This document shows positions 1 through 52,421 of a stretch of 52,421 nt of DNA, one piece after another. The translations under genes and the position numbers were made by a program. Every line of letters starts with the position of its first letter. The stretch's first letter is position 1. Source of the stretch: a virus; the IMG/VR virus record IMGVR_UViG_3300025891_000058, positions 1-52,421 of that record. One strand, 5' to 3'. Below the pieces are notes generated by a model that was given only the letters and a program-made list of their open reading frames with translations, made no database searches and was not told where the DNA came from.

Positions 1-118
1 CCTCTACCTTGTATTGTTTCAGCGCTGTTTCCTGATCTACAATGAATTTAGGCCTTTTGAATAGCTTTTGTATCTGTTTATAATCCATCGATAATATTAC
101 TTCCTGCGGTGTTGCCAT
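1..118 (-). CDS. Portal protein, N-terminal fragment (duplicate copy)
   Basis: The first 39 codons of the portal gene, cut by the window edge. The complete gene is at the right end. This copy reads Lys where the full copy reads Glu at residue 13 (MDYKQ versus MDYEQ) because of the single mismatch in the terminal overlap. It is the same gene seen twice, not a second portal. Confidence 0.9.
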   Translation of the reverse strand, partial: MATPQEVILSMDYKQIQKLFKRPKFIVDQETALKQYKVE

Positions 119-206
119 GGTATTTATAATTTAATTACTTGAATTGACCACTTATCTTTCCGTTATTCCATTGGAGATAATCCGTTGCTTCGGAATTAAT
201 AAAATC
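1..206. repeat. Left copy of 206-bp terminal overlap
   Basis: These bases recur at 52216-52421 with one mismatch (T at 79, C at 52294). The overlap falls inside the portal gene and the gene after it, not next to terS. It therefore looks like the closing overlap of a circular or circularly permuted assembly rather than a cos site or a functional terminal repeat. Confidence 0.95.
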
Positions 207-362
207 AACTATACTAATGTCTGGTGTAAAAGATTTGTTCATCCACCCACCTCCCCAAAATGGATTATCCGGTTCTGTTGACGTGTAAAATAAATTACAA
301 ATCGTTTCGTCTTCGTTTATGACGAACTCAATTAATCTGATCGATGTTAAACAATTTGCCAT
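135..362 (-). CDS. Hypothetical protein between terL and portal
   Basis: A 75-residue protein of unknown function, 16 nt ahead of the portal start and 28 nt after the terL stop. It is acidic and aromatic-rich, with a GGGW segment near residue 40. Its place between terminase and portal suggests it is co-expressed with the packaging genes. A truncated copy lies at the right end of the window. Confidence 0.7.
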   Translation of the reverse strand: MANCLTSIRLIEFVINEDETICNLFYTSTEPDNPFWGGGWMNKSFTPDISIVDFINSEATDYLQWNNGKISGQFK

Positions 363-376
363 AATGAAAAGTTTTT

Positions 377-384
377 CAAATATA
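377..384 (-). promoter_or_regulatory. Possible -7 box upstream of the 75-aa gene
   Basis: The minus strand reads TATATTTG, a full match to the Bacteroidota -7 consensus TAnnTTTG, 14 nt upstream of the ATG at 362. No TTG is seen at the expected -33 distance. The 14-base context recurs near 50518-50531 upstream of another gene. Confidence 0.35.
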
Positions 385-390
385 CATATT

Positions 391-1893
391 TTAAATATAT
401 CCTGTTAATACTTTTAAATTTGCGCCAGGTTTTTCAACATTAGGGTAAAAAGTATTAGCCAGCGAATCGAAATAGTCAGTACTTCGCCCTATTCGCTTTT
501 TAATGTCTTCTTTCGGCTCTATTATTATCTTTCCTGAGCTTTGAACTAAGTATTTAATCTCAACGGCTTCCCGTGTAAATTCGTTGTTTGGAGGCAAACA
601 AGCAGTTGAATTATTGGCAGGATTAAGCCAATCACGAATAGCCCAAAATAGATAAGCCCGCATATTAGCGAACTCATGCTGTCCTGTGATATCGTGCAAA
701 TCAGCTGCACTCTCTGAAAACTTACACGAATAAGCGCGCGTTATTTTCTGCTCAATCAATCGTGAATAAACCCCTGCACCTTCCCCGATGGTATCAATAA
801 ATGCAAGTGCCTTCCAGTCTTCGCCCAAATCCAACTTTATTAATCCTGCTATCTTCATATGATCTGCTTTACCGCCTGATTGATAAGCCCTAAATGGCAA
901 TACGTAATCATCAAACCTATCGCAAAGTATTGAGCTGTCCCTACCCATACCTGCCACGTCTACGCCTATTCGCCTGTTTTTCTTTGAATATATGCCTTGT
1001 CTGGCTCTCCATCGTTCATTGGCTAATTCAATCCATCGGTAGGGAATTAATACATCTTCAGACACTTCAGGGAACATTCCGCGAACTTTAACCCGAAATA
1101 AGTCATTTGGTCTGTATGTTAATCCTTCAAACTCAAAGTCGCCTTTGCCTTCGTTTAACTCTTCGGGTCGAATTGTTTCGCACCACGTATGGACCTTATC
1201 TTTTACCCATTCATAATCGACTTGACCGGGAATAACTATTTTCTTTTGAATGACATTAGGCGCCGTTAAGTCATCTAATCTAAACGATTTCCACCGGCTT
1301 GATTTCATTGACTGAGCTGCGTAACCAATTGAATTATTTGGATTGAAGACTATAAGAATCTTTGAATTACCTTGTAAGTTACCCTCAATGGCTGAGAATG
1401 TTTCACCACTTATACCGGATGCCTCTGTTATTATAAACATGGTGTTTACAGCGTGGAACCCGGACCATGCCTCGGTATTTTTATCATCTGCCTTAAACCC
1501 TGTTAAAAACCACTCTTCCCAGTCAGTACGAATATCGTAACCAACTAAACGGCCTGGAAGTACTTTCGCTTTATTGAAAAGCCTTACTATCTCAGGGTAC
1601 ATGATATTCTTAACCTGTCTGTCTGTTGGTGCTGTTAGTGCAATTTTGGTATTGCCTGTTAGAACTCCGTTATCAAACTTTGGCGTAAGGTACATAAAGC
1701 AAAGTGCAGCAACTGCTGCGACAAAGTCTTTGCCTCTAGCTGTTCCAGATGCGACTGAGACCATTTTACATGTTTGGACTGCCCTTAGTATCTCTTGTTG
1801 CTCAGGGTCTAAATTAACCTTTAACGCGTCTTTGGCAAACTTACACCAATCGTTTTGCCACTCTAAAAATATGTTTATTTCCTCACTGCTCAT
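391..1893 (-). CDS. terL: Terminase large subunit
   Basis: A 500-residue packaging motor with an N-terminal ATPase and a C-terminal RNase H-like nuclease. The P-loop region reads ASGTARGKDF near residues 48-57, followed by a hydrophobic Walker B-like strand MFIITEAS near 150. The nuclease part shows GVDVAGMGRDSS near 310, FIDTIGEGAG near 366 and DYFDSLAN near 480, which fit the metal-binding acidic positions. The P-loop is degenerate, with Asp where Ser/Thr normally follows GK. It overlaps the terS end by 11 nt, the usual terS-terL arrangement. It cuts and pumps phage DNA into proheads through the portal. Confidence 0.95.
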   Translation of the reverse strand: MSSEEINIFLEWQNDWCKFAKDALKVNLDPEQQEILRAVQTCKMVSVASGTARGKDFVAAVAALCFMYLTPKFDNGVLTGNTKIALTAPTDRQVKNIMYPEIVRLFNKAKVLPGRLVGYDIRTDWEEWFLTGFKADDKNTEAWSGFHAVNTMFIITEASGISGETFSAIEGNLQGNSKILIVFNPNNSIGYAAQSMKSSRWKSFRLDDLTAPNVIQKKIVIPGQVDYEWVKDKVHTWCETIRPEELNEGKGDFEFEGLTYRPNDLFRVKVRGMFPEVSEDVLIPYRWIELANERWRARQGIYSKKNRRIGVDVAGMGRDSSILCDRFDDYVLPFRAYQSGGKADHMKIAGLIKLDLGEDWKALAFIDTIGEGAGVYSRLIEQKITRAYSCKFSESAADLHDITGQHEFANMRAYLFWAIRDWLNPANNSTACLPPNNEFTREAVEIKYLVQSSGKIIIEPKEDIKKRIGRSTDYFDSLANTFYPNVEKPGANLKVLTGYI

Positions 1894-2470
1894 TATGTGA
1901 CTGACTTGCCCGTTTCATTAGTTCAAGAAATGGAGAGGTTATCTTTTCACCTAAAGTTGTAAGGTCGGTTCTTACTGGCAAATCATATCCAAGCATCTTT
2001 TTAATCTCAATATTCGCCTGCAATTTGCTGTAAAGTTTAATCTTAACGTACTCAACTTCTTTTGTTTCTTCATTAAAATTGATCGTTACCGTTTTCGTAT
2101 CAATGCTTTCGATACTTGCTTTTTGATCATCTGTTAACGATTCAAAGTCTTTGCGGTCAATCCATGTATTGTGAAGGTGTGCAATTGACGAAAATGCAAT
2201 CTTTGTGAATTCATTTAACACTCTTAACTTACTAACTCCGGCCTCTTCTTCAAGGTTATTTTTGATTAAGTCAATGTACTGCTTTACCTTAGGATTTCTT
2301 AATAAATTACAACCGCTAACAGCCGCCACATTATCATCTTCTATTCCGTATGCCTTCTTGTACGAACGTGTTGCATTCCAGTCAATTATATAATTATGCG
2401 CAAAGATTTTATTCTTTTCGGTTATTTCGTCTTTTAGTTCTTCGAGCGTGTATTGCTTTTGATCATCCAT
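1883..2470 (-). CDS. terS: Terminase small subunit
   Basis: A 195-residue protein immediately before terL. The N-terminal segment (IIDWNATRSYKKAYGI, about residues 28-43) fits the terminase_2-type helix-turn-helix that recognises packaging DNA: a short charged helix, then an Asn/Ala-rich turn. The middle is helical and suited to ring oligomerisation. Translation starts only 13 nt downstream of the tRNA-Thr 3' end, so tRNA and terS share a transcript. Function is inferred from position, size and domain pattern. Confidence 0.88.
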   Translation of the reverse strand: MDDQKQYTLEELKDEITEKNKIFAHNYIIDWNATRSYKKAYGIEDDNVAAVSGCNLLRNPKVKQYIDLIKNNLEEEAGVSKLRVLNEFTKIAFSSIAHLHNTWIDRKDFESLTDDQKASIESIDTKTVTINFNEETKEVEYVKIKLYSKLQANIEIKKMLGYDLPVRTDLTTLGEKITSPFLELMKRASQSHNEQ

Positions 2471-2483
2471 AACTTAAATTTTG

Positions 2484-2556
2484 AGCCGGAAACAGGAATC
2501 GAACCCGTGACATTCTGAGTACAAAACAGACACTCTACCATCTGAGTTATTCCGGC
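2484..2556 (-). tRNA. tRNA-Thr (anticodon TGT)
   Basis: A complete cloverleaf of 73 nt. The acceptor stem GCCGGAA pairs with TTCCGGC, the D stem is ACTC/GAGT, the anticodon loop TTTGTAC gives TGT with T33 and A37, and the T arm ACGGG-TTCGATT-CCTGT has one G-T pair. The lower anticodon pair is T-T. CCA is not encoded. It lies in the 5' leader of the terminase operon. Confidence 0.93.
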
Positions 2557-2643
2557 AATTTTAAAAGCCTTCTCCGTTAAATCTCTTACACCCTGAGCAA
2601 GGGAAGGCTTTTTTTGATCGTCTTTTCGATCTGTCATCCACTT

Positions 2644-2662
2644 ACCCTATGATCAGTAGGGT
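2644..2662. promoter_or_regulatory. Perfect inverted repeat in terminase leader
   Basis: ACCCTA-tgatcag-TAGGGT is a perfect 6-bp dyad with a 7-nt loop. It lies about 35-50 nt downstream of the predicted start of the terminase transcript and upstream of the tRNA. No T-tract follows, so it is not a classic terminator. An operator or leader hairpin is possible. Confidence 0.45.
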
Positions 2663-2701
2663 CAATCCTCTTGTGGCTGATTGTATTTTAAATATTTTTA
2701 T

Positions 2702-2733
2702 CAAACATACTTATATTTATTCAAATTGCAAAA
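2702..2733 (-). promoter_or_regulatory. Promoter of tRNA-Thr/terminase operon
   Basis: The minus strand reads TTTTG, a 19-nt spacer, then TATGTTTG. This matches the Bacteroidota consensus TTG-N19-TAnnTTTG exactly. Transcription would start near 2695 and run through tRNA-Thr, terS, terL and portal. It lies just past the stop of the DUF551 gene, at the boundary between the early and structural halves. Confidence 0.72.
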
Positions 2734-2737
2734 TTAA

Positions 2738-3049
2738 TTATTTTAGCTCGATTGGTCGCCAATGGGTAACATTAATTTTCCTATTTGTAATCTCGACATT
2801 AAATCCATGTCGCATTTTACACCCAATAGCAACTTTTCCATTTGATTGTTTAATTAAAATATCGGTTAATATTTCCGGCAACTCTTCTTCAACCGGAATC
2901 CATCGCTGTGCAAATTCAATACCGGACTTAAATGATCTTTCTACTAATTGCTTCATTCCGGATCGTGATGAAAATAAAGCATCATTTTCATTGCCTTCAT
3001 TTATCTCAAATGCTGAATATTCTTTTGCTGCTTGATTAATCGTTTTCAT
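2738..3049 (-). CDS. DUF551-family protein (copy 1)
   Basis: A 103-residue protein. The C-terminal half has the DUF551 pattern: RWIPVEEELPE near residue 49, a strand with VAIGC, then VTHWRPIE at the end. The family is common in phages and of unknown function. It is the last gene of the leftward early region, 3 nt after the preceding stop. A paralog with the same N-terminal MKTI and the same core is at 8541-8843. Confidence 0.8.
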   Translation of the reverse strand: MKTINQAAKEYSAFEINEGNENDALFSSRSGMKQLVERSFKSGIEFAQRWIPVEEELPEILTDILIKQSNGKVAIGCKMRHGFNVEITNRKINVTHWRPIELK

Positions 3050-3052
3050 AAT

Positions 3053-3253
3053 TCAATCTTTATTAAATTGGTTTTCATTTCTGTTGCTTTTCCTGATCCG
3101 GGCAATAAATGAGCCTACTTTCCGACAATCAATCACATCTTTGTCCGGTCGCTCTCTATGTCCGCATTTCGGGCAAATCATCCAATGAGTACACATTGCA
3201 AGTTTCTTTGAGTCTTTAATTAATGGCTCTATGCAGTCAGGGCAAAGTTGCAT
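3053..3253 (-). CDS. Small zinc-ribbon protein
   Basis: About 66 residues. CPDC and CPKC pairs with an intervening CTHW form a likely four-Cys zinc ribbon, and the tail is basic. The start at 3253 is chosen because it lies 4 nt after the upstream stop. The alternative start at 3289 would overlap the upstream gene by 32 nt. Function unknown; nucleic-acid binding is plausible. Confidence 0.7.
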   Translation of the reverse strand: MQLCPDCIEPLIKDSKKLAMCTHWMICPKCGHRERPDKDVIDCRKVGSFIARIRKSNRNENQFNKD

Positions 3254-3257
3254 TTTA

Positions 3258-3743
3258 TTAAATATAATTTCGTATTGCTTTTTCAACACGCTTTAAGACG
3301 TTTCCATTATGGCTGCCATCTCCGGCGCAATTGGGAATATACCTAAGTAAATTTTCCCTGCATTCAATTAACGAAGTGAGTAACTCGGGTGTATTAACCG
3401 TTTTTGGCGTTTCGGTCATTTTTTTAACAATCCAGCTACAGAACTCTGTCATATCTGGTAATGTATGAGGTTGTTTTGTTTCTTTTTGCCAAGCCTTTGT
3501 TAATTGGTTCAAGATACTTAGAGGCTTAATGAATAGCCTATAAGTAAAATCTGCTTGTTCTTCGGCGTAACTATCTCTTTGTTCTTTTGTGTATGAATTG
3601 GTTATTGCAATTAATTCGCAATCCTTACCAACTACGTGCCTACCGTACCAGGTATTTGACCAAATAGATACTATTCCTTCATTGTCCTCAATGTATTTCC
3701 GCACAATGTGAATACTTCCGTCTATTTTATTTACTATTTTCAT
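3258..3743 (-). CDS. Hypothetical protein
   Basis: A 161-residue protein with no family I recognise. The first 50 residues look beta-rich (IDGSIHIVRKYI) and the rest helical. Its start abuts the stop of the next gene upstream at 3743 (1-nt overlap), so the two are translated together. It belongs to the string of small early genes. Confidence 0.7.
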   Translation of the reverse strand: MKIVNKIDGSIHIVRKYIEDNEGIVSIWSNTWYGRHVVGKDCELIAITNSYTKEQRDSYAEEQADFTYRLFIKPLSILNQLTKAWQKETKQPHTLPDMTEFCSWIVKKMTETPKTVNTPELLTSLIECRENLLRYIPNCAGDGSHNGNVLKRVEKAIRNYI

Positions 3744-3946
3744 TATGACATATTTTTTGTAAGGTTACGTAGAACCGACTTTCTAAGATCAGGAATATTT
3801 ATTTTTCCGCTTGCTTTTTTCATTATCTCGATCGCCAAATCAATAGCCAGTCCCAACTGCTTAGGATCTGGCATTTCCATGTCTTCGTCGGCTCTTCTCC
3901 ACTTGTTGTAAAGTTCGAGGATGTGAATAGCTGTTTCTGTTGTCAT
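3743..3946 (-). CDS. Small helical hypothetical protein
   Basis: 67 residues, predominantly helical (HILELYNKWRRADED, then AIDLAIEIMKKA). Proteins with an N-terminal ILELYNKWRRG-like helix are frequent small phage proteins in Bacteroidota, with no assigned role. The leader repeat at 3963-3987 precedes it by 16 nt. Confidence 0.7.
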   Translation of the reverse strand: MTTETAIHILELYNKWRRADEDMEMPDPKQLGLAIDLAIEIMKKASGKINIPDLRKSVLRNLTKNMS

Positions 3947-3962
3947 TATATTAGTTTTATTG

Positions 3963-3987
3963 CCGTATAGGCAGGGGTGAGGGTTAA
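3963..3987 (-). repeat. Leader repeat, copy a
   Basis: Core CCGTATAGGCAGGGGTGAGG (plus strand). This 25-bp stretch is identical to 45028-45052. It contains the stop codon of the upstream gene and lies 16 nt before the next start. The minus-strand RNA can form TGCC-TATAC-GGCA. Confidence 0.8.
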
Positions 3988-4409
3988 GATTCTTTTGTTA
4001 TAGTCAGTGCAAAGGAGTATATTTTTCCATCGGTATCGTCAAGATCATTAACGACAAATCCAACTGCCGGATTATTCCCCTCGATAGTATATTCATCTCC
4101 TTCTTTATCTGCATTTTTTTCGTCGACCCTTTTCATTGCCTTTTCATATAGTGGCAAAAACTCATCCGATACAGTAAAGAATCCCATGTTGTGGTATGAT
4201 CTCAAAATGCCATCAGATTCTCTTATTAAGACTGTATCGCTTCCGTATGCACCCGACTTCTTTCTTACCTGTATCAATCGGCCAAAATGCACACTTTTTT
4301 GACCCTGAATAGGCCCCGTTATTACCAATGATTTAAATCCTAATTCATCTACATCGTATGCGAGCTTACCCCAATGGGATGTTTCGAATTGCATTTTCTT
4401 TTCTATCAT
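3984..4409 (-). CDS. Hypothetical protein
   Basis: A 141-residue soluble protein with no recognised family. It alternates short beta segments (LAYDVDELGFKSLVITG) with charged loops, and the C-terminal part has an acidic DDTDGK stretch. Its 5' leader carries copy b of the dispersed leader repeat, and its stop codon lies inside copy a. Confidence 0.68.
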   Translation of the reverse strand: MIEKKMQFETSHWGKLAYDVDELGFKSLVITGPIQGQKSVHFGRLIQVRKKSGAYGSDTVLIRESDGILRSYHNMGFFTVSDEFLPLYEKAMKRVDEKNADKEGDEYTIEGNNPAVGFVVNDLDDTDGKIYSFALTITKES

Positions 4410-4411
4410 AA

Positions 4412-4440
4412 TTTCAGTTGTTTTTATCTCCCCGTACAGG
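4412..4440 (-). repeat. Leader repeat, copy b
   Basis: The first 25 bases match 45928-45952 exactly. The core here is CCGTACAGG, with C replacing T. It forms the leader immediately upstream of the ATG at 4409, just as copy c does for the gene at 45728-45925. Confidence 0.75.
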
Positions 4441-4447
4441 CATGGTG

Positions 4448-4561
4448 TTATTTTGCAAAGTTAATGAATAAATATGCTGCTATTACCGTAATAGTGGCGG
4501 TGTATATTATCGCATCGTAATACCAGGCAATTACGGTTAATATTTTGATTGTACGTTTCAT
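4448..4561 (-). CDS. Small single-pass membrane protein
   Basis: 37 residues starting MKRTIKILTV. Nearly the whole chain is hydrophobic after a basic N-terminus, giving one membrane segment. Its ATG overlaps the upstream stop as ATGA at 4558-4561, a mark of translational coupling and the main reason to accept such a short gene. Function unknown. Confidence 0.55.
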   Translation of the reverse strand: MKRTIKILTVIAWYYDAIIYTATITVIAAYLFINFAK

Positions 4562-4809
4562 TGCTTCAGTAGTTTTAAAATTGCTTTTCTAACGTTATAT
4601 GCAAACGAATCATGTAATTCTGATTTTACATTTGGGTGAACACGTGTTGAGGCGTCTGTTATCGCTTCGTTATACATTAAATTTCCATATTCTCGCATTA
4701 AATCAACAAATTCCTGTCTGTGTTTTCCACAAAGCCACCAAAATTCACCAACCCTTTTTATTATTATTGCCTCTTCTTTGCTGTATTCTCTTTCTTTTTC
4801 TGTTCCCAT
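4558..4809 (-). CDS. Hypothetical protein
   Basis: 83 residues, soluble and largely helical, with a charged N-terminus (EKEREYSKEEAIIIKR) and a Trp-rich segment EFWWLCGKH. No family recognised. It is coupled by ATGA to the 37-aa membrane protein that follows. Confidence 0.68.
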   Translation of the reverse strand: MGTEKEREYSKEEAIIIKRVGEFWWLCGKHRQEFVDLMREYGNLMYNEAITDASTRVHPNVKSELHDSFAYNVRKAILKLLKQ

Positions 4810-4861
4810 CGTTTCTAATTTGGTTCTAAATTACTAAATACAAATTAATTAATCAACTAAT

Positions 4862-5086
4862 TTAAGTATTTTTATTTTCTTCTCTGTATTGTTTTTCGCA
4901 CTCTTTAGAGCAAAATAAATCCAATTTTCCGGATCTTAAATTATTGCATCCAATATTAAAACATTTGCGCTTTTCATTTTGGGATAATTTGCGATCTTTT
5001 TTTATCGGTTCGCTTGGAATTCCACCGAATCCACCCATTGATATCATTGCCATTGCCAATAATAAGCTGTTTCCTTTTCTGTTCAT
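4862..5086 (-). CDS. Small Cys-rich protein with hydrophobic N-terminus
   Basis: 74 residues. Residues 7-20 (SLLLAMAMISMGGF) are hydrophobic. The C-terminal half has four cysteines (CFNIGC and FCSKEC) spaced like a small zinc finger. The hydrophobic part could be a short anchor or a weak signal. Function unknown. The next start upstream is 1 nt from its ATG. Confidence 0.62.
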   Translation of the reverse strand: MNRKGNSLLLAMAMISMGGFGGIPSEPIKKDRKLSQNEKRKCFNIGCNNLRSGKLDLFCSKECEKQYREENKNT

Positions 5087-5087
5087 C

Positions 5088-5282
5088 TCAATTCAAGTTA
5101 ATTTTATCCCCGATCATCTCAAAATCGTATTCCTCGTACTGTTCGCCTTCGTCGCCCCACTTATCCAAATTAGAGTCATAAGCGACAAATATTACTTTGC
5201 CTTCGAATTCAACCGGATATAAACCGGATTCACGTTTTACATGGAGGGTATCGCCTGTTGATGGGTCTTTAATGTAGGTCAT
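5088..5282 (-). CDS. Hypothetical small protein
   Basis: 64 residues, acidic, with a likely compact beta fold (TLHVKRESGLYPVEFEGKVIFVA). No family recognised. It belongs to the tightly packed early operon, with only 1-11 nt to its neighbours. Confidence 0.62.
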   Translation of the reverse strand: MTYIKDPSTGDTLHVKRESGLYPVEFEGKVIFVAYDSNLDKWGDEGEQYEEYDFEMIGDKINLN

Positions 5283-5293
5283 ATTAGTTCGTT

Positions 5294-6070
5294 TTATTTA
5301 TTTTTAATAAATTTACATTGTGATTCATGGTATTCGTAAAGAGACTTCATGTCTGTGCCATTCATAAATGAATAGCAATTTTCATTTTCAGACCATTCTA
5401 AATTACATTCACGATAAAATATTTTACCGCTTTTCTTTTTAAAATAATACTTTACACATCTAATCGAAAATGTCAATCTTAAATTCCATATATCGGAAGA
5501 AAAATTACCGATTGTTACGTCTTCAATTTTTACTTTAAATCCATTTTGACCATTTAAATTATGATATAATAAAGATAGCATATTTTGTTGAGACGTTTTT
5601 AGCCAATCTATTTCTGATGTTATTTCTTTTGCTTTATTGGTAAATTTAGAATTTAAACTGTAGCTACTAGTCACCATTTCTTTTTCTGTAAATTCAATTT
5701 CTTCACCGTTTTTTAAAATAAAAGTAAATCCTTTATCTATTTCAATCGTGTCGGTGTATCTATTTTGCCCGGTTACAAAAATATTACCAGATAATAAATC
5801 ATTTTGGTATTTTTCGGCAGATTCATTACTTTTTTTTTCTGCTTTAATTCTTTCGTTTACTAATTGTCTTTTACTTTCAAAATTTTCAAGCTCAAAGATA
5901 TTTTTCTGGTTATCGGGATGTATGAACGACAATGAATTTTCAAGTGTTATTTTCAATTCCTGAAAAATAGGATTTAATTTATCCTTATTTATATCATAAA
6001 ACCAAAGAGGGATTCTTAAATTTAATCCCTCATATTGATCGTCGTTAAACTTTTGTAGGTTAAGTATCAT
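5294..6070 (-). CDS. Hypothetical protein with central coiled coil
   Basis: 258 residues. The N-terminal quarter has an IPLWFYDINKD segment, the middle (about 75-105) is a charged helical or coiled stretch, and the C-terminal half is beta-rich with two Cys-containing strands. No enzyme motif seen. Very AT-rich codon use suggests recent acquisition, but this is only an impression. Confidence 0.68.
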   Translation of the reverse strand: MILNLQKFNDDQYEGLNLRIPLWFYDINKDKLNPIFQELKITLENSLSFIHPDNQKNIFELENFESKRQLVNERIKAEKKSNESAEKYQNDLLSGNIFVTGQNRYTDTIEIDKGFTFILKNGEEIEFTEKEMVTSSYSLNSKFTNKAKEITSEIDWLKTSQQNMLSLLYHNLNGQNGFKVKIEDVTIGNFSSDIWNLRLTFSIRCVKYYFKKKSGKIFYRECNLEWSENENCYSFMNGTDMKSLYEYHESQCKFIKNK

Positions 6071-6071
6071 T

Positions 6072-6284
6072 TTATATTATTTTATAAGTTCCTGAATTTA
6101 ATCCCGATTGAAATTGTTTAACTGAACACCAAGCCATTTTAAGATTATTGATTCCGTTACCTCCCTTAAAATTAAAACCTACATACCAACTAATTCTTGT
6201 TTCTGTCACCTTCGCAATTTCAAATATATTGCTTGTTGGGGTAAAGTTTACTTTTGTTCCTATTGTTATTTCAGTTGCTTTCAT
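6072..6284 (-). CDS. Hypothetical small protein
   Basis: 70 residues, beta-rich (EITIGTKVNFTPTSNIFEIAKVTETRISW), resembling a small SH3-like barrel, though I cannot name a family. It is the first gene after regulatory palindrome copy 1 and ends 1 nt before the next gene, so it likely heads a transcription unit. Confidence 0.65.
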   Translation of the reverse strand: MKATEITIGTKVNFTPTSNIFEIAKVTETRISWYVGFNFKGGNGINNLKMAWCSVKQFQSGLNSGTYKII

Positions 6285-6366
6285 TATGTTCTATTTTTAG
6301 TGATTCAGCTTCCTTGCTGTTTCATGATGTAAATATACAACGTAAATTAACCGATATAACCAAAGC

Positions 6367-6383
6367 TGTTGCATAACATGTTT
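6367..6383 (+). promoter_or_regulatory. Palindromic regulatory element, copy 1
   Basis: TGTT-GCAT-AACATGTTT, 83 nt upstream of the ATG at 6284, overlapping the last codons of the 56-aa gene. Its left flank ACCAAAGC is shared with copy 3. A -7-like TATATTTA lies between it and the gene. Confidence 0.7.
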
Positions 6384-6552
6384 AACGCTCAATTTCCTCA
6401 TCTTCATATTTCGTTGTGTCAATTTCGCACGGATCGTAATACGTGTCATTCAAATCAAATTTGCCGTTCTGAATCATTCGGATTAGTTTCCAGGCGCAAA
6501 ATACAGCGATCAGAACAAATGCAATAAAATACAAATAGCTTTCGGTTTCCAT
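6382..6552 (-). CDS. Small single-pass membrane protein
   Basis: 56 residues. One transmembrane segment (YLYFIAFVLIAVFCAW, about residues 6-21) is followed by a basic stretch and then a strongly acidic tail ending DEEIER. Short N-terminus, single helix and long charged tail suggest an inner-membrane protein with a cytoplasmic C-terminus. It lies 18 nt after the stop of the 68-aa gene. Function unknown. Confidence 0.62.
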   Translation of the reverse strand: METESYLYFIAFVLIAVFCAWKLIRMIQNGKFDLNDTYYDPCEIDTTKYEDEEIER

Positions 6553-6570
6553 ATTGGTTATTTTTAAGGG

Positions 6571-6777
6571 TTAAATTCTTTGTTTTGCACCGCATCGCAC
6601 ACAAACACCATCCCGATACAAATGATCAAACCAAAGCCAGCAAAACAGCTTAAATAGCCTACAATGTTGGTTAGCGATCAACTGCATAGTTTCTGCATCC
6701 TGTGCTGTCATTTCGGCTTGGATCTCTTTCTTAAGCATCTGCTTAAATTCGTAAATCAATTCTTTTTCGTCGTTCAT
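6571..6777 (-). CDS. Small Cys-containing hypothetical protein
   Basis: 68 residues. A helical N-terminal half (charged, with KQMLKKEIQAEM) is followed by an aromatic- and Cys-rich end with CVRCG. It overlaps the radical-SAM gene end by 4 nt (ATGA), so the two are co-translated. It may function with that enzyme, but only proximity supports this. Confidence 0.65.
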   Translation of the reverse strand: MNDEKELIYEFKQMLKKEIQAEMTAQDAETMQLIANQHCRLFKLFCWLWFDHLYRDGVCVRCGAKQRI

Positions 6778-7433
6778 TTTAATAGTCGTTTTAAGTTCGA
6801 TTTATTGTGAATTGTAGTAAACTTTTGAAGTTCTTCTATTAATTGCAAAACCCTTTCTTTTGATGGCTCTGGAAGTCCATGTTTTCCTGAATCTGCTCCA
6901 ATATTAACCTGTTTGGGGTTGATTCTTCCGATCAACTCAATCATTGATCCTAAGTTAAAATCCATAATTGGCTCAATGGTTACGAAAGTTTCAAAACCAC
7001 AATCAGAAAGCATTTCCATATACTTCATTCTTTCGTATGGTTTCGGACTATTTGCCATAATTTCAGGGTAATGAATATCGCTTTCAATCGTGGTGCAGAT
7101 AACAGATTTAGGCAATTTGAAATCCATTACTCTTTTTGGATTTTTAGTCTGAAACAAATATCTATTATCAAACTTATTGCAATAGTTTAATGTTTTGGCA
7201 ATCCAATCTTCCGGTATATTTTCAGCAAACAAATCACAACTTGAACCAACGAAAATAAAGTTTTCTGAGCCTAAGTCTGTTTTAATTTCCTTTTCGTCAA
7301 ATCGTACCGGCTTTAATTTGCCCCACCGCTTCATATAACAATAACTGCAATCGTGATAACATTCACCTTTTACGGTATTCCATGTGTGAGTCACAAAGTC
7401 GTACATGTTGCCTTTTGATATATTTAGTGCCAT
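6774..7433 (-). CDS. Radical SAM-like protein (DUF5131/Gp37-Gp68 type)
   Basis: 219 residues. Cys25, Cys29 and Cys32 form C-x3-C-x2-C (CYHDCSYC), the site that ligates a 4Fe-4S cluster and S-adenosylmethionine in radical SAM enzymes. The body shows barrel-like strands with FIFVGSSCDLF, ICTTIE, FVTIEPIMDF and VNIGADSG in order, matching the phage Gp37/Gp68 (DUF5131) family. The substrate is unknown; relatives are distantly like photoproduct lyases. At about 220 residues it is slightly short. Its leader has the AACGAT motif directly against the ATG. Confidence 0.85.
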   Translation of the reverse strand: MALNISKGNMYDFVTHTWNTVKGECYHDCSYCYMKRWGKLKPVRFDEKEIKTDLGSENFIFVGSSCDLFAENIPEDWIAKTLNYCNKFDNRYLFQTKNPKRVMDFKLPKSVICTTIESDIHYPEIMANSPKPYERMKYMEMLSDCGFETFVTIEPIMDFNLGSMIELIGRINPKQVNIGADSGKHGLPEPSKERVLQLIEELQKFTTIHNKSNLKRLLK

Positions 7434-7475
7434 ATCGTTTTTTAATTTGCTTTAAAGTTAATAATAATCAGTTAA

Positions 7476-8084
7476 TTATTTCAAATAATCGTTTAATATC
7501 TCACGGATTAATTTTGCCTGTGATATTAATACTGATGCATATAAGTGACCTTTCATATTTATTTCATTTGTCAGCTCAATTATTATTGATCTTATTTCGT
7601 CATTGTTGTACTTTTCCGGTTCGCATTTAATCTTCTCCATTTCGTCACGGGTCAATAATTCGCCAACGCTCCAAGTATCGGATTTAAACCAATGTTTTTT
7701 AACTTCCGGTATCGCTTCAGCTATCCATTTACCACCATCGTAAATAATGATTTGTTTTCTGCCGTCTGTTGCAAGTTTTGACAGTCCAATTAACTTTAGT
7801 CTACCAGACTTCATTTTGTCCATGTCGGTAGCTGTTTTGATTGTGCAACCAGAAATAAAACCGCGCTTTCTAGCTTCGCTGATTAGGTAGTTTTGCCATT
7901 GATTAACCACGTGTAATTCCATTAATCTTCGATTAAATTCATATCCGTGAAATAAATCACTTGCATACCTCGGAAGGCTCATAATAAACTCAAATTGATC
8001 TTCCGTAAATAATCTTTTTGCCTCCACTCTTTTAATCTCGTATTCCACGCCGTCAATTTTGATAATTTCAGTTTTGTTTGTCAT
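7476..8084 (-). CDS. Hypothetical protein
   Basis: 202 residues, mixed alpha/beta, with no recognised family. A Trp-containing segment (KKHWFKSDTWSVGELL) and a long C-terminal helix stand out. It sits 11 nt after the preceding gene and 42 nt before the radical-SAM gene. Confidence 0.68.
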   Translation of the reverse strand: MTNKTEIIKIDGVEYEIKRVEAKRLFTEDQFEFIMSLPRYASDLFHGYEFNRRLMELHVVNQWQNYLISEARKRGFISGCTIKTATDMDKMKSGRLKLIGLSKLATDGRKQIIIYDGGKWIAEAIPEVKKHWFKSDTWSVGELLTRDEMEKIKCEPEKYNNDEIRSIIIELTNEINMKGHLYASVLISQAKLIREILNDYLK

Positions 8085-8095
8085 TTTACTTTTAT

Positions 8096-8332
8096 TTAAA
8101 GTTCTGTTAATTCGTAATATGGAATATCATATTCTGTATGATTGAAATAAGCCTTAACTGATCTTTCTTTTAGGATGTTGCTGATTATTACAACATTTGC
8201 CCCGATTATATTTTTACTACCATCGGTTTGATGTCGAATTGTCGCAATACACCTATCTCCTACTTGTAATTTTTCTGCAAAATGATTGTAGGATTTTCCT
8301 TCCATGATTCTATTTAATTCGTTATAATCCAT
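8096..8332 (-). CDS. Hypothetical small protein
   Basis: 78 residues. After a helical start the core looks like a small beta barrel (LQVGDRCIATIRHQ ... VVIISNI ... YDIPYYELTEL). No family recognised. Part of the early small-gene array. Confidence 0.65.
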   Translation of the reverse strand: MDYNELNRIMEGKSYNHFAEKLQVGDRCIATIRHQTDGSKNIIGANVVIISNILKERSVKAYFNHTEYDIPYYELTEL

Positions 8333-8346
8333 TTTATTATAGTTTT

Positions 8347-8544
8347 TTAAAATAATTTCATTGTTAGTTCTATTCTGTTTTCCTTGCTTATTTTCTTACC
8401 CTTAATGCACGCCCAAAATCTCAAAGTTGCAAAAGAATAGCGTAAAATGTTGAGGTGCCCTGCATGATATTTAAACTTTTGCTTATCCCATCGCTTTATG
8501 ATTTTTGCATTAAATCGGGATTGGGATGTGTAAAAGGTATTCAT
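8347..8544 (-). CDS. Hypothetical small basic protein
   Basis: 65 residues, strongly basic, with no recognised domain. Its start overlaps the end of the DUF551 gene by 4 nt (ATGA), which supports it as a real coupled gene. Confidence 0.55.
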   Translation of the reverse strand: MNTFYTSQSRFNAKIIKRWDKQKFKYHAGHLNILRYSFATLRFWACIKGKKISKENRIELTMKLF

Positions 8545-8843
8545 TTGCGTTCAAGTGGTCTCCAATGGGTAACGTTAGTAAATGGCCTTGCTATTTCATT
8601 GGAATAAAATACATTATCTCTAACAAATCCACACACTTCGTATAAGTGAAATGGATGACTTCTTTTTAGTAGTACATTTATGTTTTTTTCTGGAAGCTCT
8701 TCTTCGACTGTAATCCATCGCTGTGCCTCTCTTGATCCTAATTGTGCCCAATCAATGTAGCATGTAACATCCATCCTTTTGTGAGCCGATAAACTTTGAT
8801 CTGATATATATCGACCAAATGCTACTTCTTCAATTGTTTTCAT
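8541..8843 (-). CDS. DUF551-family protein (copy 2)
   Basis: 100 residues. The C-terminal 60 carry the DUF551 pattern: RWITVEEELPE near 43, NVLLKR, then NVTHWRPLE at the end. It is clearly homologous to the protein at 2738-3049, including the N-terminal MKTI and the aligned HWRP motif, while the middle has diverged. Function of the family is unknown. Confidence 0.8.
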   Translation of the reverse strand: MKTIEEVAFGRYISDQSLSAHKRMDVTCYIDWAQLGSREAQRWITVEEELPEKNINVLLKRSHPFHLYEVCGFVRDNVFYSNEIARPFTNVTHWRPLERK

Positions 8844-8846
8844 AAT

Positions 8847-9038
8847 CTAAAATTTATCACCGTTTAGTAAATCGTTTTTATTTAATTGCCTCTTTGCCTC
8901 TTTGTCGAATTCTGACCAGTAGAACGTATTGACGATTGAATCTGGAAGTAATTGAATGCAACCACAAACTCGGTTTTTATTCATGAATTTGACAAAATCA
9001 ATTAAGGCTTGGCGTTCTGATCGTTTGCGTGCGGTCAT
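8847..9038 (-). CDS. Hypothetical small protein
   Basis: 63 residues, basic N-terminus (TARKRSERQALIDFVKFMNKN), then a short mixed segment with two close Cys (VCGC). Its ATG overlaps the preceding stop by 4 nt. No function assigned. Confidence 0.6.
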   Translation of the reverse strand: MTARKRSERQALIDFVKFMNKNRVCGCIQLLPDSIVNTFYWSEFDKEAKRQLNKNDLLNGDKF

Positions 9039-9253
9039 TTTGATTTAGTTAATGATAATATTCTTCCTCCAACTTCTATCTCTTCGCCTTTATTTAAGCG
9101 ATCAATAACCTCATTAACCATTTCTTCGGCGTATTCAAACATCACATTTGAAATATCATCAATATGTTTTGCATTTAACTCTCCAAGGGTAGATAGGCCG
9201 TTTGTCCTATTGTGGATTACCTTACCTAATAAATATCGTTTTGGATGATCCAT
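9035..9253 (-). CDS. Hypothetical small protein
   Basis: 72 residues, helical in the middle (DDISNVMFEYAEEMVNEVIDRLNKG), ending in a short beta hairpin. It is the first gene downstream of palindromic element copy 2, and its leader carries the AAAACGATA motif 5 nt before ATG, so it likely heads a unit that continues to 2738. Confidence 0.66.
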   Translation of the reverse strand: MDHPKRYLLGKVIHNRTNGLSTLGELNAKHIDDISNVMFEYAEEMVNEVIDRLNKGEEIEVGGRILSLTKSK

Positions 9254-9314
9254 TTCTTTATCGTTTTAAATTATACGTAAAAATATACCTAATATTAACA
9301 CATTCAACAAAAGA

Positions 9315-9332
9315 TGTTTTTAAACATGTTTT
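9315..9332 (-). promoter_or_regulatory. Palindromic regulatory element, copy 2
   Basis: Plus strand TGTT-TTTA-AACATGTTTT. The larger dyad ATGTTTTTAAACAT is perfect. It overlaps the last codons of the HNH gene and lies 62 nt upstream of the ATG at 9253. A TTG-N17-TATATTTT promoter-like pair follows on the minus strand. Confidence 0.72.
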
Positions 9333-9598
9333 ATCCCATTCTTTGCCATAAATTCAGCGTGAATCTGCATTAGTTCGGCTTTGGTATATGGTGGTGACTG
9401 CGTGTGTATTGCGTCGTGAAGATCGTAATTAAGCGCAATTAAGCCGTTTATATCAAGTTTGTTTTTGCCTATTCTGCCATTGATATGGTGGACGTTGACC
9501 CCTGGCGTTCCGTCGTTTTTTACTTCGCAAATAATATCTTCTTTGATCTGATAGCCAAAAAAACGCATGTAAACTTTTATGTAGTCAGGAACTGCCAT
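9320..9598 (-). CDS. HNH endonuclease-like protein
   Basis: 92 residues. The segment VNVHHINGRIGKN-x-LDINGLIALNYDLHDAIH has the HH metal-binding pair, the Asn-containing turn and the closing His of an HNH (His-Me finger) nuclease. No Cys4 zinc knuckle is present. It directly follows the VRR-NUC gene and may be a small replication, recombination or homing nuclease. Confidence 0.78.
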   Translation of the reverse strand: MAVPDYIKVYMRFFGYQIKEDIICEVKNDGTPGVNVHHINGRIGKNKLDINGLIALNYDLHDAIHTQSPPYTKAELMQIHAEFMAKNGIKHV

Positions 9599-10021
9599 TT
9601 ATTCGAGTTTTAAATATTCATCGATGATTGATTTAGCCATATCGAACCCAATCGCAAACATCGGATAATATCCTTTAGCGTTCAAAAGTCGCATGCAGTT
9701 AATTTGTTCCTGAACGTGTTCTGTGACCGCTTCGCCGTTTCGCTTATAAAGTACTTCACCTTCTTTTTTAAGTTCGATAAATAGGCCGTGAAACTCTCCA
9801 CGAGGTTCGTAGATGGAAATATCCGGGAATCCTTTATTGCTTCGTAGTTTTGAAATCTGTACCGCCTGGCCAATGGTTAATTTCATAGCACCAGCCATGT
9901 CGGAGTTGAAAATCACGGCAGGATAAGCGATTTTCAAATAATCGCAAACCATTTTTTGGAGTTCTTTCTCGCTTTGCTGTTTTAGCACTGTTTTTGCCCT
10001 GTACGTTTTCTGTTTATACAT
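9599..10021 (-). CDS. VRR-NUC domain nuclease
   Basis: 140 residues. The core GFPDISIYEPRGEFHGLFIELKK supplies the PD...E-x-K catalytic pattern of VRR-NUC (PD-(D/E)XK) nucleases, with an N-terminal SEKELQKMVCDYL helix and a downstream Gln/Leu helix and GYYPMF strand as in the family. Phage VRR-NUC proteins are thought to act as junction-resolving or structure-specific nucleases. It fits the replication region here. Confidence 0.88.
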   Translation of the reverse strand: MYKQKTYRAKTVLKQQSEKELQKMVCDYLKIAYPAVIFNSDMAGAMKLTIGQAVQISKLRSNKGFPDISIYEPRGEFHGLFIELKKEGEVLYKRNGEAVTEHVQEQINCMRLLNAKGYYPMFAIGFDMAKSIIDEYLKLE

Positions 10022-10050
10022 TTACTTGTCTTTTTACTTAATCGTTAAAT

Positions 10051-10365
10051 TTAGAGTATTTCTGTATTATTGTTGCTTAATACTTCCCCTAATTCTATCA
10101 CAAAATAAGTCACTCCCTCAACTGCTCCCCATTCCGGCCTTCCGGACCCAATCCAAATGCCTTTACATTCAACTGTAATGCGTGGACTATTTGCAGAATA
10201 TCCATTTGTAAATTGAACGTGACTAAATGGTCTAATCTCATCTAGTGGCCAATATAACAGCCTATTTTGCCAGTATGGCTTAATTTCCCGGTACTCTTCC
10301 AATTTTACGCCCGACTTAATCAAGTCGAACCATTGCTTTTTTAATGTCAGCTTTAACGTTTTCAT
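10051..10365 (-). CDS. ASCH-domain-like protein
   Basis: 104 residues. LTLKKQWFDLIKSGVKLEEYREIKPYW at the N-terminus, followed by strands VQFTNGY and ITVECKGI, matches phage ASCH-type proteins: a PUA-like beta barrel that binds nucleic acid or modified bases. Its first 50 nt overlap the end of the upstream 63-aa gene in another frame, which is unusual for this genome. Confidence 0.75.
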   Translation of the reverse strand: MKTLKLTLKKQWFDLIKSGVKLEEYREIKPYWQNRLLYWPLDEIRPFSHVQFTNGYSANSPRITVECKGIWIGSGRPEWGAVEGVTYFVIELGEVLSNNNTEIL

Positions 10366-10507
10366 ATTTAATTATTAAGTTTTGTTTTTCTTTGTCCATT
10401 TCCATTATCATCTCAATCGCACCTTTTAGTATTCGCTGGTGTTCGGAAAACGACACTAATCCTGGATTGTCTCGGGTATCGCAAATTTCATCAAATGTTA
10501 TTTTCAT
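10316..10507 (-). CDS. Small helical hypothetical protein
   Basis: 63 residues, with an N-terminal FDEICDTRDNPG segment and a long amphipathic helix (KGAIEMIMEMDKEKQNLIIKYENVKADIKK) that could dimerise. Its last 50 nt overlap the ASCH gene. No function assigned. Confidence 0.55.
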   Translation of the reverse strand: MKITFDEICDTRDNPGLVSFSEHQRILKGAIEMIMEMDKEKQNLIIKYENVKADIKKAMVRLD

Positions 10508-10545
10508 GATTAAAATAATAAAGGGTTAATTTTTGATAATTCTGT

Positions 10546-11304
10546 TTAATCAAATAGAGTTGCTTCTTTTCTGTAATTTGTAATTAATATTTCAGTCCTT
10601 CTATTTTTTAAATTTTGACGCTCACCGATAATATAAACATTCAAATTTCGCTCTTTGGCTTGTTGTAAAATGAATGTATTATCAAATTCAGACATTGCCC
10701 ATTTACATCCAGTTTTTTGAAGTGTATTAAATAATTCAATACTATTATTTTCTGTGAATGAATTACTATAATTGTCGTCTGTTCCAATATACGGAGGGTC
10801 TGAATAAATAAAACAGTTTTCAGATTCGCTTTGTATGAACTGAATGCTATTTATGAATTTATCAAATGTGAAACAACAAAATTTAACCTCGTCCATATAT
10901 TTGAATGTCGCATCAAAATACTCAGATGTTTGTCTTTTACTTTTTGTTCCAAGATCGAGCGTGCCCATTTTTCCCATCCATGTTAGATTTGATAAAAATA
11001 AGAATCTTATTGCTTTTTTAATTGGATCTAATTCTTCGTTAATTTTCCAGTAATCCAATAGTCCTGAATGTATAGGCATTAAATAAAATGCCTTCTCGAG
11101 ATCTTCTTTTTGGTTCATTAAGCACATAAAAAGATTAAAAACATCTGAGTCCAAATCATTTACAATATTATACTTTGCTTTCGGTTTATTGAAAAACATT
11201 CCACCTGCGCCAAAAAATGGCTCGATATAAATTTTATGGTCGGGGAAATAAGGAATAATCTTTTCTGCAATAGCCGACTTATTTCCAAGTCTTCTTAAAA
11301 TCAT
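10546..11304 (-). CDS. dam: DNA adenine methylase, D12 class
   Basis: 252 residues. The SAM-binding motif PFFGAGG is near residues 29-35, preceded by RRLGNKSAIAEKI. The catalytic motif DPPY (IYSDPPYIGTDD) is near 169-172. These mark a class D12 (Dam-like) N6-adenine methyltransferase. No partner restriction enzyme is evident, so it is best read as an orphan phage methylase, likely protecting phage DNA or marking it for replication. The gene ends 4 nt into the next unit. Confidence 0.92.
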   Translation of the reverse strand: MILRRLGNKSAIAEKIIPYFPDHKIYIEPFFGAGGMFFNKPKAKYNIVNDLDSDVFNLFMCLMNQKEDLEKAFYLMPIHSGLLDYWKINEELDPIKKAIRFLFLSNLTWMGKMGTLDLGTKSKRQTSEYFDATFKYMDEVKFCCFTFDKFINSIQFIQSESENCFIYSDPPYIGTDDNYSNSFTENNSIELFNTLQKTGCKWAMSEFDNTFILQQAKERNLNVYIIGERQNLKNRRTEILITNYRKEATLFD

Positions 11305-11729
11305 AATAATTCAGTTTTAATTTTAGTATAGTTTTTGCGTTTCCATCCTTTTGAAATAAGATCCTTTCTTACTTTCATTGATTTTTCAATAAAGCATTTC
11401 TTACATATTTTCCCATTGATCCACCCCCTTGAAAAATACCAATTATCTTTATCGCATTTTTTAAATTCACCGCAAACCTTGCAAGGCTTTTCCCATTCCC
11501 CGTCTACAAAAATACATCCTGAATGTAGTCTTTTATGATCAAACGGTGTAACTAACTGAAGGTTACTTATGTCGTTATTTGTTTTGATCAAATCTTTATG
11601 ATGTATTTGCATTCCGAGCGGTATTTTGCCGTTATGCCTCTCCCAGTTAATGCAATGTTCAAATCTGAGCCTGCCTTCTTCGTCTTTTGCGTATCTGAAA
11701 TAACCGCTTTTTGTTTTCTTGTGCTCCAT
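11301..11729 (-). CDS. HNH endonuclease with zinc-binding tail
   Basis: 142 residues. MQIHHKDLIKTNNDISNLQLVTPFDHKRLHSG shows the HNH_3 pattern (HH-Asn-His). CKVCGEFKKC and later CKKC form a zinc-binding module. The phage homing-type layout suggests a mobile nuclease lodged beside the dam gene, which it overlaps by 4 nt. Confidence 0.85.
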   Translation of the reverse strand: MEHKKTKSGYFRYAKDEEGRLRFEHCINWERHNGKIPLGMQIHHKDLIKTNNDISNLQLVTPFDHKRLHSGCIFVDGEWEKPCKVCGEFKKCDKDNWYFSRGWINGKICKKCFIEKSMKVRKDLISKGWKRKNYTKIKTELL

Positions 11730-11793
11730 AACTATTTAATAAATGGTTTATGCGTGCAATATACAAAAACCTTTTGATACTACAAAATAAAAT

Positions 11794-12009
11794 TCAATGT
11801 TTCTCATCATCCTGTAAAGTTCGATCGTCTGCCAGTAATCGCTGAAACTCATCATACATCTGCTTGTAATTGACATATGTCGGGTCCATATCCGACCAGT
11901 AAGGCGCTTGTCCGGCCTGCTTAATGAGCAATTCAATCTGACATTTGCGCCGGTTCATTCGGATATATTTGAATCCTTTATTCATATGCCACTCTCGATC
12001 ATATTTCAT
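11794..12009 (-). CDS. Hypothetical small protein
   Basis: 71 residues, hydrophilic, with a basic N-terminus (EWHMNKGFKYIRMNRRKCQ) and an acidic C-terminus. Its ATG overlaps the stop of the 31-aa gene as ATGA, which supports this frame over the overlapping frame at 11748-11936. Function unknown. Confidence 0.65.
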   Translation of the reverse strand: MKYDREWHMNKGFKYIRMNRRKCQIELLIKQAGQAPYWSDMDPTYVNYKQMYDEFQRLLADDRTLQDDEKH

Positions 12010-12101
12010 TTTGCTTTTTGTTTAAATATTAAAAATCTTAATTGTTCGATTAAAAGTGATATTTTTCTGTTTTTGTCTTTTACTTCTTTCGGTTCTTTCA
12101 T
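12006..12101 (-). CDS. Very small basic protein
   Basis: 31 residues: highly charged MKEPKEVKDKNRK, then a hydrophobic helix (ISLLIEQLRFLIF). It sits 2 nt after the primase-helicase stop and is ATGA-coupled to the next gene. Supported by packing alone. Confidence 0.45.
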   Translation of the reverse strand: MKEPKEVKDKNRKISLLIEQLRFLIFKQKAK

Positions 12102-12103
12102 GA

Positions 12104-13852
12104 TTAAAATGCATTATCTAAAGGGTTTGTGTTCGATTCCTTCGGTTCGATATAATTATTCATTGGAAAATTATTTCTTTGAACCTCCGTGTAATATCTG
12201 TTTTCTGTAATTTCATATTGAAAGTCAACTTCGCCAGGTATTCCAACTAATCGCTGTTTTTTAATCTTCCCGATAATTATTTTAACGGTTTTATCTGCAT
12301 AGTCCGTTTTTCGGTACGGCCTCCATACACTCACTACATTATCTGCCTTATCTGAAAATGTACCCCCTCCTTTTATCTTGTAAATATCTGGCTGCGGGTA
12401 GTTTTCTTTTCCCATAAATTGAGGCGTATTTTGATGGGCAACCAATCCAAAACAAACATCGTTATCAATGCTAAACTTCTTTAACTTAGTCATAAACCGG
12501 CTAATATAAAGGTCTTCACGCTCTCCTTTTTCCATTAAATGATCTATGTTATTATAAGGGTCCACGGTGCAACAATTAACGCCATAACGCCGTATTAAGT
12601 ACTTAAATCGCGTTAATATCCCATCTAATTGATAATCTTCTTCTGGCAAGACAAAGTAAAAATGTTCGTTTATAAAGTTGGCTGCATCCCTGTATTCATC
12701 CTCTGACATTACATTTGAAAATCTTTTATCTGTTGATTTGCCTGTATAATTATGAATTAACTCATCAATTAATTCGCTTATAGGGTAATTTTCAGGACAA
12801 AACATTGCAAATTTCCAATCTTCATTTTCTGCTTTTTTTACCTGAAGAGCGTTCCAGAAACATGACTTACCTTCATTATTGTAGCCTGTTAAGATCGTTA
12901 CTTCACCTTGCCTCCACCGCCAATGCTTATCTAGCTTTTCAAAGTACGTTGTAGTTCCGTATCGTTTACCATTCCTAAACTCGTGCAGCATCTTATCCCA
13001 TTCCATCGCAACTGTAAATACTCCATCCAAAGGTATTTCTTTTGCGGTTTCAAGTATGTTTTTTAGCTCTTCTTTGCCGTATTTGATAAGATACTCGTTT
13101 GCATCCTTACAGTCCTTAAAATCGACTAAAAAGCAACGTTCTGCACCTATTCGCCTAATTAGCTCATTTCTTAACTGCACCCCAGCTTCATCTGAATCAA
13201 CTGCAATATACCATTTTTCAACTCTTTCGATATCGTCATAACACTGGTCAATGAAATCAAAATTCTTTGCACCGTTTGGAACCGATACGCAATTTTTTAA
13301 ACCAACCTCAATGAACGAAAGACAATCAATTTCACCTTCTACAATTATAGCATACGTTTGTTTTTCAAGTCCATTTAAATTGTAAAGTATTAATTCTGCA
13401 TTTTTAAACAGCTTAAAAGACTTTGAAGCGCCCCTATATTTGATGTTAATTAATTCCTCACCTCTGAAATAATTAAAGTTTATCGTTTCGACTTCTTTCT
13501 CGAATTGTGGCATCCATTCCACGCCGGATGTTATCTTCATTCGCCTAAGCGTAAACTGAGATATTCCACGACCCTCAAAATATTTCACAACCTTATCGCT
13601 TAAATCTGTTCCATTATGCCATTCAGGACGGGCAAAGGCTTTCTCTTTCGGCTTAAAATCTTTGAACTCATAAAACGCTTCGCCGCAATTATGGCACTTC
13701 CCTAATTTGTCGTTATGATTCCAGTTAAAACATTTGTCTTTTTGTTTTTTCCGATCTGCAGAACACGCGGGACATTGAGTTGATTCCGTTCCGTTATATT
13801 TTGCAAAATCGACTGTGTATTCCTGTCGTGTTGATTTAGCTATAATTTTCAT
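12104..13852 (-). CDS. Primase-helicase (DnaG/DnaB-like, T7 gp4 type)
   Basis: 582 residues with the layout of a bifunctional replisome enzyme. The N-terminal zinc-binding domain has CPAC (about 27-30) and CHNC (about 53-56). A TOPRIM domain shows VEGEID near 170 and AVDSDEAG near 218, giving the Glu and Asp-x-Asp metal ligands. A DnaB/RecA-type helicase follows, with Walker A GYNNEGKS near 322, Walker B CTVDPYNN near 430 and LVAHQN near 470. It would prime lagging strands and unwind the fork. It directly follows the DUF1376 replication gene (4-nt overlap). Confidence 0.92.
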   Translation of the reverse strand: MKIIAKSTRQEYTVDFAKYNGTESTQCPACSADRKKQKDKCFNWNHNDKLGKCHNCGEAFYEFKDFKPKEKAFARPEWHNGTDLSDKVVKYFEGRGISQFTLRRMKITSGVEWMPQFEKEVETINFNYFRGEELINIKYRGASKSFKLFKNAELILYNLNGLEKQTYAIIVEGEIDCLSFIEVGLKNCVSVPNGAKNFDFIDQCYDDIERVEKWYIAVDSDEAGVQLRNELIRRIGAERCFLVDFKDCKDANEYLIKYGKEELKNILETAKEIPLDGVFTVAMEWDKMLHEFRNGKRYGTTTYFEKLDKHWRWRQGEVTILTGYNNEGKSCFWNALQVKKAENEDWKFAMFCPENYPISELIDELIHNYTGKSTDKRFSNVMSEDEYRDAANFINEHFYFVLPEEDYQLDGILTRFKYLIRRYGVNCCTVDPYNNIDHLMEKGEREDLYISRFMTKLKKFSIDNDVCFGLVAHQNTPQFMGKENYPQPDIYKIKGGGTFSDKADNVVSVWRPYRKTDYADKTVKIIIGKIKKQRLVGIPGEVDFQYEITENRYYTEVQRNNFPMNNYIEPKESNTNPLDNAF

Positions 13853-14568
13853 CTGTATTCAGGTTTTAGTCCGTGTGTCATGTATTCTTCTGCTGTCATT
13901 CCTTTCCCGACTACTGTCATAGGAACACGTTCAATTTTAGTATTATCTGATTCTAAATTTGTCAATTCTTGCATCCAACATTTTTGATTTATCCATGTTG
14001 ATAGATTTTTCCATTCAGGACAAAACATTTTCAACTCTTTCAGTTTTTTCTTATGAGCCTTTTCTTTATTTAGTGCAAGAAGCAACAATTCAACATCTTC
14101 ATTTTTGCATTTCTTTTGGAAGTTTTTAAATTCAACGTCTGGACCTCCTTTTGTTGATGGATATTGTTTTCTAAAAATTTCAAATTTCTCCTTTATTTCT
14201 TTAGTATTTACAACTATATTTATATCTTCATTTTCATTTTCCATATGTGAGGTCATATGACCTTCTTTTTTTGTATGCTGATTTAGTCCTAATTTATTAT
14301 TTCGTCTGCTGTCAGTAAATAACTTACGTTTGTTTTGTTCGTCCTCTAATCTAACATTATAAAACAATCCTTTATTATCCTGAATAAATTTGTCCTTTAA
14401 TGTGTCCCAGAGTTGACCTATTGTTTGACCTATCATATGTGAGGTCATATGACCACGATTAAATTGAAGCATTAATAATTCAATGTAGGCACCTTTTTCT
14501 TCAAAGGTCATTCCCATTGTGCCTCCTAGATAGTCATTTGGGTAAAATAAAAAAGCCGGATCTTTCAT
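13849..14568 (-). CDS. DUF1376-type replication protein
   Basis: 239 residues. The N-terminus (DPAFLFYPNDYLGGTMGMTFEEKGAYIELLMLQF) matches DUF1376, the winged-helix-like domain of phage replication proteins that precede helicase loaders or helicases. The C-terminal part (about 125-215) is helical and Lys-rich. Two GHMTSHM peptides (near 39 and 103) come from a 21-bp repeat within the gene at 14242 and 14434. Together these suggest an initiator that binds an origin inside its own gene, as in lambdoid phages. Origin binding is inference. Confidence 0.8.
   Translation of the reverse strand: MKDPAFLFYPNDYLGGTMGMTFEEKGAYIELLMLQFNRGHMTSHMIGQTIGQLWDTLKDKFIQDNKGLFYNVRLEDEQNKRKLFTDSRRNNKLGLNQHTKKEGHMTSHMENENEDINIVVNTKEIKEKFEIFRKQYPSTKGGPDVEFKNFQKKCKNEDVELLLLALNKEKAHKKKLKELKMFCPEWKNLSTWINQKCWMQELTNLESDNTKIERVPMTVVGKGMTAEEYMTHGLKPEYR
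14242..14262. repeat. Origin-like 21-bp repeat, copy 1
   Basis: Identical to 14434-14454. It contains the perfect 12-bp palindrome GGTCATATGACC at 14251-14262, preceded by CATATGTGA. Lies inside the DUF1376 replication gene. Confidence 0.8.
14413..14433. repeat. Tandem TTGACCTAT repeats
   Basis: TTGACCTAT occurs at 14413-14421 and again at 14425-14433, 12 bp apart, directly adjoining origin-like repeat copy 2. It shares the TGACC core. The arrangement resembles a small iteron cluster. Confidence 0.6.
14434..14454. repeat. Origin-like 21-bp repeat, copy 2
   Basis: The second copy of the 21-bp repeat, palindrome at 14443-14454. With copy 1 and the TTGACCTAT pair it spans about 210 bp of the replication gene, a candidate replication origin. 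Confidence 0.8.
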
Positions 14569-14924
14569 AATTTATATATATGTTTTAATATATTGTCTAA
14601 TTCTGGAGGGTTGCAAAACTGAAGCGCATTTATAATTTTAACCAAATACTCAGAACACTCAGCGTCTGTAGAAATTTTAAGTATCATTATTTTACAATCG
14701 CTTATATTCTCTGTAATTTGAGTATGGCAGCCTTCGCAAAGAGTCAATAAATCAGAATCTTCATATTCCCAAACAAATTTGTCTTTTTTGTATGGAATAG
14801 CATGATGAATATTTAGCGTAGCTTCTTTGTCCCCACATGATTGACACTGAAATTCATCTCTTTTCATTATCTCTAATCTTTTCTTTTGCCAACGGGGGTC
14901 CTTGTATTGTTCCTGATAAGTCAT
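14565..14924 (-). CDS. HNH endonuclease
   Basis: 119 residues with a classic zinc-supported HNH: CQSCG near 27-31, IHHAIPYKK near 43, then LCEGCHTQI near 75. The N-terminal YKDPRWQKKRLEIMKRD is the standard lead-in of this family. It overlaps the DUF1376 gene by 4 nt. It may be a replication-associated nicking enzyme or a homing nuclease. Confidence 0.88.
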   Translation of the reverse strand: MTYQEQYKDPRWQKKRLEIMKRDEFQCQSCGDKEATLNIHHAIPYKKDKFVWEYEDSDLLTLCEGCHTQITENISDCKIMILKISTDAECSEYLVKIINALQFCNPPELDNILKHIYKL

Positions 14925-14959
14925 AATTAAATGTGTAAATTTTTGATGAAAAAAATAGC

Positions 14960-15112
14960 TTATTTAAGTTTTACCAATATGGCTCCCTTTATATGTAGAG
15001 TGCTTAAATTTCCCGCCTTGATCTGCTGATTTACCCACTGAGGAGTCTTTCCAACCATTTTGGCATACTCTGTCTGTGTTGCAACATCTTGTCTTATTTC
15101 TTTTACTGGCAT
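14960..15112 (-). CDS. Small helix-turn-helix DNA-binding protein
   Basis: 50 residues. ATQTEYAKMVGKTPQWVNQQ followed by a hydrophobic wing (TLHIKGAILVKL) fits an excisionase- or MerR-like HTH: helix, turn at VGKTP, recognition helix QWVNQQIKAG. It is preceded by 281 nt without another gene that holds a consensus promoter and several dyads, which suits a regulator. It is a candidate for the factor that reads the dispersed palindromes, though nothing direct links them. Confidence 0.75.
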   Translation of the reverse strand: MPVKEIRQDVATQTEYAKMVGKTPQWVNQQIKAGNLSTLHIKGAILVKLK

Positions 15113-15143
15113 TTTAAATGTTTAAATTTTTAAGGTAAAATTA

Positions 15144-15162
15144 ACCGGAACTTTCATCCGGT
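15144..15162 (-). terminator. Weak terminator or leader hairpin
   Basis: On the minus strand ACCGGA-tgaaagt-TCCGGT is followed by TAATTTT. It lies in the leader between the promoter at 15204 and the HTH gene, so it could attenuate HTH expression. Confidence 0.4.
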
Positions 15163-15203
15163 CTGCCTGTCATCTCGACGGTCTATTCTTATAATATGAA
15201 CTG

Positions 15204-15234
15204 CAATTATAATCAATTAATTTGACAATTCAAA
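15204..15234 (-). promoter_or_regulatory. Promoter of HTH gene
   Basis: Minus strand TTTG, 19-nt spacer, TATAATTG: one mismatch from the Bacteroidota consensus TTTG-N19-TAnnTTTG. Transcription would start near 15197, about 85 nt upstream of the HTH start, and lead into the replication genes. Confidence 0.65.
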
Positions 15235-15393
15235 CAAATTTTAAAAATAAATTCAGGCTGAGCGATGTAGCAATTTACCCGACTTTCACACCCAACTTAA
15301 TGTCAGTATTCGGGAACCTGAATTTAAATCGACCGTATGCAGTTCTTACGGTGTGTAGTCCGGTACATTTAAGATGTAAATATAGTAATAAAA
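15235..15393. other. Gene-free region with dyads upstream of HTH promoter
   Basis: No convincing gene. It contains a perfect dyad ACCGTA-n9-TACGGT at 15332-15352 and an imperfect 16-bp dyad ATTCGGGAACCTGAAT near 15308-15323. These could be operators or parts of a small RNA. A plus-strand reading frame crosses it but shows no protein-like features. Confidence 0.4.
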
Positions 15394-15645
15394 TTACATT
15401 CCACCGTCTTCATCTGGGAAAGACCCGGATTTATGATCCTTTAATTCTCTTTCAACAAACTCCATAATCTCAACAAGTAATTGAGCTTTGTAAAGTCCAT
15501 CCGCAATATCGCTACATTGGCCGTAAAAGCACCCTTCTTGCCCTGGTTCCTGGATATCGAATGTCTTATGCTCGTAGTTTAGATAAAGCGTTAATTCGAC
15601 CGTATCGAGCGTAAAAGTGTACTCTGCATTTAATAGTGTTTTCAT
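15394..15645 (-). CDS. Hypothetical small protein
   Basis: 83 residues from the chosen start (MKTLLNAEYTF). That start lies 1 nt after the upstream stop, whereas the longer frame would overlap it by 38 nt. The fold looks beta-rich at first (YTFTLDTVELTLYL), then helical and acidic, ending FPDEDGGM. No family recognised. Confidence 0.65.
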   Translation of the reverse strand: MKTLLNAEYTFTLDTVELTLYLNYEHKTFDIQEPGQEGCFYGQCSDIADGLYKAQLLVEIMEFVERELKDHKSGSFPDEDGGM

Positions 15646-15646
15646 G

Positions 15647-16084
15647 TTAAATAAATTTAAGAATATAAGTTTCAAAATCTTCAAGTGAAATGTCTTTTAA
15701 GAACGTATTAACGATCTTTCCCGTGCAAAGGTGGTAAATCCTGTTAAACTCCACGTCGTCCATAGATTTGAAGCTAATTGACTTCGGAATCAGGATTAAC
15801 TCGCCTTTCATTGTGATATGTGCATCTACCTGACCAATTAATATCATCAACTCTTTGCGTAAATATTCAATGTTTCGAAGTTTATCGAATTCCGGTTCCT
15901 CTGGCAATAAATAAATAGTCCGGTTTAATAGCGCAAAGAATCTTCGATGGTTAGTTACGTTTCGTTCCTTCCATGTTTCAATCTCGCAATAGTCGCCATC
16001 TTTCAATTTTAACCAGTTTTTAAAATCTTCATCCGTATCGTGTGAAAGTGCGTTTTTGTCGAGTATTCTGGCGTGAAATTTCAT
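15647..16084 (-). CDS. DUF1367-like protein
   Basis: 145 residues. The central NHRRFFALLNRTIYL, then YLRKELMILIGQ, then ISFKSMDDVEFNRIYHLCTGKIV follow the order of conserved segments in DUF1367, a phage family of unknown role found next to recombination and replication genes. It sits between the SSB/nuclease genes and the replication block, consistent with that. Confidence 0.75.
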   Translation of the reverse strand: MKFHARILDKNALSHDTDEDFKNWLKLKDGDYCEIETWKERNVTNHRRFFALLNRTIYLLPEEPEFDKLRNIEYLRKELMILIGQVDAHITMKGELILIPKSISFKSMDDVEFNRIYHLCTGKIVNTFLKDISLEDFETYILKFI

Positions 16085-16086
16085 TA

Positions 16087-16374
16087 TTATACGATCTTTA
16101 AGTTTTCAACTAAAAGTTTTTCGGCTTTTTTAAGTGTACTCATCCTTATACTAAAATCCTGAAAAAACAATGTTTTGTCTTTAAATGATCTGACTTTTAC
16201 GTAATCCCAGTAGAGATCATTATCATTTGAAAGTACAAATTTATGAATCACAAGCGTTATTTCTCCCGGCTCAATATTTGATCTACAAAATACAAAATTT
16301 TGCCTACAAAGATCACCACTTTTAGTTCTGTTCTTAATTGAGCATTTCGAAATTACTTTTACTTCGTTTTTCAT
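16087..16374 (-). CDS. Hypothetical protein
   Basis: 95 residues, basic, beta-rich in the middle (GEITLVIHKFVLSNDNDLYWDYVKVRSF), with four cysteines in the first half. Function unknown. Two nt before the DUF1367-like gene. Confidence 0.62.
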   Translation of the reverse strand: MKNEVKVISKCSIKNRTKSGDLCRQNFVFCRSNIEPGEITLVIHKFVLSNDNDLYWDYVKVRSFKDKTLFFQDFSIRMSTLKKAEKLLVENLKIV

Positions 16375-16408
16375 CTGTAAATAGTTGTTTTATCGTTTAA
16401 TTTAATCG

Positions 16409-16645
16409 CTAAATAATTTGATCTTTAGTTTTTAAAATAGATTCTTTGTTTATCTCTGCATTGTAAGTATCATCTTCGCCATCATATCCTACAGATGCAC
16501 GCACATTTTCAGCACATAAAATAACCGTCTGGTCACATGCATTTTTCATTGCCTTTAAAATCGCCTTGTATAAAAACGGACTTACGAACGTATTTATTTT
16601 ATTCTCTTCATTATAAAGAATATCTTTTAGTATTATTTTATTCAT
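16409..16645 (-). CDS. Hypothetical small protein
   Basis: 78 residues, helical (SPFLYKAILKAMKNACDQTVILCAE), then acidic turns. Its ATG overlaps the stop of the 52-aa gene as ATGA. No family recognised. Confidence 0.62.
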   Translation of the reverse strand: MNKIILKDILYNEENKINTFVSPFLYKAILKAMKNACDQTVILCAENVRASVGYDGEDDTYNAEINKESILKTKDQII

Positions 16646-16800
16646 TTGTAAATTACTGTTTTACTGTTAATTTTAATTGCTTTTAGTTTAGATAAGTCCG
16701 GCGATGTTATTCCGGACTCTTTTATTCTTTGGCTGTCGTTTCCGTTTAACTTTGATAGTTTGGAATGACTGCCAGGTTGTGATTCATCATTATTTTTCAT
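16642..16800 (-). CDS. Small hydrophilic protein
   Basis: 52 residues, Ser/Lys/Asn-rich and probably disordered (MKNNDESQPGSHSKLSKL). It fills the space between the SSB gene (2 nt away) and the next gene (ATGA overlap), which supports it as coding. Confidence 0.55.
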   Translation of the reverse strand: MKNNDESQPGSHSKLSKLNGNDSQRIKESGITSPDLSKLKAIKINSKTVIYK

Positions 16801-16802
16801 GA

Positions 16803-17156
16803 TCAAAATGGTAAAATATCTGAATCATCATTTTTATCAATCGGTTGTCGTGAATCAAATGGTGGTGGAGTATTTTTTTGTTGTCCGATTACATCGACTT
16901 TAAAAGCCATTAAATTAGTGAAATACTTCTCTTTGTATTCGCGTGAATCAATTGAGAAAGACACTTCGACCTCAGAATCAATCTGAATATTTGCCATTAT
17001 TTCAGGTTTATTAAATACCGTAAAACATGCAGATTTCGGATAATTACCGCCTTCATATTGGATTACAAAATCTTGTTTCTCCCACTCTTTCCCAGCTGCC
17101 GATGTTCCACCTGTCTTCGCTAAAATTGCTGTTACTAATCCTTTTGTTGTAAACAT
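16803..17156 (-). CDS. ssb: DUF3127 single-stranded DNA-binding protein
   Basis: 117 residues. An OB-fold-like N-terminal region (EWEKQDFVIQYEGGNYPKSACFTVFN) matches DUF3127, the Bacteroidota SSB-like family. It ends DDSDILPF, the acidic-hydrophobic tip that SSB proteins use to recruit partners. The neighbours are a recombination nuclease and an ERF protein, so it likely coats ssDNA in recombination-driven replication. Confidence 0.87.
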   Translation of the reverse strand: MFTTKGLVTAILAKTGGTSAAGKEWEKQDFVIQYEGGNYPKSACFTVFNKPEIMANIQIDSEVEVSFSIDSREYKEKYFTNLMAFKVDVIGQQKNTPPPFDSRQPIDKNDDSDILPF

Positions 17157-17174
17157 TTTATTTAATTGTTAAAT

Positions 17175-17963
17175 TTATACTTCAATAAAACCATTATTGT
17201 AAAATTCGTATGAGGCATAAAATAAGTCCTCTTCCGCACACCGCCTGAACTCACTTAATGAAACAGAGAATTCGCCGAATGCTTTTTGTAGTGTTTCTTC
17301 TGATAATTTAATTACGGTCACATTACAACCGGAATCAATAAAAATAAGAAAGTATTTTTCAACTCCTGATGCGTGGGAATATATCGCGCCTTGCATATCG
17401 TAAAGCATATCAATGACGGCCCATTTGCATTTTTTAAATGAGGCGTCTGCTATTTTTTTCAGGTCTATTGCATATTCCCGCTTTCTTTTTCCGTCTATTC
17501 TGCCTGTTATTTTAAAATCATCCTGAATAAATTCAAAGTAACATTCTTTTTCAGTCAGCCCTGCCATTAAATCTTTAGTGGCAGAACATTGCATTAAATA
17601 ATCACCCATTGCCAAATAAGAATCGTAATCATCTTTTTTAATTCTTTCTTTGCCTTCGTTTAGTTTATCCTGTTCAATAACCCACTCTTTGTATTTATTG
17701 GTTGCTCGTGGATTACCGCCGCCGATTTCAAGAACCTTTGCAGAATCATCCAATACCCAATACGTGGCCATGAACTTTTCAGGTTCCAGGATTGCCATGT
17801 GAAACATTTTGCCCTGATTCATTGCCTCGGTCGTTTCCTTTTCTGTTTTGTATTTTAAAAAATGTTTTGGTGATTGTCTGAACGCTTTCAATGCTGAAAA
17901 ACTAAGACCTTTTACGCCGGTCATTATTTCAAATACCTCTTTGTTAAAATCTTCGTTTTTCAT
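17175..17963 (-). CDS. PD-(D/E)XK exonuclease (RecE-like)
   Basis: 262 residues. The N-terminal SFSALKAFRQSPKHFLKYK and NQGKMFHMAILEPEKF segments, then ITGRIDGKRK and AIDLKKIADAS, match RecE/YqaJ-type phage nucleases: the Asp and D-x-K are the metal-binding and catalytic residues. It would resect DNA ends to give single strands for the ERF annealing protein encoded just upstream. Confidence 0.85.
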   Translation of the reverse strand: MKNEDFNKEVFEIMTGVKGLSFSALKAFRQSPKHFLKYKTEKETTEAMNQGKMFHMAILEPEKFMATYWVLDDSAKVLEIGGGNPRATNKYKEWVIEQDKLNEGKERIKKDDYDSYLAMGDYLMQCSATKDLMAGLTEKECYFEFIQDDFKITGRIDGKRKREYAIDLKKIADASFKKCKWAVIDMLYDMQGAIYSHASGVEKYFLIFIDSGCNVTVIKLSEETLQKAFGEFSVSLSEFRRCAEEDLFYASYEFYNNGFIEV

Positions 17964-18088
17964 TCGGTTTGTTTTTCTGATTGTTCAATAAAATAAAGCT
18001 CGTACAAATCGGCTTGTTTTGCCATTTCAATATCAAGGCTGTCACCCCTGATATTTTTTGATTCGTGATATATTTCTTCTAATCTCAT
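17960..18088 (-). CDS. Small acidic protein between ERF and exonuclease
   Basis: 42 residues starting MRLEEIYHES, helical and acidic. It is joined by ATGA overlaps on both sides, to the ERF stop and to the exonuclease start. The double coupling makes it a convincing gene and a possible accessory of the recombination pair. Confidence 0.65.
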   Translation of the reverse strand: MRLEEIYHESKNIRGDSLDIEMAKQADLYELYFIEQSEKQTE

Positions 18089-18780
18089 GGCCGTATCATT
18101 TTAACGATTTTTTCCAACTCTGATTTAAATTCCTTTTTCATACCGAACGGAGCAACGCAAAAAGCATCGTAATTACGTAATCCACTTTCGTATATTTCCG
18201 GCTCTGTTGATGATAGCCTTTCTTTCAATGTCGTAAATTGCTTTTCGGACATCCATGTTTCAATTTTGGCGGCTGTTTTTGCCTGTTCTTTCGGTTTAGC
18301 TGGCGTTTCTATGTTATCGCTGTGAGTAGTATCAGAATCGTCTATTTTTCCCGTAGGAATCAAAAATAAATAAAGCAGAGTATATTTAAGCGCATATGTT
18401 GTTGCTTTGCCTGCTGATTTATCCTGAGAATCCACACCGTGACCATATCCTTTAACTTCCATCCATTCGCCTGAAATATGGGTCAAAAGGTAAGTAGTTG
18501 TCACTTTTGTGAATATTTGCTGTTTCCTTTTGGTTCCATATTGCTGGCTGGTTTCTTCCCATTCACTTAATTGCGTGCTTTCGTCAATGTCAACTGGAAA
18601 TATTGCCAGTCCGTTTTTTGCCATTGATTCACCGATAACCTTTTTTACTTCCTGATCAGGAACACCTTTATAAGAATTCCTACCTTCACCAATAACCATA
18701 GTTTTATCAATCCCTTTTACTTCTTGCATTACTGCAATAATGGCCTTTATTAATTCGCAAATGCTTTCTGATTTGTTCAT
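18085..18780 (-). CDS. erf: ERF-family ssDNA annealing protein
   Basis: 231 residues. GYGHGVDSQDKSAGKATTYALKYTLLYLFLIPTG (about 108-142) is the ERF signature, followed by an acidic DDSD stretch and a Pro/Lys linker. ERF proteins bind single strands and anneal complementary DNA. The order ERF, 42-aa gene, exonuclease, small gene and SSB makes a full single-strand annealing module. The leader carries the AACGATA motif 5 nt before ATG. Confidence 0.9.
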   Translation of the reverse strand: MNKSESICELIKAIIAVMQEVKGIDKTMVIGEGRNSYKGVPDQEVKKVIGESMAKNGLAIFPVDIDESTQLSEWEETSQQYGTKRKQQIFTKVTTTYLLTHISGEWMEVKGYGHGVDSQDKSAGKATTYALKYTLLYLFLIPTGKIDDSDTTHSDNIETPAKPKEQAKTAAKIETWMSEKQFTTLKERLSSTEPEIYESGLRNYDAFCVAPFGMKKEFKSELEKIVKMIRP

Positions 18781-18797
18781 AGTTTTATCGTTTTTGT

Positions 18798-18920
18798 TTA
18801 TTCTGAATCTTCGTCTAAATCTGCCATTTCGGCGTCCATGTCTGCCTGTGACATTGGCTCAGGATCGTCCTGATACATTCCATCTGGACTATCATAGTCG
18901 TATCTTACATACTTACTCAT
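18798..18920 (-). CDS. Small highly acidic protein
   Basis: 40 residues, MSKYVRYDYDSPDG, then almost entirely Asp/Glu/Met, ending DLDEDSE. ATGA-coupled to the upstream gene and 17 nt before the ERF start. It could be a DNA mimic or a chaperone for the annealing protein; this is speculation from charge and location. Confidence 0.58.
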   Translation of the reverse strand: MSKYVRYDYDSPDGMYQDDPEPMSQADMDAEMADLDEDSE

Positions 18921-19186
18921 TTTAGCATGCTTAATTTGGTTTCAATTTCCTCGTACGCCTTATTGAATTCCTCTGCGGTGCATTCTACATATTCGCTATT
19001 CATTGCAAGTGAAGACGAGCAAATGCTTAATGATGGAGTTCCGCCAACCGTTACCCACAGACATGCTCTTTCAGAAAATACCTTAGCAAAATGACATCTT
19101 ACATCAGATGTTTTGCGGTAAATTGGAAGTTCAACTTCGACTTCTTCAAATTGCGGTGTAACTTGTTTTTGAATTTTCATTATCAT
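18917..19186 (-). CDS. Hypothetical protein heading the recombination unit
   Basis: 89 residues (or 87 if the third codon Met is used), beta-rich N-terminal half (EEVEVELPIYRKTSDVRCHFAKVF), Cys- and Ser-rich centre. It is the first gene downstream of palindromic element copy 3, so it likely leads the ERF-exonuclease-SSB transcription unit. Confidence 0.68.
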   Translation of the reverse strand: MIMKIQKQVTPQFEEVEVELPIYRKTSDVRCHFAKVFSERACLWVTVGGTPSLSICSSSLAMNSEYVECTAEEFNKAYEEIETKLSMLK

Positions 19187-19242
19187 ATCGTTTTAAAAGT
19201 TTATGCAATATTACAAAATAGGTTAATAGGTTCGACCAAAGC

Positions 19243-19259
19243 TGTTAAAGAACATGTTT
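19243..19259 (-). promoter_or_regulatory. Palindromic regulatory element, copy 3
   Basis: Plus strand TGTT-AAAG-AACATGTTT with left flank GACCAAAGC as in copy 1. It sits in an 82-nt gap, 57 nt upstream of the ATG at 19186. Downstream on the minus strand are TTTGG and CTATTTTG, a promoter-like pair. Confidence 0.72.
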
Positions 19260-19268
19260 ATTCAGTAT

Positions 19269-19433
19269 TTAACGGTATGACCATTCTAATACATTGCCTT
19301 TACCTACGCCAAATTGCAGGTAAACACAATTCGAATATTCAACATAGTAGGCATTACAGATAGTGCCATTTTCCAACTTCACTTTTAATGGTGTAAATTC
19401 TTTAGGCTTAGAATCCTTAAAACGTGTAAACAT
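19269..19433 (-). CDS. Hypothetical small protein
   Basis: 54 residues from the internal Met (MFTRFKDSKPKEF). This start overlaps the preceding stop by 1 nt (TAATG); the longer frame would overlap it by 31 nt. Beta-rich (TPLKVKLENGTICNAYYVEY). Function unknown. Confidence 0.62.
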   Translation of the reverse strand: MFTRFKDSKPKEFTPLKVKLENGTICNAYYVEYSNCVYLQFGVGKGNVLEWSYR

Positions 19434-19630
19434 TATTTGGAATTTAATATTAAAAATGAACATGTATCTTCTATCGAGTAGCCTTTATTATAAAGTTTTT
19501 TGCATAACCTCTCAGAAAGCTTATAATTACTTGCTATGTATTTATTTAGCCTTTTAGCGACTTCTTTTGAGAATTCTCCATAATCAATCACTTTCCCGTC
19601 TTTAATTTGTCCATATGTATGCTTTTTCAT
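19433..19630 (-). CDS. Hypothetical small protein
   Basis: 65 residues from MKKHTYGQIKDG. This start is chosen because the conserved early leader AAACGATATTAAA lies right before it. The C-terminal half is helical with YKLSERLCKKLYNKGYSIEDTC, somewhat HTH-like. No family assigned. Confidence 0.6.
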   Translation of the reverse strand: MKKHTYGQIKDGKVIDYGEFSKEVAKRLNKYIASNYKLSERLCKKLYNKGYSIEDTCSFLILNSK

Positions 19631-19802
19631 TTTAATATCGTTTAAAAGTTTCAATAGCCTCCCGACAGTCTATTATCGGAAGGCATTAACAAAATAGGGT
19701 GATCTGTTTAGTATTTGGTGGTACCTGAGAAAACCAGATCGAGAGAAACAATAACCAAAAGGCTAACTACACCTTGGGATTATATTTTTAAAAAGGAAGG
19801 TT
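19631..19802 (-). promoter_or_regulatory. Long structured leader without a gene
   Basis: A 172-nt gap. It holds an 8-bp hairpin at 19658-19683 (CCTTCCGA/TCGGGAGG on the minus strand, one G-T pair, 10-nt loop) and, upstream, CCTATTTTGTTAAT resembling the promoter near copy 3. An 11-codon frame (MPSDNRLSGGY) overlaps the hairpin. A regulatory leader is possible; no longer gene is visible. Confidence 0.4.
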
Positions 19803-20114
19803 TTATTCGCATTGCATAACAACCTTTTCAGATTCTATTTTTTGTATATTTTCGTAAGCAGAAATTATCTGTTTTTCGGTTAAATAAACCTTTATATACG
19901 TTGTTTGAAATTCACCTTGTATTGCATGAAATAACTCAACACCATCAACTATACATTTATGTTCGCATTCTTCACCGTCTTTTGCATTTGGCACATTTGG
20001 AACATATCTAAAATCTATAAATAAATCAGAGTCTTCTAAATACTTTTTCATATCGTCATTTTTTAAAGCAAAGTGCTTATGTGTTTGCGTTCGTTTAGCA
20101 TCCTGATTTGCCAT
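19803..20114 (-). CDS. Hypothetical protein
   Basis: 103 residues, acidic, with no recognised family. The annotated start overlaps the upstream membrane gene by 52 nt. An internal Met at 20051 (MKKYLEDSDLF), preceded by GACGAT, is an alternative that removes the overlap and gives 82 residues. Confidence 0.6.
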   Translation of the reverse strand: MANQDAKRTQTHKHFALKNDDMKKYLEDSDLFIDFRYVPNVPNAKDGEECEHKCIVDGVELFHAIQGEFQTTYIKVYLTEKQIISAYENIQKIESEKVVMQCE

Positions 20115-20251
20115 ACTGTTCTATTGTGAACGTCTCTTTTATTGTGCCTTATTTTGCGATCATTTACAGCCCAGATAATGGCAAGAAACCCAATCATACA
20201 AAAAATAATTATTCCGAATCCTACGTAAGGATCACCAATTAACTCTTTCAT
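20063..20251 (-). CDS. Small single-pass membrane protein
   Basis: 62 residues from MKELIGDPYVG, 1 nt after the upstream stop; the longer frame would overlap that gene. One membrane helix (FGIIIFCMIGFLAIIWAV, about 10-28), then a basic cytoplasmic tail (NDRKIRHNKRD). It pairs with the two-helix protein encoded just upstream. Confidence 0.65.
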   Translation of the reverse strand: MKELIGDPYVGFGIIIFCMIGFLAIIWAVNDRKIRHNKRDVHNRTVWQIRMLNERKHISTLL

Positions 20252-20252
20252 T

Positions 20253-20438
20253 TTATTTGTTTTTAGATTGCTTAGAATCATCGTAAACAAGAAGTGTTGC
20301 CAAAAATAGGAGTCCTAAAATAAGGCCCGAAACAACCGTTAATGGATGGTTGCCAAATGTGATTACAGAACCAATAAATACGGTTAAGGCAAGTAGACAA
20401 ACAGCGACCGTTAATACGTCAAATTTCCTGTTATTCAT
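20253..20438 (-). CDS. Small two-pass membrane protein
   Basis: 61 residues. Two hydrophobic helices (LTVAVCLLALTVFIGSVI and LTVVSGLILGLLFLATLLV) joined by a short GNHP loop, with a basic C-terminus. The holin-like size and topology are notable, but it lies in the early region far from the lysozyme, so superinfection exclusion or host membrane modification is as likely. Leader AACGATA present. Confidence 0.65.
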   Translation of the reverse strand: MNNRKFDVLTVAVCLLALTVFIGSVITFGNHPLTVVSGLILGLLFLATLLVYDDSKQSKNK

Positions 20439-20441
20439 AGT

Positions 20442-20618
20442 CTATCGTTTTAAAGAGTTTAACATTATTTCTTTCATCTTATACATACCACCGTTTAGGA
20501 TGATGATTTTAGGGTATTCGTACATGGTGAATTTGATTTTCTTTTCACCTTTTGGAAGTGGTTTGCGTCCTGCTTTTTCGGATGATGTTCCGTCGAGTTT
20601 AATTTTTGAATAGCTCAT
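20442..20618 (-). CDS. Small basic protein
   Basis: 58 residues, MSYSKIKLDGTSSEKAGRK, strongly basic with a hydrophobic strand (YEYPKIIIL). The stop lies 3 nt before the ATG of the two-pass membrane protein. Unknown function. Confidence 0.6.
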   Translation of the reverse strand: MSYSKIKLDGTSSEKAGRKPLPKGEKKIKFTMYEYPKIIILNGGMYKMKEIMLNSLKR

Positions 20619-20629
20619 TTTAGTTGATT

Positions 20630-20878
20630 TTATAATATATCGTATTCAGTGTAACTTTTAAGATAGTCCGAATTTTCAAACCACGCGAATAAATCTTTTT
20701 CGTTTATGACATAGTTGCCTTTATAGTCATTTATTGCACCCGTATTACGTAAAAATACTTTAGCCATTAAATTCCCTTTAGATTCAACTGATTGTTTCGC
20801 CCTTTTTCGTTTCGGAGTTGGCATGGATTTGCATACTGGACACCATTTTTTAACTCCTCCGTGATTACATTGTTCCAT
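20630..20878 (-). CDS. Small zinc-finger-like protein
   Basis: 82 residues. CNH near the start with CPVC (residues 13-16) suggests a Cys/His zinc site, followed by a basic stretch (PTPKRKRAKQ) and an acidic C-terminus. It overlaps the signal-peptide gene upstream by 14 nt. Possibly nucleic-acid binding. Confidence 0.62.
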   Translation of the reverse strand: MEQCNHGGVKKWCPVCKSMPTPKRKRAKQSVESKGNLMAKVFLRNTGAINDYKGNYVINEKDLFAWFENSDYLKSYTEYDIL

Positions 20879-21221
20879 TTTGCTTATTTCTAAAATGTTT
20901 CTTAAATCGGATATATTGAGCGATAGACTGTTGATTGTGCTTTATTTCCCTTAATAGTCCATCAAAATCAAAACTGCCCTTTTGTTTGAAATTTAATGAC
21001 CCATTCAAATATCCATTAAAATAAAACAGCAAACATTCTTCGGTTGTCAATGTGATTTTAACTGTATTGGCTTCAATTCCTTTGATAACTTGATTTAATT
21101 TTGCAGAATCCGTAATTTGAGTAAAGGCGCTATCAGCTTTTACAAACTCTTCTTCAAATCGGTTTTGAGAAAAACAGTTTACCGATAATAAAACTGCTAA
21201 AAATAATAGTAAATGTTTCAT
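20865..21221 (-). CDS. Exported protein of unknown function
   Basis: 118 residues with a clear signal peptide: MK-HLLLFLAVLLSVNCFSQ, likely cleaved near SQ/N20. The rest is soluble and helical. Early phage proteins exported to the periplasm often affect superinfection or host envelope functions. No family recognised. Confidence 0.7.
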   Translation of the reverse strand: MKHLLLFLAVLLSVNCFSQNRFEEEFVKADSAFTQITDSAKLNQVIKGIEANTVKITLTTEECLLFYFNGYLNGSLNFKQKGSFDFDGLLREIKHNQQSIAQYIRFKKHFRNKQNGTM

Positions 21222-21238
21222 CTTGTTTGTTTTATGAT

Positions 21239-21487
21239 TTAATTTTTATTAATCTTCTTTATTCCTATAAAACTAATCCATTCATTAAAACTCTTTTTTC
21301 CAAATAGTGGTGTATATCCATGAATCTTACAGGCCTCTTTAATAACTGATATATTCTCAACTCTTATTGGAAATCCATTATTCATAATAACATCATCCCC
21401 ACGCTCAATTTTTTCGAGTATCCTACCAAATTCCACACCATAAGTGAAAGACTGGCTTTGATCTGTAAATTTAATTAGTATATTCAT
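21239..21487 (-). CDS. Hypothetical protein
   Basis: 82 residues, mixed alpha/beta (NILIKFTDQSQSFTYGVEFGRILEKI). No family recognised. Leader repeat copy d lies 19 nt before its start. Confidence 0.65.
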   Translation of the reverse strand: MNILIKFTDQSQSFTYGVEFGRILEKIERGDDVIMNNGFPIRVENISVIKEACKIHGYTPLFGKKSFNEWISFIGIKKINKN

Positions 21488-21500
21488 CTTCTGATATTTT

Positions 21501-21526
21501 TCTCCCCCGTATAGGAGAGAGGTTAA
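21501..21526 (-). repeat. Leader repeat, copy d
   Basis: Plus strand TCTCCCCCGTATAGGAGAG and onward to GGTTAAA, matching copy c almost base for base. The minus-strand RNA can form CTCTCC-tatac-GGGGAG just ahead of the gene at 21487. Confidence 0.72.
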
Positions 21527-21538
21527 ATTAAATGTGTT

Positions 21539-21832
21539 TTAAATCTCTTGAAATTTACTTGTGCTTATTTCAATGTCTTCACTTGGATAATGAGCCTCGC
21601 CAATTTTATGAAGCAAACCGATCATTTTTTTTGCAAGTCTCTCTCCTTCTAGTGTATATATAAACGAAATTTCATCTTCATAAGTCAAATCGTCCTCCTC
21701 GACATCTCTGATTAATCCGGCATCTTTTGTGAATGTGTCCAAATAACTTTCAAGTATCTCGATACAATACTCCTCAAAATCCCCAACATCTTCAATTTTC
21801 TTTTTTGTGTTAAATTCTTTCATCTCATTCAT
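21539..21832 (-). CDS. Hypothetical acidic protein
   Basis: 97 residues from MNEMKEFNTKKK, very acidic and helical (EDVGDFEEYCIEILESYLD). The upstream ATG at 21868 is rejected because the -7 box at 21855-21862 places transcription start near 21848. It heads the early unit under palindromic element copy 4. Confidence 0.66.
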   Translation of the reverse strand: MNEMKEFNTKKKIEDVGDFEEYCIEILESYLDTFTKDAGLIRDVEEDDLTYEDEISFIYTLEGERLAKKMIGLLHKIGEAHYPSEDIEISTSKFQEI

Positions 21833-21854
21833 TTTTAAGCGTAATTCAATACGA

Positions 21855-21862
21855 CAAATATA
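21855..21862 (-). promoter_or_regulatory. -7 box of early unit
   Basis: Minus strand TATATTTG, a full match to TAnnTTTG. No clear TTG at -33, which would suit a promoter that depends on an activator; palindrome copy 4 lies 56 bp further upstream. Confidence 0.58.
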
Positions 21863-21918
21863 ACACATTCATTAACGTATACCTAATACTTTCACATTTA
21901 TTTTCACTTTCTACCACA

Positions 21919-21937
21919 TGTTATAAAACATGTTTTT
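21919..21937 (-). promoter_or_regulatory. Palindromic regulatory element, copy 4
   Basis: Plus strand TGTT-ATAA-AACATGTTTTT. It lies between the terminator at 21957-21989 and the TATATTTG box, the cleanest terminator-operator-promoter arrangement in the window. Confidence 0.78.
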
Positions 21938-21956
21938 GTAAGTGATTGATATAAAA

Positions 21957-21989
21957 GCAAAAACCCGTAAGACTGGGAATCCTACGGGT
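21957..21989 (-). terminator. Rho-independent terminator of structural/lysis operon
   Basis: On the minus strand ACCCGTA-n13-TACGGGT is followed by TTTTGCTTTT. It lies after the last lysis gene (stop at 22059) and before the early unit. Confidence 0.8.
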
Positions 21990-22058
21990 CTGAATTACTA
22001 AACCTAAACTAACTTAAAAACGATAATCCAAAATTAATATTTTATTTGATACTTCAAA

Positions 22059-22715
22059 CTACTTTGTGATAAAATAACCGCCCACTAATCCGGCAACCCC
22101 CCACACATACCACTTCTGATACCATGCAGTATTGTTGATCACATTGATTTGATAACCCGATGTTATTTTGGCGTTAGGATCATCTGTATAAATAGTAATC
22201 TTTGTTTCTTTTCCTTTTGTTTCGGTTATTGAATTTAATTTGACTTTGTACGAATAATTCAGATCAACTTTTTTCTCTTTAATTAGTCCGGCCAATGTCA
22301 GATAAGTATTTGTCCATTGGAAGTCTTTGGCTGGCATTTTTACGCCTGTCGAATCAATGTAAACAGTATCATGTAATATTGTGTTACCGTGTCCAGATGC
22401 CTCTAATTCGGCCTGTAATGTAGCGGTAATGTTTCGCCATTTAATGTCTTTTTGTCTTAATTCTTTAATCGTTAATCCGGTCAATTCAAGTGACTTTTTT
22501 AATACATTAGATTCAATCACAACTGAATTTAATTGAGAATAAACTTGCCCGGATTTCGTTTTGTAAACCTTAGCGCTGTCATTTGCGATCAATAATTCGA
22601 CTGACTGCAAATCGATTGTTTTATCCTTGCCTTTGATTTTGAAGTACTGGACAATGATAATAATTAACATTCCCGTGAATAGCGCGTAAATGGCGTATTT
22701 TAGATATTTGTTCAT
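22059..22715 (-). CDS. Membrane-anchored protein, spanin-like candidate
   Basis: 218 residues. A short N-terminus is followed by one transmembrane helix (YAIYALFTGMLIIIIVQYF), a long periplasmic region with helical segments (about 60-110), a beta-rich end, and a C-terminal hydrophobic patch (WYVWGVAGLVGGYF). It is the last gene of the lysis block, so an inner-membrane spanin or related outer-membrane disruption role is plausible but unproven. Confidence 0.65.
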   Translation of the reverse strand: MNKYLKYAIYALFTGMLIIIIVQYFKIKGKDKTIDLQSVELLIANDSAKVYKTKSGQVYSQLNSVVIESNVLKKSLELTGLTIKELRQKDIKWRNITATLQAELEASGHGNTILHDTVYIDSTGVKMPAKDFQWTNTYLTLAGLIKEKKVDLNYSYKVKLNSITETKGKETKITIYTDDPNAKITSGYQINVINNTAWYQKWYVWGVAGLVGGYFITK

Positions 22716-22894
22716 GATGTTGTATTTGTTGTTTTATAACCTGAATCTTCTTTTACTAAAATAATCTTGTCGGCTGTTGGAATTTCAATTCCTTTTTTAT
22801 GACATTCTCCGCGTATTAACATCCACGCCATCATGCTACTTGACGCAACTGCGTACATATTATGAATAGTATCCCTATATGTATTTTGTTTCAT
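22712..22894 (-). CDS. Small hypothetical protein in lysis block
   Basis: 60 residues with a Met/Ser-rich helical centre (MYAVASSSMMAWMLIRG). Coupled by 4-nt overlaps to the holin candidate upstream and to the spanin-like gene downstream. Function unknown. Confidence 0.6.
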   Translation of the reverse strand: MKQNTYRDTIHNMYAVASSSMMAWMLIRGECHKKGIEIPTADKIILVKEDSGYKTTNTTS

Positions 22895-23268
22895 GGCGCT
22901 GTTGTTTTAGTATCTGTTTTTATTGTCGTTTCTGTTGTAATTGAGCTATCTTTTATTCCGGTTTTCATTTCGGCAAACTTTTGTATTGCTTTCGGGACTA
23001 CCGTAGCGATTACTAAAATTGTGAATATATCCCAATCAATTATTTTGAGTTGAGAAATAAGCATGTTATATGACTGCTCTGTAATGCTTTTTTGCGTTAA
23101 TAGCTTTGTGAATTCCTGAAAATGTGATTCGTAATAAGTGAACGAAAAGAAAGTATAAGCGCAAAGTAACATGAAAAACAAAGTCTCTAAAAGTCTCATG
23201 AATGAATCTGTTACCGACCCATCAACTTGTAATTCCTGCCAAAATCCTGCTTTAACTGTTTTCGTCAT
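22891..23268 (-). CDS. Holin candidate
   Basis: 125 residues with two hydrophobic segments (about 28-46, LETLFFMLLCAYTFFSF; about 76-92, WDIFTILVIATVVPKAI) and a Thr/Lys-rich hydrophilic tail. The size, topology and place directly after the lysozyme support a holin that releases or activates it. Confidence 0.75.
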   Translation of the reverse strand: MTKTVKAGFWQELQVDGSVTDSFMRLLETLFFMLLCAYTFFSFTYYESHFQEFTKLLTQKSITEQSYNMLISQLKIIDWDIFTILVIATVVPKAIQKFAEMKTGIKDSSITTETTIKTDTKTTAP

Positions 23269-23314
23269 CTTCGATTCTTAATTTTTCAATCAGTTCCCTT
23301 ATTTCGTCGCTCAT
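23252..23314 (-). CDS. Possible 20-aa microprotein
   Basis: MSDEIRELIEKLRIEDDENS. Its ATG overlaps the lysozyme stop (ATGA) and its end overlaps the holin start by 17 nt. It may be a coupling frame for holin translation rather than a functional peptide. Confidence 0.3.
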   Translation of the reverse strand: MSDEIRELIEKLRIEDDENS

Positions 23315-23850
23315 ACCTTAAATTTAAAGTCTGCCAATCGATTAAGCCAGCCTTTTATGAATTTACTTTGCGAAGGATTATTTTTGACAATATTCCAATA
23401 GAATTGTTCACGTGCATTTTTGACATCCTGAAATAATCCCTTTTGATTTGATGAATTGACAGCGTTAAGCGTTTTCGGGCCCACTATCCCATCTTCGACT
23501 AATCCCAGAATTCGTTGCGGTATTTTAATGCCCCAAATGCCACTATTCAGTAACCAGTCAACAATAATACTTGCAATCGATTGATTGTTTATTTTATCTG
23601 CCTGCCATCTATCCCAGAAGTTTTCTTTGTAAAATTCAATCACCAAGTCATTCAGATCGATATTCGATTTTAAATTAGCTGGGAAATTAGATTGAGTCTT
23701 TGCTAAATCAATTATATCCCACCCAGACCAATTCGGCCAAAACTTACGGGATATTCCGCGAAAAGTTTCCAATCCCCTATCGATAGGATCGTTAACCCAT
23801 CCTCCCTCATGTATCATCATTAAATCAAAAGCCTCTTTAAATTCTGCCAT
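23311..23850 (-). CDS. GH108 lysozyme (N-acetylmuramidase)
   Basis: 179 residues. The N-terminal MIHEGGWVNDPIDRGLETFRGIS matches the glycosyl hydrolase 108 active region with catalytic Glu15 in EGGW. A C-terminal peptidoglycan-binding part has ILGLVEDGIVGPKTLNAV. No signal peptide, so it needs a holin. It would cleave peptidoglycan glycan strands at the end of infection. Confidence 0.92.
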   Translation of the reverse strand: MAEFKEAFDLMMIHEGGWVNDPIDRGLETFRGISRKFWPNWSGWDIIDLAKTQSNFPANLKSNIDLNDLVIEFYKENFWDRWQADKINNQSIASIIVDWLLNSGIWGIKIPQRILGLVEDGIVGPKTLNAVNSSNQKGLFQDVKNAREQFYWNIVKNNPSQSKFIKGWLNRLADFKFKV

Positions 23851-23858
23851 TTTTGTTT

Positions 23859-24170
23859 TTATTGTTCCGAATTAAATATTTTGCTACCTTTTGATGTAAG
23901 TTTAAATGAATGCAGGTTTTGATCATCTGCGTAACTGCATCCGCCTAAATTATCAATTTGATTAGATGGATAGCCATACTCCATACAGTCCAATTCAAAA
24001 TCTGCATCTACATCAAAATCAGAAATCATACTTTTATCAAATGCAGTTATTGACCCATATAGATTCACAAACCCAATATTTATTTTATTACATTTATCAG
24101 CAGCTCTTTTTAGTGCGTTAAATGCTTTTTGTTGTTCCTTATTTAAATCGTAAACCTCTGTAAAATTCAT
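23859..24170 (-). CDS. Hypothetical protein
   Basis: 103 residues, acidic; helical N-terminal half (NKEQQKAFNALKRAADKCNK), then DFDVDADFELDCMEYG. No family recognised. A TATATTTG box at 24191-24198 lies 20 nt upstream, and the leader AAAAACG abuts the ATG. Confidence 0.65.
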   Translation of the reverse strand: MNFTEVYDLNKEQQKAFNALKRAADKCNKINIGFVNLYGSITAFDKSMISDFDVDADFELDCMEYGYPSNQIDNLGGCSYADDQNLHSFKLTSKGSKIFNSEQ

Positions 24171-24190
24171 CGTTTTTGTTTTTAGTTTGT

Positions 24191-24198
24191 CAAATATA
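24191..24198 (-). promoter_or_regulatory. Possible -7 box
   Basis: Minus strand TATATTTG, 20 nt before the ATG at 24170, without a visible -33 TTG. Confidence 0.4.
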
Positions 24199-24204
24199 GT
24201 AATA

Positions 24205-24387
24205 TTATTCAGTTTTTACTTCAGGTTTAAATGTTGTAGTTTTCAAATAGTCACTAATAGCCTCGATACATTCCGGCGTTAAGTGCATCCAGGTTGTCGA
24301 AAATCCGCAACCATCGCGAAACTTAACGGACGGTAGCGGATTACATGAGTGGTTGATCTTGAGTAATTGGACTGAGTAATAATCCAT
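24205..24387 (-). CDS. Small hypothetical protein
   Basis: 60 residues. A beta-rich start (YYSVQLLKINHSCNPLPSVKF) is followed by a Thr/Trp segment and a helix (CIEAISDYL). Unknown. Four nt after the preceding stop. Confidence 0.58.
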   Translation of the reverse strand: MDYYSVQLLKINHSCNPLPSVKFRDGCGFSTTWMHLTPECIEAISDYLKTTTFKPEVKTE

Positions 24388-24391
24388 TGTT

Positions 24392-24823
24392 TTAGTTTTT
24401 AAGTATGCTTTTAACCTCCTTGTCGTCTTTTATCGCCTGAATTGAATCTTGTTCTTGTATATATTCGGTATTGTCAAACACTTTTGTCTTTAGTCTCTGA
24501 ATCGCCTCCGTCCATGTTATGATCCCAACTATCCCCACCGCAACTAGAGCAGTCACAAAAACCTTCCAGTATTTTTTTATAATCATCAATTCCCCGACGT
24601 TTTTTTTTAACTCTGTCACATCGTTAGTGTTCTGACAGTTATCGCATTGGCTGGCTATTTGTGCCTTCATTATATCGATCGTAGTCCAAATATCATCAAC
24701 TTTTTCTTCAATTCGATCCTGTTGTTTTGTAAACATTCCGAATTTATCGTCAATCCCTTTCAGTAATTTGTCCAGGTAGTAACGAAAATCAGCTTCGCTC
24801 ATTTCTTCAAATTTATCATTCAT
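24392..24823 (-). CDS. Coiled-coil single-pass membrane protein
   Basis: 143 residues. An acidic helical N-terminal half (about 15-80) with CDNC near 59-62 leads to one transmembrane helix (VFVTALVAVGIVGIITW, about 88-104) and a charged C-terminal helix. It lies in the lysis block under its own promoter and could assist host membrane disruption. Confidence 0.68.
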   Translation of the reverse strand: MNDKFEEMSEADFRYYLDKLLKGIDDKFGMFTKQQDRIEEKVDDIWTTIDIMKAQIASQCDNCQNTNDVTELKKNVGELMIIKKYWKVFVTALVAVGIVGIITWTEAIQRLKTKVFDNTEYIQEQDSIQAIKDDKEVKSILKN

Positions 24824-24847
24824 AACTCATGTTAATTCTTGCACAAA

Positions 24848-24878
24848 CAAAACTAAGCTAAAATTTAACGAAAAGCAA
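24848..24878 (-). promoter_or_regulatory. Promoter of lysis sub-block
   Basis: Minus strand TTG, 20-nt spacer, TAGTTTTG (full -7 match). Transcription would start near 24841, 18 nt before the ATG at 24823, giving lysis genes a second promoter. Confidence 0.62.
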
Positions 24879-24891
24879 TTAAAAACATGAT

Positions 24892-25260
24892 TTATTTTTT
24901 AATTCGAAAACATCCGTATCGAAAATAAAGGAACGATGAAATAAATAAAAACAAAATAGTTATAAATAAGATTACCCTACAATACCAGATATATGATTCA
25001 AATAGGTTGAAGTCTATTTTAAGATTAGTGACCAATGAAACTAACGCAATGTTAATAATGAATGCTTTGTGCCAATAACAAAACCGATATCTATTTGATG
25101 TCTCCCACATGTAAAAAGGAAGGATAAAAAGCGCACAACCAAACTTACCGGATAAATGTTTCACATATTCATAGTGACCATTCAGAGCAAAAACAAACGC
25201 CAATCCCATCATTAAAGTAACGAGAATTGGCGCCCATTTTATGAAAGTTACCCACCTCAT
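24892..25260 (-). CDS. Four-helix membrane protein
   Basis: 122 residues with four hydrophobic segments (about 8-26, 42-52, 66-80, 93-112) and a basic C-terminal end (YGCFRIKK). Its position at the head of the lysis block makes a holin-type role possible. Its ATG overlaps the 32-aa gene stop (ATGA). Confidence 0.68.
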   Translation of the reverse strand: MRWVTFIKWAPILVTLMMGLAFVFALNGHYEYVKHLSGKFGCALFILPFYMWETSNRYRFCYWHKAFIINIALVSLVTNLKIDFNLFESYIWYCRVILFITILFLFISSFLYFRYGCFRIKK

Positions 25261-25355
25261 GGAATAATCGGAGGCTCACCAGTTGGAGGATCTGGACTTG
25301 TCGGCCCTGGCCCTGGCTTTGGTAATTCTTTAAATAAACGATTTGTGTTTTTCAT
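25257..25355 (-). CDS. Small proline-rich protein
   Basis: 32 residues, MKNTNRLFKELPKPGPG, then Pro/Gly/Thr-rich to PPIIP. ATGA-coupled to the four-helix membrane protein. Function unknown; such short Pro-rich peptides occur near phage tail and lysis genes. Confidence 0.5.
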   Translation of the reverse strand: MKNTNRLFKELPKPGPGPTSPDPPTGEPPIIP

Positions 25356-25411
25356 GTTGATTGTTTTAAAGTGAAAATTATTGTTGTTTCGGATTGTTCC
25401 TATATGTGAAC

Positions 25412-25651
25412 CTAAATCAATCCTTCGTTTTTCTGAAAATCAGGATACAAAAGTTTGATTTCTTCAATTGTTTTGCGAGGATTAGAATCGGGAATTAACC
25501 CTTCAATCTCTTGTAGGTCTACATCAGTTAAAACATTTTCAGGAATGAGAAATTTACCATCTCCAAGCGGTTGTGGATCAATCGCGCTGTACTCTCCATG
25601 TTGTCCCCTGATCCTGTTTGCTGTTGTAGTGCTTATAATTATATGCTTCAT
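25412..25651 (-). CDS. Hypothetical protein after tail genes
   Basis: 79 residues, first strand KHIIISTTTANRIRGQ, then acidic loop and helix. ATGA-coupled to the 274-aa gene upstream, so probably works with it. No family recognised. Confidence 0.62.
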   Translation of the reverse strand: MKHIIISTTTANRIRGQHGEYSAIDPQPLGDGKFLIPENVLTDVDLQEIEGLIPDSNPRKTIEEIKLLYPDFQKNEGLI

Positions 25652-26472
25652 GCTATTACTCCTTTCCCGTTAGAATCCATGTAAGATTCAATTGCGTCAG
25701 TTGTAGCGTCAGATTGAGCCTTTGTCATCCCTTTTCCTGCAAACGCAATAGAAATTTGCCGGTTATTAAATAATGTTGGCGTTCCGCTTGTAGATCGGCA
25801 AAGAATAAACCATGTCAGATTAACAACCGCAGCTGAAGTAATTAACGACTCATTAAGTGCTATTTTATTACGATAATCAATATACTTACTACTTTCCAGT
25901 CGACTTACGATATGAGTACCCAACGACGAAGATACAGCAGTAGTGCCTCCTGGTCCCGTCTGACATCGAGATTGATTTGAGCCTGAGGAATTCATCCCAA
26001 TTGTTGCACCTGTAACCCCATCACTCACCCCTATATCGTTCGATGGTATAGGGGAGTCTGTGCGCGAATAAACCCCAAAAGAGCAATGATTCTGTTTGTA
26101 ATTACTGCCAATCGAGGCATTGTAGTTGCTATTTATATAACTACTTACCCCATTTCCAATGAATCCCTCCAAGGCGGTAAAGGCAGGTGAATTAACGGCA
26201 GTTGCATCCTGCGATCTTTTGGCAAGGTTCCTAAGTGAACTTTCAGATGTTTCATTAGCCAACACATAAAAGGTATCAAAAAAATCAGATAAATTAGTAA
26301 TGCCCAATCCTGTTTTGAGATCTTTAACCAACTTATCTATTTTCTTTTTCTGTGAAGTCGAAATTGGCGTTACCAGTCCCGAAACATACGCTTTCGTTTC
26401 AGGTTGATAGTTCAACAATGGCCCTACGCGACCCACTCCCTTTATCCCCGGTATTCCTAAAATTCCTGGCAT
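25648..26472 (-). CDS. Putative tail-appendage protein
   Basis: 274 residues. A Gly/Pro/Ile-rich start (PGILGIPGIKGVGRVGPLL) is followed by a helical part with LVKDLKTGLGI and a Ser/Gly/Asn-rich beta section rich in short repeats, as in phage fibres and tip proteins. It follows the SGNH receptor-binding candidate and has its own promoter. Function is inferred from composition and position. Confidence 0.6.
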   Translation of the reverse strand: MPGILGIPGIKGVGRVGPLLNYQPETKAYVSGLVTPISTSQKKKIDKLVKDLKTGLGITNLSDFFDTFYVLANETSESSLRNLAKRSQDATAVNSPAFTALEGFIGNGVSSYINSNYNASIGSNYKQNHCSFGVYSRTDSPIPSNDIGVSDGVTGATIGMNSSGSNQSRCQTGPGGTTAVSSSLGTHIVSRLESSKYIDYRNKIALNESLITSAAVVNLTWFILCRSTSGTPTLFNNRQISIAFAGKGMTKAQSDATTDAIESYMDSNGKGVIA

Positions 26473-26511
26473 GTTATGTAGGTTTTAATTTGACGTTTCA
26501 TGTTTTTATTT

Positions 26512-26543
26512 CAAAGTTAATAAATATAAATTACTTGCGCAAA
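26512..26543 (-). promoter_or_regulatory. Promoter of 274-aa tail gene
   Basis: Minus strand TTTG, 20-nt spacer, TAACTTTG. The -33 TTTG lies inside the 48-bp palindrome. Start near 26505, 33 nt before the ATG at 26472. Confidence 0.65.
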
Positions 26544-26579
26544 CTTGGATTATAATTATAATCCAAGTTTGCGCAAGTA
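26532..26579. repeat. 48-bp perfect palindrome
   Basis: The arm from TACTTGCGCAAACTTGG outward to the AT-rich centre is mirrored without any mismatch or loop; the centre lies between 26555 and 26556. It holds the stop codon of the 35-aa gene at its centre and the -33 box of the next promoter in its left arm. It may act as terminator, operator or both. Confidence 0.9.
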
Positions 26580-26663
26580 TATCAATGCCTTTTTCATTAT
26601 TTTCAATTCAAATTTATCTTGTGCTGACGCCATCATTTTGAGCATTTCAATTATTTTTTGCAT
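26556..26663 (-). CDS. Small helical protein ending in palindrome
   Basis: 35 residues, MQKIIEMLKMMASAQDKFEL, amphipathic and basic. The last nine codons, including the stop, are one arm of the 48-bp palindrome. It follows the SGNH gene by 19 nt. Real coding status is uncertain. Confidence 0.45.
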   Translation of the reverse strand: MQKIIEMLKMMASAQDKFELKIMKKALIYLRKLGL

Positions 26664-26682
26664 AATTTAGTTTTTATAATTA

Positions 26683-29046
26683 CTAAGCCAAACTTTTAAC
26701 TTTTGCAAAATATGCGTCTGCCGCCTGATCATATCCCGATTTTTCAGGGTGTACGCTATCCCAATGCGTTAACTGTGTTTCGGCACTTCTCGCAGAAATA
26801 GGAAGTAATTTATAAGGCATACCATAAACTCTGTCGATCCATTGCCCTGCATTACATGCGTAAACATTCGGATATAATGCATTACCATTAAACTCACTTT
26901 CGATTAATTTCCACAGATCAATCATATTCTTTCTGAACGTCACAAAACTTGTATTTCCGAAAAAGTGAACGCTCCATCCTGTTGCATCACATCCGCTTGC
27001 AGGATAACCAATGATTATTTTTGCAGTCGGATAATCAACTATAAACTGATCAATGAAGGTTTTAATTCCAGTAATCACAACGCTGGCAGCAGTTCCATTT
27101 TTAAGGTTGTTAATCCCTATCTGATAGATCATGTAATCGACACGATCAACAGCCCCTGCCTGTCCAATGATATTTGTCTGAACATATGATTTAAAATTGT
27201 TTTTTGTTCCATCCCAAAATGGGGAATGAGAATCTAAAAACCAAGTTGTGTCATATCCCGTCATCCCTGCGTGATAATAAGGAGGGTAGTTTTTTTTGTG
27301 TCCTAACATTAAAGGTGTAAATCCAGTATTTGCAGTGCATAAATCTGTGAATTCCTTTACTATTTCCGGACCTTCGTGTTCATAATAGGGTACTCCAGGA
27401 CTAATCATCGTAGCGTCGTCGATTGTTGAGTCACCAACGAAAAGAAATTGAAGTGTTCCTGTTCCTGCCGTCACACTAACCACATTAACAGTAATTATTT
27501 TTGATTCGGTAATTACATTTCCTTTGTCGTAAACATTCAATGTGACACTTTTTGCTCCGGTCGTTGCAAAATTCATTCTGATAGCACGGTTCATTGGCCT
27601 CACTTCACTTCCCGCGATTACCGCTTCAACTCTGTATCCTGAGTGTTCATAATCCAAAATAATATTATCCAACCAGAGATTAAATTCCTTCCCTGTACTT
27701 GCTTTAATCACATTAGGAACAGAAGATAAAAAGGTAGTTGCGATACCTTGCGTTGCGGTTGATATTGGCGCGTTCGGATAAGATACGGAACAGTTTATGA
27801 ATGTAGTAATAGCAACTCCCCTATAATCTGCCCACCCATTGACTGCGATACCTTTGTTTTTAAGATCAAAAACAAGGTCTGATTCGTAAATCGAATTATT
27901 AAGAGGATCGGATGCTAAATAAGTTACATCTGATTGTGTTAGTGATTTATTCCATTTGCGAAACATCTTAACATCAAGAGCTGTGTGTAATGCATTTCCG
28001 GTATAAGAGCCTACAAGTATTTTATCAGAGGCGGTAAGCGACATATAATTTGCCGTCCCGTTTAACGCAATTTTTTGCACTCCAACATACAGATCGTAAG
28101 ATGCTAAATTCCTGACTATTGTAATTAATACTTCTTTACCTGCAAAGGCGGTAATTAAGTGAGCGTACATAGCGCCAACGTTCTCTTTTGTTACCGTCAA
28201 CTTGCCATTATATAGGCTCATATATAGCGAATTTACTCCGCATGAGAACAGCGATTGATTTGCAGTTACATTAGTTGGCAGCTTAACAAGCATCTGAAAT
28301 GTTTCGTTCGCATCCCCTGATTTAACAGCATTTAAGCAATTAACCGTTAAAATAGACGTTGTGGTATTTGTTGATACTACGCTTTCGTTATCCGCCTTAA
28401 GGTAAATATCGCCAGCAATTACTTTTTTAACGTTATTTAAAGTGGCTCCCGAATCTGCATTTACATTTACAACAACATTTCCCATTGCATCATAAACCCT
28501 GAAATAATATAAATCAATGGCTGAAAATAATCCAGAACCAGTATAGCTCCCAATAAATAGCGTTGTATCTGCTAACGCGACAGGACTCGTTATCGGATTT
28601 GAATATTTCCATACATCATCAATATACGCCTCTACTGCGGTTGCGAGTTTTTTTATTGTGAGCTTTATTTTCTGTCCGGCATATGATGAAACATTAAAAC
28701 TCCCGATAGTTGCACCTATGTTCGAATAGTAAATAAACAGTGATCCAGTATTTATTGTCACCATTATTTTATTCCCATACGAAAATAACACTTGATTTGG
28801 TGCTGTGTCAGTAGGCATTTTAAAGACCATTTCATAACTACCTAAATCGCTTCCGTTAATAGGCATTGCATTTGGGAATGAAACAAATGAATCTGATCCA
28901 TTCAGCTTTAATACTGGATCTATTATTCTTAATGTTTCATTATATAATCCCAATGAGTTTTCGTTAAATGCCTGTTCAACCTCTAACCCCGTAGACCCTA
29001 CTATTCCTAAACTTGGGTCATCAGCTGCTATTTTTAAAATGTTCAT
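26683..29046 (-). CDS. Receptor-binding protein candidate with SGNH hydrolase domain
   Basis: 787 residues. After an N-terminal attachment region, two LamG/concanavalin-like beta-sandwich repeats follow (about 35-200 and 215-380, each with a ...FSCG/YG... IxLTIK... AYIDD pattern and SYTG turns). The C-terminal 260 residues are an SGNH/GDSL hydrolase: block I FLFVGDST with the nucleophile Ser and block V DSVHPEKSGYD with the catalytic Asp and His. Such domains deacetylate or de-esterify glycans. It likely binds and trims the host capsule or O-antigen at the tail tip. Confidence 0.85.
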   Translation of the reverse strand: MNILKIAADDPSLGIVGSTGLEVEQAFNENSLGLYNETLRIIDPVLKLNGSDSFVSFPNAMPINGSDLGSYEMVFKMPTDTAPNQVLFSYGNKIMVTINTGSLFIYYSNIGATIGSFNVSSYAGQKIKLTIKKLATAVEAYIDDVWKYSNPITSPVALADTTLFIGSYTGSGLFSAIDLYYFRVYDAMGNVVVNVNADSGATLNNVKKVIAGDIYLKADNESVVSTNTTTSILTVNCLNAVKSGDANETFQMLVKLPTNVTANQSLFSCGVNSLYMSLYNGKLTVTKENVGAMYAHLITAFAGKEVLITIVRNLASYDLYVGVQKIALNGTANYMSLTASDKILVGSYTGNALHTALDVKMFRKWNKSLTQSDVTYLASDPLNNSIYESDLVFDLKNKGIAVNGWADYRGVAITTFINCSVSYPNAPISTATQGIATTFLSSVPNVIKASTGKEFNLWLDNIILDYEHSGYRVEAVIAGSEVRPMNRAIRMNFATTGAKSVTLNVYDKGNVITESKIITVNVVSVTAGTGTLQFLFVGDSTIDDATMISPGVPYYEHEGPEIVKEFTDLCTANTGFTPLMLGHKKNYPPYYHAGMTGYDTTWFLDSHSPFWDGTKNNFKSYVQTNIIGQAGAVDRVDYMIYQIGINNLKNGTAASVVITGIKTFIDQFIVDYPTAKIIIGYPASGCDATGWSVHFFGNTSFVTFRKNMIDLWKLIESEFNGNALYPNVYACNAGQWIDRVYGMPYKLLPISARSAETQLTHWDSVHPEKSGYDQAADAYFAKVKSLA

Positions 29047-29071
29047 ATTTAATTATATTTAGATAATCGAT

Positions 29072-29079
29072 CAAAGTTA
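29072..29079 (-). promoter_or_regulatory. Possible -7 box before receptor-binding gene
   Basis: Minus strand TAACTTTG, matching TAnnTTTG, 25 nt before the ATG at 29046 in the only sizeable gap of the tail-tip block. No -33 TTG seen. Confidence 0.4.
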
Positions 29080-29098
29080 TTCATTAATTCCATATTAT

Positions 29099-31777
29099 TT
29101 AAACTATTTTTAGTGCTGCATTCGCACCGGATCCGTCACGGTATATCGTTCCAGAACCCAATCCAGTAGGAGATGTAGGCATTGAGGACATCACACGCAA
29201 TATCGAATCAATATAAATCGTATTGAGTTGTCCGTTAAACCCCATCATTGATTCGCCTTTGCCGTTGAAAATCATAAGCGTTCTGAATCTGGTAGTACCG
29301 CCTTGATATCCAATTCGATTAATGCATACATATCCACCGTCGTCCGTATCTTCAGTTGTTTCCCATATATCGTTACCGTCAATCGATATTCCTCCCCTAA
29401 AAACAGTGTTATAATGAGATATTACAGGATGGGTAAATGATACTCCGGCAGTTGCAGCCGTGAACAATAAATTAACCCCTGAGGATGTTAGTATTATATT
29501 ATCAGCTGCAAAAATACCCGCAAATAATGCAACGTAATCTATGGCCGTTTGTGTAAGCCCAAGATAATTGTATGTAATAAATTCAATCGTTGGATTTACC
29601 CATATTTCGGCCTCTCCTGAATTTCCCGTTAACTCTATTTGATCAACTTGTGCAACTGCAACTGTTTTTGGATTTACTAAACTTGTAGTTCCAAAACTAC
29701 TGCCAATTAATGTGCTACCTGAAAAATCAACTGCCGGGTCATTTGCAGTAAAAGTAAATTCAGTAGATGATATTTTTGTAAGCGTCACCGCTCCATATCC
29801 TGCCGAATTTGCAGTTATAAAATCAGTTATTGTAATATCTGTGCTTGTATTCCAAAATATACCGTGCGTATATCCGTTGCACTCAACCATCGAACTTCCA
29901 GTTGTTATAAAGATTGTCACTTTGTCAACTCGTGCGGATGCTACGACATTCGCCTGAACATTAGTAACTATTCCGTTTAAATTACCTGGACCAGATGAAA
30001 CGCCGTCAAGTTTATCAACTCTTAGGTTTTGAATAGTCGCGTATTCTGCAAGTAACACCTCTGTTGCTATACTATTATACTGAGCGTCGAAGGGTTTCCA
30101 ATATCGTGCATTTGTAGGCAAAATACCAGTAAATGACTCCGAAGGTGCATCTATTCTGGAAATATAATAAAGGACTCCTAAGTCCGGACTATCTGCAGGA
30201 ATATCATACTTTACTATGTCAATTCTTGAAAGATTACCAAAGTATTGTTTTGCTGGGTCATAAATACCCTGGTACATTGGAACCGTTTTGATCTTCTTTT
30301 GTTGGTTAGCCTTCATTGCTGCTAACCATGCCAATTCTTCGGATGACTTATCTACATTAACAATTTCATGCTGATTGCTTATTATCGCCTTATTTAGCTG
30401 CTCTGCATAAGTATAAGGTATTTTGTCAGATATTAATAGCTTTATCCTATTTGGATCAACTAATGGCCATTCAATGCCAGATATACGTATCAATGAATTA
30501 ATTCCAAGTCCTGCATCGATAACCGTTACCCGGTCGCCGCAATTAACCGTAATAGAGTTATCCTTTATATATTTCGGGTCAATATCAGCAGTGTAAACAA
30601 CCTGAGGTACTGAGTTTTCATCTAATGCCTCTTGGGTTTTATTTTGTAATATCAACTCGTTATCATCAATATATGTCTGAGGCTGGCTAATTCCTGTCAG
30701 TGTATAGCTATCGCCGATCATTGGAATTATAGGAAAACCACCGTTATATTTTGGCAGTGTGGCACCATTTTCACGAGTTACCGGATTAAAGTAAATCCTA
30801 TGGTTTGCATTATCGTACTTCCAAATTTCAAACCCCGGTTCTATCCCGCCTAAATCACCGTCTTTAAACACTATTAGGTGTGTTTGACCATCTATAATAT
30901 AGTCATTAATATCGAAATTAAGAGTCGTATCTTCAACCCAGCTTGTTTGATTTTTAAATGTTTCATCTGTATTGAATTCGATATTTACGTCTGTCAAATA
31001 TCCTGTACGCTGTGGGAAAATAGTCTCATCTGTAAAATCACCTTCGATAACTCCGTAAATAGAAACGTTCTTTTCAAGATACAATCCATCAAAAACAAGC
31101 TGCTTTGTTCCACCCCTGTATGATTCCTGAATATTGGTAGTACCGCCAAATCCGTACATACGGGTAATTATATTCTTATCTTGTACCTGTTCACGCCTTA
31201 ATTTATAAAGTCCGTTATTTTGCCCGTATTCGAACGTAATGGCAGTATTAACTCCTATTGACTTTTTAAGATTTAAAACTTTCGCAGTAAAATCATATTC
31301 AAGACCGAATACCTGCGCTACCTGGGATAATGCACCAATACAGTAAGCACTTGAAAAATTGATAGTTTTATAAACTGTTACATCAATATCTCCTAATGTC
31401 CAACCCGGATCAATCTCATTAATATTTGCAATTATGGAGGTAGCGAATGAAAGAGCGTTACCATTCAATGGGAAATTAACCAACCCATCAGAACTCCTAA
31501 ACTTTTTCTTTCCCCAGCTTATTTCTGCTGATTCAAATGTGATATTATAACTGATTGTCTTATCGTTAATCCGCTCGTAGGTTGGCATTCTATTGATATA
31601 GAAATTTAAACTATTAATAGTAATGTAGTCGCCAATTTGCACCCCAATATCATTTTCAGCAAAAAACTCAGTAGTTATTGAATTGCCAGACATTAATTTT
31701 TTGGAATACGTAGTCTTCTCGTCTATCGGGACTGTTGCAACTATTACTGAGGCTCTATATATCGTTAACTCTGTCAT
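29099..31777 (-). CDS. Tail-tip/hub protein (Tal-like)
   Basis: 892 residues. The first 400 (ending with YGFGGTTN and RTGYLTDVN segments) resemble the baseplate-hub domain of siphovirus tail-associated proteins. The middle holds an LDGVSS segment, and the C-terminal third is Thr/Gly/Ser-rich beta structure ending in an YIDSILRV strand. It overlaps the 173-aa gene by 1 nt. Likely closes the tail tube and carries the receptor-binding protein. Confidence 0.8.
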   Translation of the reverse strand: MTELTIYRASVIVATVPIDEKTTYSKKLMSGNSITTEFFAENDIGVQIGDYITINSLNFYINRMPTYERINDKTISYNITFESAEISWGKKKFRSSDGLVNFPLNGNALSFATSIIANINEIDPGWTLGDIDVTVYKTINFSSAYCIGALSQVAQVFGLEYDFTAKVLNLKKSIGVNTAITFEYGQNNGLYKLRREQVQDKNIITRMYGFGGTTNIQESYRGGTKQLVFDGLYLEKNVSIYGVIEGDFTDETIFPQRTGYLTDVNIEFNTDETFKNQTSWVEDTTLNFDINDYIIDGQTHLIVFKDGDLGGIEPGFEIWKYDNANHRIYFNPVTRENGATLPKYNGGFPIIPMIGDSYTLTGISQPQTYIDDNELILQNKTQEALDENSVPQVVYTADIDPKYIKDNSITVNCGDRVTVIDAGLGINSLIRISGIEWPLVDPNRIKLLISDKIPYTYAEQLNKAIISNQHEIVNVDKSSEELAWLAAMKANQQKKIKTVPMYQGIYDPAKQYFGNLSRIDIVKYDIPADSPDLGVLYYISRIDAPSESFTGILPTNARYWKPFDAQYNSIATEVLLAEYATIQNLRVDKLDGVSSGPGNLNGIVTNVQANVVASARVDKVTIFITTGSSMVECNGYTHGIFWNTSTDITITDFITANSAGYGAVTLTKISSTEFTFTANDPAVDFSGSTLIGSSFGTTSLVNPKTVAVAQVDQIELTGNSGEAEIWVNPTIEFITYNYLGLTQTAIDYVALFAGIFAADNIILTSSGVNLLFTAATAGVSFTHPVISHYNTVFRGGISIDGNDIWETTEDTDDGGYVCINRIGYQGGTTRFRTLMIFNGKGESMMGFNGQLNTIYIDSILRVMSSMPTSPTGLGSGTIYRDGSGANAALKIV

Positions 31778-32298
31778 TATACTATTATTAAGTCAATATT
31801 AAACTTTGCAGCAATACCATTATTGTAAACTACAATATCTCCTACCTTAAACCCTTCAGTAGCAAAGCAACTAATCAAATCGTGATCTTTTAGTTTTATG
31901 GCTCGTAGTCCTTCGGTTGCAAAAAGCAGGGTTAAATTCGCAATTTTTACATTCATATCAGTTAGTGACGCCCCAATAATAAACCCATCTAATGAAAGAG
32001 TTTTATTTTTCCTTCCTGTTATCTGATATCCTTCACTGCCATATTTAGTAAAAAACTGATCCTTTAGTTCTGGCAGGTTATCAATAGCTTTTGATTCTGA
32101 AATATAAAGTCCAAAATTCAACATATCATTACCATCAATAAGGTATTCACTTATTCCTATTCCTGATAGTTCATTTCTGCTTATTGATATGTTTACAGGC
32201 AGATTAACGACAGCCTTATTGTGCAGCACAACCTTAAACTTTACCGCCCATTCAGGAACAGTAAATGTTTTAGGATATGTATTGTAAATTTCAGACAT
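31777..32298 (-). CDS. Hypothetical tail protein
   Basis: 173 residues, beta-rich throughout, with ISRNELSGIGISEYLIDGNDMLNFGLYI early and ITGRKNKTLSLDGFIIGASL in the middle. It has no signal peptide, unlike the two genes upstream. Position suggests a tail-tip component. Confidence 0.68.
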   Translation of the reverse strand: MSEIYNTYPKTFTVPEWAVKFKVVLHNKAVVNLPVNISISRNELSGIGISEYLIDGNDMLNFGLYISESKAIDNLPELKDQFFTKYGSEGYQITGRKNKTLSLDGFIIGASLTDMNVKIANLTLLFATEGLRAIKLKDHDLISCFATEGFKVGDIVVYNNGIAAKFNIDLIIV

Positions 32299-32312
32299 TT
32301 TAATTAAAGTGT

Positions 32313-33734
32313 TTATTTTGTTATTGCCTTATTATTTCTTGTTAAAGGTACATTATTTCTGTTTACTATCGTACCATGACCGGAATAAACTACAGTACAT
32401 GTTCCATTTGCATTGGCATACGCTTGTTTATTTGCTGACACGTCTGCAATTGCCAGATTATCTGCTGCAATTTGACTCGCAGTAGAATTGTATGTATTCG
32501 CGCTAACATTGTAAGCCACTGTCGATCCATAATAACCGACCTGGCAATCATTCCTGGTTGCTGTTCCTGACTGAATAGTATTGTAATAAGTTGTTGTACC
32601 GCTTTGATATTCATAAGCTCCTAAATCAATCGTACCAGTCCTGGCATTACCTAAATAATCGGTTGTTAATCCAGTATTGTAACCTACATTAATAGCAGGC
32701 GAAGTGGATTGTAATGCGTAATTATGATTCGCTTCATCAACGAATAGTGGGTTTGTATTGTCGTAATTGTTCGTTATTGTAAGTCCTGTCGCATTTGTCC
32801 ATACCGCATTACCACCATAACAAAGGTTTTTAGTAATTAAAATGTTTGTGTAAGTGTAGCTGACCTGTGAAACCGCTATTGCAGAACTATATTGATCTTT
32901 AAAGACATTATTGGCGATTACTGCATTGACCATTGTGCCGTAAAGGACTAAATGACCTTGTACGGTTTGGTTATAGTTCCCATTTTCGCACGTGTTATTT
33001 ATGAAGTAAAAGTTGCTTGTAGTGTAACCGCCTCCAGAATAAACCTGACAGCTAAACCCTCTTTGCATATTATAGAAAACATTATTCTGAATGTAAACGT
33101 AGTTTCCACCCTCGCAGTATATGCCGTGGTCGTGCCCCATCCAATAAACAGACGATGGTGTACATCCGCCTTCACTTGGTCCAAGCCGACCGATATCGTG
33201 GAATAAGTTTCTTTCAATGGTCAAATAGCTCGATTGATTAATATAAATAGCATCTAATCCATATGTAGTTTCGGTGCAAACTTTCCCATTTCGATCAAAT
33301 TCGCAATCTATGACATTTATATGATTTGCACCGTTTGTTATCGGAACACACATTAATTTAGTCTCAAAGAATTTAAAACCTTCAATATTAATATAGCTAA
33401 CCCCATAACAGAAAATTCCGTAATCGGTCGTTAGGTTTCCATCTATAATTGCAAGTCCTTTATTCTTTGCCTTGTATGTAATCGGACTACCTGAAGTTCC
33501 ACTATTAGCAGCGGTTAAGTAGGCAAACTGTCCAGACGTAGTTGTATAGGTACCATTTAACACAATCACTGAATCGCCTGGAACTGCAATAGATTGACCA
33601 CCTGCAATAGTTAATTTCGCCAAAAGCTCCGTAAGTCCTGAATTGCCGTTATTCCCAGTTGTCGAAACATAGATATTTTTTGAATATAGCAACGAACTTG
33701 CAAATAAAAATAAGATTAGAAGTAATTTTTTCAT
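32313..33734 (-). CDS. Exported right-handed beta-helix protein with DUF5977 end
   Basis: 473 residues. A signal peptide (MKKLLLILFLFASSLLYS) is followed by a parallel beta-helix of the pectate-lyase/NosD type: STTGNNGNSG near 25, then repeated short rungs (YINIEGFKF, HINVIDCEF, YLTIERNLF, YVYIQNNVF, NFYFINNT). After YLGNARTGTIDLGAYEY, the usual end of such repeats, comes a DUF5977 domain (YYNTIQSGTATRNDC to NANGTC). Polysaccharide binding or cleavage is likely. A cleavable signal is unusual for a tail protein. Confidence 0.82.
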   Translation of the reverse strand: MKKLLLILFLFASSLLYSKNIYVSTTGNNGNSGLTELLAKLTIAGGQSIAVPGDSVIVLNGTYTTTSGQFAYLTAANSGTSGSPITYKAKNKGLAIIDGNLTTDYGIFCYGVSYINIEGFKFFETKLMCVPITNGANHINVIDCEFDRNGKVCTETTYGLDAIYINQSSYLTIERNLFHDIGRLGPSEGGCTPSSVYWMGHDHGIYCEGGNYVYIQNNVFYNMQRGFSCQVYSGGGYTTSNFYFINNTCENGNYNQTVQGHLVLYGTMVNAVIANNVFKDQYSSAIAVSQVSYTYTNILITKNLCYGGNAVWTNATGLTITNNYDNTNPLFVDEANHNYALQSTSPAINVGYNTGLTTDYLGNARTGTIDLGAYEYQSGTTTYYNTIQSGTATRNDCQVGYYGSTVAYNVSANTYNSTASQIAADNLAIADVSANKQAYANANGTCTVVYSGHGTIVNRNNVPLTRNNKAITK

Positions 33735-33737
33735 AAA

Positions 33738-34532
33738 TTAAGGAATTAAAGTTACCCTTAAATAACTCAATGAATATACTGTGACTGTTCCGGATGTTGT
33801 CTTTAAGAATTGAACTGTTAAAGGTTGAGACGTGGTCCCAGTATAGATTATTCCCTTAATATAGATTGATCCGTATTGTCCTGATGTAGTAAGCCACCCC
33901 GAATAAGCCGTATTAAAAGTGTCTATTGTGACTGATTTAGTTGACGCGTTAGTTAGGCTTCCAAACATCGCACCGCTCATTATTGCGCCTACCCCGCTAT
34001 TATAACTCATTCCTATTCCTATTCCCGTAACATCTGCCGAAACTCCTATGCTCAAAACGACTTCAAATTCATAATTTACACCCGAATTTAACGTTTTTGA
34101 CAACCCGGTTATGTTGACTAATATTTGGCCTGTTGTATTTGCTGAACTTGTCATTATTGAATATAACGAAGATCCGCTCGCCCCGAATGCGATTGTTCCA
34201 TTTGCCTGTACTACTGGCACCTGCCCCGTAGTTCCACCAGATAAAGCTATAACTGCACTATCTCCCCTAAACACTGCTATTTTACCTGCTGTTCCTGAAA
34301 TATAATTAGTTAATGGCAGCACGGTAGTTTTACTTAAAAACTTCGATTGTGCTTGGGCACTATTGAACAGTTCGACTGGAGTAGTAAATTGTGGCGGTGT
34401 ACTCCCTGCTGCCTTAATTAGTATCTCATCTGTGGCTCCTACAGTATTTCGTTTAGTCATTCCAGAACTAAACTTTTGAGCCTGTAATGAAGCAGTAAAA
34501 AACAATAGTGCGATAAAAAGAATTGCTTTCAT
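33738..34532 (-). CDS. Exported protein in tail module
   Basis: 264 residues with a signal peptide (MKAILFIALLFFTASLQAQ). A linker with NTVGATDEILIKA follows, then a beta-rich part with GTAGKIAVFRGDSAVIALSGG that is like segments of phage tail or fibre proteins. The C-terminal half has FEVVLSIGV and SIYIKGIIY strands. It is 3 nt ahead of the exported beta-helix gene and may act with it outside the cell. Confidence 0.7.
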   Translation of the reverse strand: MKAILFIALLFFTASLQAQKFSSGMTKRNTVGATDEILIKAAGSTPPQFTTPVELFNSAQAQSKFLSKTTVLPLTNYISGTAGKIAVFRGDSAVIALSGGTTGQVPVVQANGTIAFGASGSSLYSIMTSSANTTGQILVNITGLSKTLNSGVNYEFEVVLSIGVSADVTGIGIGMSYNSGVGAIMSGAMFGSLTNASTKSVTIDTFNTAYSGWLTTSGQYGSIYIKGIIYTGTTSQPLTVQFLKTTSGTVTVYSLSYLRVTLIP

Positions 34533-34542
34533 AATTGAATTA

Positions 34543-35331
34543 TTAAAATGTGATTAATTGACCTGAATCTGATGTTATCGGCGTACCTGAATCTGATGTT
34601 AATGTACCTAAATAACCAAACGACGTTAATATTTCTGTTGCTTTTAATTGCCCTTCGCCATTTAGATATCCTGTCATAAATGCCGGATCAAATCCGTCTG
34701 AATGTTCCATACCTGAAATAAATGTACCGTAAGTATCGTAAAAGTAAACAGAATACGCCGTACTATCTAATGAGTTTAACGTTAATTTATCAATATTTGT
34801 AAAATCAGTGAACGTCTTTGATCTTATATCTGTCGCTCTTACTTTTACTAATCCTGTCCAGTTGTCAATGGCTCCTACTTCCATTGACGTGGCAGTAACT
34901 ACCGAAATATCACCTAATGTCAATGGTGACGGTAATGTGTAAACAGTTTCCCGGAATAATAATGTAAAAGTACATCCGCTGTTTGTCATCTCAGGTGTTA
35001 TTGATTTCACGTAACCTGAAAAGCTACCATATGGAGTTGAGAATACAACTAAATCAGAAAACAGATTAACTGCTGCATAAAAAATATTCAACTTGATTAC
35101 AACCTGATCCGGAGTTCCTAAAATAATACCAGCAAATGAAAGGTCGCGCCCCTCAAAGAATATCTCGTCTGCATCGACATATGGCTGTATTGATTCAGCC
35201 CACTCATGGAAACATACGCCTGATCGCTTTGGAAGGTTGAACACTCCAGACATTGAAATATTACTTCCAGATATTTGCCCTGGAAGTATTCCGTATGTAG
35301 TCAAATCGATATTATTTAATAAATAGCTCAT
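34543..35331 (-). CDS. Distal tail protein (Dit-like)
   Basis: 262 residues between tape measure and tail tip. The first half has the look of Dit: NNIDLTTYGILPGQISGSNISMSG, KRSGVCFHEWAES, then GRDLSFAGIILGTP and a core with SGYVKSITPEM. The end has a 24-bp DNA tandem repeat encoding TSDSG twice. It would form the ring joining the tail tube to the hub. Confidence 0.78.
   Translation of the reverse strand: MSYLLNNIDLTTYGILPGQISGSNISMSGVFNLPKRSGVCFHEWAESIQPYVDADEIFFEGRDLSFAGIILGTPDQVVIKLNIFYAAVNLFSDLVVFSTPYGSFSGYVKSITPEMTNSGCTFTLLFRETVYTLPSPLTLGDISVVTATSMEVGAIDNWTGLVKVRATDIRSKTFTDFTNIDKLTLNSLDSTAYSVYFYDTYGTFISGMEHSDGFDPAFMTGYLNGEGQLKATEILTSFGYLGTLTSDSGTPITSDSGQLITF
34561..34601 (-). repeat. Short tandem repeat at end of Dit-like gene
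   Basis: ACCTGAATCTGATGTTA occurs at 34561-34577 and 34585-34601, 24 bp apart, encoding two TSDSG units at the protein C-terminus. Likely replication slippage in coding DNA. Confidence 0.7.
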
Positions 35332-35332
35332 A

Positions 35333-38300
35333 TTAAATAGTTGCGTGATAAGTTACTTTTGTATTCCCGTTTATGGCCTTCAATTCAATGACTGCATTTT
35401 TAAGCTCTGACACTGTATCTGCCGTGTTCTTTTCGATATTGATTAGATGATCAACACCTAATTGCGAAATACTGCGAACGGCTGTTGTATCATCGGCCTG
35501 TCGTCTCATTAACCCGACAAATTCGCCCGGCGTTTCTTCGGTTATTTGACGTAAAATTGAACTTCCTGTTAATGCAGGGTTTGAAATACTAGCAGAATCA
35601 AAGATATTAAACCCAGCGTCGGCCCCGGCTTGTTTTGCGTCTGCCATTCCTTTGTTAAACTGATTAATCAATTCAGGAGACTCGTCGTAAAACTTTTGGA
35701 AATCATCTAACCATGTTTGGTCCCCAGTGACTGCATAACTGGCTACCATATTATCTTCTAATGTCTTAAATGCGCCCTCGAAGGCTTTATTAAATATCAT
35801 ATTACTCATGATATTTTCAAGTACTTTATTCACCTCTCCTTTAAATGCCATCGCTGCATCGGTCCCGTCAACGAAAGCCCCTACTAAAGCATCACGCAAT
35901 CCATTACCTAAAGACCCGGTTAATTCAGACACAACGCTTTTTAATTGTTCTGTTGCTTTATCTGCCGCGTCTTTCCAGTCGATTAAATTTTGCAGTGTCT
36001 GTTTTGTCGCTTCGGTTACTTTATTATTGGCGACTAATGTTTTAGCTAAATCAGCGTTAAACTCTCCATTTGCTTTGATCAGGTCTGGATATGTTTCCAA
36101 AAGAGGCGCAACGATATCTTTTTTCTTTTTTGCAAATAGTCCAGTAAGCGCTCCAACTACGCCTCCTACAGCCGCACCTATTACCGTACCAATCACGGGT
36201 ACAATAGAGCCAATTCCGGCGCCCAATGCTACGCCCGCGCCAATTCCACCTAAAACATTCCCTCCTGAAATAACATTCTTTTTTCCGACAATAGCCTCCG
36301 ACGAAAAGAATTTTTTTGATTCCTCCTGATATTTCTTTTGAGCATCATTGTAAGCTAATGTTGCATCATTTAATGAGCCTTCGTAGTCCTTTAAAAATAC
36401 GCTTCCGTGAATGTCTGAATTAATCCGCAACTGGTCATTTAAAAGCAGATTGTATTCCTGTTGTTGTGATATAATGTTAGCGTAATATTCATCCATTACG
36501 CGTTTATTTTCCGATACTTGGCCCGCTACTATTCCAATCAATTGAGAGGCGCCGGATATGGCTGCATTAATTGCATTATCCTTCGTCATTCCCTTTGAAG
36601 TGAACGCGCCAGCCTTTACTAAATTCCCAATATCTTCAGCTACCTTGCCAACACCCGATAACATATCTGCCAATCCTGAATTTGAATCACCTATTGACTG
36701 CGATAACTGATTTGCAGCATCTGCAACCTCATAAAAATTACCGGCTAACTGCTTTGCCTTCTCTTTCTCGCTTTCGAGTATTTTATCTATTTTTTTATTG
36801 TTTGTCTCAATGCTTTTCCTTGCATCGTCAATAGTATCTTGTTTCTTGTATTTTGTGGGGTCTTTAGTTTTTACTGTTTGACCGGAATACATATCGATAT
36901 AATCCAATTCAGCCTTACTACTGTATTTTGCCTCGAAAATAGCCAGATCGATAGTTTTTTGCTTCGCTTCGTTTATTTTTTGTAGTGCAACTAATTCAGC
37001 GGCTAAAAGTTTTAGTTTTTCGCCTGTTGCCGTTTTCATTGCTTCGAGGATTTGCTTTTCCTGGTCAACTTCTTTTTTAGTCTTCTCTTCTTTTATCCCA
37101 AGCTGATCTTTCAATCCTTTAATGACGGCCTCTTGGTCTGCAATGGCCTTTAATGGATCTTCGCCTTTTGTCTTATCGAATTGTTTTGTTTGAAGCGAAA
37201 CTAATTCCTTTTCTGCAATAACCAGGTCTCCCCTTAATTTTATACGCTGTTGTTCTGTATTTATATATTCAGGTTTCTGTTTAACTGATTCATTTACTTT
37301 TGCTGTTACATCAAAGGCATTTTTTACAGCATCAACTTGGGCGTTATAGTTGACTAATACGCTTTTAAGCGTACCGATCATATTGTTTTGAATCCATTGG
37401 CCTTTAAATAGCGGAGTTTGGGTTTTCTTCACAAACTCATCCAATTCAGCGTATGCTTTGGCTCTTTCAGTTTTATCAATTGCAAATTTTACATTGTAAA
37501 TCAATGGCTGTATTTGCATCTCAAATTTAGCGGCCTCTTCAGCTCCAAATTTATTTTTTATTTGCTCTTTCGTACCTCCGATATAATCGCTTATCGTAGT
37601 ACTGGTATTTTTACCAATTTCCGTAATGCTCTGATCTCGAATTTTAAGCTGAATATTTTCTCTGATTCCATCATTAACCGCCTGTTGTGCTATTGCTTGG
37701 TCTTTAGTTCCCAGTAGTTCACTTTGTTGCCCAGTTAAGTATGATCCATATTGGCTAATTATTGCATCTTTGGCTTTTTTCCATGCGTCTGTTCCCTCTT
37801 TTGCCAATCCCATAGCAGCAAATAATTCATCTGCCTTATCTGTTTCGTTAGATATTTCAACGTTTGATTTATTAATTGATTTTTCTAAATCTGTTTCGTA
37901 GGTTACTAATTTATAAACAGCATACGATAAAGCCGCCACTGCCATTGCTGCTAACACATACGGATTAGCCAACATTGATTTATTTAATGCCTCGTTAGTT
38001 GCAAGTCTTCGCTCTTCTACTGCCCATAATCGTGCCTCTGACAGTGTTAAAACTCCATTGCTCGACGCTGCTATTGCTGTCGATGCTGCCATTAATGTCT
38101 GCTCACGAGCTACAAGCATAACAGCTAATTTGTAAGCCCCGAATACCGTAATTAATCCGCCAAAAACTTCCCCGACTGTTTTGTAATTTGTAATTAAACT
38201 GGCAATGCCTGAAATGCCTGAATAGATTAATCCCTCGTTTGCTTTACCAATATCATTTAGCATTACCTGCCATTTATCCGTTAAGTTGGATATCTGACCA

Positions 38301-38998
38301 GTCACGGAGGCATTTTGTTTCTCCATTAGGTTGTAAAACCTTCCACCCTCACCTGACATTGACTTAAATGCAGCTTCAACTAAAGGGAAACCAATTTGCC
38401 CGGCGGTAACCATACCCTGAATCTCGTCTTTTGACTTACCCATGTTTTTAGCCAGTTCATCAACTAAAGGAATCCCAGCCATTGCAAAGTCACGCAGTTC
38501 ACGACCCTGTAATTTACCCATCACTGCAACCTGACCATAATTGATAGCCACACGTGAAATAGGAACAGATACGCCCGCCGCAACGTCTCCTAGGGCTTTC
38601 ATCGTCCCCATCACGTTTTCGGTAGCGATACCCATTGCCATTAACTGCTTTATGTTGGTAGCTACATCTGCAAGGGTAAATGGAGTTTTTGCTGCAAAGG
38701 TTACAGCTTCATTCATTAATTTGTCGGCCTTATCTTTACTGCCAAGCATGGTCTCAAAGGCTATTCCAAGCTGCTGAAATTGACCCCTGACATTGATAAC
38801 CTCCATGCCAAACTCTTTCAGCTTTCCGGCGCCAAAATAAACCGCTAATCCTGCACCTAACTTATTCATTGCGGAATCAACCCCAGATACCTGACCCTCA
38901 ACGCCTCGTGCCCATGCCCCGACCTGTTGATTTGATGCCGTTAATGCAGATTGTAATTGGGCGGTATTCAAAGTGGCTGAAAACTGTACGGCGCTCAT
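35333..38998 (-). CDS. Tail tape measure protein
   Basis: 1221 residues, the longest gene. The N-terminal 260 carry the tape-measure domain (GQFQQLGIAFETMLGSKDKADKLM, FAAKTPFTLADVATNIKQLMAMG, GRELRDFAMAGIPLVDELA). Two hydrophobic helices near 280 and 350, long helical coiled segments (390-770) and a Gly-rich hydrophobic stretch (about 915-950, VLGGIGAGVALGAGIG) follow, as expected for a protein that sets tail length and inserts in the host membrane. At about 0.15 nm per residue the tail would be close to 180 nm. Confidence 0.95.
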   Translation of the reverse strand: MSAVQFSATLNTAQLQSALTASNQQVGAWARGVEGQVSGVDSAMNKLGAGLAVYFGAGKLKEFGMEVINVRGQFQQLGIAFETMLGSKDKADKLMNEAVTFAAKTPFTLADVATNIKQLMAMGIATENVMGTMKALGDVAAGVSVPISRVAINYGQVAVMGKLQGRELRDFAMAGIPLVDELAKNMGKSKDEIQGMVTAGQIGFPLVEAAFKSMSGEGGRFYNLMEKQNASVTGQISNLTDKWQVMLNDIGKANEGLIYSGISGIASLITNYKTVGEVFGGLITVFGAYKLAVMLVAREQTLMAASTAIAASSNGVLTLSEARLWAVEERRLATNEALNKSMLANPYVLAAMAVAALSYAVYKLVTYETDLEKSINKSNVEISNETDKADELFAAMGLAKEGTDAWKKAKDAIISQYGSYLTGQQSELLGTKDQAIAQQAVNDGIRENIQLKIRDQSITEIGKNTSTTISDYIGGTKEQIKNKFGAEEAAKFEMQIQPLIYNVKFAIDKTERAKAYAELDEFVKKTQTPLFKGQWIQNNMIGTLKSVLVNYNAQVDAVKNAFDVTAKVNESVKQKPEYINTEQQRIKLRGDLVIAEKELVSLQTKQFDKTKGEDPLKAIADQEAVIKGLKDQLGIKEEKTKKEVDQEKQILEAMKTATGEKLKLLAAELVALQKINEAKQKTIDLAIFEAKYSSKAELDYIDMYSGQTVKTKDPTKYKKQDTIDDARKSIETNNKKIDKILESEKEKAKQLAGNFYEVADAANQLSQSIGDSNSGLADMLSGVGKVAEDIGNLVKAGAFTSKGMTKDNAINAAISGASQLIGIVAGQVSENKRVMDEYYANIISQQQEYNLLLNDQLRINSDIHGSVFLKDYEGSLNDATLAYNDAQKKYQEESKKFFSSEAIVGKKNVISGGNVLGGIGAGVALGAGIGSIVPVIGTVIGAAVGGVVGALTGLFAKKKKDIVAPLLETYPDLIKANGEFNADLAKTLVANNKVTEATKQTLQNLIDWKDAADKATEQLKSVVSELTGSLGNGLRDALVGAFVDGTDAAMAFKGEVNKVLENIMSNMIFNKAFEGAFKTLEDNMVASYAVTGDQTWLDDFQKFYDESPELINQFNKGMADAKQAGADAGFNIFDSASISNPALTGSSILRQITEETPGEFVGLMRRQADDTTAVRSISQLGVDHLINIEKNTADTVSELKNAVIELKAINGNTKVTYHATI

Positions 38999-39002
38999 AG
39001 TT

Positions 39003-39206
39003 TTATTCTTTAGTGTATTTACTCAGGAAATTACCGGCTTGTATCGGGTCTGAAATAATGGTTTTTTTCTTGCTATCATAGTAGGGAAAGTCCGCGGATT
39101 CGATTTGTGTTAATATCCAGGGCCTGTTCATAATCTCTTCATGTGAAAGTCCAAGTTTTACCCTCATCATTGCTATTTGACCCATTATCGAATCACCGCC
39201 ACGCAT
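39003..39206 (-). CDS. Tail assembly chaperone, frameshift extension (gpT-like)
   Basis: 67 residues if started at its own ATG, MRGGDSIMGQIAMMRV. The frame is open further upstream through ...YYGIGKEPEFIEEETKSVGG to the T10 run of the preceding gene. It is therefore best read as the -1 frameshift extension of the tail chaperone (lambda G-GT analogue), encoded just before the tape measure. Confidence 0.75.
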   Translation of the reverse strand: MRGGDSIMGQIAMMRVKLGLSHEEIMNRPWILTQIESADFPYYDSKKKTIISDPIQAGNFLSKYTKE

Positions 39207-39211
39207 TCCCC

Positions 39212-39628
39212 CTACTGACTTGGTTTCTTCTTCAATAAATTCAGGCTCTTTGCCGATCCCATAATAAAAAAAAAACGTTCGGCTGATGACTGTTTGATAA
39301 CAAGCGAAAAAAGTGTTTGAATATCTTCAAGTTGTAAATCCATTATGGCATTAGTGACGATTCGCATGTGATTGGTTCCAGTTGCAATAGAGATAGATCG
39401 ACAAATAAGTTTTAATCCGTCAGCATGTTTCATTAAAGATTGAAATACTGTTTCTGACTCATCTTCAATGTCCGTTAACTGGCATATTTCACCACCTATT
39501 TGTATTAATTGCTTTGCGCTTAGCGGTTTGATAGATAATTTCCAATTAACACCTAAGTATTTAATAACAAATTGATCTTTTTCCCCAGCTATGCCAAGAA
39601 TCACATTTTTAACTTCGTTTTCCATCAT
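39212..39628 (-). CDS. Tail assembly chaperone (gpG-like)
   Basis: 138 residues between tail tube and tape measure, the fixed place of gpG-type chaperones. FVIKYLGVNWKLSIKPLSAKQLIQIGGEICQLTD is the likely folded core. The gene contains a run of ten T (minus strand) about 55 nt before its stop, encoding FFF. It would bind tape measure and tail tube subunits during tail assembly. Confidence 0.82.
   Translation of the reverse strand: MMENEVKNVILGIAGEKDQFVIKYLGVNWKLSIKPLSAKQLIQIGGEICQLTDIEDESETVFQSLMKHADGLKLICRSISIATGTNHMRIVTNAIMDLQLEDIQTLFSLVIKQSSAERFFFIMGSAKSLNLLKKKPSQ
39266..39275 (-). promoter_or_regulatory. Slippery T10 run for -1 frameshift
   Basis: Ten consecutive T on the coding (minus) strand, read CGT-TTT-TTT-TTT-ATT. 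A one-base backward slip gives TTT-TAT-TAT-GGG and joins the frame that runs without a stop to 39003. Confidence 0.78.
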
Positions 39629-39636
39629 TGGATTTT

Positions 39637-39670
39637 AAAAAAAGTAGCCCCATTACTGAGGCTTACTTTT
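39637..39670 (-). terminator. Terminator after tail tube gene
   Basis: Minus strand AAAGTA(A)GCC-loop-GGCTACTTT followed by a T run, overlapping the tail-tube stop codon. It probably lowers expression of downstream chaperone and tape measure relative to tail tube. Confidence 0.65.
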
Positions 39671-40178
39671 ATTGTGCTTTAGAATACTCAGCGTCACCGG
39701 AAAGATCAGCAGTAAGATTAACCTTTGCTTTGATTTCCCACATGAACATCTTATCGCGTCCACCAGCCCCAATGATACGAGTCGAACAGTTAGCATTGAA
39801 GATATTCATAACGTCGCCTGAAGCGAATGTAATCTCGATAGCCTTGTTGACCTCTGTATACCCAGTCGAAGGTACGAACTTATCAAATCCACCTGCTGTC
39901 GGAGCTGTTCCACCTTTAAAGATTGCAAGCGTAGTATAAGTCATATCGTAAAACTGAGCGGTAACGGTTGTATCACCTTCCTGAGTTTTAACGGTCTTGA
40001 CTGGACTTCTACGGGTTTCAGTGAAAAAGTCGGTGTAAGTCCCTTCGGTTTCTTCGATTACTAAAGACCCTTTTACTGGATCAGGTAGTAGTGTCATGCT
40101 TCCTGATGCTGGCATTGTGTTTGTTCCTGTCGGTGTTCCGTATTTTAACGTAGTAACCGCATAAATGTATTTAGCCAT
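39669..40178 (-). CDS. Major tail (tube) protein
   Basis: 169 residues, beta-rich, Thr/Gly-rich, with GSLVIEETEGTYTDFFTETRRSPVKTV and IEITFASGDVMNIFNANCSTRI strands typical of tail tube subunits. It lies before the frameshifting chaperone pair and is followed by a terminator, as expected for a highly expressed subunit. Confidence 0.85.
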   Translation of the reverse strand: MAKYIYAVTTLKYGTPTGTNTMPASGSMTLLPDPVKGSLVIEETEGTYTDFFTETRRSPVKTVKTQEGDTTVTAQFYDMTYTTLAIFKGGTAPTAGGFDKFVPSTGYTEVNKAIEITFASGDVMNIFNANCSTRIIGAGGRDKMFMWEIKAKVNLTADLSGDAEYSKAQ

Positions 40179-40182
40179 TCTT

Positions 40183-40560
40183 TTAATTTATTTGTTTGAA
40201 TGAAAATTTTAAATTTGAATAATGTTCATTTTGCCCCGGTTCCCGTTCATCATACTGACCTTCGAAGTCAATTAAATATCCCGTTCCGTTTGCTTGTTTT
40301 AAGATATCCATTACACTCGATTCGCCGGCTTTAATCTTCGATGTATCCGGAGCGCCTGGTATGATATCTTTAACATGATAATTGACATTTACATGGCAAA
40401 TCTGCATCACATTGGCATCAATACCCAAAGTATTAACCACGATATATTCAGGCGGTTGTAAATTGTCCGGCTTTGTATGTGGGTACTTTGGAACAGATAT
40501 TGAAACTAAAAGCCCCATTACTGTATCAATTATTTGACTGCCTGTCTTGAATGTTGCCAT
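40183..40560 (-). CDS. Tail terminator/completion protein candidate
   Basis: 125 residues directly before the tail tube gene in transcription order, the usual place of the tail terminator. The N-terminal GSQIIDTVMGLLVSISVPKYPH and a central strand YIVVNTLGID support a small alpha/beta fold. Identity rests mainly on position. It overlaps the upstream stop by 1 nt. Confidence 0.66.
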   Translation of the reverse strand: MATFKTGSQIIDTVMGLLVSISVPKYPHTKPDNLQPPEYIVVNTLGIDANVMQICHVNVNYHVKDIIPGAPDTSKIKAGESSVMDILKQANGTGYLIDFEGQYDEREPGQNEHYSNLKFSFKQIN

Positions 40561-40997
40561 TACCTGTCGATATATTTTTGAATCTCTTTAAAATAACCTG
40601 TTAAATCAATAATACATTGGTCTGCCTGTATTGTAATCACATTATAACCCTTGCTTTCAACTGTCGAGGCGTAGTTCATCCCTGCTATTCCGATCAACTG
40701 ATACCCGTCTTTAATGTATGGCTGTATCGATTGCATGTTTAATCCCGTAAATTGAGAATCGTACTGTTCAATTATTTCGCCATCCAAAAGAATAAAGTAC
40801 TGAGTTGAGTTCCTTAGGTTTGTCGATTTATCATCATAAAAACCCTGTGGATGTCCTCCCGGCTGTTTTCTAACTGACTTAATAAACTTTAACCCTGCCA
40901 TATGAAAGGCTACAACTATTCGCTGATTGATCTTTTCGGCCTGAGCCTGTAAATCTCTCATTGAAGCTGCTGAATTCCAGTTTGATTTCAGAGCCAT
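40560..40997 (-). CDS. Head-tail joining protein (HK97 gp10-like candidate)
   Basis: 145 residues. The N-terminal helix RDLQAQAEKINQRIVVAFHMAGLKFIKSVRKQPG and a C-terminal VESKGYNVITIQ strand fit gp10-type neck proteins. Order in this block (adaptor, stopper, gp10-like, terminator, tube) matches long-tailed phages. Confidence 0.7.
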   Translation of the reverse strand: MALKSNWNSAASMRDLQAQAEKINQRIVVAFHMAGLKFIKSVRKQPGGHPQGFYDDKSTNLRNSTQYFILLDGEIIEQYDSQFTGLNMQSIQPYIKDGYQLIGIAGMNYASTVESKGYNVITIQADQCIIDLTGYFKEIQKYIDR

Positions 40998-41305
40998 AAT
41001 CTACTATTTAACTGACCATTGAAAGAACGCTTAACTGAACCCTTTATTACCCCGTTTGATAAACTGCTTAAGGTGAATGTAGATCCTACTGGAATAACGG
41101 TTGTCATCAATGGAAGAAAGCAATTAAACACGTAATCAATCAATATACCGTCCTGTCCTGCCACCTTTCGCGCTTGGGTATTTACTTCTACTCTGCAATC
41201 TAAAGTATAAACAGTATTGGTTCCCGCTGTCCATTCGCCTGTTGTGGTGTTTTGTGTCGGTGTTCCAAGAACTGTTATAACTATCGAATCAGGATATTGT
41301 ACCAT
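40988..41305 (-). CDS. Head closure protein (stopper) candidate
   Basis: 105 residues, an all-beta chain (DSIVITVLGTPTQNTTTGEWTAG, TLDCRVEVNTQ) ending in GSVKRSFNGQLNSRLWL. Small beta-barrel head-closure proteins occupy this place after the adaptor. It overlaps the next gene by 10 nt. Confidence 0.68.
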   Translation of the reverse strand: MVQYPDSIVITVLGTPTQNTTTGEWTAGTNTVYTLDCRVEVNTQARKVAGQDGILIDYVFNCFLPLMTTVIPVGSTFTLSSLSNGVIKGSVKRSFNGQLNSRLWL

Positions 41306-41306
41306 T

Positions 41307-41609
41307 TTACCAAACGTTTATAAATGTTGCTTTTGGCGACAAAGGACTAGTTAACCCATTCTTTGCAAAGATCGAATCCGCAAATTGAATAAGCAGCTTC
41401 TTTTCAGTCATACTGATCTGATAACCACCCTCGGTAATATTCGGACTTGAAACTAAAGTATAGCAAAGATCAGCGTAAACCAATTCAAGAGACTTTTTGT
41501 CAGAATAAACATCGGACGAAGTTAGTCCTCGATCCTGTAACGCTAAAATAAAAGCGTTTTCAGATAGCGGGTAGTTTAACTTTGCCTTTATTGCTTCTAA
41601 ATTTGTCAT
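41307..41609 (-). CDS. Head-tail adaptor candidate
   Basis: 100 residues, helical (TNLEAIKAKLNYPLSENAFILALQDRG ... LELVYADLCYTLV), the pattern of DNA-packaging adaptor proteins that bind beneath the portal (DUF6706-like in Bacteroidota phages). First gene after the capsid gene. One nt separates it from the next gene. Confidence 0.7.
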   Translation of the reverse strand: MTNLEAIKAKLNYPLSENAFILALQDRGLTSSDVYSDKKSLELVYADLCYTLVSSPNITEGGYQISMTEKKLLIQFADSIFAKNGLTSPLSPKATFINVW

Positions 41610-41623
41610 TGATTTAACTTTAA

Positions 41624-41641
41624 GGGAGGCGTGAACCTCCC
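41624..41641 (-). terminator. Hairpin after major capsid gene
   Basis: Minus strand GGGAGG-ttcacg-CCTCCC followed by TTAAAGTT. It is strong but with a poor T-tract, so partial termination after the abundant capsid message, or mRNA 3' protection, fits best. Confidence 0.6.
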
Positions 41642-41648
41642 GTTGAGA

Positions 41649-42707
41649 TTATGCCCAGGTTGTAGTACTTCCAGTGTAAAGATTGATACACTGGTTAACT
41701 TTTGGCCACGATGGGAAAACATTACATTCGCCTTTGGTGACTACTTTAACCGGGTTAAATGATTTTTGTATTGATACTAAAACATTTCCTTTCTTGGATT
41801 GAATCACGCCGTCTGGTTTCTCAATCTCTTCCGCAATTGGTCCGTTAAACATGTTACCCTGAGAAATTTCAGGAACAAAAAGAATATGCGTATCAGACCA
41901 CGGATTAGTTGGAGTTACGACTCCAGCTTTATTTTCAATGCCAATGTAAGTATCTATGATTATAATAGAAGGCAATCCACGAGCAGTAAGCAGTCTATTG
42001 ACTGAAGCTATGTCGATAGGGCTAACAACGTTATTAAGACCTGTAAACATTGCAATTAGCTCAGTTCCTGCGATGCCAAGATCATAGGCATTTTGCGACA
42101 TCAAAGCATATTGGAATTTCAATCCTAATGGCCTTCCAGCTTTTGCAACTGCTGTAAAATCAGTAACCAATTTAGCTGCGTTAGTTGCGTAAACTGCGGA
42201 AACTACTTTTTTGTTTGCATCATTCATGCCAAAATCAATCACCGTTTCATTAACGATACCCTGAGGGTTATTGGTTGTTGATAGCTGAATTTTGGTTAAG
42301 CTCATGGCCTGTAGTGCAAACCACTCTTCACGTGCATTAACTGAGTCATTTACAAAGTCGATGTCATTAAAGTAATCTTCTACGACTGCATTTTGTCCCT
42401 GTACTGCTTTTGTAATCGCATGTTCGAGTATTTCCTTTTCTGTTTTAACCCGGCTTTGTGCTGTTTTCGGGATATCGAAATACTGAGTAGCCGTCACTTT
42501 ACGTCCTGCTTCCGGCGCTTTCACATCATACGAAATAACGTGAGCCGCTACACGTGAGCCCTCGGCTCCGATAAGCGTTTTTGCATCCAATGAATTTACA
42601 TTTTTCAAAGGGAAAAAAGTAGGCCAATAAAGTGCATTATACACTCTTTTCTGTAGGTAAGAATCAACCGTCTGTTGGTTTAAACCTTCTGTAATTGCTG
42701 TTTTCAT
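41649..42707 (-). CDS. Major capsid protein
   Basis: 352 residues. It lies after scaffold and decoration genes and before the connectors. KTAQSRVKTEKEILEHAITKAVQ and the NAREEWFALQAMSLTKIQL helix are long amphipathic segments, followed by beta-rich regions (IIIIDTYIGI, LVSIQKSFNPVKVV), resembling lambda gpE-type capsid proteins. A strong hairpin follows the gene. Assignment is secure by order and size; the exact capsid subfamily is not. Confidence 0.85.
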   Translation of the reverse strand: MKTAITEGLNQQTVDSYLQKRVYNALYWPTFFPLKNVNSLDAKTLIGAEGSRVAAHVISYDVKAPEAGRKVTATQYFDIPKTAQSRVKTEKEILEHAITKAVQGQNAVVEDYFNDIDFVNDSVNAREEWFALQAMSLTKIQLSTTNNPQGIVNETVIDFGMNDANKKVVSAVYATNAAKLVTDFTAVAKAGRPLGLKFQYALMSQNAYDLGIAGTELIAMFTGLNNVVSPIDIASVNRLLTARGLPSIIIIDTYIGIENKAGVVTPTNPWSDTHILFVPEISQGNMFNGPIAEEIEKPDGVIQSKKGNVLVSIQKSFNPVKVVTKGECNVFPSWPKVNQCINLYTGSTTTWA

Positions 42708-42718
42708 AATTTAAACGA

Positions 42719-43330
42719 TTAAACGGTGAATGTTATTAGTGATGTTCCGGTACCTGATGCACCTCCGCGAAGAGCAACTTTGTAAAGTGCGTTTACCGGG
42801 AATGTAAGCGCTGATTCACGAACTGAACCCATAGTTACTACACCAACGTCTGCATTGCCGTCTCCGATCCAACAGTTATCTTTTGTAACTCCGTTTGGAG
42901 TGAATAGTAGAACTGCCGATGTTCCAGATACAGAACCTTCGCCATACTTTGTGCCCTCGGCATAAACAAGAGCCTCAGCAGTTGCAAGAGTGTCGAAACT
43001 TGCATCGGTGGTAGTAATTCCGGTAATAGCCGAACTTTTAACACCATCATTTAGAAAATCACCTACTTTAAAGTGATTGTTTTTTGGAACCTTAATAGCT
43101 TGCGCGGTCGTTCCAAGCAACGCGATAACTGATTTGCATACGTCGGCAGTCCTTGCAGCCCTGTCAATATAAACGGGTGTACCTGCCGGAAGTTCGCGCT
43201 TATCTACATTGGTATTCACTGTTAAGGAATCCAAACGCGCGGTCTTCAAACTAACACCACCGATGACTTCATCTATGATTGACTCAAAGATTACTTTCTT
43301 GCCACCGAAAGATTTTGATGTTATTGTCAT
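42719..43330 (-). CDS. Head decoration-like protein
   Basis: 203 residues, Thr/Ser/Gly-rich and all-beta, between scaffold and capsid, the usual place of a decoration or head-stabilising protein. Segments ELPAGTPVYIDRAARTADVCKSV and PNNHFKVGDFL-like turns recall head-decoration proteins of other Bacteroidota phages. Function by position. Confidence 0.72.
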   Translation of the reverse strand: MTITSKSFGGKKVIFESIIDEVIGGVSLKTARLDSLTVNTNVDKRELPAGTPVYIDRAARTADVCKSVIALLGTTAQAIKVPKNNHFKVGDFLNDGVKSSAITGITTTDASFDTLATAEALVYAEGTKYGEGSVSGTSAVLLFTPNGVTKDNCWIGDGNADVGVVTMGSVRESALTFPVNALYKVALRGGASGTGTSLITFTV

Positions 43331-43346
43331 TTCTTAAATTTTTAAA

Positions 43347-44000
43347 TTAAACAATTTTTTTACCCTGGATGCCTTCAGACGCTCCAGTATTACGTTTTTC
43401 GGCTATTGATGCCCCTAACGCTTCGCCTTCCTTTATTCCCGCTGCCGGTGTTTTAGGAACGCTAATAAATACGCCCTGTTCTGCCATTTCCTGTTTAAAA
43501 GCGGTATAATCGCCGTCAATAGTAGTTACAAGCGTATCAATACCATCCTCTGACTCGATGAGTAGATTACGGCCTTTTAGATATGATTCCGGGATACCCT
43601 TTTCTTTCAATTTAGCCGTAACTTTTCCGGTTAATTGAGCTGTGGTCTTCTCTTTGTCATATCCTTCGAGTTTAGTTTTTAAACTCAATGTTTCCTGATC
43701 TTGTTTTTCGCGATAGGATTTGAACCATTCCGGTTCGTTCGGGTCGGCTGGTTTTTCTGCCGGCTTTTCTGCTGGTTTGTCAGCAGGCTTTACTTTTTTT
43801 ACAGCCTCAGCGGTCACGTGGTTAATATTGCCGTCAATAGCTTGTAAAATAGGTTTTTGAAGTTCAATCGCAGCATCAATTTGGCTTTCTTCGGTCACTG
43901 TTGCTGATAGGTTGTCTGCCATAATTTGCAGAGTCTTGTCTGATATGCTCGTGGTAGCTCCACAAACAACTTTTAAAGCGGAAAAGATTTTTTCTTTCAT
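43347..44000 (-). CDS. Scaffold protein
   Basis: 217 residues from MKEKIFSALKVV. The longer frame to 44039 is rejected because the -7 box at 44020-44027 puts its ATG before the transcription start. A helical N-terminus, a Pro/Lys/Ala repeat (KPADKPAEKPAEKPADP, about 90-105), a charged coiled coil and a conserved-type end are typical of scaffolds. It heads the capsid operon under palindromic element copy 5. Confidence 0.8.
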   Translation of the reverse strand: MKEKIFSALKVVCGATTSISDKTLQIMADNLSATVTEESQIDAAIELQKPILQAIDGNINHVTAEAVKKVKPADKPAEKPAEKPADPNEPEWFKSYREKQDQETLSLKTKLEGYDKEKTTAQLTGKVTAKLKEKGIPESYLKGRNLLIESEDGIDTLVTTIDGDYTAFKQEMAEQGVFISVPKTPAAGIKEGEALGASIAEKRNTGASEGIQGKKIV

Positions 44001-44019
44001 GTGTTTTTTAATTATTAGG

Positions 44020-44027
44020 CAAATATA
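44020..44027 (-). promoter_or_regulatory. -7 box of capsid operon
   Basis: Minus strand TATATTTG, full match to TAnnTTTG, start near 44013. No -33 TTG; palindrome copy 5 is centred about 62 bp upstream of the start, a position used by activators. Confidence 0.6.
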
Positions 44028-44069
44028 ATTAATTTTCACATAAAAAAATATTTTAACATTTATTTTTCA

Positions 44070-44089
44070 TGTTATACAACATGTTTTTT
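44070..44089 (-). promoter_or_regulatory. Palindromic regulatory element, copy 5
   Basis: Plus strand TGTT-ATAC-AACATGTTTTTT, between the terminator at 44102-44131 and the capsid-operon -7 box. Same layout as copy 4. Confidence 0.78.
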
Positions 44090-44101
44090 AGAACAGGTCA
44101 C

Positions 44102-44131
44102 AAAAAAACCGGACAAAGTTAATTATCCGGT
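44102..44131 (-). terminator. Rho-independent terminator of lipoprotein cassette
   Basis: Minus strand ACCGGA-n12-TCCGGT followed by seven T. It isolates the cassette at 44.2-46.6 kb from the capsid operon. Confidence 0.85.
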
Positions 44132-44155
44132 CGTTTTACCTTATTGGTTGGGTTT

Positions 44156-44183
44156 ATTTCTTAAATTTATTAATGATTCGTTT
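44156..44183 (-). repeat. 28-bp direct repeat, copy 1
   Basis: Identical to 44625-44652. Here it encodes an orphan RIINKFKK* ending with no start codon, a remnant of the 3' end of the gene at 44614-44982. Confidence 0.85.
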
Positions 44184-44224
44184 TACCTTGTCGAGTGTGC
44201 TTTATTTTGGTTTTGAAGTATTTC

Positions 44225-44626
44225 TTATCGCCCCTGATTTATTCTTTGCATATTCGATTTCGACCATTTTTCACCATCTCTTATTTTTATCTTTTTTTCA
44301 AGAATTCTCGACTCGGTCTTCATTAATTGCTTATTATAATTATAAGGATTCCTATTTTTGGAATAATCTGTAATTTTAGAATTTATGATTTCGTGCAATT
44401 CAAGGTTGGTTCCTGGTTTTTGAATTCTATGGTCCACGTGCTCACATATTATATGCAATTCCTTTAATATCTCATCATTAAACGATAATCCATCCATGCC
44501 ATAATATACCCATCTTAAATATCGAGTGTGTTTTAGGTCGAATATCTGCCTTATACTTAAATCTGCATGTTTTCCAAACCCTATCACCGACTTCCACGCC
44601 ATAGTCCTTAATCTTATTGCATCCAT
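44225..44626 (-). CDS. DUF3820-like hypothetical protein
   Basis: 133 residues. AWKSVIGFGKHADLSIRQIFDLKHTRYLRWVYYG resembles the FGK-x-x-T-I-xx-Y-L-x-W signature of DUF3820-like proteins, small domains often attached to exonucleases. The C-terminus is basic and extended. It is flanked by a 28-bp direct repeat, so it may have been inserted or duplicated here. Confidence 0.66.
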   Translation of the reverse strand: MDAIRLRTMAWKSVIGFGKHADLSIRQIFDLKHTRYLRWVYYGMDGLSFNDEILKELHIICEHVDHRIQKPGTNLELHEIINSKITDYSKNRNPYNYNKQLMKTESRILEKKIKIRDGEKWSKSNMQRINQGR

Positions 44627-44982
44627 TTCTTAAATTTATTAATGATTCGTTTCCAAAATCTCGTAATTCGATTAACCTTGTAATATTCCAATGTGTTCAT
44701 AATCGTATCGTCAACCATTACATGTATAAAATGCCGTTCATGTGCTGAACATTTCGACTGTCCTGCCTCGATTAGCTTAAATTCAGACGTTAATCCCTCG
44801 ACGGTAAGCAATCCCTTAAGTTCGATATGATAAAAGGTATTACGCCTTAATTCGAGCCCCTGTGCACGGACAACTACTAACGAACAATTGCGGCGGTGTG
44901 TTTCTTCGTTTATCGCGTCATCTAACAGTATTTTAAACTGTTTATCGTTTAGGATATCGTTAATGTATGTAAATTGTTTCAT
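44614..44982 (-). CDS. Hypothetical protein
   Basis: 122 residues, mixed alpha/beta with a basic end (RFWKRIINKFKKWMQ). Its 3' end contains copy 2 of the 28-bp repeat and overlaps the next gene by 13 nt. No family recognised. Confidence 0.65.
   Translation of the reverse strand: MKQFTYINDILNDKQFKILLDDAINEETHRRNCSLVVVRAQGLELRRNTFYHIELKGLLTVEGLTSEFKLIEAGQSKCSAHERHFIHVMVDDTIMNTLEYYKVNRITRFWKRIINKFKKWMQ
44625..44652 (-). repeat. 28-bp direct repeat, copy 2
   Basis: Within the coding end of the 122-aa gene; the matching copy is 469 bp to the left, past the DUF3820-like gene. Confidence 0.85.
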
Positions 44983-45027
44983 GTTTTAAGTTTATAAGTA
45001 TTATTCACAACATTTAAGTGTTATTCA

Positions 45028-45052
45028 CCGTATAGGCAGGGGTGAGGGTTAA
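45028..45052 (-). repeat. Leader repeat, copy e
   Basis: Twenty-five bases identical to 3963-3987, 41 kb away by window coordinate. It precedes the start at 44982 by 45 nt. Confidence 0.82.
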
Positions 45053-45056
45053 AATT

Positions 45057-45458
45057 TTAAACACTGCAATTAATGCTTTCTAAATAACGGCACACAGTTA
45101 AGTAATCGCCGAACTCGTCGTTTAAATAACCACCCCTTCGTTTATCTAATTCGATCCCTAAATAAACATATTGGACTCTCAATTGTCCCTTTCGTTCAGA
45201 ACATGGCGAATTTTTGTATTTTTTATCACTTGACAATTCATATTTTCTCCATCCAAACTCATACATATTTAAAGGAATATTTATTCTCCTATCCTCCGAA
45301 TCTTCCAAACTCTTTAAAACAATTTCGGTATCGGTGATTTTAATTAACTCTAATTTCATTCCAATATAAGAAGCATCGCCAGAATAACCATTAGGCGGGC
45401 ATACTCTGGTGACAATACTCCCCTTCTTTATTTTTTTAATGCTTAATATTTTAATCAT
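45057..45458 (-). CDS. Hypothetical protein
   Basis: 133 residues, basic, beta-rich (GSIVTRVCPPNGYSG, MKLELIKITDTEIVLKSL), suggesting a compact barrel. No family recognised. It overlaps the upstream gene by 4 nt. Confidence 0.65.
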   Translation of the reverse strand: MIKILSIKKIKKGSIVTRVCPPNGYSGDASYIGMKLELIKITDTEIVLKSLEDSEDRRINIPLNMYEFGWRKYELSSDKKYKNSPCSERKGQLRVQYVYLGIELDKRRGGYLNDEFGDYLTVCRYLESINCSV

Positions 45459-45709
45459 TTTTCTTGTTCTAAATGGTTAATAAAAAGTTCTATTTCAGTT
45501 TTTAATAATTTCATTTTGGTTATAAAGTCCGATATTGAATCTTCGTCTTTTTTATGAAGTTTAATGGAATATTTACAATCAGATATTTTAATAAAAACAT
45601 CCCTGTATGTTTTGTCTGAATATTTCACGTCTCCATCAAATGTAACTACGCTGCTGGTAGAAGAAGATTTTATATCGTTTAGCCAGATTCTTTTATTATA
45701 TTGATTCAT
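45455..45709 (-). CDS. Hypothetical protein
   Basis: 84 residues. SSSTSSVVTFDGDVKYSDKTYRDVFIKISDCKYSIKL is a beta meander, followed by an acidic helix. Function unknown. ATGA-coupled to the next gene. Confidence 0.62.
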   Translation of the reverse strand: MNQYNKRIWLNDIKSSSTSSVVTFDGDVKYSDKTYRDVFIKISDCKYSIKLHKKDEDSISDFITKMKLLKTEIELFINHLEQEK

Positions 45710-45727
45710 CCTTTTTATGGTTTGTGG

Positions 45728-45925
45728 TTAATATTCGAATCGTTCAATATTTCCATTCAATAAATTTTCAATCCATAAACATTCACACGGCTCACAACTC
45801 AATATATTTCCCGTGTGGTCTCCTATATTGCACCTGTCAGTTTTAACATTTGAAAATGTTGTGTCTGTTTGTTCCATTTCCCCTCCACAATCAGGGCAAG
45901 TAATACCGGAATCATTTGCTATCAT
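45728..45925 (-). CDS. Small zinc-ribbon protein
   Basis: 65 residues. CPDCGGEM near residue 10 and CEPCECLWIE near 48 form a two-part zinc ribbon like the N-terminal domain of YgiT-type proteins, with an extra Cys near 32. Its 5' leader carries leader repeat copy c. Function unknown. Confidence 0.7.
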   Translation of the reverse strand: MIANDSGITCPDCGGEMEQTDTTFSNVKTDRCNIGDHTGNILSCEPCECLWIENLLNGNIERFEY

Positions 45926-45927
45926 AT

Positions 45928-45966
45928 TTTCAGTTGTTTTTATCTCCCCGTATAGGAGAGGTTAAA
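45928..45966 (-). repeat. Leader repeat, copy c
   Basis: The first 25 bases equal 4412-4436. On the minus strand CTCTCC-tatac-GGGGAG can pair, followed by ATAAAAACAACTGAAA and the start codon. Confidence 0.8.
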
Positions 45967-46191
45967 TTATTTCGGTGAATAATAAAGAACACTTACGCAA
46001 TTTTGTTCAACCGCTCTATCGTGGCATTTAGTTATTCCTAAATTAATCTTTTGGAGCCGGTCTTTTTCGTGCCTAAGCGACTGTTCTATTGTTTTTATTT
46101 TTTGGATAACAAAATCTCTTTCAACCAAATAAGAGTCATACGCTCGCTGTAATTCCGTGTCTCTGTTGTTAATTTTATCTTGCAAATCCAT
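45967..46191 (-). CDS. Small coiled-coil protein
   Basis: 74 residues; residues 1-60 form one long charged helix (DLQDKINNRDTELQRAYDSYLVERDFVIQKIKTIEQSL) with heptad-like spacing. Likely dimeric. Unknown role. Confidence 0.62.
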   Translation of the reverse strand: MDLQDKINNRDTELQRAYDSYLVERDFVIQKIKTIEQSLRHEKDRLQKINLGITKCHDRAVEQNCVSVLYYSPK

Positions 46192-46234
46192 CTCAATTAT
46201 TTTTAAGTGTAAATCCCAACTTTAATAATACCGT

Positions 46235-46585
46235 TTAATTTAATAATGTCATTTTAAGGTTATGTATCATTAAATGTTTTTCATCATAAAACGCACCTAC
46301 CCAAAAACCTTTTTCGTAATCGGCATTTCTTATGGCAATTTCAGGGTAGCAATTTACATACTCGACTTCTATTTGCGAATGAATAGTAGTAGTGCTGTCA
46401 ATCGATAATTCGAGTGCCATTGATTCTGTTATAAACCTATAAGCAACGTAAAGAGGAATTCCATCGACTGATTTTTGGGATGTAAAAGCCGTGTAAGTTT
46501 TACCGATAATTACTGGGTTATCGCCTATATCTTTTTTGCAACTCATTGCAAGGACAAAAATAATTACAAATAGTAAAGTTTTCAT
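46235..46585 (-). CDS. Putative lipoprotein
   Basis: 116 residues from MKTLLFVIIFVLAMSCKKD, a short basic start, hydrophobic core and lipobox LAMSC with the lipid-bearing Cys at residue 16. The mature part is beta-rich. It heads the small-gene cassette beneath palindromic element copy 6. Phage lipoproteins often block superinfection at the cell surface; that role is inference. The longer start to 46624 is less likely because it precedes the signal peptide. Confidence 0.75.
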   Translation of the reverse strand: MKTLLFVIIFVLAMSCKKDIGDNPVIIGKTYTAFTSQKSVDGIPLYVAYRFITESMALELSIDSTTTIHSQIEVEYVNCYPEIAIRNADYEKGFWVGAFYDEKHLMIHNLKMTLLN

Positions 46586-46633
46586 ATCATTTAAATTTTC
46601 CCCTAAAGTATATCGAATAATCATTGATTCAAC

Positions 46634-46653
46634 AAAACATGTTTTATAACATC
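46634..46653 (-). promoter_or_regulatory. Palindromic regulatory element, copy 6
   Basis: Minus strand GATGTT-ATAA-AACATGTTTT, the only copy in this orientation. It lies 49 nt upstream of the lipoprotein start, with TTG-N17-TATACTTT following. It shares TTTTGTTGAAT with copy 2. Confidence 0.75.
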
Positions 46654-46655
46654 TT

Positions 46656-47717
46656 TTATTTACCTAACACTTCATTGATTATTTTGCGATTATCTCTAAA
46701 CCAATACGGTTGTTTTCCTGCTACTTTTTCAGATAGTTTATCGAACTGCGCACCGGCATATGTAATAAAATTCTTTGGCATTACGTCAATCTGATTTGAT
46801 ATTAAAGTTTCGTTATCTCCGTTTAAATATGCAACAAAGTCTTTTTCGGGCATTAACTCAGGTACTGCCGAACATAAACATTGCGAATGAAAACCTATAA
46901 ACTTGTAATACTTAGGATATAAGCCCTGCAAAACTTCGCATATCTCAACGTAATTATAATGTGGATGCGAACCCGAAAGTGAAACGCGAATACCAATCAC
47001 CATATCAAGTTGAGACCATCGAATATTATCAGATGCCAAAAAACTCATGTTCGTTTCAGATCTGGTTAACCGCATTGCATTTTTAAAACTACTGTTATAA
47101 ACTCCGGTTCCAGGCTTATTATCAATCATTGCCTGAGACGCAATTAATTTACCGTTCTTATCGCGGACCCGGCGGAACAAGGCATCAGGATTCTTTAAAT
47201 ACTGCCTAACTCTTCTACTGATCACCGATGCACTGTCGCCGTTCACAATCCCAATTCCGAGGTGGGCCTCCATCTCTGCTCTAAACTGGTCCGCTATTTT
47301 CCACACTCGGTCTGAAAGCGTTTTAGTCCCGTGTTCCCGTGCAATAAATGATTCGAGTGCTTTTGTGTTTGGCAAAAAGTAAGCCTCTCTATTTAATCCT
47401 TTAACAGCCGTTAACCCTGCAAGATATTCATTTGTGATTGCGTCGTTTTTAGCCCCTGATAACTTCCAAGCCTGAGCAATTTCATACTCATTTAAGGCAA
47501 GGCTTTTATCGTGAAAATCAGTGATTATATTTTCAATCTTGTTGTAGGTAGGCTTATTGAATTTGAAAGCCTTATTTAATCGCACGGTTGGGTCGTTTGC
47601 CATACGCGCAATATCTTTAGTAACCTTATCGAATAGCCCTAAATGCTGAGCCTGAAAGGTTGCTTGATTCGCTAAAAATCGCTTTCTATATTCTGCTGTT
47701 ATTGCGTCTGCTTTCAT
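46656..47717 (-). CDS. Minor head protein (SPP1 gp7/Mu gpF-like)
   Basis: 353 residues. The C-terminal half has RLTRSETNMSFLASDNIRW and CEVLQGLYPKYYKFIGFHSQCLCSAVPEL, the pattern of Mu gpF/SPP1 gp7 minor head proteins, including the conserved H-x-x-C-x-C. These are injected or portal-associated proteins. In most phages it directly follows portal; here 3 kb of cargo genes separate them. Confidence 0.88.
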   Translation of the reverse strand: MKADAITAEYRKRFLANQATFQAQHLGLFDKVTKDIARMANDPTVRLNKAFKFNKPTYNKIENIITDFHDKSLALNEYEIAQAWKLSGAKNDAITNEYLAGLTAVKGLNREAYFLPNTKALESFIAREHGTKTLSDRVWKIADQFRAEMEAHLGIGIVNGDSASVISRRVRQYLKNPDALFRRVRDKNGKLIASQAMIDNKPGTGVYNSSFKNAMRLTRSETNMSFLASDNIRWSQLDMVIGIRVSLSGSHPHYNYVEICEVLQGLYPKYYKFIGFHSQCLCSAVPELMPEKDFVAYLNGDNETLISNQIDVMPKNFITYAGAQFDKLSEKVAGKQPYWFRDNRKIINEVLGK

Positions 47718-47865
47718 CTTCTAAGTATTCTAAATATTTCAGTTTGCATTCGGCCGCCGTTCCCGTGAATAGTATTTTCCCGTCTTCTTCGTCAACAACA
47801 TCGTATTCATCTTTGCGTTCGATAAATCCTTTAATAGAGCAGTCGTGTAGTAGTATAGTTTTCAT
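47686..47865 (-). CDS. Small acidic protein
   Basis: 59 residues, MKTILLHDCSIKGFIERKDE, acidic in the middle (VVDEEDGKILF), with a basic end that overlaps the minor-head start by 32 nt. ATGA-coupled to the upstream gene. Unknown role. Confidence 0.58.
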   Translation of the reverse strand: MKTILLHDCSIKGFIERKDEYDVVDEEDGKILFTGTAAECKLKYLEYLEDESRRNNSRI

Positions 47866-48116
47866 TCTGAATAAATTAAAATTTGTCTGTTTATTAATTT
47901 ATCAACTTCACGCATGGGTAATTGACAAATGAATGTTTCTCCACCAGCGTAAACAGTTGTCCAGTTTTTACCCATGTATAGATAAGGTGCAATTACAGAA
48001 ATACTGTAAAATATTACGTCCCTAACGTCTCCATCACTTAAGTCGTATTCAATTCCTGCATCGCTTAATTGTGATGTTTCGTCGTTATAAAAACATATTG
48101 GAAGTTTTATTCTCAT
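47862..48116 (-). CDS. Hypothetical protein
   Basis: 84 residues, RIKLPICFYNDETSQ first, then mixed alpha/beta with YSISVIAPYLYMG. It couples by 4-nt overlaps on both sides. No family recognised. Confidence 0.62.
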   Translation of the reverse strand: MRIKLPICFYNDETSQLSDAGIEYDLSDGDVRDVIFYSISVIAPYLYMGKNWTTVYAGGETFICQLPMREVDKLINRQILIYSE

Positions 48117-48373
48117 TTTTGTTTATATTTTACAAACCAGTCATTTATACATGAGGTAATGCCGTTTTCATTTACCCATAAATCACATAATTCAACTGGT
48201 TTCTTTAGTCTATTTGAAATACATGAATCGCATAATACATCTTCTTTTTTTGCTATTGAAAGCCAAATATAGTCTTTTAATATCAACATATTATCGCTGA
48301 AATGGGTAAATTTAAGTCCGCAATCTTGACATATATACGTAGGTGGCTTATTTTCATGATAAATTACTGGCAT
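48113..48373 (-). CDS. Small zinc-binding protein
   Basis: 86 residues. CQDC near residue 15 and CDSC near 48, plus a further Cys pair late in the chain, suggest one zinc site. Probably a structural zinc finger of unknown role. Coupled by 4-nt overlap. Confidence 0.63.
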   Translation of the reverse strand: MPVIYHENKPPTYICQDCGLKFTHFSDNMLILKDYIWLSIAKKEDVLCDSCISNRLKKPVELCDLWVNENGITSCINDWFVKYKQK

Positions 48374-48377
48374 GATT

Positions 48378-48953
48378 TTACCGCTTTATGATCACACAAA
48401 ATCCGTTTCCTACCTTGTCGTCTGGCTGTATCGCCTCGACTACGTTCCAATTCATGTACTGGCAAAGTTCGTAAAAGTCATCTAAATTCCAAACACTAAA
48501 ATGATCGTGCGGGTTTTGTGCTTCATCTTGTTTGATTTCGCCTGAATTACGCTTTATCAAATCTTCCAATGTTGTGCAGTCCCTTGTTTCGGTAGATATC
48601 GCTCTCCATGTTGGCGCAATGATGAAAATATAACCTCCCGGTTTAATCACCCTTAGCCACTCTTTAATCGTTGCAATAGGGTCAAAGAAATGCTCTATTA
48701 CATGTGAGCTGATTACATAGTCGTATGATTCATTTTTAAATGGTAGTTTATCACCATTCGCCACAACATCAACCGGCATTTTTTCACCGCAATACTCAAA
48801 CTCTGCCTTTTTAAATATGGTATCCATCGAGTCGGTATAATCCACGTTTAGGCAGTTAGGCAAATTGAAAGCATTGTGAGCGCTGCCGCCTATTTCGATC
48901 CCGGTTAATTTGTCCAGATATTCGTGAGCTAAATTTGAATCTTTGAATTTCAT
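48378..48953 (-). CDS. Class I SAM-dependent methyltransferase
   Basis: 191 residues. LTGIEIGGSAHNAF (motif I-like), NVDYTD with an acidic ribose-binding residue, VVANGDKLPFKNESYDYVISSHVIEHFFDP, and LRVIKPGGYIFIIAP are the ordered motifs of methyltransferase type 11. The substrate is unknown. It overlaps the glycosyltransferase gene by 4 nt, so a joint sugar or glycan modification is plausible. Confidence 0.87.
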   Translation of the reverse strand: MKFKDSNLAHEYLDKLTGIEIGGSAHNAFNLPNCLNVDYTDSMDTIFKKAEFEYCGEKMPVDVVANGDKLPFKNESYDYVISSHVIEHFFDPIATIKEWLRVIKPGGYIFIIAPTWRAISTETRDCTTLEDLIKRNSGEIKQDEAQNPHDHFSVWNLDDFYELCQYMNWNVVEAIQPDDKVGNGFCVIIKR

Positions 48954-49930
48954 AATAGCGTTTTTATTAGTTCAACTCTCATTTTGTTTACCCTGCTCAA
49001 CGTTAAGCAATCCTGTATATATTCCCAACTTTTGGCATTCTCTGTTTTAATGTCAATTTGACCGGATAATACAGCGTTTAAAGCTTGGTAATATGTTTCA
49101 TTAGAATTGTACTTTAACGTGCCTGGAACATCCCAAAAGTCAGGTATAATAGAGACAGCCCCCGCATAACTCCCTTCGATAACTGAAACAATAGATTTGC
49201 ATCGATTAAATACATTGTCTTGTAAAGGGATCTGCATAACTGCCGGCTTCATTCTTTGTAAATTAGAATGATATAATATTATATCCTGTCCTTCTTTGAA
49301 TCCTTTATTTTCAGTAGTGGATAACATATAAGGCTCAAACCCCCAGAAAAGAAACTGCCAGTCCGGATGTTCTTCGGTTGCCTGGCTTATTGCCTGAGCG
49401 TATGACCAAACATCGAGTATATGTGTATCGGTTCCACGCCAAACAGCTAATTTGGATCGTTCAGACCATTGTTCACGCTTAAAAACAGAATCGTTAAAAG
49501 CATTCGGAATGACTTGAATATTGGAATTGAAAGGCAAATAAGCAGCTTTTAAATCTTCAGTAGTCACACTTACAACGTCTGCAAGATTCAGTATTCCTTT
49601 GATATTTCCCTGATTTGCTTGATTGTTGTAAATGTGATACGCTTTATTTTCGATGGGTACCGCAAATAGGTTATCGTCGTAGTCAATCCAAAGTGCAACA
49701 TTTAAGGCTTTTACATACCGGCAAAGGTCTAATGACTGTCGGGTGTATGGCCTCTGAATCATTACAATATCAAATTGAAGGATAGTGGACCAATCTAAGT
49801 CAATATCTTTCCACGATACGGAGGTGATACTTAATCCTGATTGTTTCCTCAAGTCTGCTGCAATTCCTGCCGAACGATACCAGCTACATGCATCGTTTTT
49901 GTCATACGATAAAAAAAGTATCTCAGTCAT
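48950..49930 (-). CDS. Glycosyltransferase, GT-B fold
   Basis: 326 residues from MTEILFLSYDKNDACSWYR. The start at 49930 overlaps the upstream stop by 8 nt; the start at 49963 would overlap by 41 nt. LFLSYD is the N-terminal Rossmann strand, DVVSVTTEDLKAAYLPFNSNIQVIPNAFN is the typical inter-domain segment of GT4-like enzymes, and IVSVIEGSYAGAVSIIPDFWDVPG the donor-binding end. It likely transfers a sugar to a phage structural protein or a host glycan; which one is not visible. Confidence 0.84.
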   Translation of the reverse strand: MTEILFLSYDKNDACSWYRSAGIAADLRKQSGLSITSVSWKDIDLDWSTILQFDIVMIQRPYTRQSLDLCRYVKALNVALWIDYDDNLFAVPIENKAYHIYNNQANQGNIKGILNLADVVSVTTEDLKAAYLPFNSNIQVIPNAFNDSVFKREQWSERSKLAVWRGTDTHILDVWSYAQAISQATEEHPDWQFLFWGFEPYMLSTTENKGFKEGQDIILYHSNLQRMKPAVMQIPLQDNVFNRCKSIVSVIEGSYAGAVSIIPDFWDVPGTLKYNSNETYYQALNAVLSGQIDIKTENAKSWEYIQDCLTLSRVNKMRVELIKTLL

Positions 49931-50159
49931 TGGATTTCGGTTTAAATGCCTCTTTAATTTCAAACGGAGTCAAACTTGCGAATTGCTCCAAGTCATAAAA
50001 TAACCGTTCTGCCTTAACCTTTGCCAGTGCACCTTCCAGCCCATTCATGTACCGATGATGCGCTGACGTTCGATTGAATGACTTAACGGACTTAAACCCA
50101 AATAAGCGGGCAATATCGGCATGGCTCAACTTTGCGGCTTTGATGTTTGGATATTTCAT
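49923..50159 (-). CDS. Small HTH-like protein
   Basis: 78 residues. AAKLSHADIARLFGFKSVKSFNRTSAHHRYM resembles a helix-turn-helix, with a basic recognition helix. The C-terminal half is helical. It couples by overlaps to both neighbours and could regulate the cassette. No direct support for that. Confidence 0.62.
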   Translation of the reverse strand: MKYPNIKAAKLSHADIARLFGFKSVKSFNRTSAHHRYMNGLEGALAKVKAERLFYDLEQFASLTPFEIKEAFKPKSND

Positions 50160-50470
50160 ATGGACTTATCCCTGTAATATGTAAATTCATTCCAGCTTCT
50201 TTTCCCGGCATCTCTTATTGATAAAAATGCGCGTTCATTAACTTGCTCCAAAAAAATAAAATTTCTTTCTTCGTTATAGTCACATGAAAGCAATATATTT
50301 TTTAATCTTGCTGACATTTTAGGCAATCTGTCATTTGAATCAATCCATGTATCTATCTTTGTAAAGTCAGAAATATTTTCAATTAATGGATATTTATCCT
50401 TAATTAATAGATTAAATAATTCATTTTTATCTCTTTCGTCTAAACTGGTAAAGAATAATTGAATATTCAT
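50156..50470 (-). CDS. Hypothetical protein
   Basis: 104 residues, helical, acidic N-terminal half (FFTSLDERDKNELFNLLIKDKYPL), Arg-rich end. No family recognised. First gene after two -7-like boxes at 50499-50526. Confidence 0.63.
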   Translation of the reverse strand: MNIQLFFTSLDERDKNELFNLLIKDKYPLIENISDFTKIDTWIDSNDRLPKMSARLKNILLSCDYNEERNFIFLEQVNERAFLSIRDAGKRSWNEFTYYRDKSI

Positions 50471-50498
50471 TTTTATGAAATATTAGTTAAACATTCCA

Positions 50499-50526
50499 CA
50501 AATATAATATAATACAATCAAATATA
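50499..50526 (-). promoter_or_regulatory. Two -7-like boxes upstream of cargo cassette
   Basis: Minus strand TATATTTG occurs at 50519-50526 and again at 50499-50506, both full matches to TAnnTTTG. They could give the cargo cassette its own start, 30-50 nt before the ATG at 50470. Confidence 0.45.
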
Positions 50527-50558
50527 CATATGATTTCCGATTTATTTTCAAAAAAAGA

Positions 50559-50870
50559 TCAACTTTGGTATTTAATCGGGTACAGCGCGATACTTCCGGC
50601 AGCGTTTAAAGTGATTGAAGCAACTGGAATGTCAAATATGATGCAGTCAATACCAGCTTTCATTGCCACATTCTGCCATGTTTTATTGGTTGTGGTGGTC
50701 CCGTCAACGTCGGTAATAGATGTCACCTGTGTGTCATCAATCCTACAAACTAGTCCATAAGCAGCGTGACCTGTTGCGAATACGTAAGGCGTTGCACCTG
50801 ATACAAAAATTGGTTCTGTGCCTAACATCATCTCCTGAAGTGTCGGCCATACTAAGTGTTCTCTTGCCAT
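50559..50870 (-). CDS. Small structural-like protein after portal
   Basis: 103 residues, hydrophobic and beta-rich (EPIFVSGATPYVFATGHAAYGLV, CIIFDIPVASITLNAAGSIALY). Such composition suggests a small virion component. It follows portal by 17 nt. Function not recognised. Confidence 0.66.
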   Translation of the reverse strand: MAREHLVWPTLQEMMLGTEPIFVSGATPYVFATGHAAYGLVCRIDDTQVTSITDVDGTTTTNKTWQNVAMKAGIDCIIFDIPVASITLNAAGSIALYPIKYQS

Positions 50871-50887
50871 TGTGTTTATTTTTTAAA

Positions 50888-52333
50888 TTATAATCCTGCG
50901 TTATTATTTTGATTATCAGTTAATATTCTGTCCATTTCTGCAACAGGATCAGAAACTAAAGGGTTTTTTTCTACACATGTTTCTGTTGACATTATGCCGC
51001 CAGTTTTTGCTACTGTCAGATTCTCGATCATTTCAGATATGTTAGCTGGCAAATAAGGTGTAATGATTGGTTTTAATGTGATTGTGGCCGCTTCTTTAGC
51101 CAGTGAAGTATCAATCAGCGCGCCTATTGCAGATTTGATGATATTAAGCCTTCTTTGCAATCCTATACCGAATGTCTCCTCTTCAACTCTGACTGCCATA
51201 TGTGCATCCAAAAACATGAGACGAAGCGCAACCCCAGAAACGTTTCCGATATCTTTCATGGCTTCGAATGATATATCAGGTGTTTGGGACATTGAATAAA
51301 TATACCGCTCGAGGTTTTCCTGCTCCAATTTAATACTTTGAGGTTCTGATGCCAGGTTAAGATAATTTGCAGTAGCTTCATTTTCAAGTTGCAAAAGCGT
51401 TCCTGTTTGGTTGTTCGTTTCAATGCTTGTCACCTTTCCGGCTACTGCAAGAATAGGCGCCCCAAACTTATCATTCATTCCTCCGTGATTGCTTGTAACC
51501 TCTTCGTGTCTGCCAATCATTGGCTGTTCGTCATTCCAAACTGGAACCGGTTGCCAGTAATACTCAATCAATAATTTTAAGGCTATGTTTGGTATTGGAT
51601 TCATAACCACTTCGACACCTGAAGCATTTAAGCCCGTTACTTCCTGGTCCAGTATCATTTTCCCGGCCACATCAACATATTTGTATTCAAACTCAGGCGT
51701 ATAGATGTCTGAATGTGCAATATCCTTTTCGCCATTGTTTAGCTTATAATCCCTTCGAAAACTTATCATATTCCCCACAGAATCAAACAAAGGGTAAAGC
51801 GTATCGCCAAGTTCAGGTGAAAGTATTTTACTGCTTAATGTGAACTTTTGCTTCGGGTCCCCGGTTGCGGTGTAATACCATATTACAGCTACTTCCATTT
51901 CTGACAACTTACGGCGGAGGATCTCTTTATTCTTATAGTCCATTTTATTGTCATTCTGAATCTTCTCGACCATCTTAACAAGGGTCTGCTCTTTTTCAGT
52001 AGGCTCACCATTAGCATAAATGGCCACGGTTTTAACCGGATCAGAAAGCATAAACCCCACACGCCGTTCTGTGATTATCTTTTGCCACGGGATGCCGACC
52101 CTAACAACTTCGACCATTACCTGAGTCTGAATTGGTTGACCGTCTGTATCTTTTCTTCCGGTATCGCGCCAAACTAACCGCTTAGGCCGTAAGGATTCAT
52201 CAAACACATCGTGACCCTCTACCTTGTATTGTTTCAGCGCTGTTTCCTGATCTACAATGAATTTAGGCCTTTTGAATAGCTTTTGTATCTGTTCATAATC
52301 CATCGATAATATTACTTCCTGCGGTGTTGCCAT
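50888..52333 (-). CDS. Portal protein (SPP1 gp6-like)
   Basis: 481 residues. GIPWQKIITERRVGFMLSDPVKT near 80 and the long helical/beta core with NHGGMNDKFGAPILAVAGK and ISFEAMKDIGNVSGVALRLMFLDAHM match SPP1-type portal proteins: a 12-subunit ring through which DNA enters and leaves the head. It starts 16 nt after the 75-aa gene and is read from the terminase promoter across the assembly junction. Confidence 0.92.
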   Translation of the reverse strand: MATPQEVILSMDYEQIQKLFKRPKFIVDQETALKQYKVEGHDVFDESLRPKRLVWRDTGRKDTDGQPIQTQVMVEVVRVGIPWQKIITERRVGFMLSDPVKTVAIYANGEPTEKEQTLVKMVEKIQNDNKMDYKNKEILRRKLSEMEVAVIWYYTATGDPKQKFTLSSKILSPELGDTLYPLFDSVGNMISFRRDYKLNNGEKDIAHSDIYTPEFEYKYVDVAGKMILDQEVTGLNASGVEVVMNPIPNIALKLLIEYYWQPVPVWNDEQPMIGRHEEVTSNHGGMNDKFGAPILAVAGKVTSIETNNQTGTLLQLENEATANYLNLASEPQSIKLEQENLERYIYSMSQTPDISFEAMKDIGNVSGVALRLMFLDAHMAVRVEEETFGIGLQRRLNIIKSAIGALIDTSLAKEAATITLKPIITPYLPANISEMIENLTVAKTGGIMSTETCVEKNPLVSDPVAEMDRILTDNQNNNAGL

Positions 52334-52421
52334 GGTATTTATAATTTAATTACTTGAATTGACCACTTATCTTTCCGTTATTCCATTGGAGATAATCCGT
52401 TGCTTCGGAATTAATAAAATC
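52216..52421. repeat. Right copy of 206-bp terminal overlap
   Basis: Matches 1-206 with one mismatch at 52294. Marks closure of a molecule of about 52,215 bp. Confidence 0.95.
52350..52421 (-). CDS. 75-aa hypothetical protein, C-terminal fragment (duplicate)
   Basis: The last 23 codons and stop of the gene at 135-362, cut by the window edge. Same gene seen twice because of the terminal overlap. Confidence 0.85.
   Translation of the reverse strand, partial: DFINSEATDYLQWNNGKISGQFK

Follow-up and report, generated by a model that had tools for sequence, protein, structure and literature searches.

The 48-bp perfect palindrome at 26532–26579 of this phage genome appears to lie on a mosaic joint, next to a short promoter whose own sequence is conserved but whose upstream genes are not. 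This is the most informative new fact to come from the analysis of the window (the whole stretch of 52,421 nt). Judging from the relatives compared, the palindrome does not seem to be a conserved regulatory site. The reading that we favor, at a probability somewhat under one half (∼0.45), is that it represents an inverted duplication that formed at or near the recombination joint and today gives a passive RNA hairpin with, at best, weak terminator activity. Because the palindrome is private to this phage, a conserved regulatory switch seems less likely than a trace of the joining event or a hairpin brought in by it.

The palindrome, TACTTGCGCAAACTTGGATTATAATTATAATCCAAGTTTGCGCAAGTA, is its own reverse complement and consists of two 24-bp arms with neither loop nor mismatch, exactly as the sequence-only reading had described it; as a feature it has no strand of its own. 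It is genuine and far beyond chance. The second-longest perfect palindrome in the window measures 16 bp, about 1.2e-9 perfect palindromes of 48 bp are expected in the window, and in 100 simulated genomes (first-order Markov, with the dinucleotide statistics of the window) the longest arm ranged from 6 to 12 bp. Perfect hairpins in ∼2 Mb of related or Bacteroidota phage DNA reach at most 17 pairs, compared with 24 here. The middle of the dyad is occupied by a 12-bp palindrome, TTATAATTATAA, and each arm contains TTGCGCAA. Transcribed from the minus strand, the palindrome is predicted to form a stem of 22 bp closed by a loop of 4 nt (centroid −34.1 kcal/mol, z −8.8). Neither the arm nor TTGCGCAA occurs anywhere else in the genome, and no near copy of the arm was found across 2.3 Mb of fetched sequence. 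Searches of viral_contigs with the exact 23-nt arm and of annotated phages with the DNA of the site returned no match. An Rfam scan, in which a tRNA alone reached threshold, revealed no known RNA element at the palindrome.

The protein-coding genes of the window are on the minus strand, and a best-hit comparison of all of them separates two ancestries. The block at 1883–26472 (small terminase, replication, ERF recombinase, and lysis) matches lineage B (G045, G047, G048, G049, G053, and G056–G058) with up to 97% amino acid identity. The block at 29099–52333 (portal, capsid, tape measure, and tail), which runs through the end overlap described below into TerL (391–1893), matches together with TerL lineage A (G004/L007/L108, L005/G002, and others) at 34–69%. 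The matches to both lineages are uncultured phages. A few cargo genes cross over between the blocks, namely two B genes at 45057–45709, a small gene at 50559–50870, and two early genes. The pair at 45057–45709 (minus strand) corresponds to two genes next to the lysozyme in the lineage B genome G045 (88 and 60% identity) and is embedded in the structural block of lineage A.

The ends of the window overlap by 206 bp (1–206 and 52216–52421) with one mismatch (79 versus 52294), and therefore the genome is circularly permuted or terminally redundant, near complete, and about 52.2 kb long. The mismatch in the overlap is a polymorphism, and the database classes the record as linear. At the second lineage boundary, a tRNA-Thr (TGT; 2483–2556, minus strand) adjoins the small-terminase gene and overlaps a predicted 67-aa ORF (2434–2637).

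Along the direction of transcription, the palindrome is preceded by a 787-aa gene and a 35-aa ORF and followed by the promoter, a 274-aa gene, and the lysis block. The 787-aa gene (26683–29046, minus strand) is the last large one of the structural block. Its product resembles lactococcal phage baseplate/receptor-binding proteins weakly and in its C-terminal part only (26%), and it has no relative in Pfam, PHROG, viral_contigs, genome_contigs, or PDB. The 35-aa ORF (26556–26663, minus strand) ends in the palindrome, as the sequence-only reading had noted: the first-transcribed arm is made up of its final seven codons and stop, which places the stop codon within the upstream arm of the hairpin, at the hairpin tip. 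Its codon use is coding-like (0.12 log units per codon, a score above that of 85% of off-frame open slices and below that of 80% of real gene slices), which is no more than suggestive. A degenerate search with the C terminus of this ORF gave six matches, which we judged to be due to chance, as the ORFs are unrelated and the dyad is absent. Apart from the lactococcal similarity, neither gene has relatives in any collection searched. The 274-aa gene (25648–26472, minus strand) opens the lysis block, which includes a glycosyl hydrolase 108 lysozyme, and is of lineage B (48% to G049/G053). The 274-, 892-, and 787-aa proteins led to no relatives in viral_contigs; close relatives were reached through the lysozyme gene and then through the promoter core.

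When the site is compared with these relatives, DNA homology to the lineage B phage L134 extends as far as 26527, which leaves 4 bp up to the palindrome. Together with the gene-by-gene split between lineages, this end point appears to place the palindrome in the gap between the two ancestries, on the B side. Since the 787- and 35-aa genes are orphans, the exact breakpoint is confined to 26528–29099, and at this resolution the palindrome falls on the boundary. L134/G045 shares the promoter and the beginning of the 274-aa gene but has another gene upstream, which ends with a stop codon about 10 nt ahead of the shared block; L142/G047 carries the same promoter before another gene. Neither has the dyad. 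Relatives with both genes but no dyad would have told against the earlier proposal, and those found go half of this way, the downstream gene being kept and the upstream gene differing in each of them. A check for compensatory changes at the dyad found no relative with either the dyad or the upstream genes. That relatives retain the promoter and the downstream gene in the absence of the dyad speaks against two earlier suggestions, namely that so long a perfect dyad is rarely tolerated without selection and that it serves as operator for the next transcript.

The promoter directly downstream of the dyad is very probably real, because sites of this type are intergenic and its core is found exactly in other viral contigs. 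The 24-nt core TATTTATTAACTTTGAAATAAAAA (26503–26526, minus strand) contains the −7 box TAACTTTG (26519–26512) and is identical in 11 other viral contigs, where its copies precede lysis-block genes or follow a gene ending in ADMKQLVNQTL; genome_contigs gave no match. On the minus strand of the window, all four sites of the form TTTG-N17-22-TAnnTTTG are intergenic, although intergenic DNA makes up only 8% of the window, whereas the single plus-strand site lies in a gene. By itself, TAnnTTTG occurs 37 times on each strand, and 14 of these sites are intergenic on the minus strand versus 1 on the plus strand.

The upstream element of this promoter fares differently. As the sequence-only reading had stated, TTTG-N20-TAACTTTG is present directly after the dyad, with the TTTG of the proposed −33 box (26540–26543, minus strand) in the palindrome; the core proved to be conserved, but the TTTG at this spacing is private to this phage. 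None of the 13 core sites in the 11 other viral records has a dyad, and none has TTTG at N20, the tetramer there being TCTG, TTTA, TGAT, TAAT, TGGT, AACT, or TCGT. The dyad and the “−33 box” are therefore no conserved part of the promoter. Bacteroidota sigma-A promoters possess TTTG near −33 and TAnnTTTG at −7 (PMC7366714, PMC9723704). The site agrees with them in its intergenic −7 box, which recurs verbatim in relatives, and differs in that a TTTG at the spacing of the window is found in this phage only. The lack of TTTG at N20 in the relatives agrees with Flavobacterium johnsoniae, for which no −33 motif could be identified (PMC7366714).

The verbatim copies of the core in the 11 viral contigs (L143–L153) occupy at least two genomic positions with unrelated neighboring genes, and the core is a candidate for a mobile or strongly constrained late promoter. 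A second copy with five mismatches, TATTCATTAACTTTGCAAAATAAC, is found at 4470 (minus strand) in the intergenic region 4410–4557.

An inverted duplication could have arisen here as follows. A foreign structural block would have been joined to a B-type promoter. A strand end reading through the end of the 35-aa ORF may have folded back at the central TTATAATTATAA and served as its own template over about 24 nt before it was joined upstream of the promoter, which would yield a perfect inverted duplication. The −33-like TTTG would be a chance product of this duplication. At present, the receptor-binding transcript would carry a very stable hairpin at its 3′ end, acting mainly as a 3′-end stabilizer or weak terminator. 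The loopless, perfect arms suggest a young duplication. The genome encodes both an ERF-type annealing protein and a NinB/Orf-like mediator, machinery of the kind linked to mosaic exchange. Inverted repeats are established sites of mutation by template switching (PMC7202029). The palindrome resembles such copy-back or template-switch duplications in being perfect, short, spacerless, restricted to one lineage, and positioned on a joint. It differs in that a parent sequence is lacking, so that the event itself is deduced; no parent molecule with a single arm turned up in viral_contigs, in the 2.3 Mb of fetched DNA, or among annotated phages. Two further points weigh against a duplication. The 787- and 35-aa genes lack relatives and may simply have brought the hairpin along; moreover, the usual intergenic hairpin in these phages looks like a terminator.

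The main rival, which we regard as possible and somewhat less probable than a duplication at the joint, is an intrinsic terminator of the receptor-binding transcript that was carried by the donor, imported with the 787- and 35-aa genes, and now separates them from the lysis promoter. The hairpin is placed as in intrinsic terminators at operon ends, just past the last gene of one block and before the promoter of the next, and is stable (−34 kcal/mol, z −8.8). A pattern scan lists it as terminator-like. The window and related phages contain 49 perfect stems of 10 bp or more, of which 37 are intergenic, although noncoding DNA makes up only 14%. Likewise, inverted repeats near gene ends in Escherichia coli mostly belong to terminators (PMC6060812).

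However, the sequence following the stem (ATTTATATTTATTAA) is a poor T-tract. The d'Aubenton-type score is −10.8 (−21.6 on the other strand) and nT is 2.15, whereas the canonical terminator of the phage itself (21963–21989, minus strand), which shows a compensatory T-A to C-G change in B relatives, scores +10.0 with an nT of 3.96. The stop codon lies inside the hairpin, and translating ribosomes in E. coli repress a terminator almost completely when it follows a stop codon by a few nucleotides (PMC4824070). Furthermore, the mismatch-free stem of 22–24 bp is far longer than any other hairpin found, and the hairpin is absent at the equivalent place in B relatives. Inverted repeats with arms of at least 13 bp are scarce in E. 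coli (PMC6060812). The earlier terminator claim thus holds for the position and stability of the hairpin and fails for its T-poor tail, and because of this tail and the in-stem stop codon we argue for weak or conditional termination. Because the receptor-binding unit is an orphan, a scar and a donor terminator are inseparable here.

Around the canonical terminator, the region 22058–21950 (minus strand) contains a promoter-like TTTG-N18-TTAATTTTG directly after a 218-aa gene, and this strong terminator (21989–21963) comes within about 70 nt of it, with no ORF of 60 aa between them. The region is 79–81% conserved in G045, G047, and G053 and is a candidate small RNA.

The remaining explanations are all improbable. 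In one, a dimeric protein would bind the dyad, or the dyad would extrude as a cruciform, and thereby control the overlapping promoter. The TTTG at N20 from the −7 box does fall in the dyad, and each arm contains TTGCGCAA. However, relatives do not keep the dyad with the promoter, as the 13 other core sites demonstrate, and no regulator gene was recognized among the proteins scanned, which are a subset of all. A multicopy operator was rejected, as the arm and TTGCGCAA are confined to this single site in the genome. The combined terminator and operator under selection that had been proposed is only partly supported.

Slightly less probable still is an attenuator coupled to translation, in which ribosomes on the 35-aa ORF would cover the first arm and allow read-through into the lysis genes, and the hairpin would stop transcription when the ORF is untranslated. 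The stop codon at the hairpin tip, the coding-like codon use, and measurements in E. coli showing that ribosomes repress terminators close to stop codons (PMC4824070) fit such a device, but the T-tract is poor, a separate promoter follows directly downstream, and conservation of the ORF was not found. Equally doubtful is an extension of this idea, a module-exchange cassette in which the 35-aa leader and the hairpin attenuator would insulate an acquired receptor-binding block from the conserved lysis promoter of the recipient.

Even less credit is due to an assembly artefact or a chimera joined through the palindrome. The window is a metagenomic contig, the palindrome sits on the boundary between two lineages, and no close relative carries it. 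However, a fold-back would produce a long inverted copy, not one of 48 bp whose flanks are unrelated. At the second joint, TerS and TerL overlap normally, and a chimera would have to combine several independent misjoins into a coherent phage. Misassembly is unlikely because the contig closes on itself (206-bp end overlap, one mismatch), its gene set looks complete and nonredundant, and the mosaicism is reciprocal, with B genes (45057–45709) embedded in the A block.

A telomere-resolution site of a linear plasmid-prophage is the least probable of all: the palindrome resembles N15/PY54-type protelomerase sites, which are perfect palindromes of 40–60 bp between genes, in length, perfection, and intergenic position, but the ResT/TelK family (PF16684) is unmatched in this genome, the largest nonstructural protein is a primase-helicase, and the site was rejected as a protelomerase target.

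The window thus appears to catch a mosaic joint of two phage lineages near a fibre/receptor-binding gene, with a short conserved promoter as the fixed point and differing genes upstream of it. If the palindrome is a copy-back scar, it would record how mosaic joints form. If it is a terminator, it would show how an exchanged module is kept insulated from the transcription unit that follows. If the improbable cassette were true, fibre modules would be swappable upstream of a fixed promoter, with the timing of lysis undisturbed.
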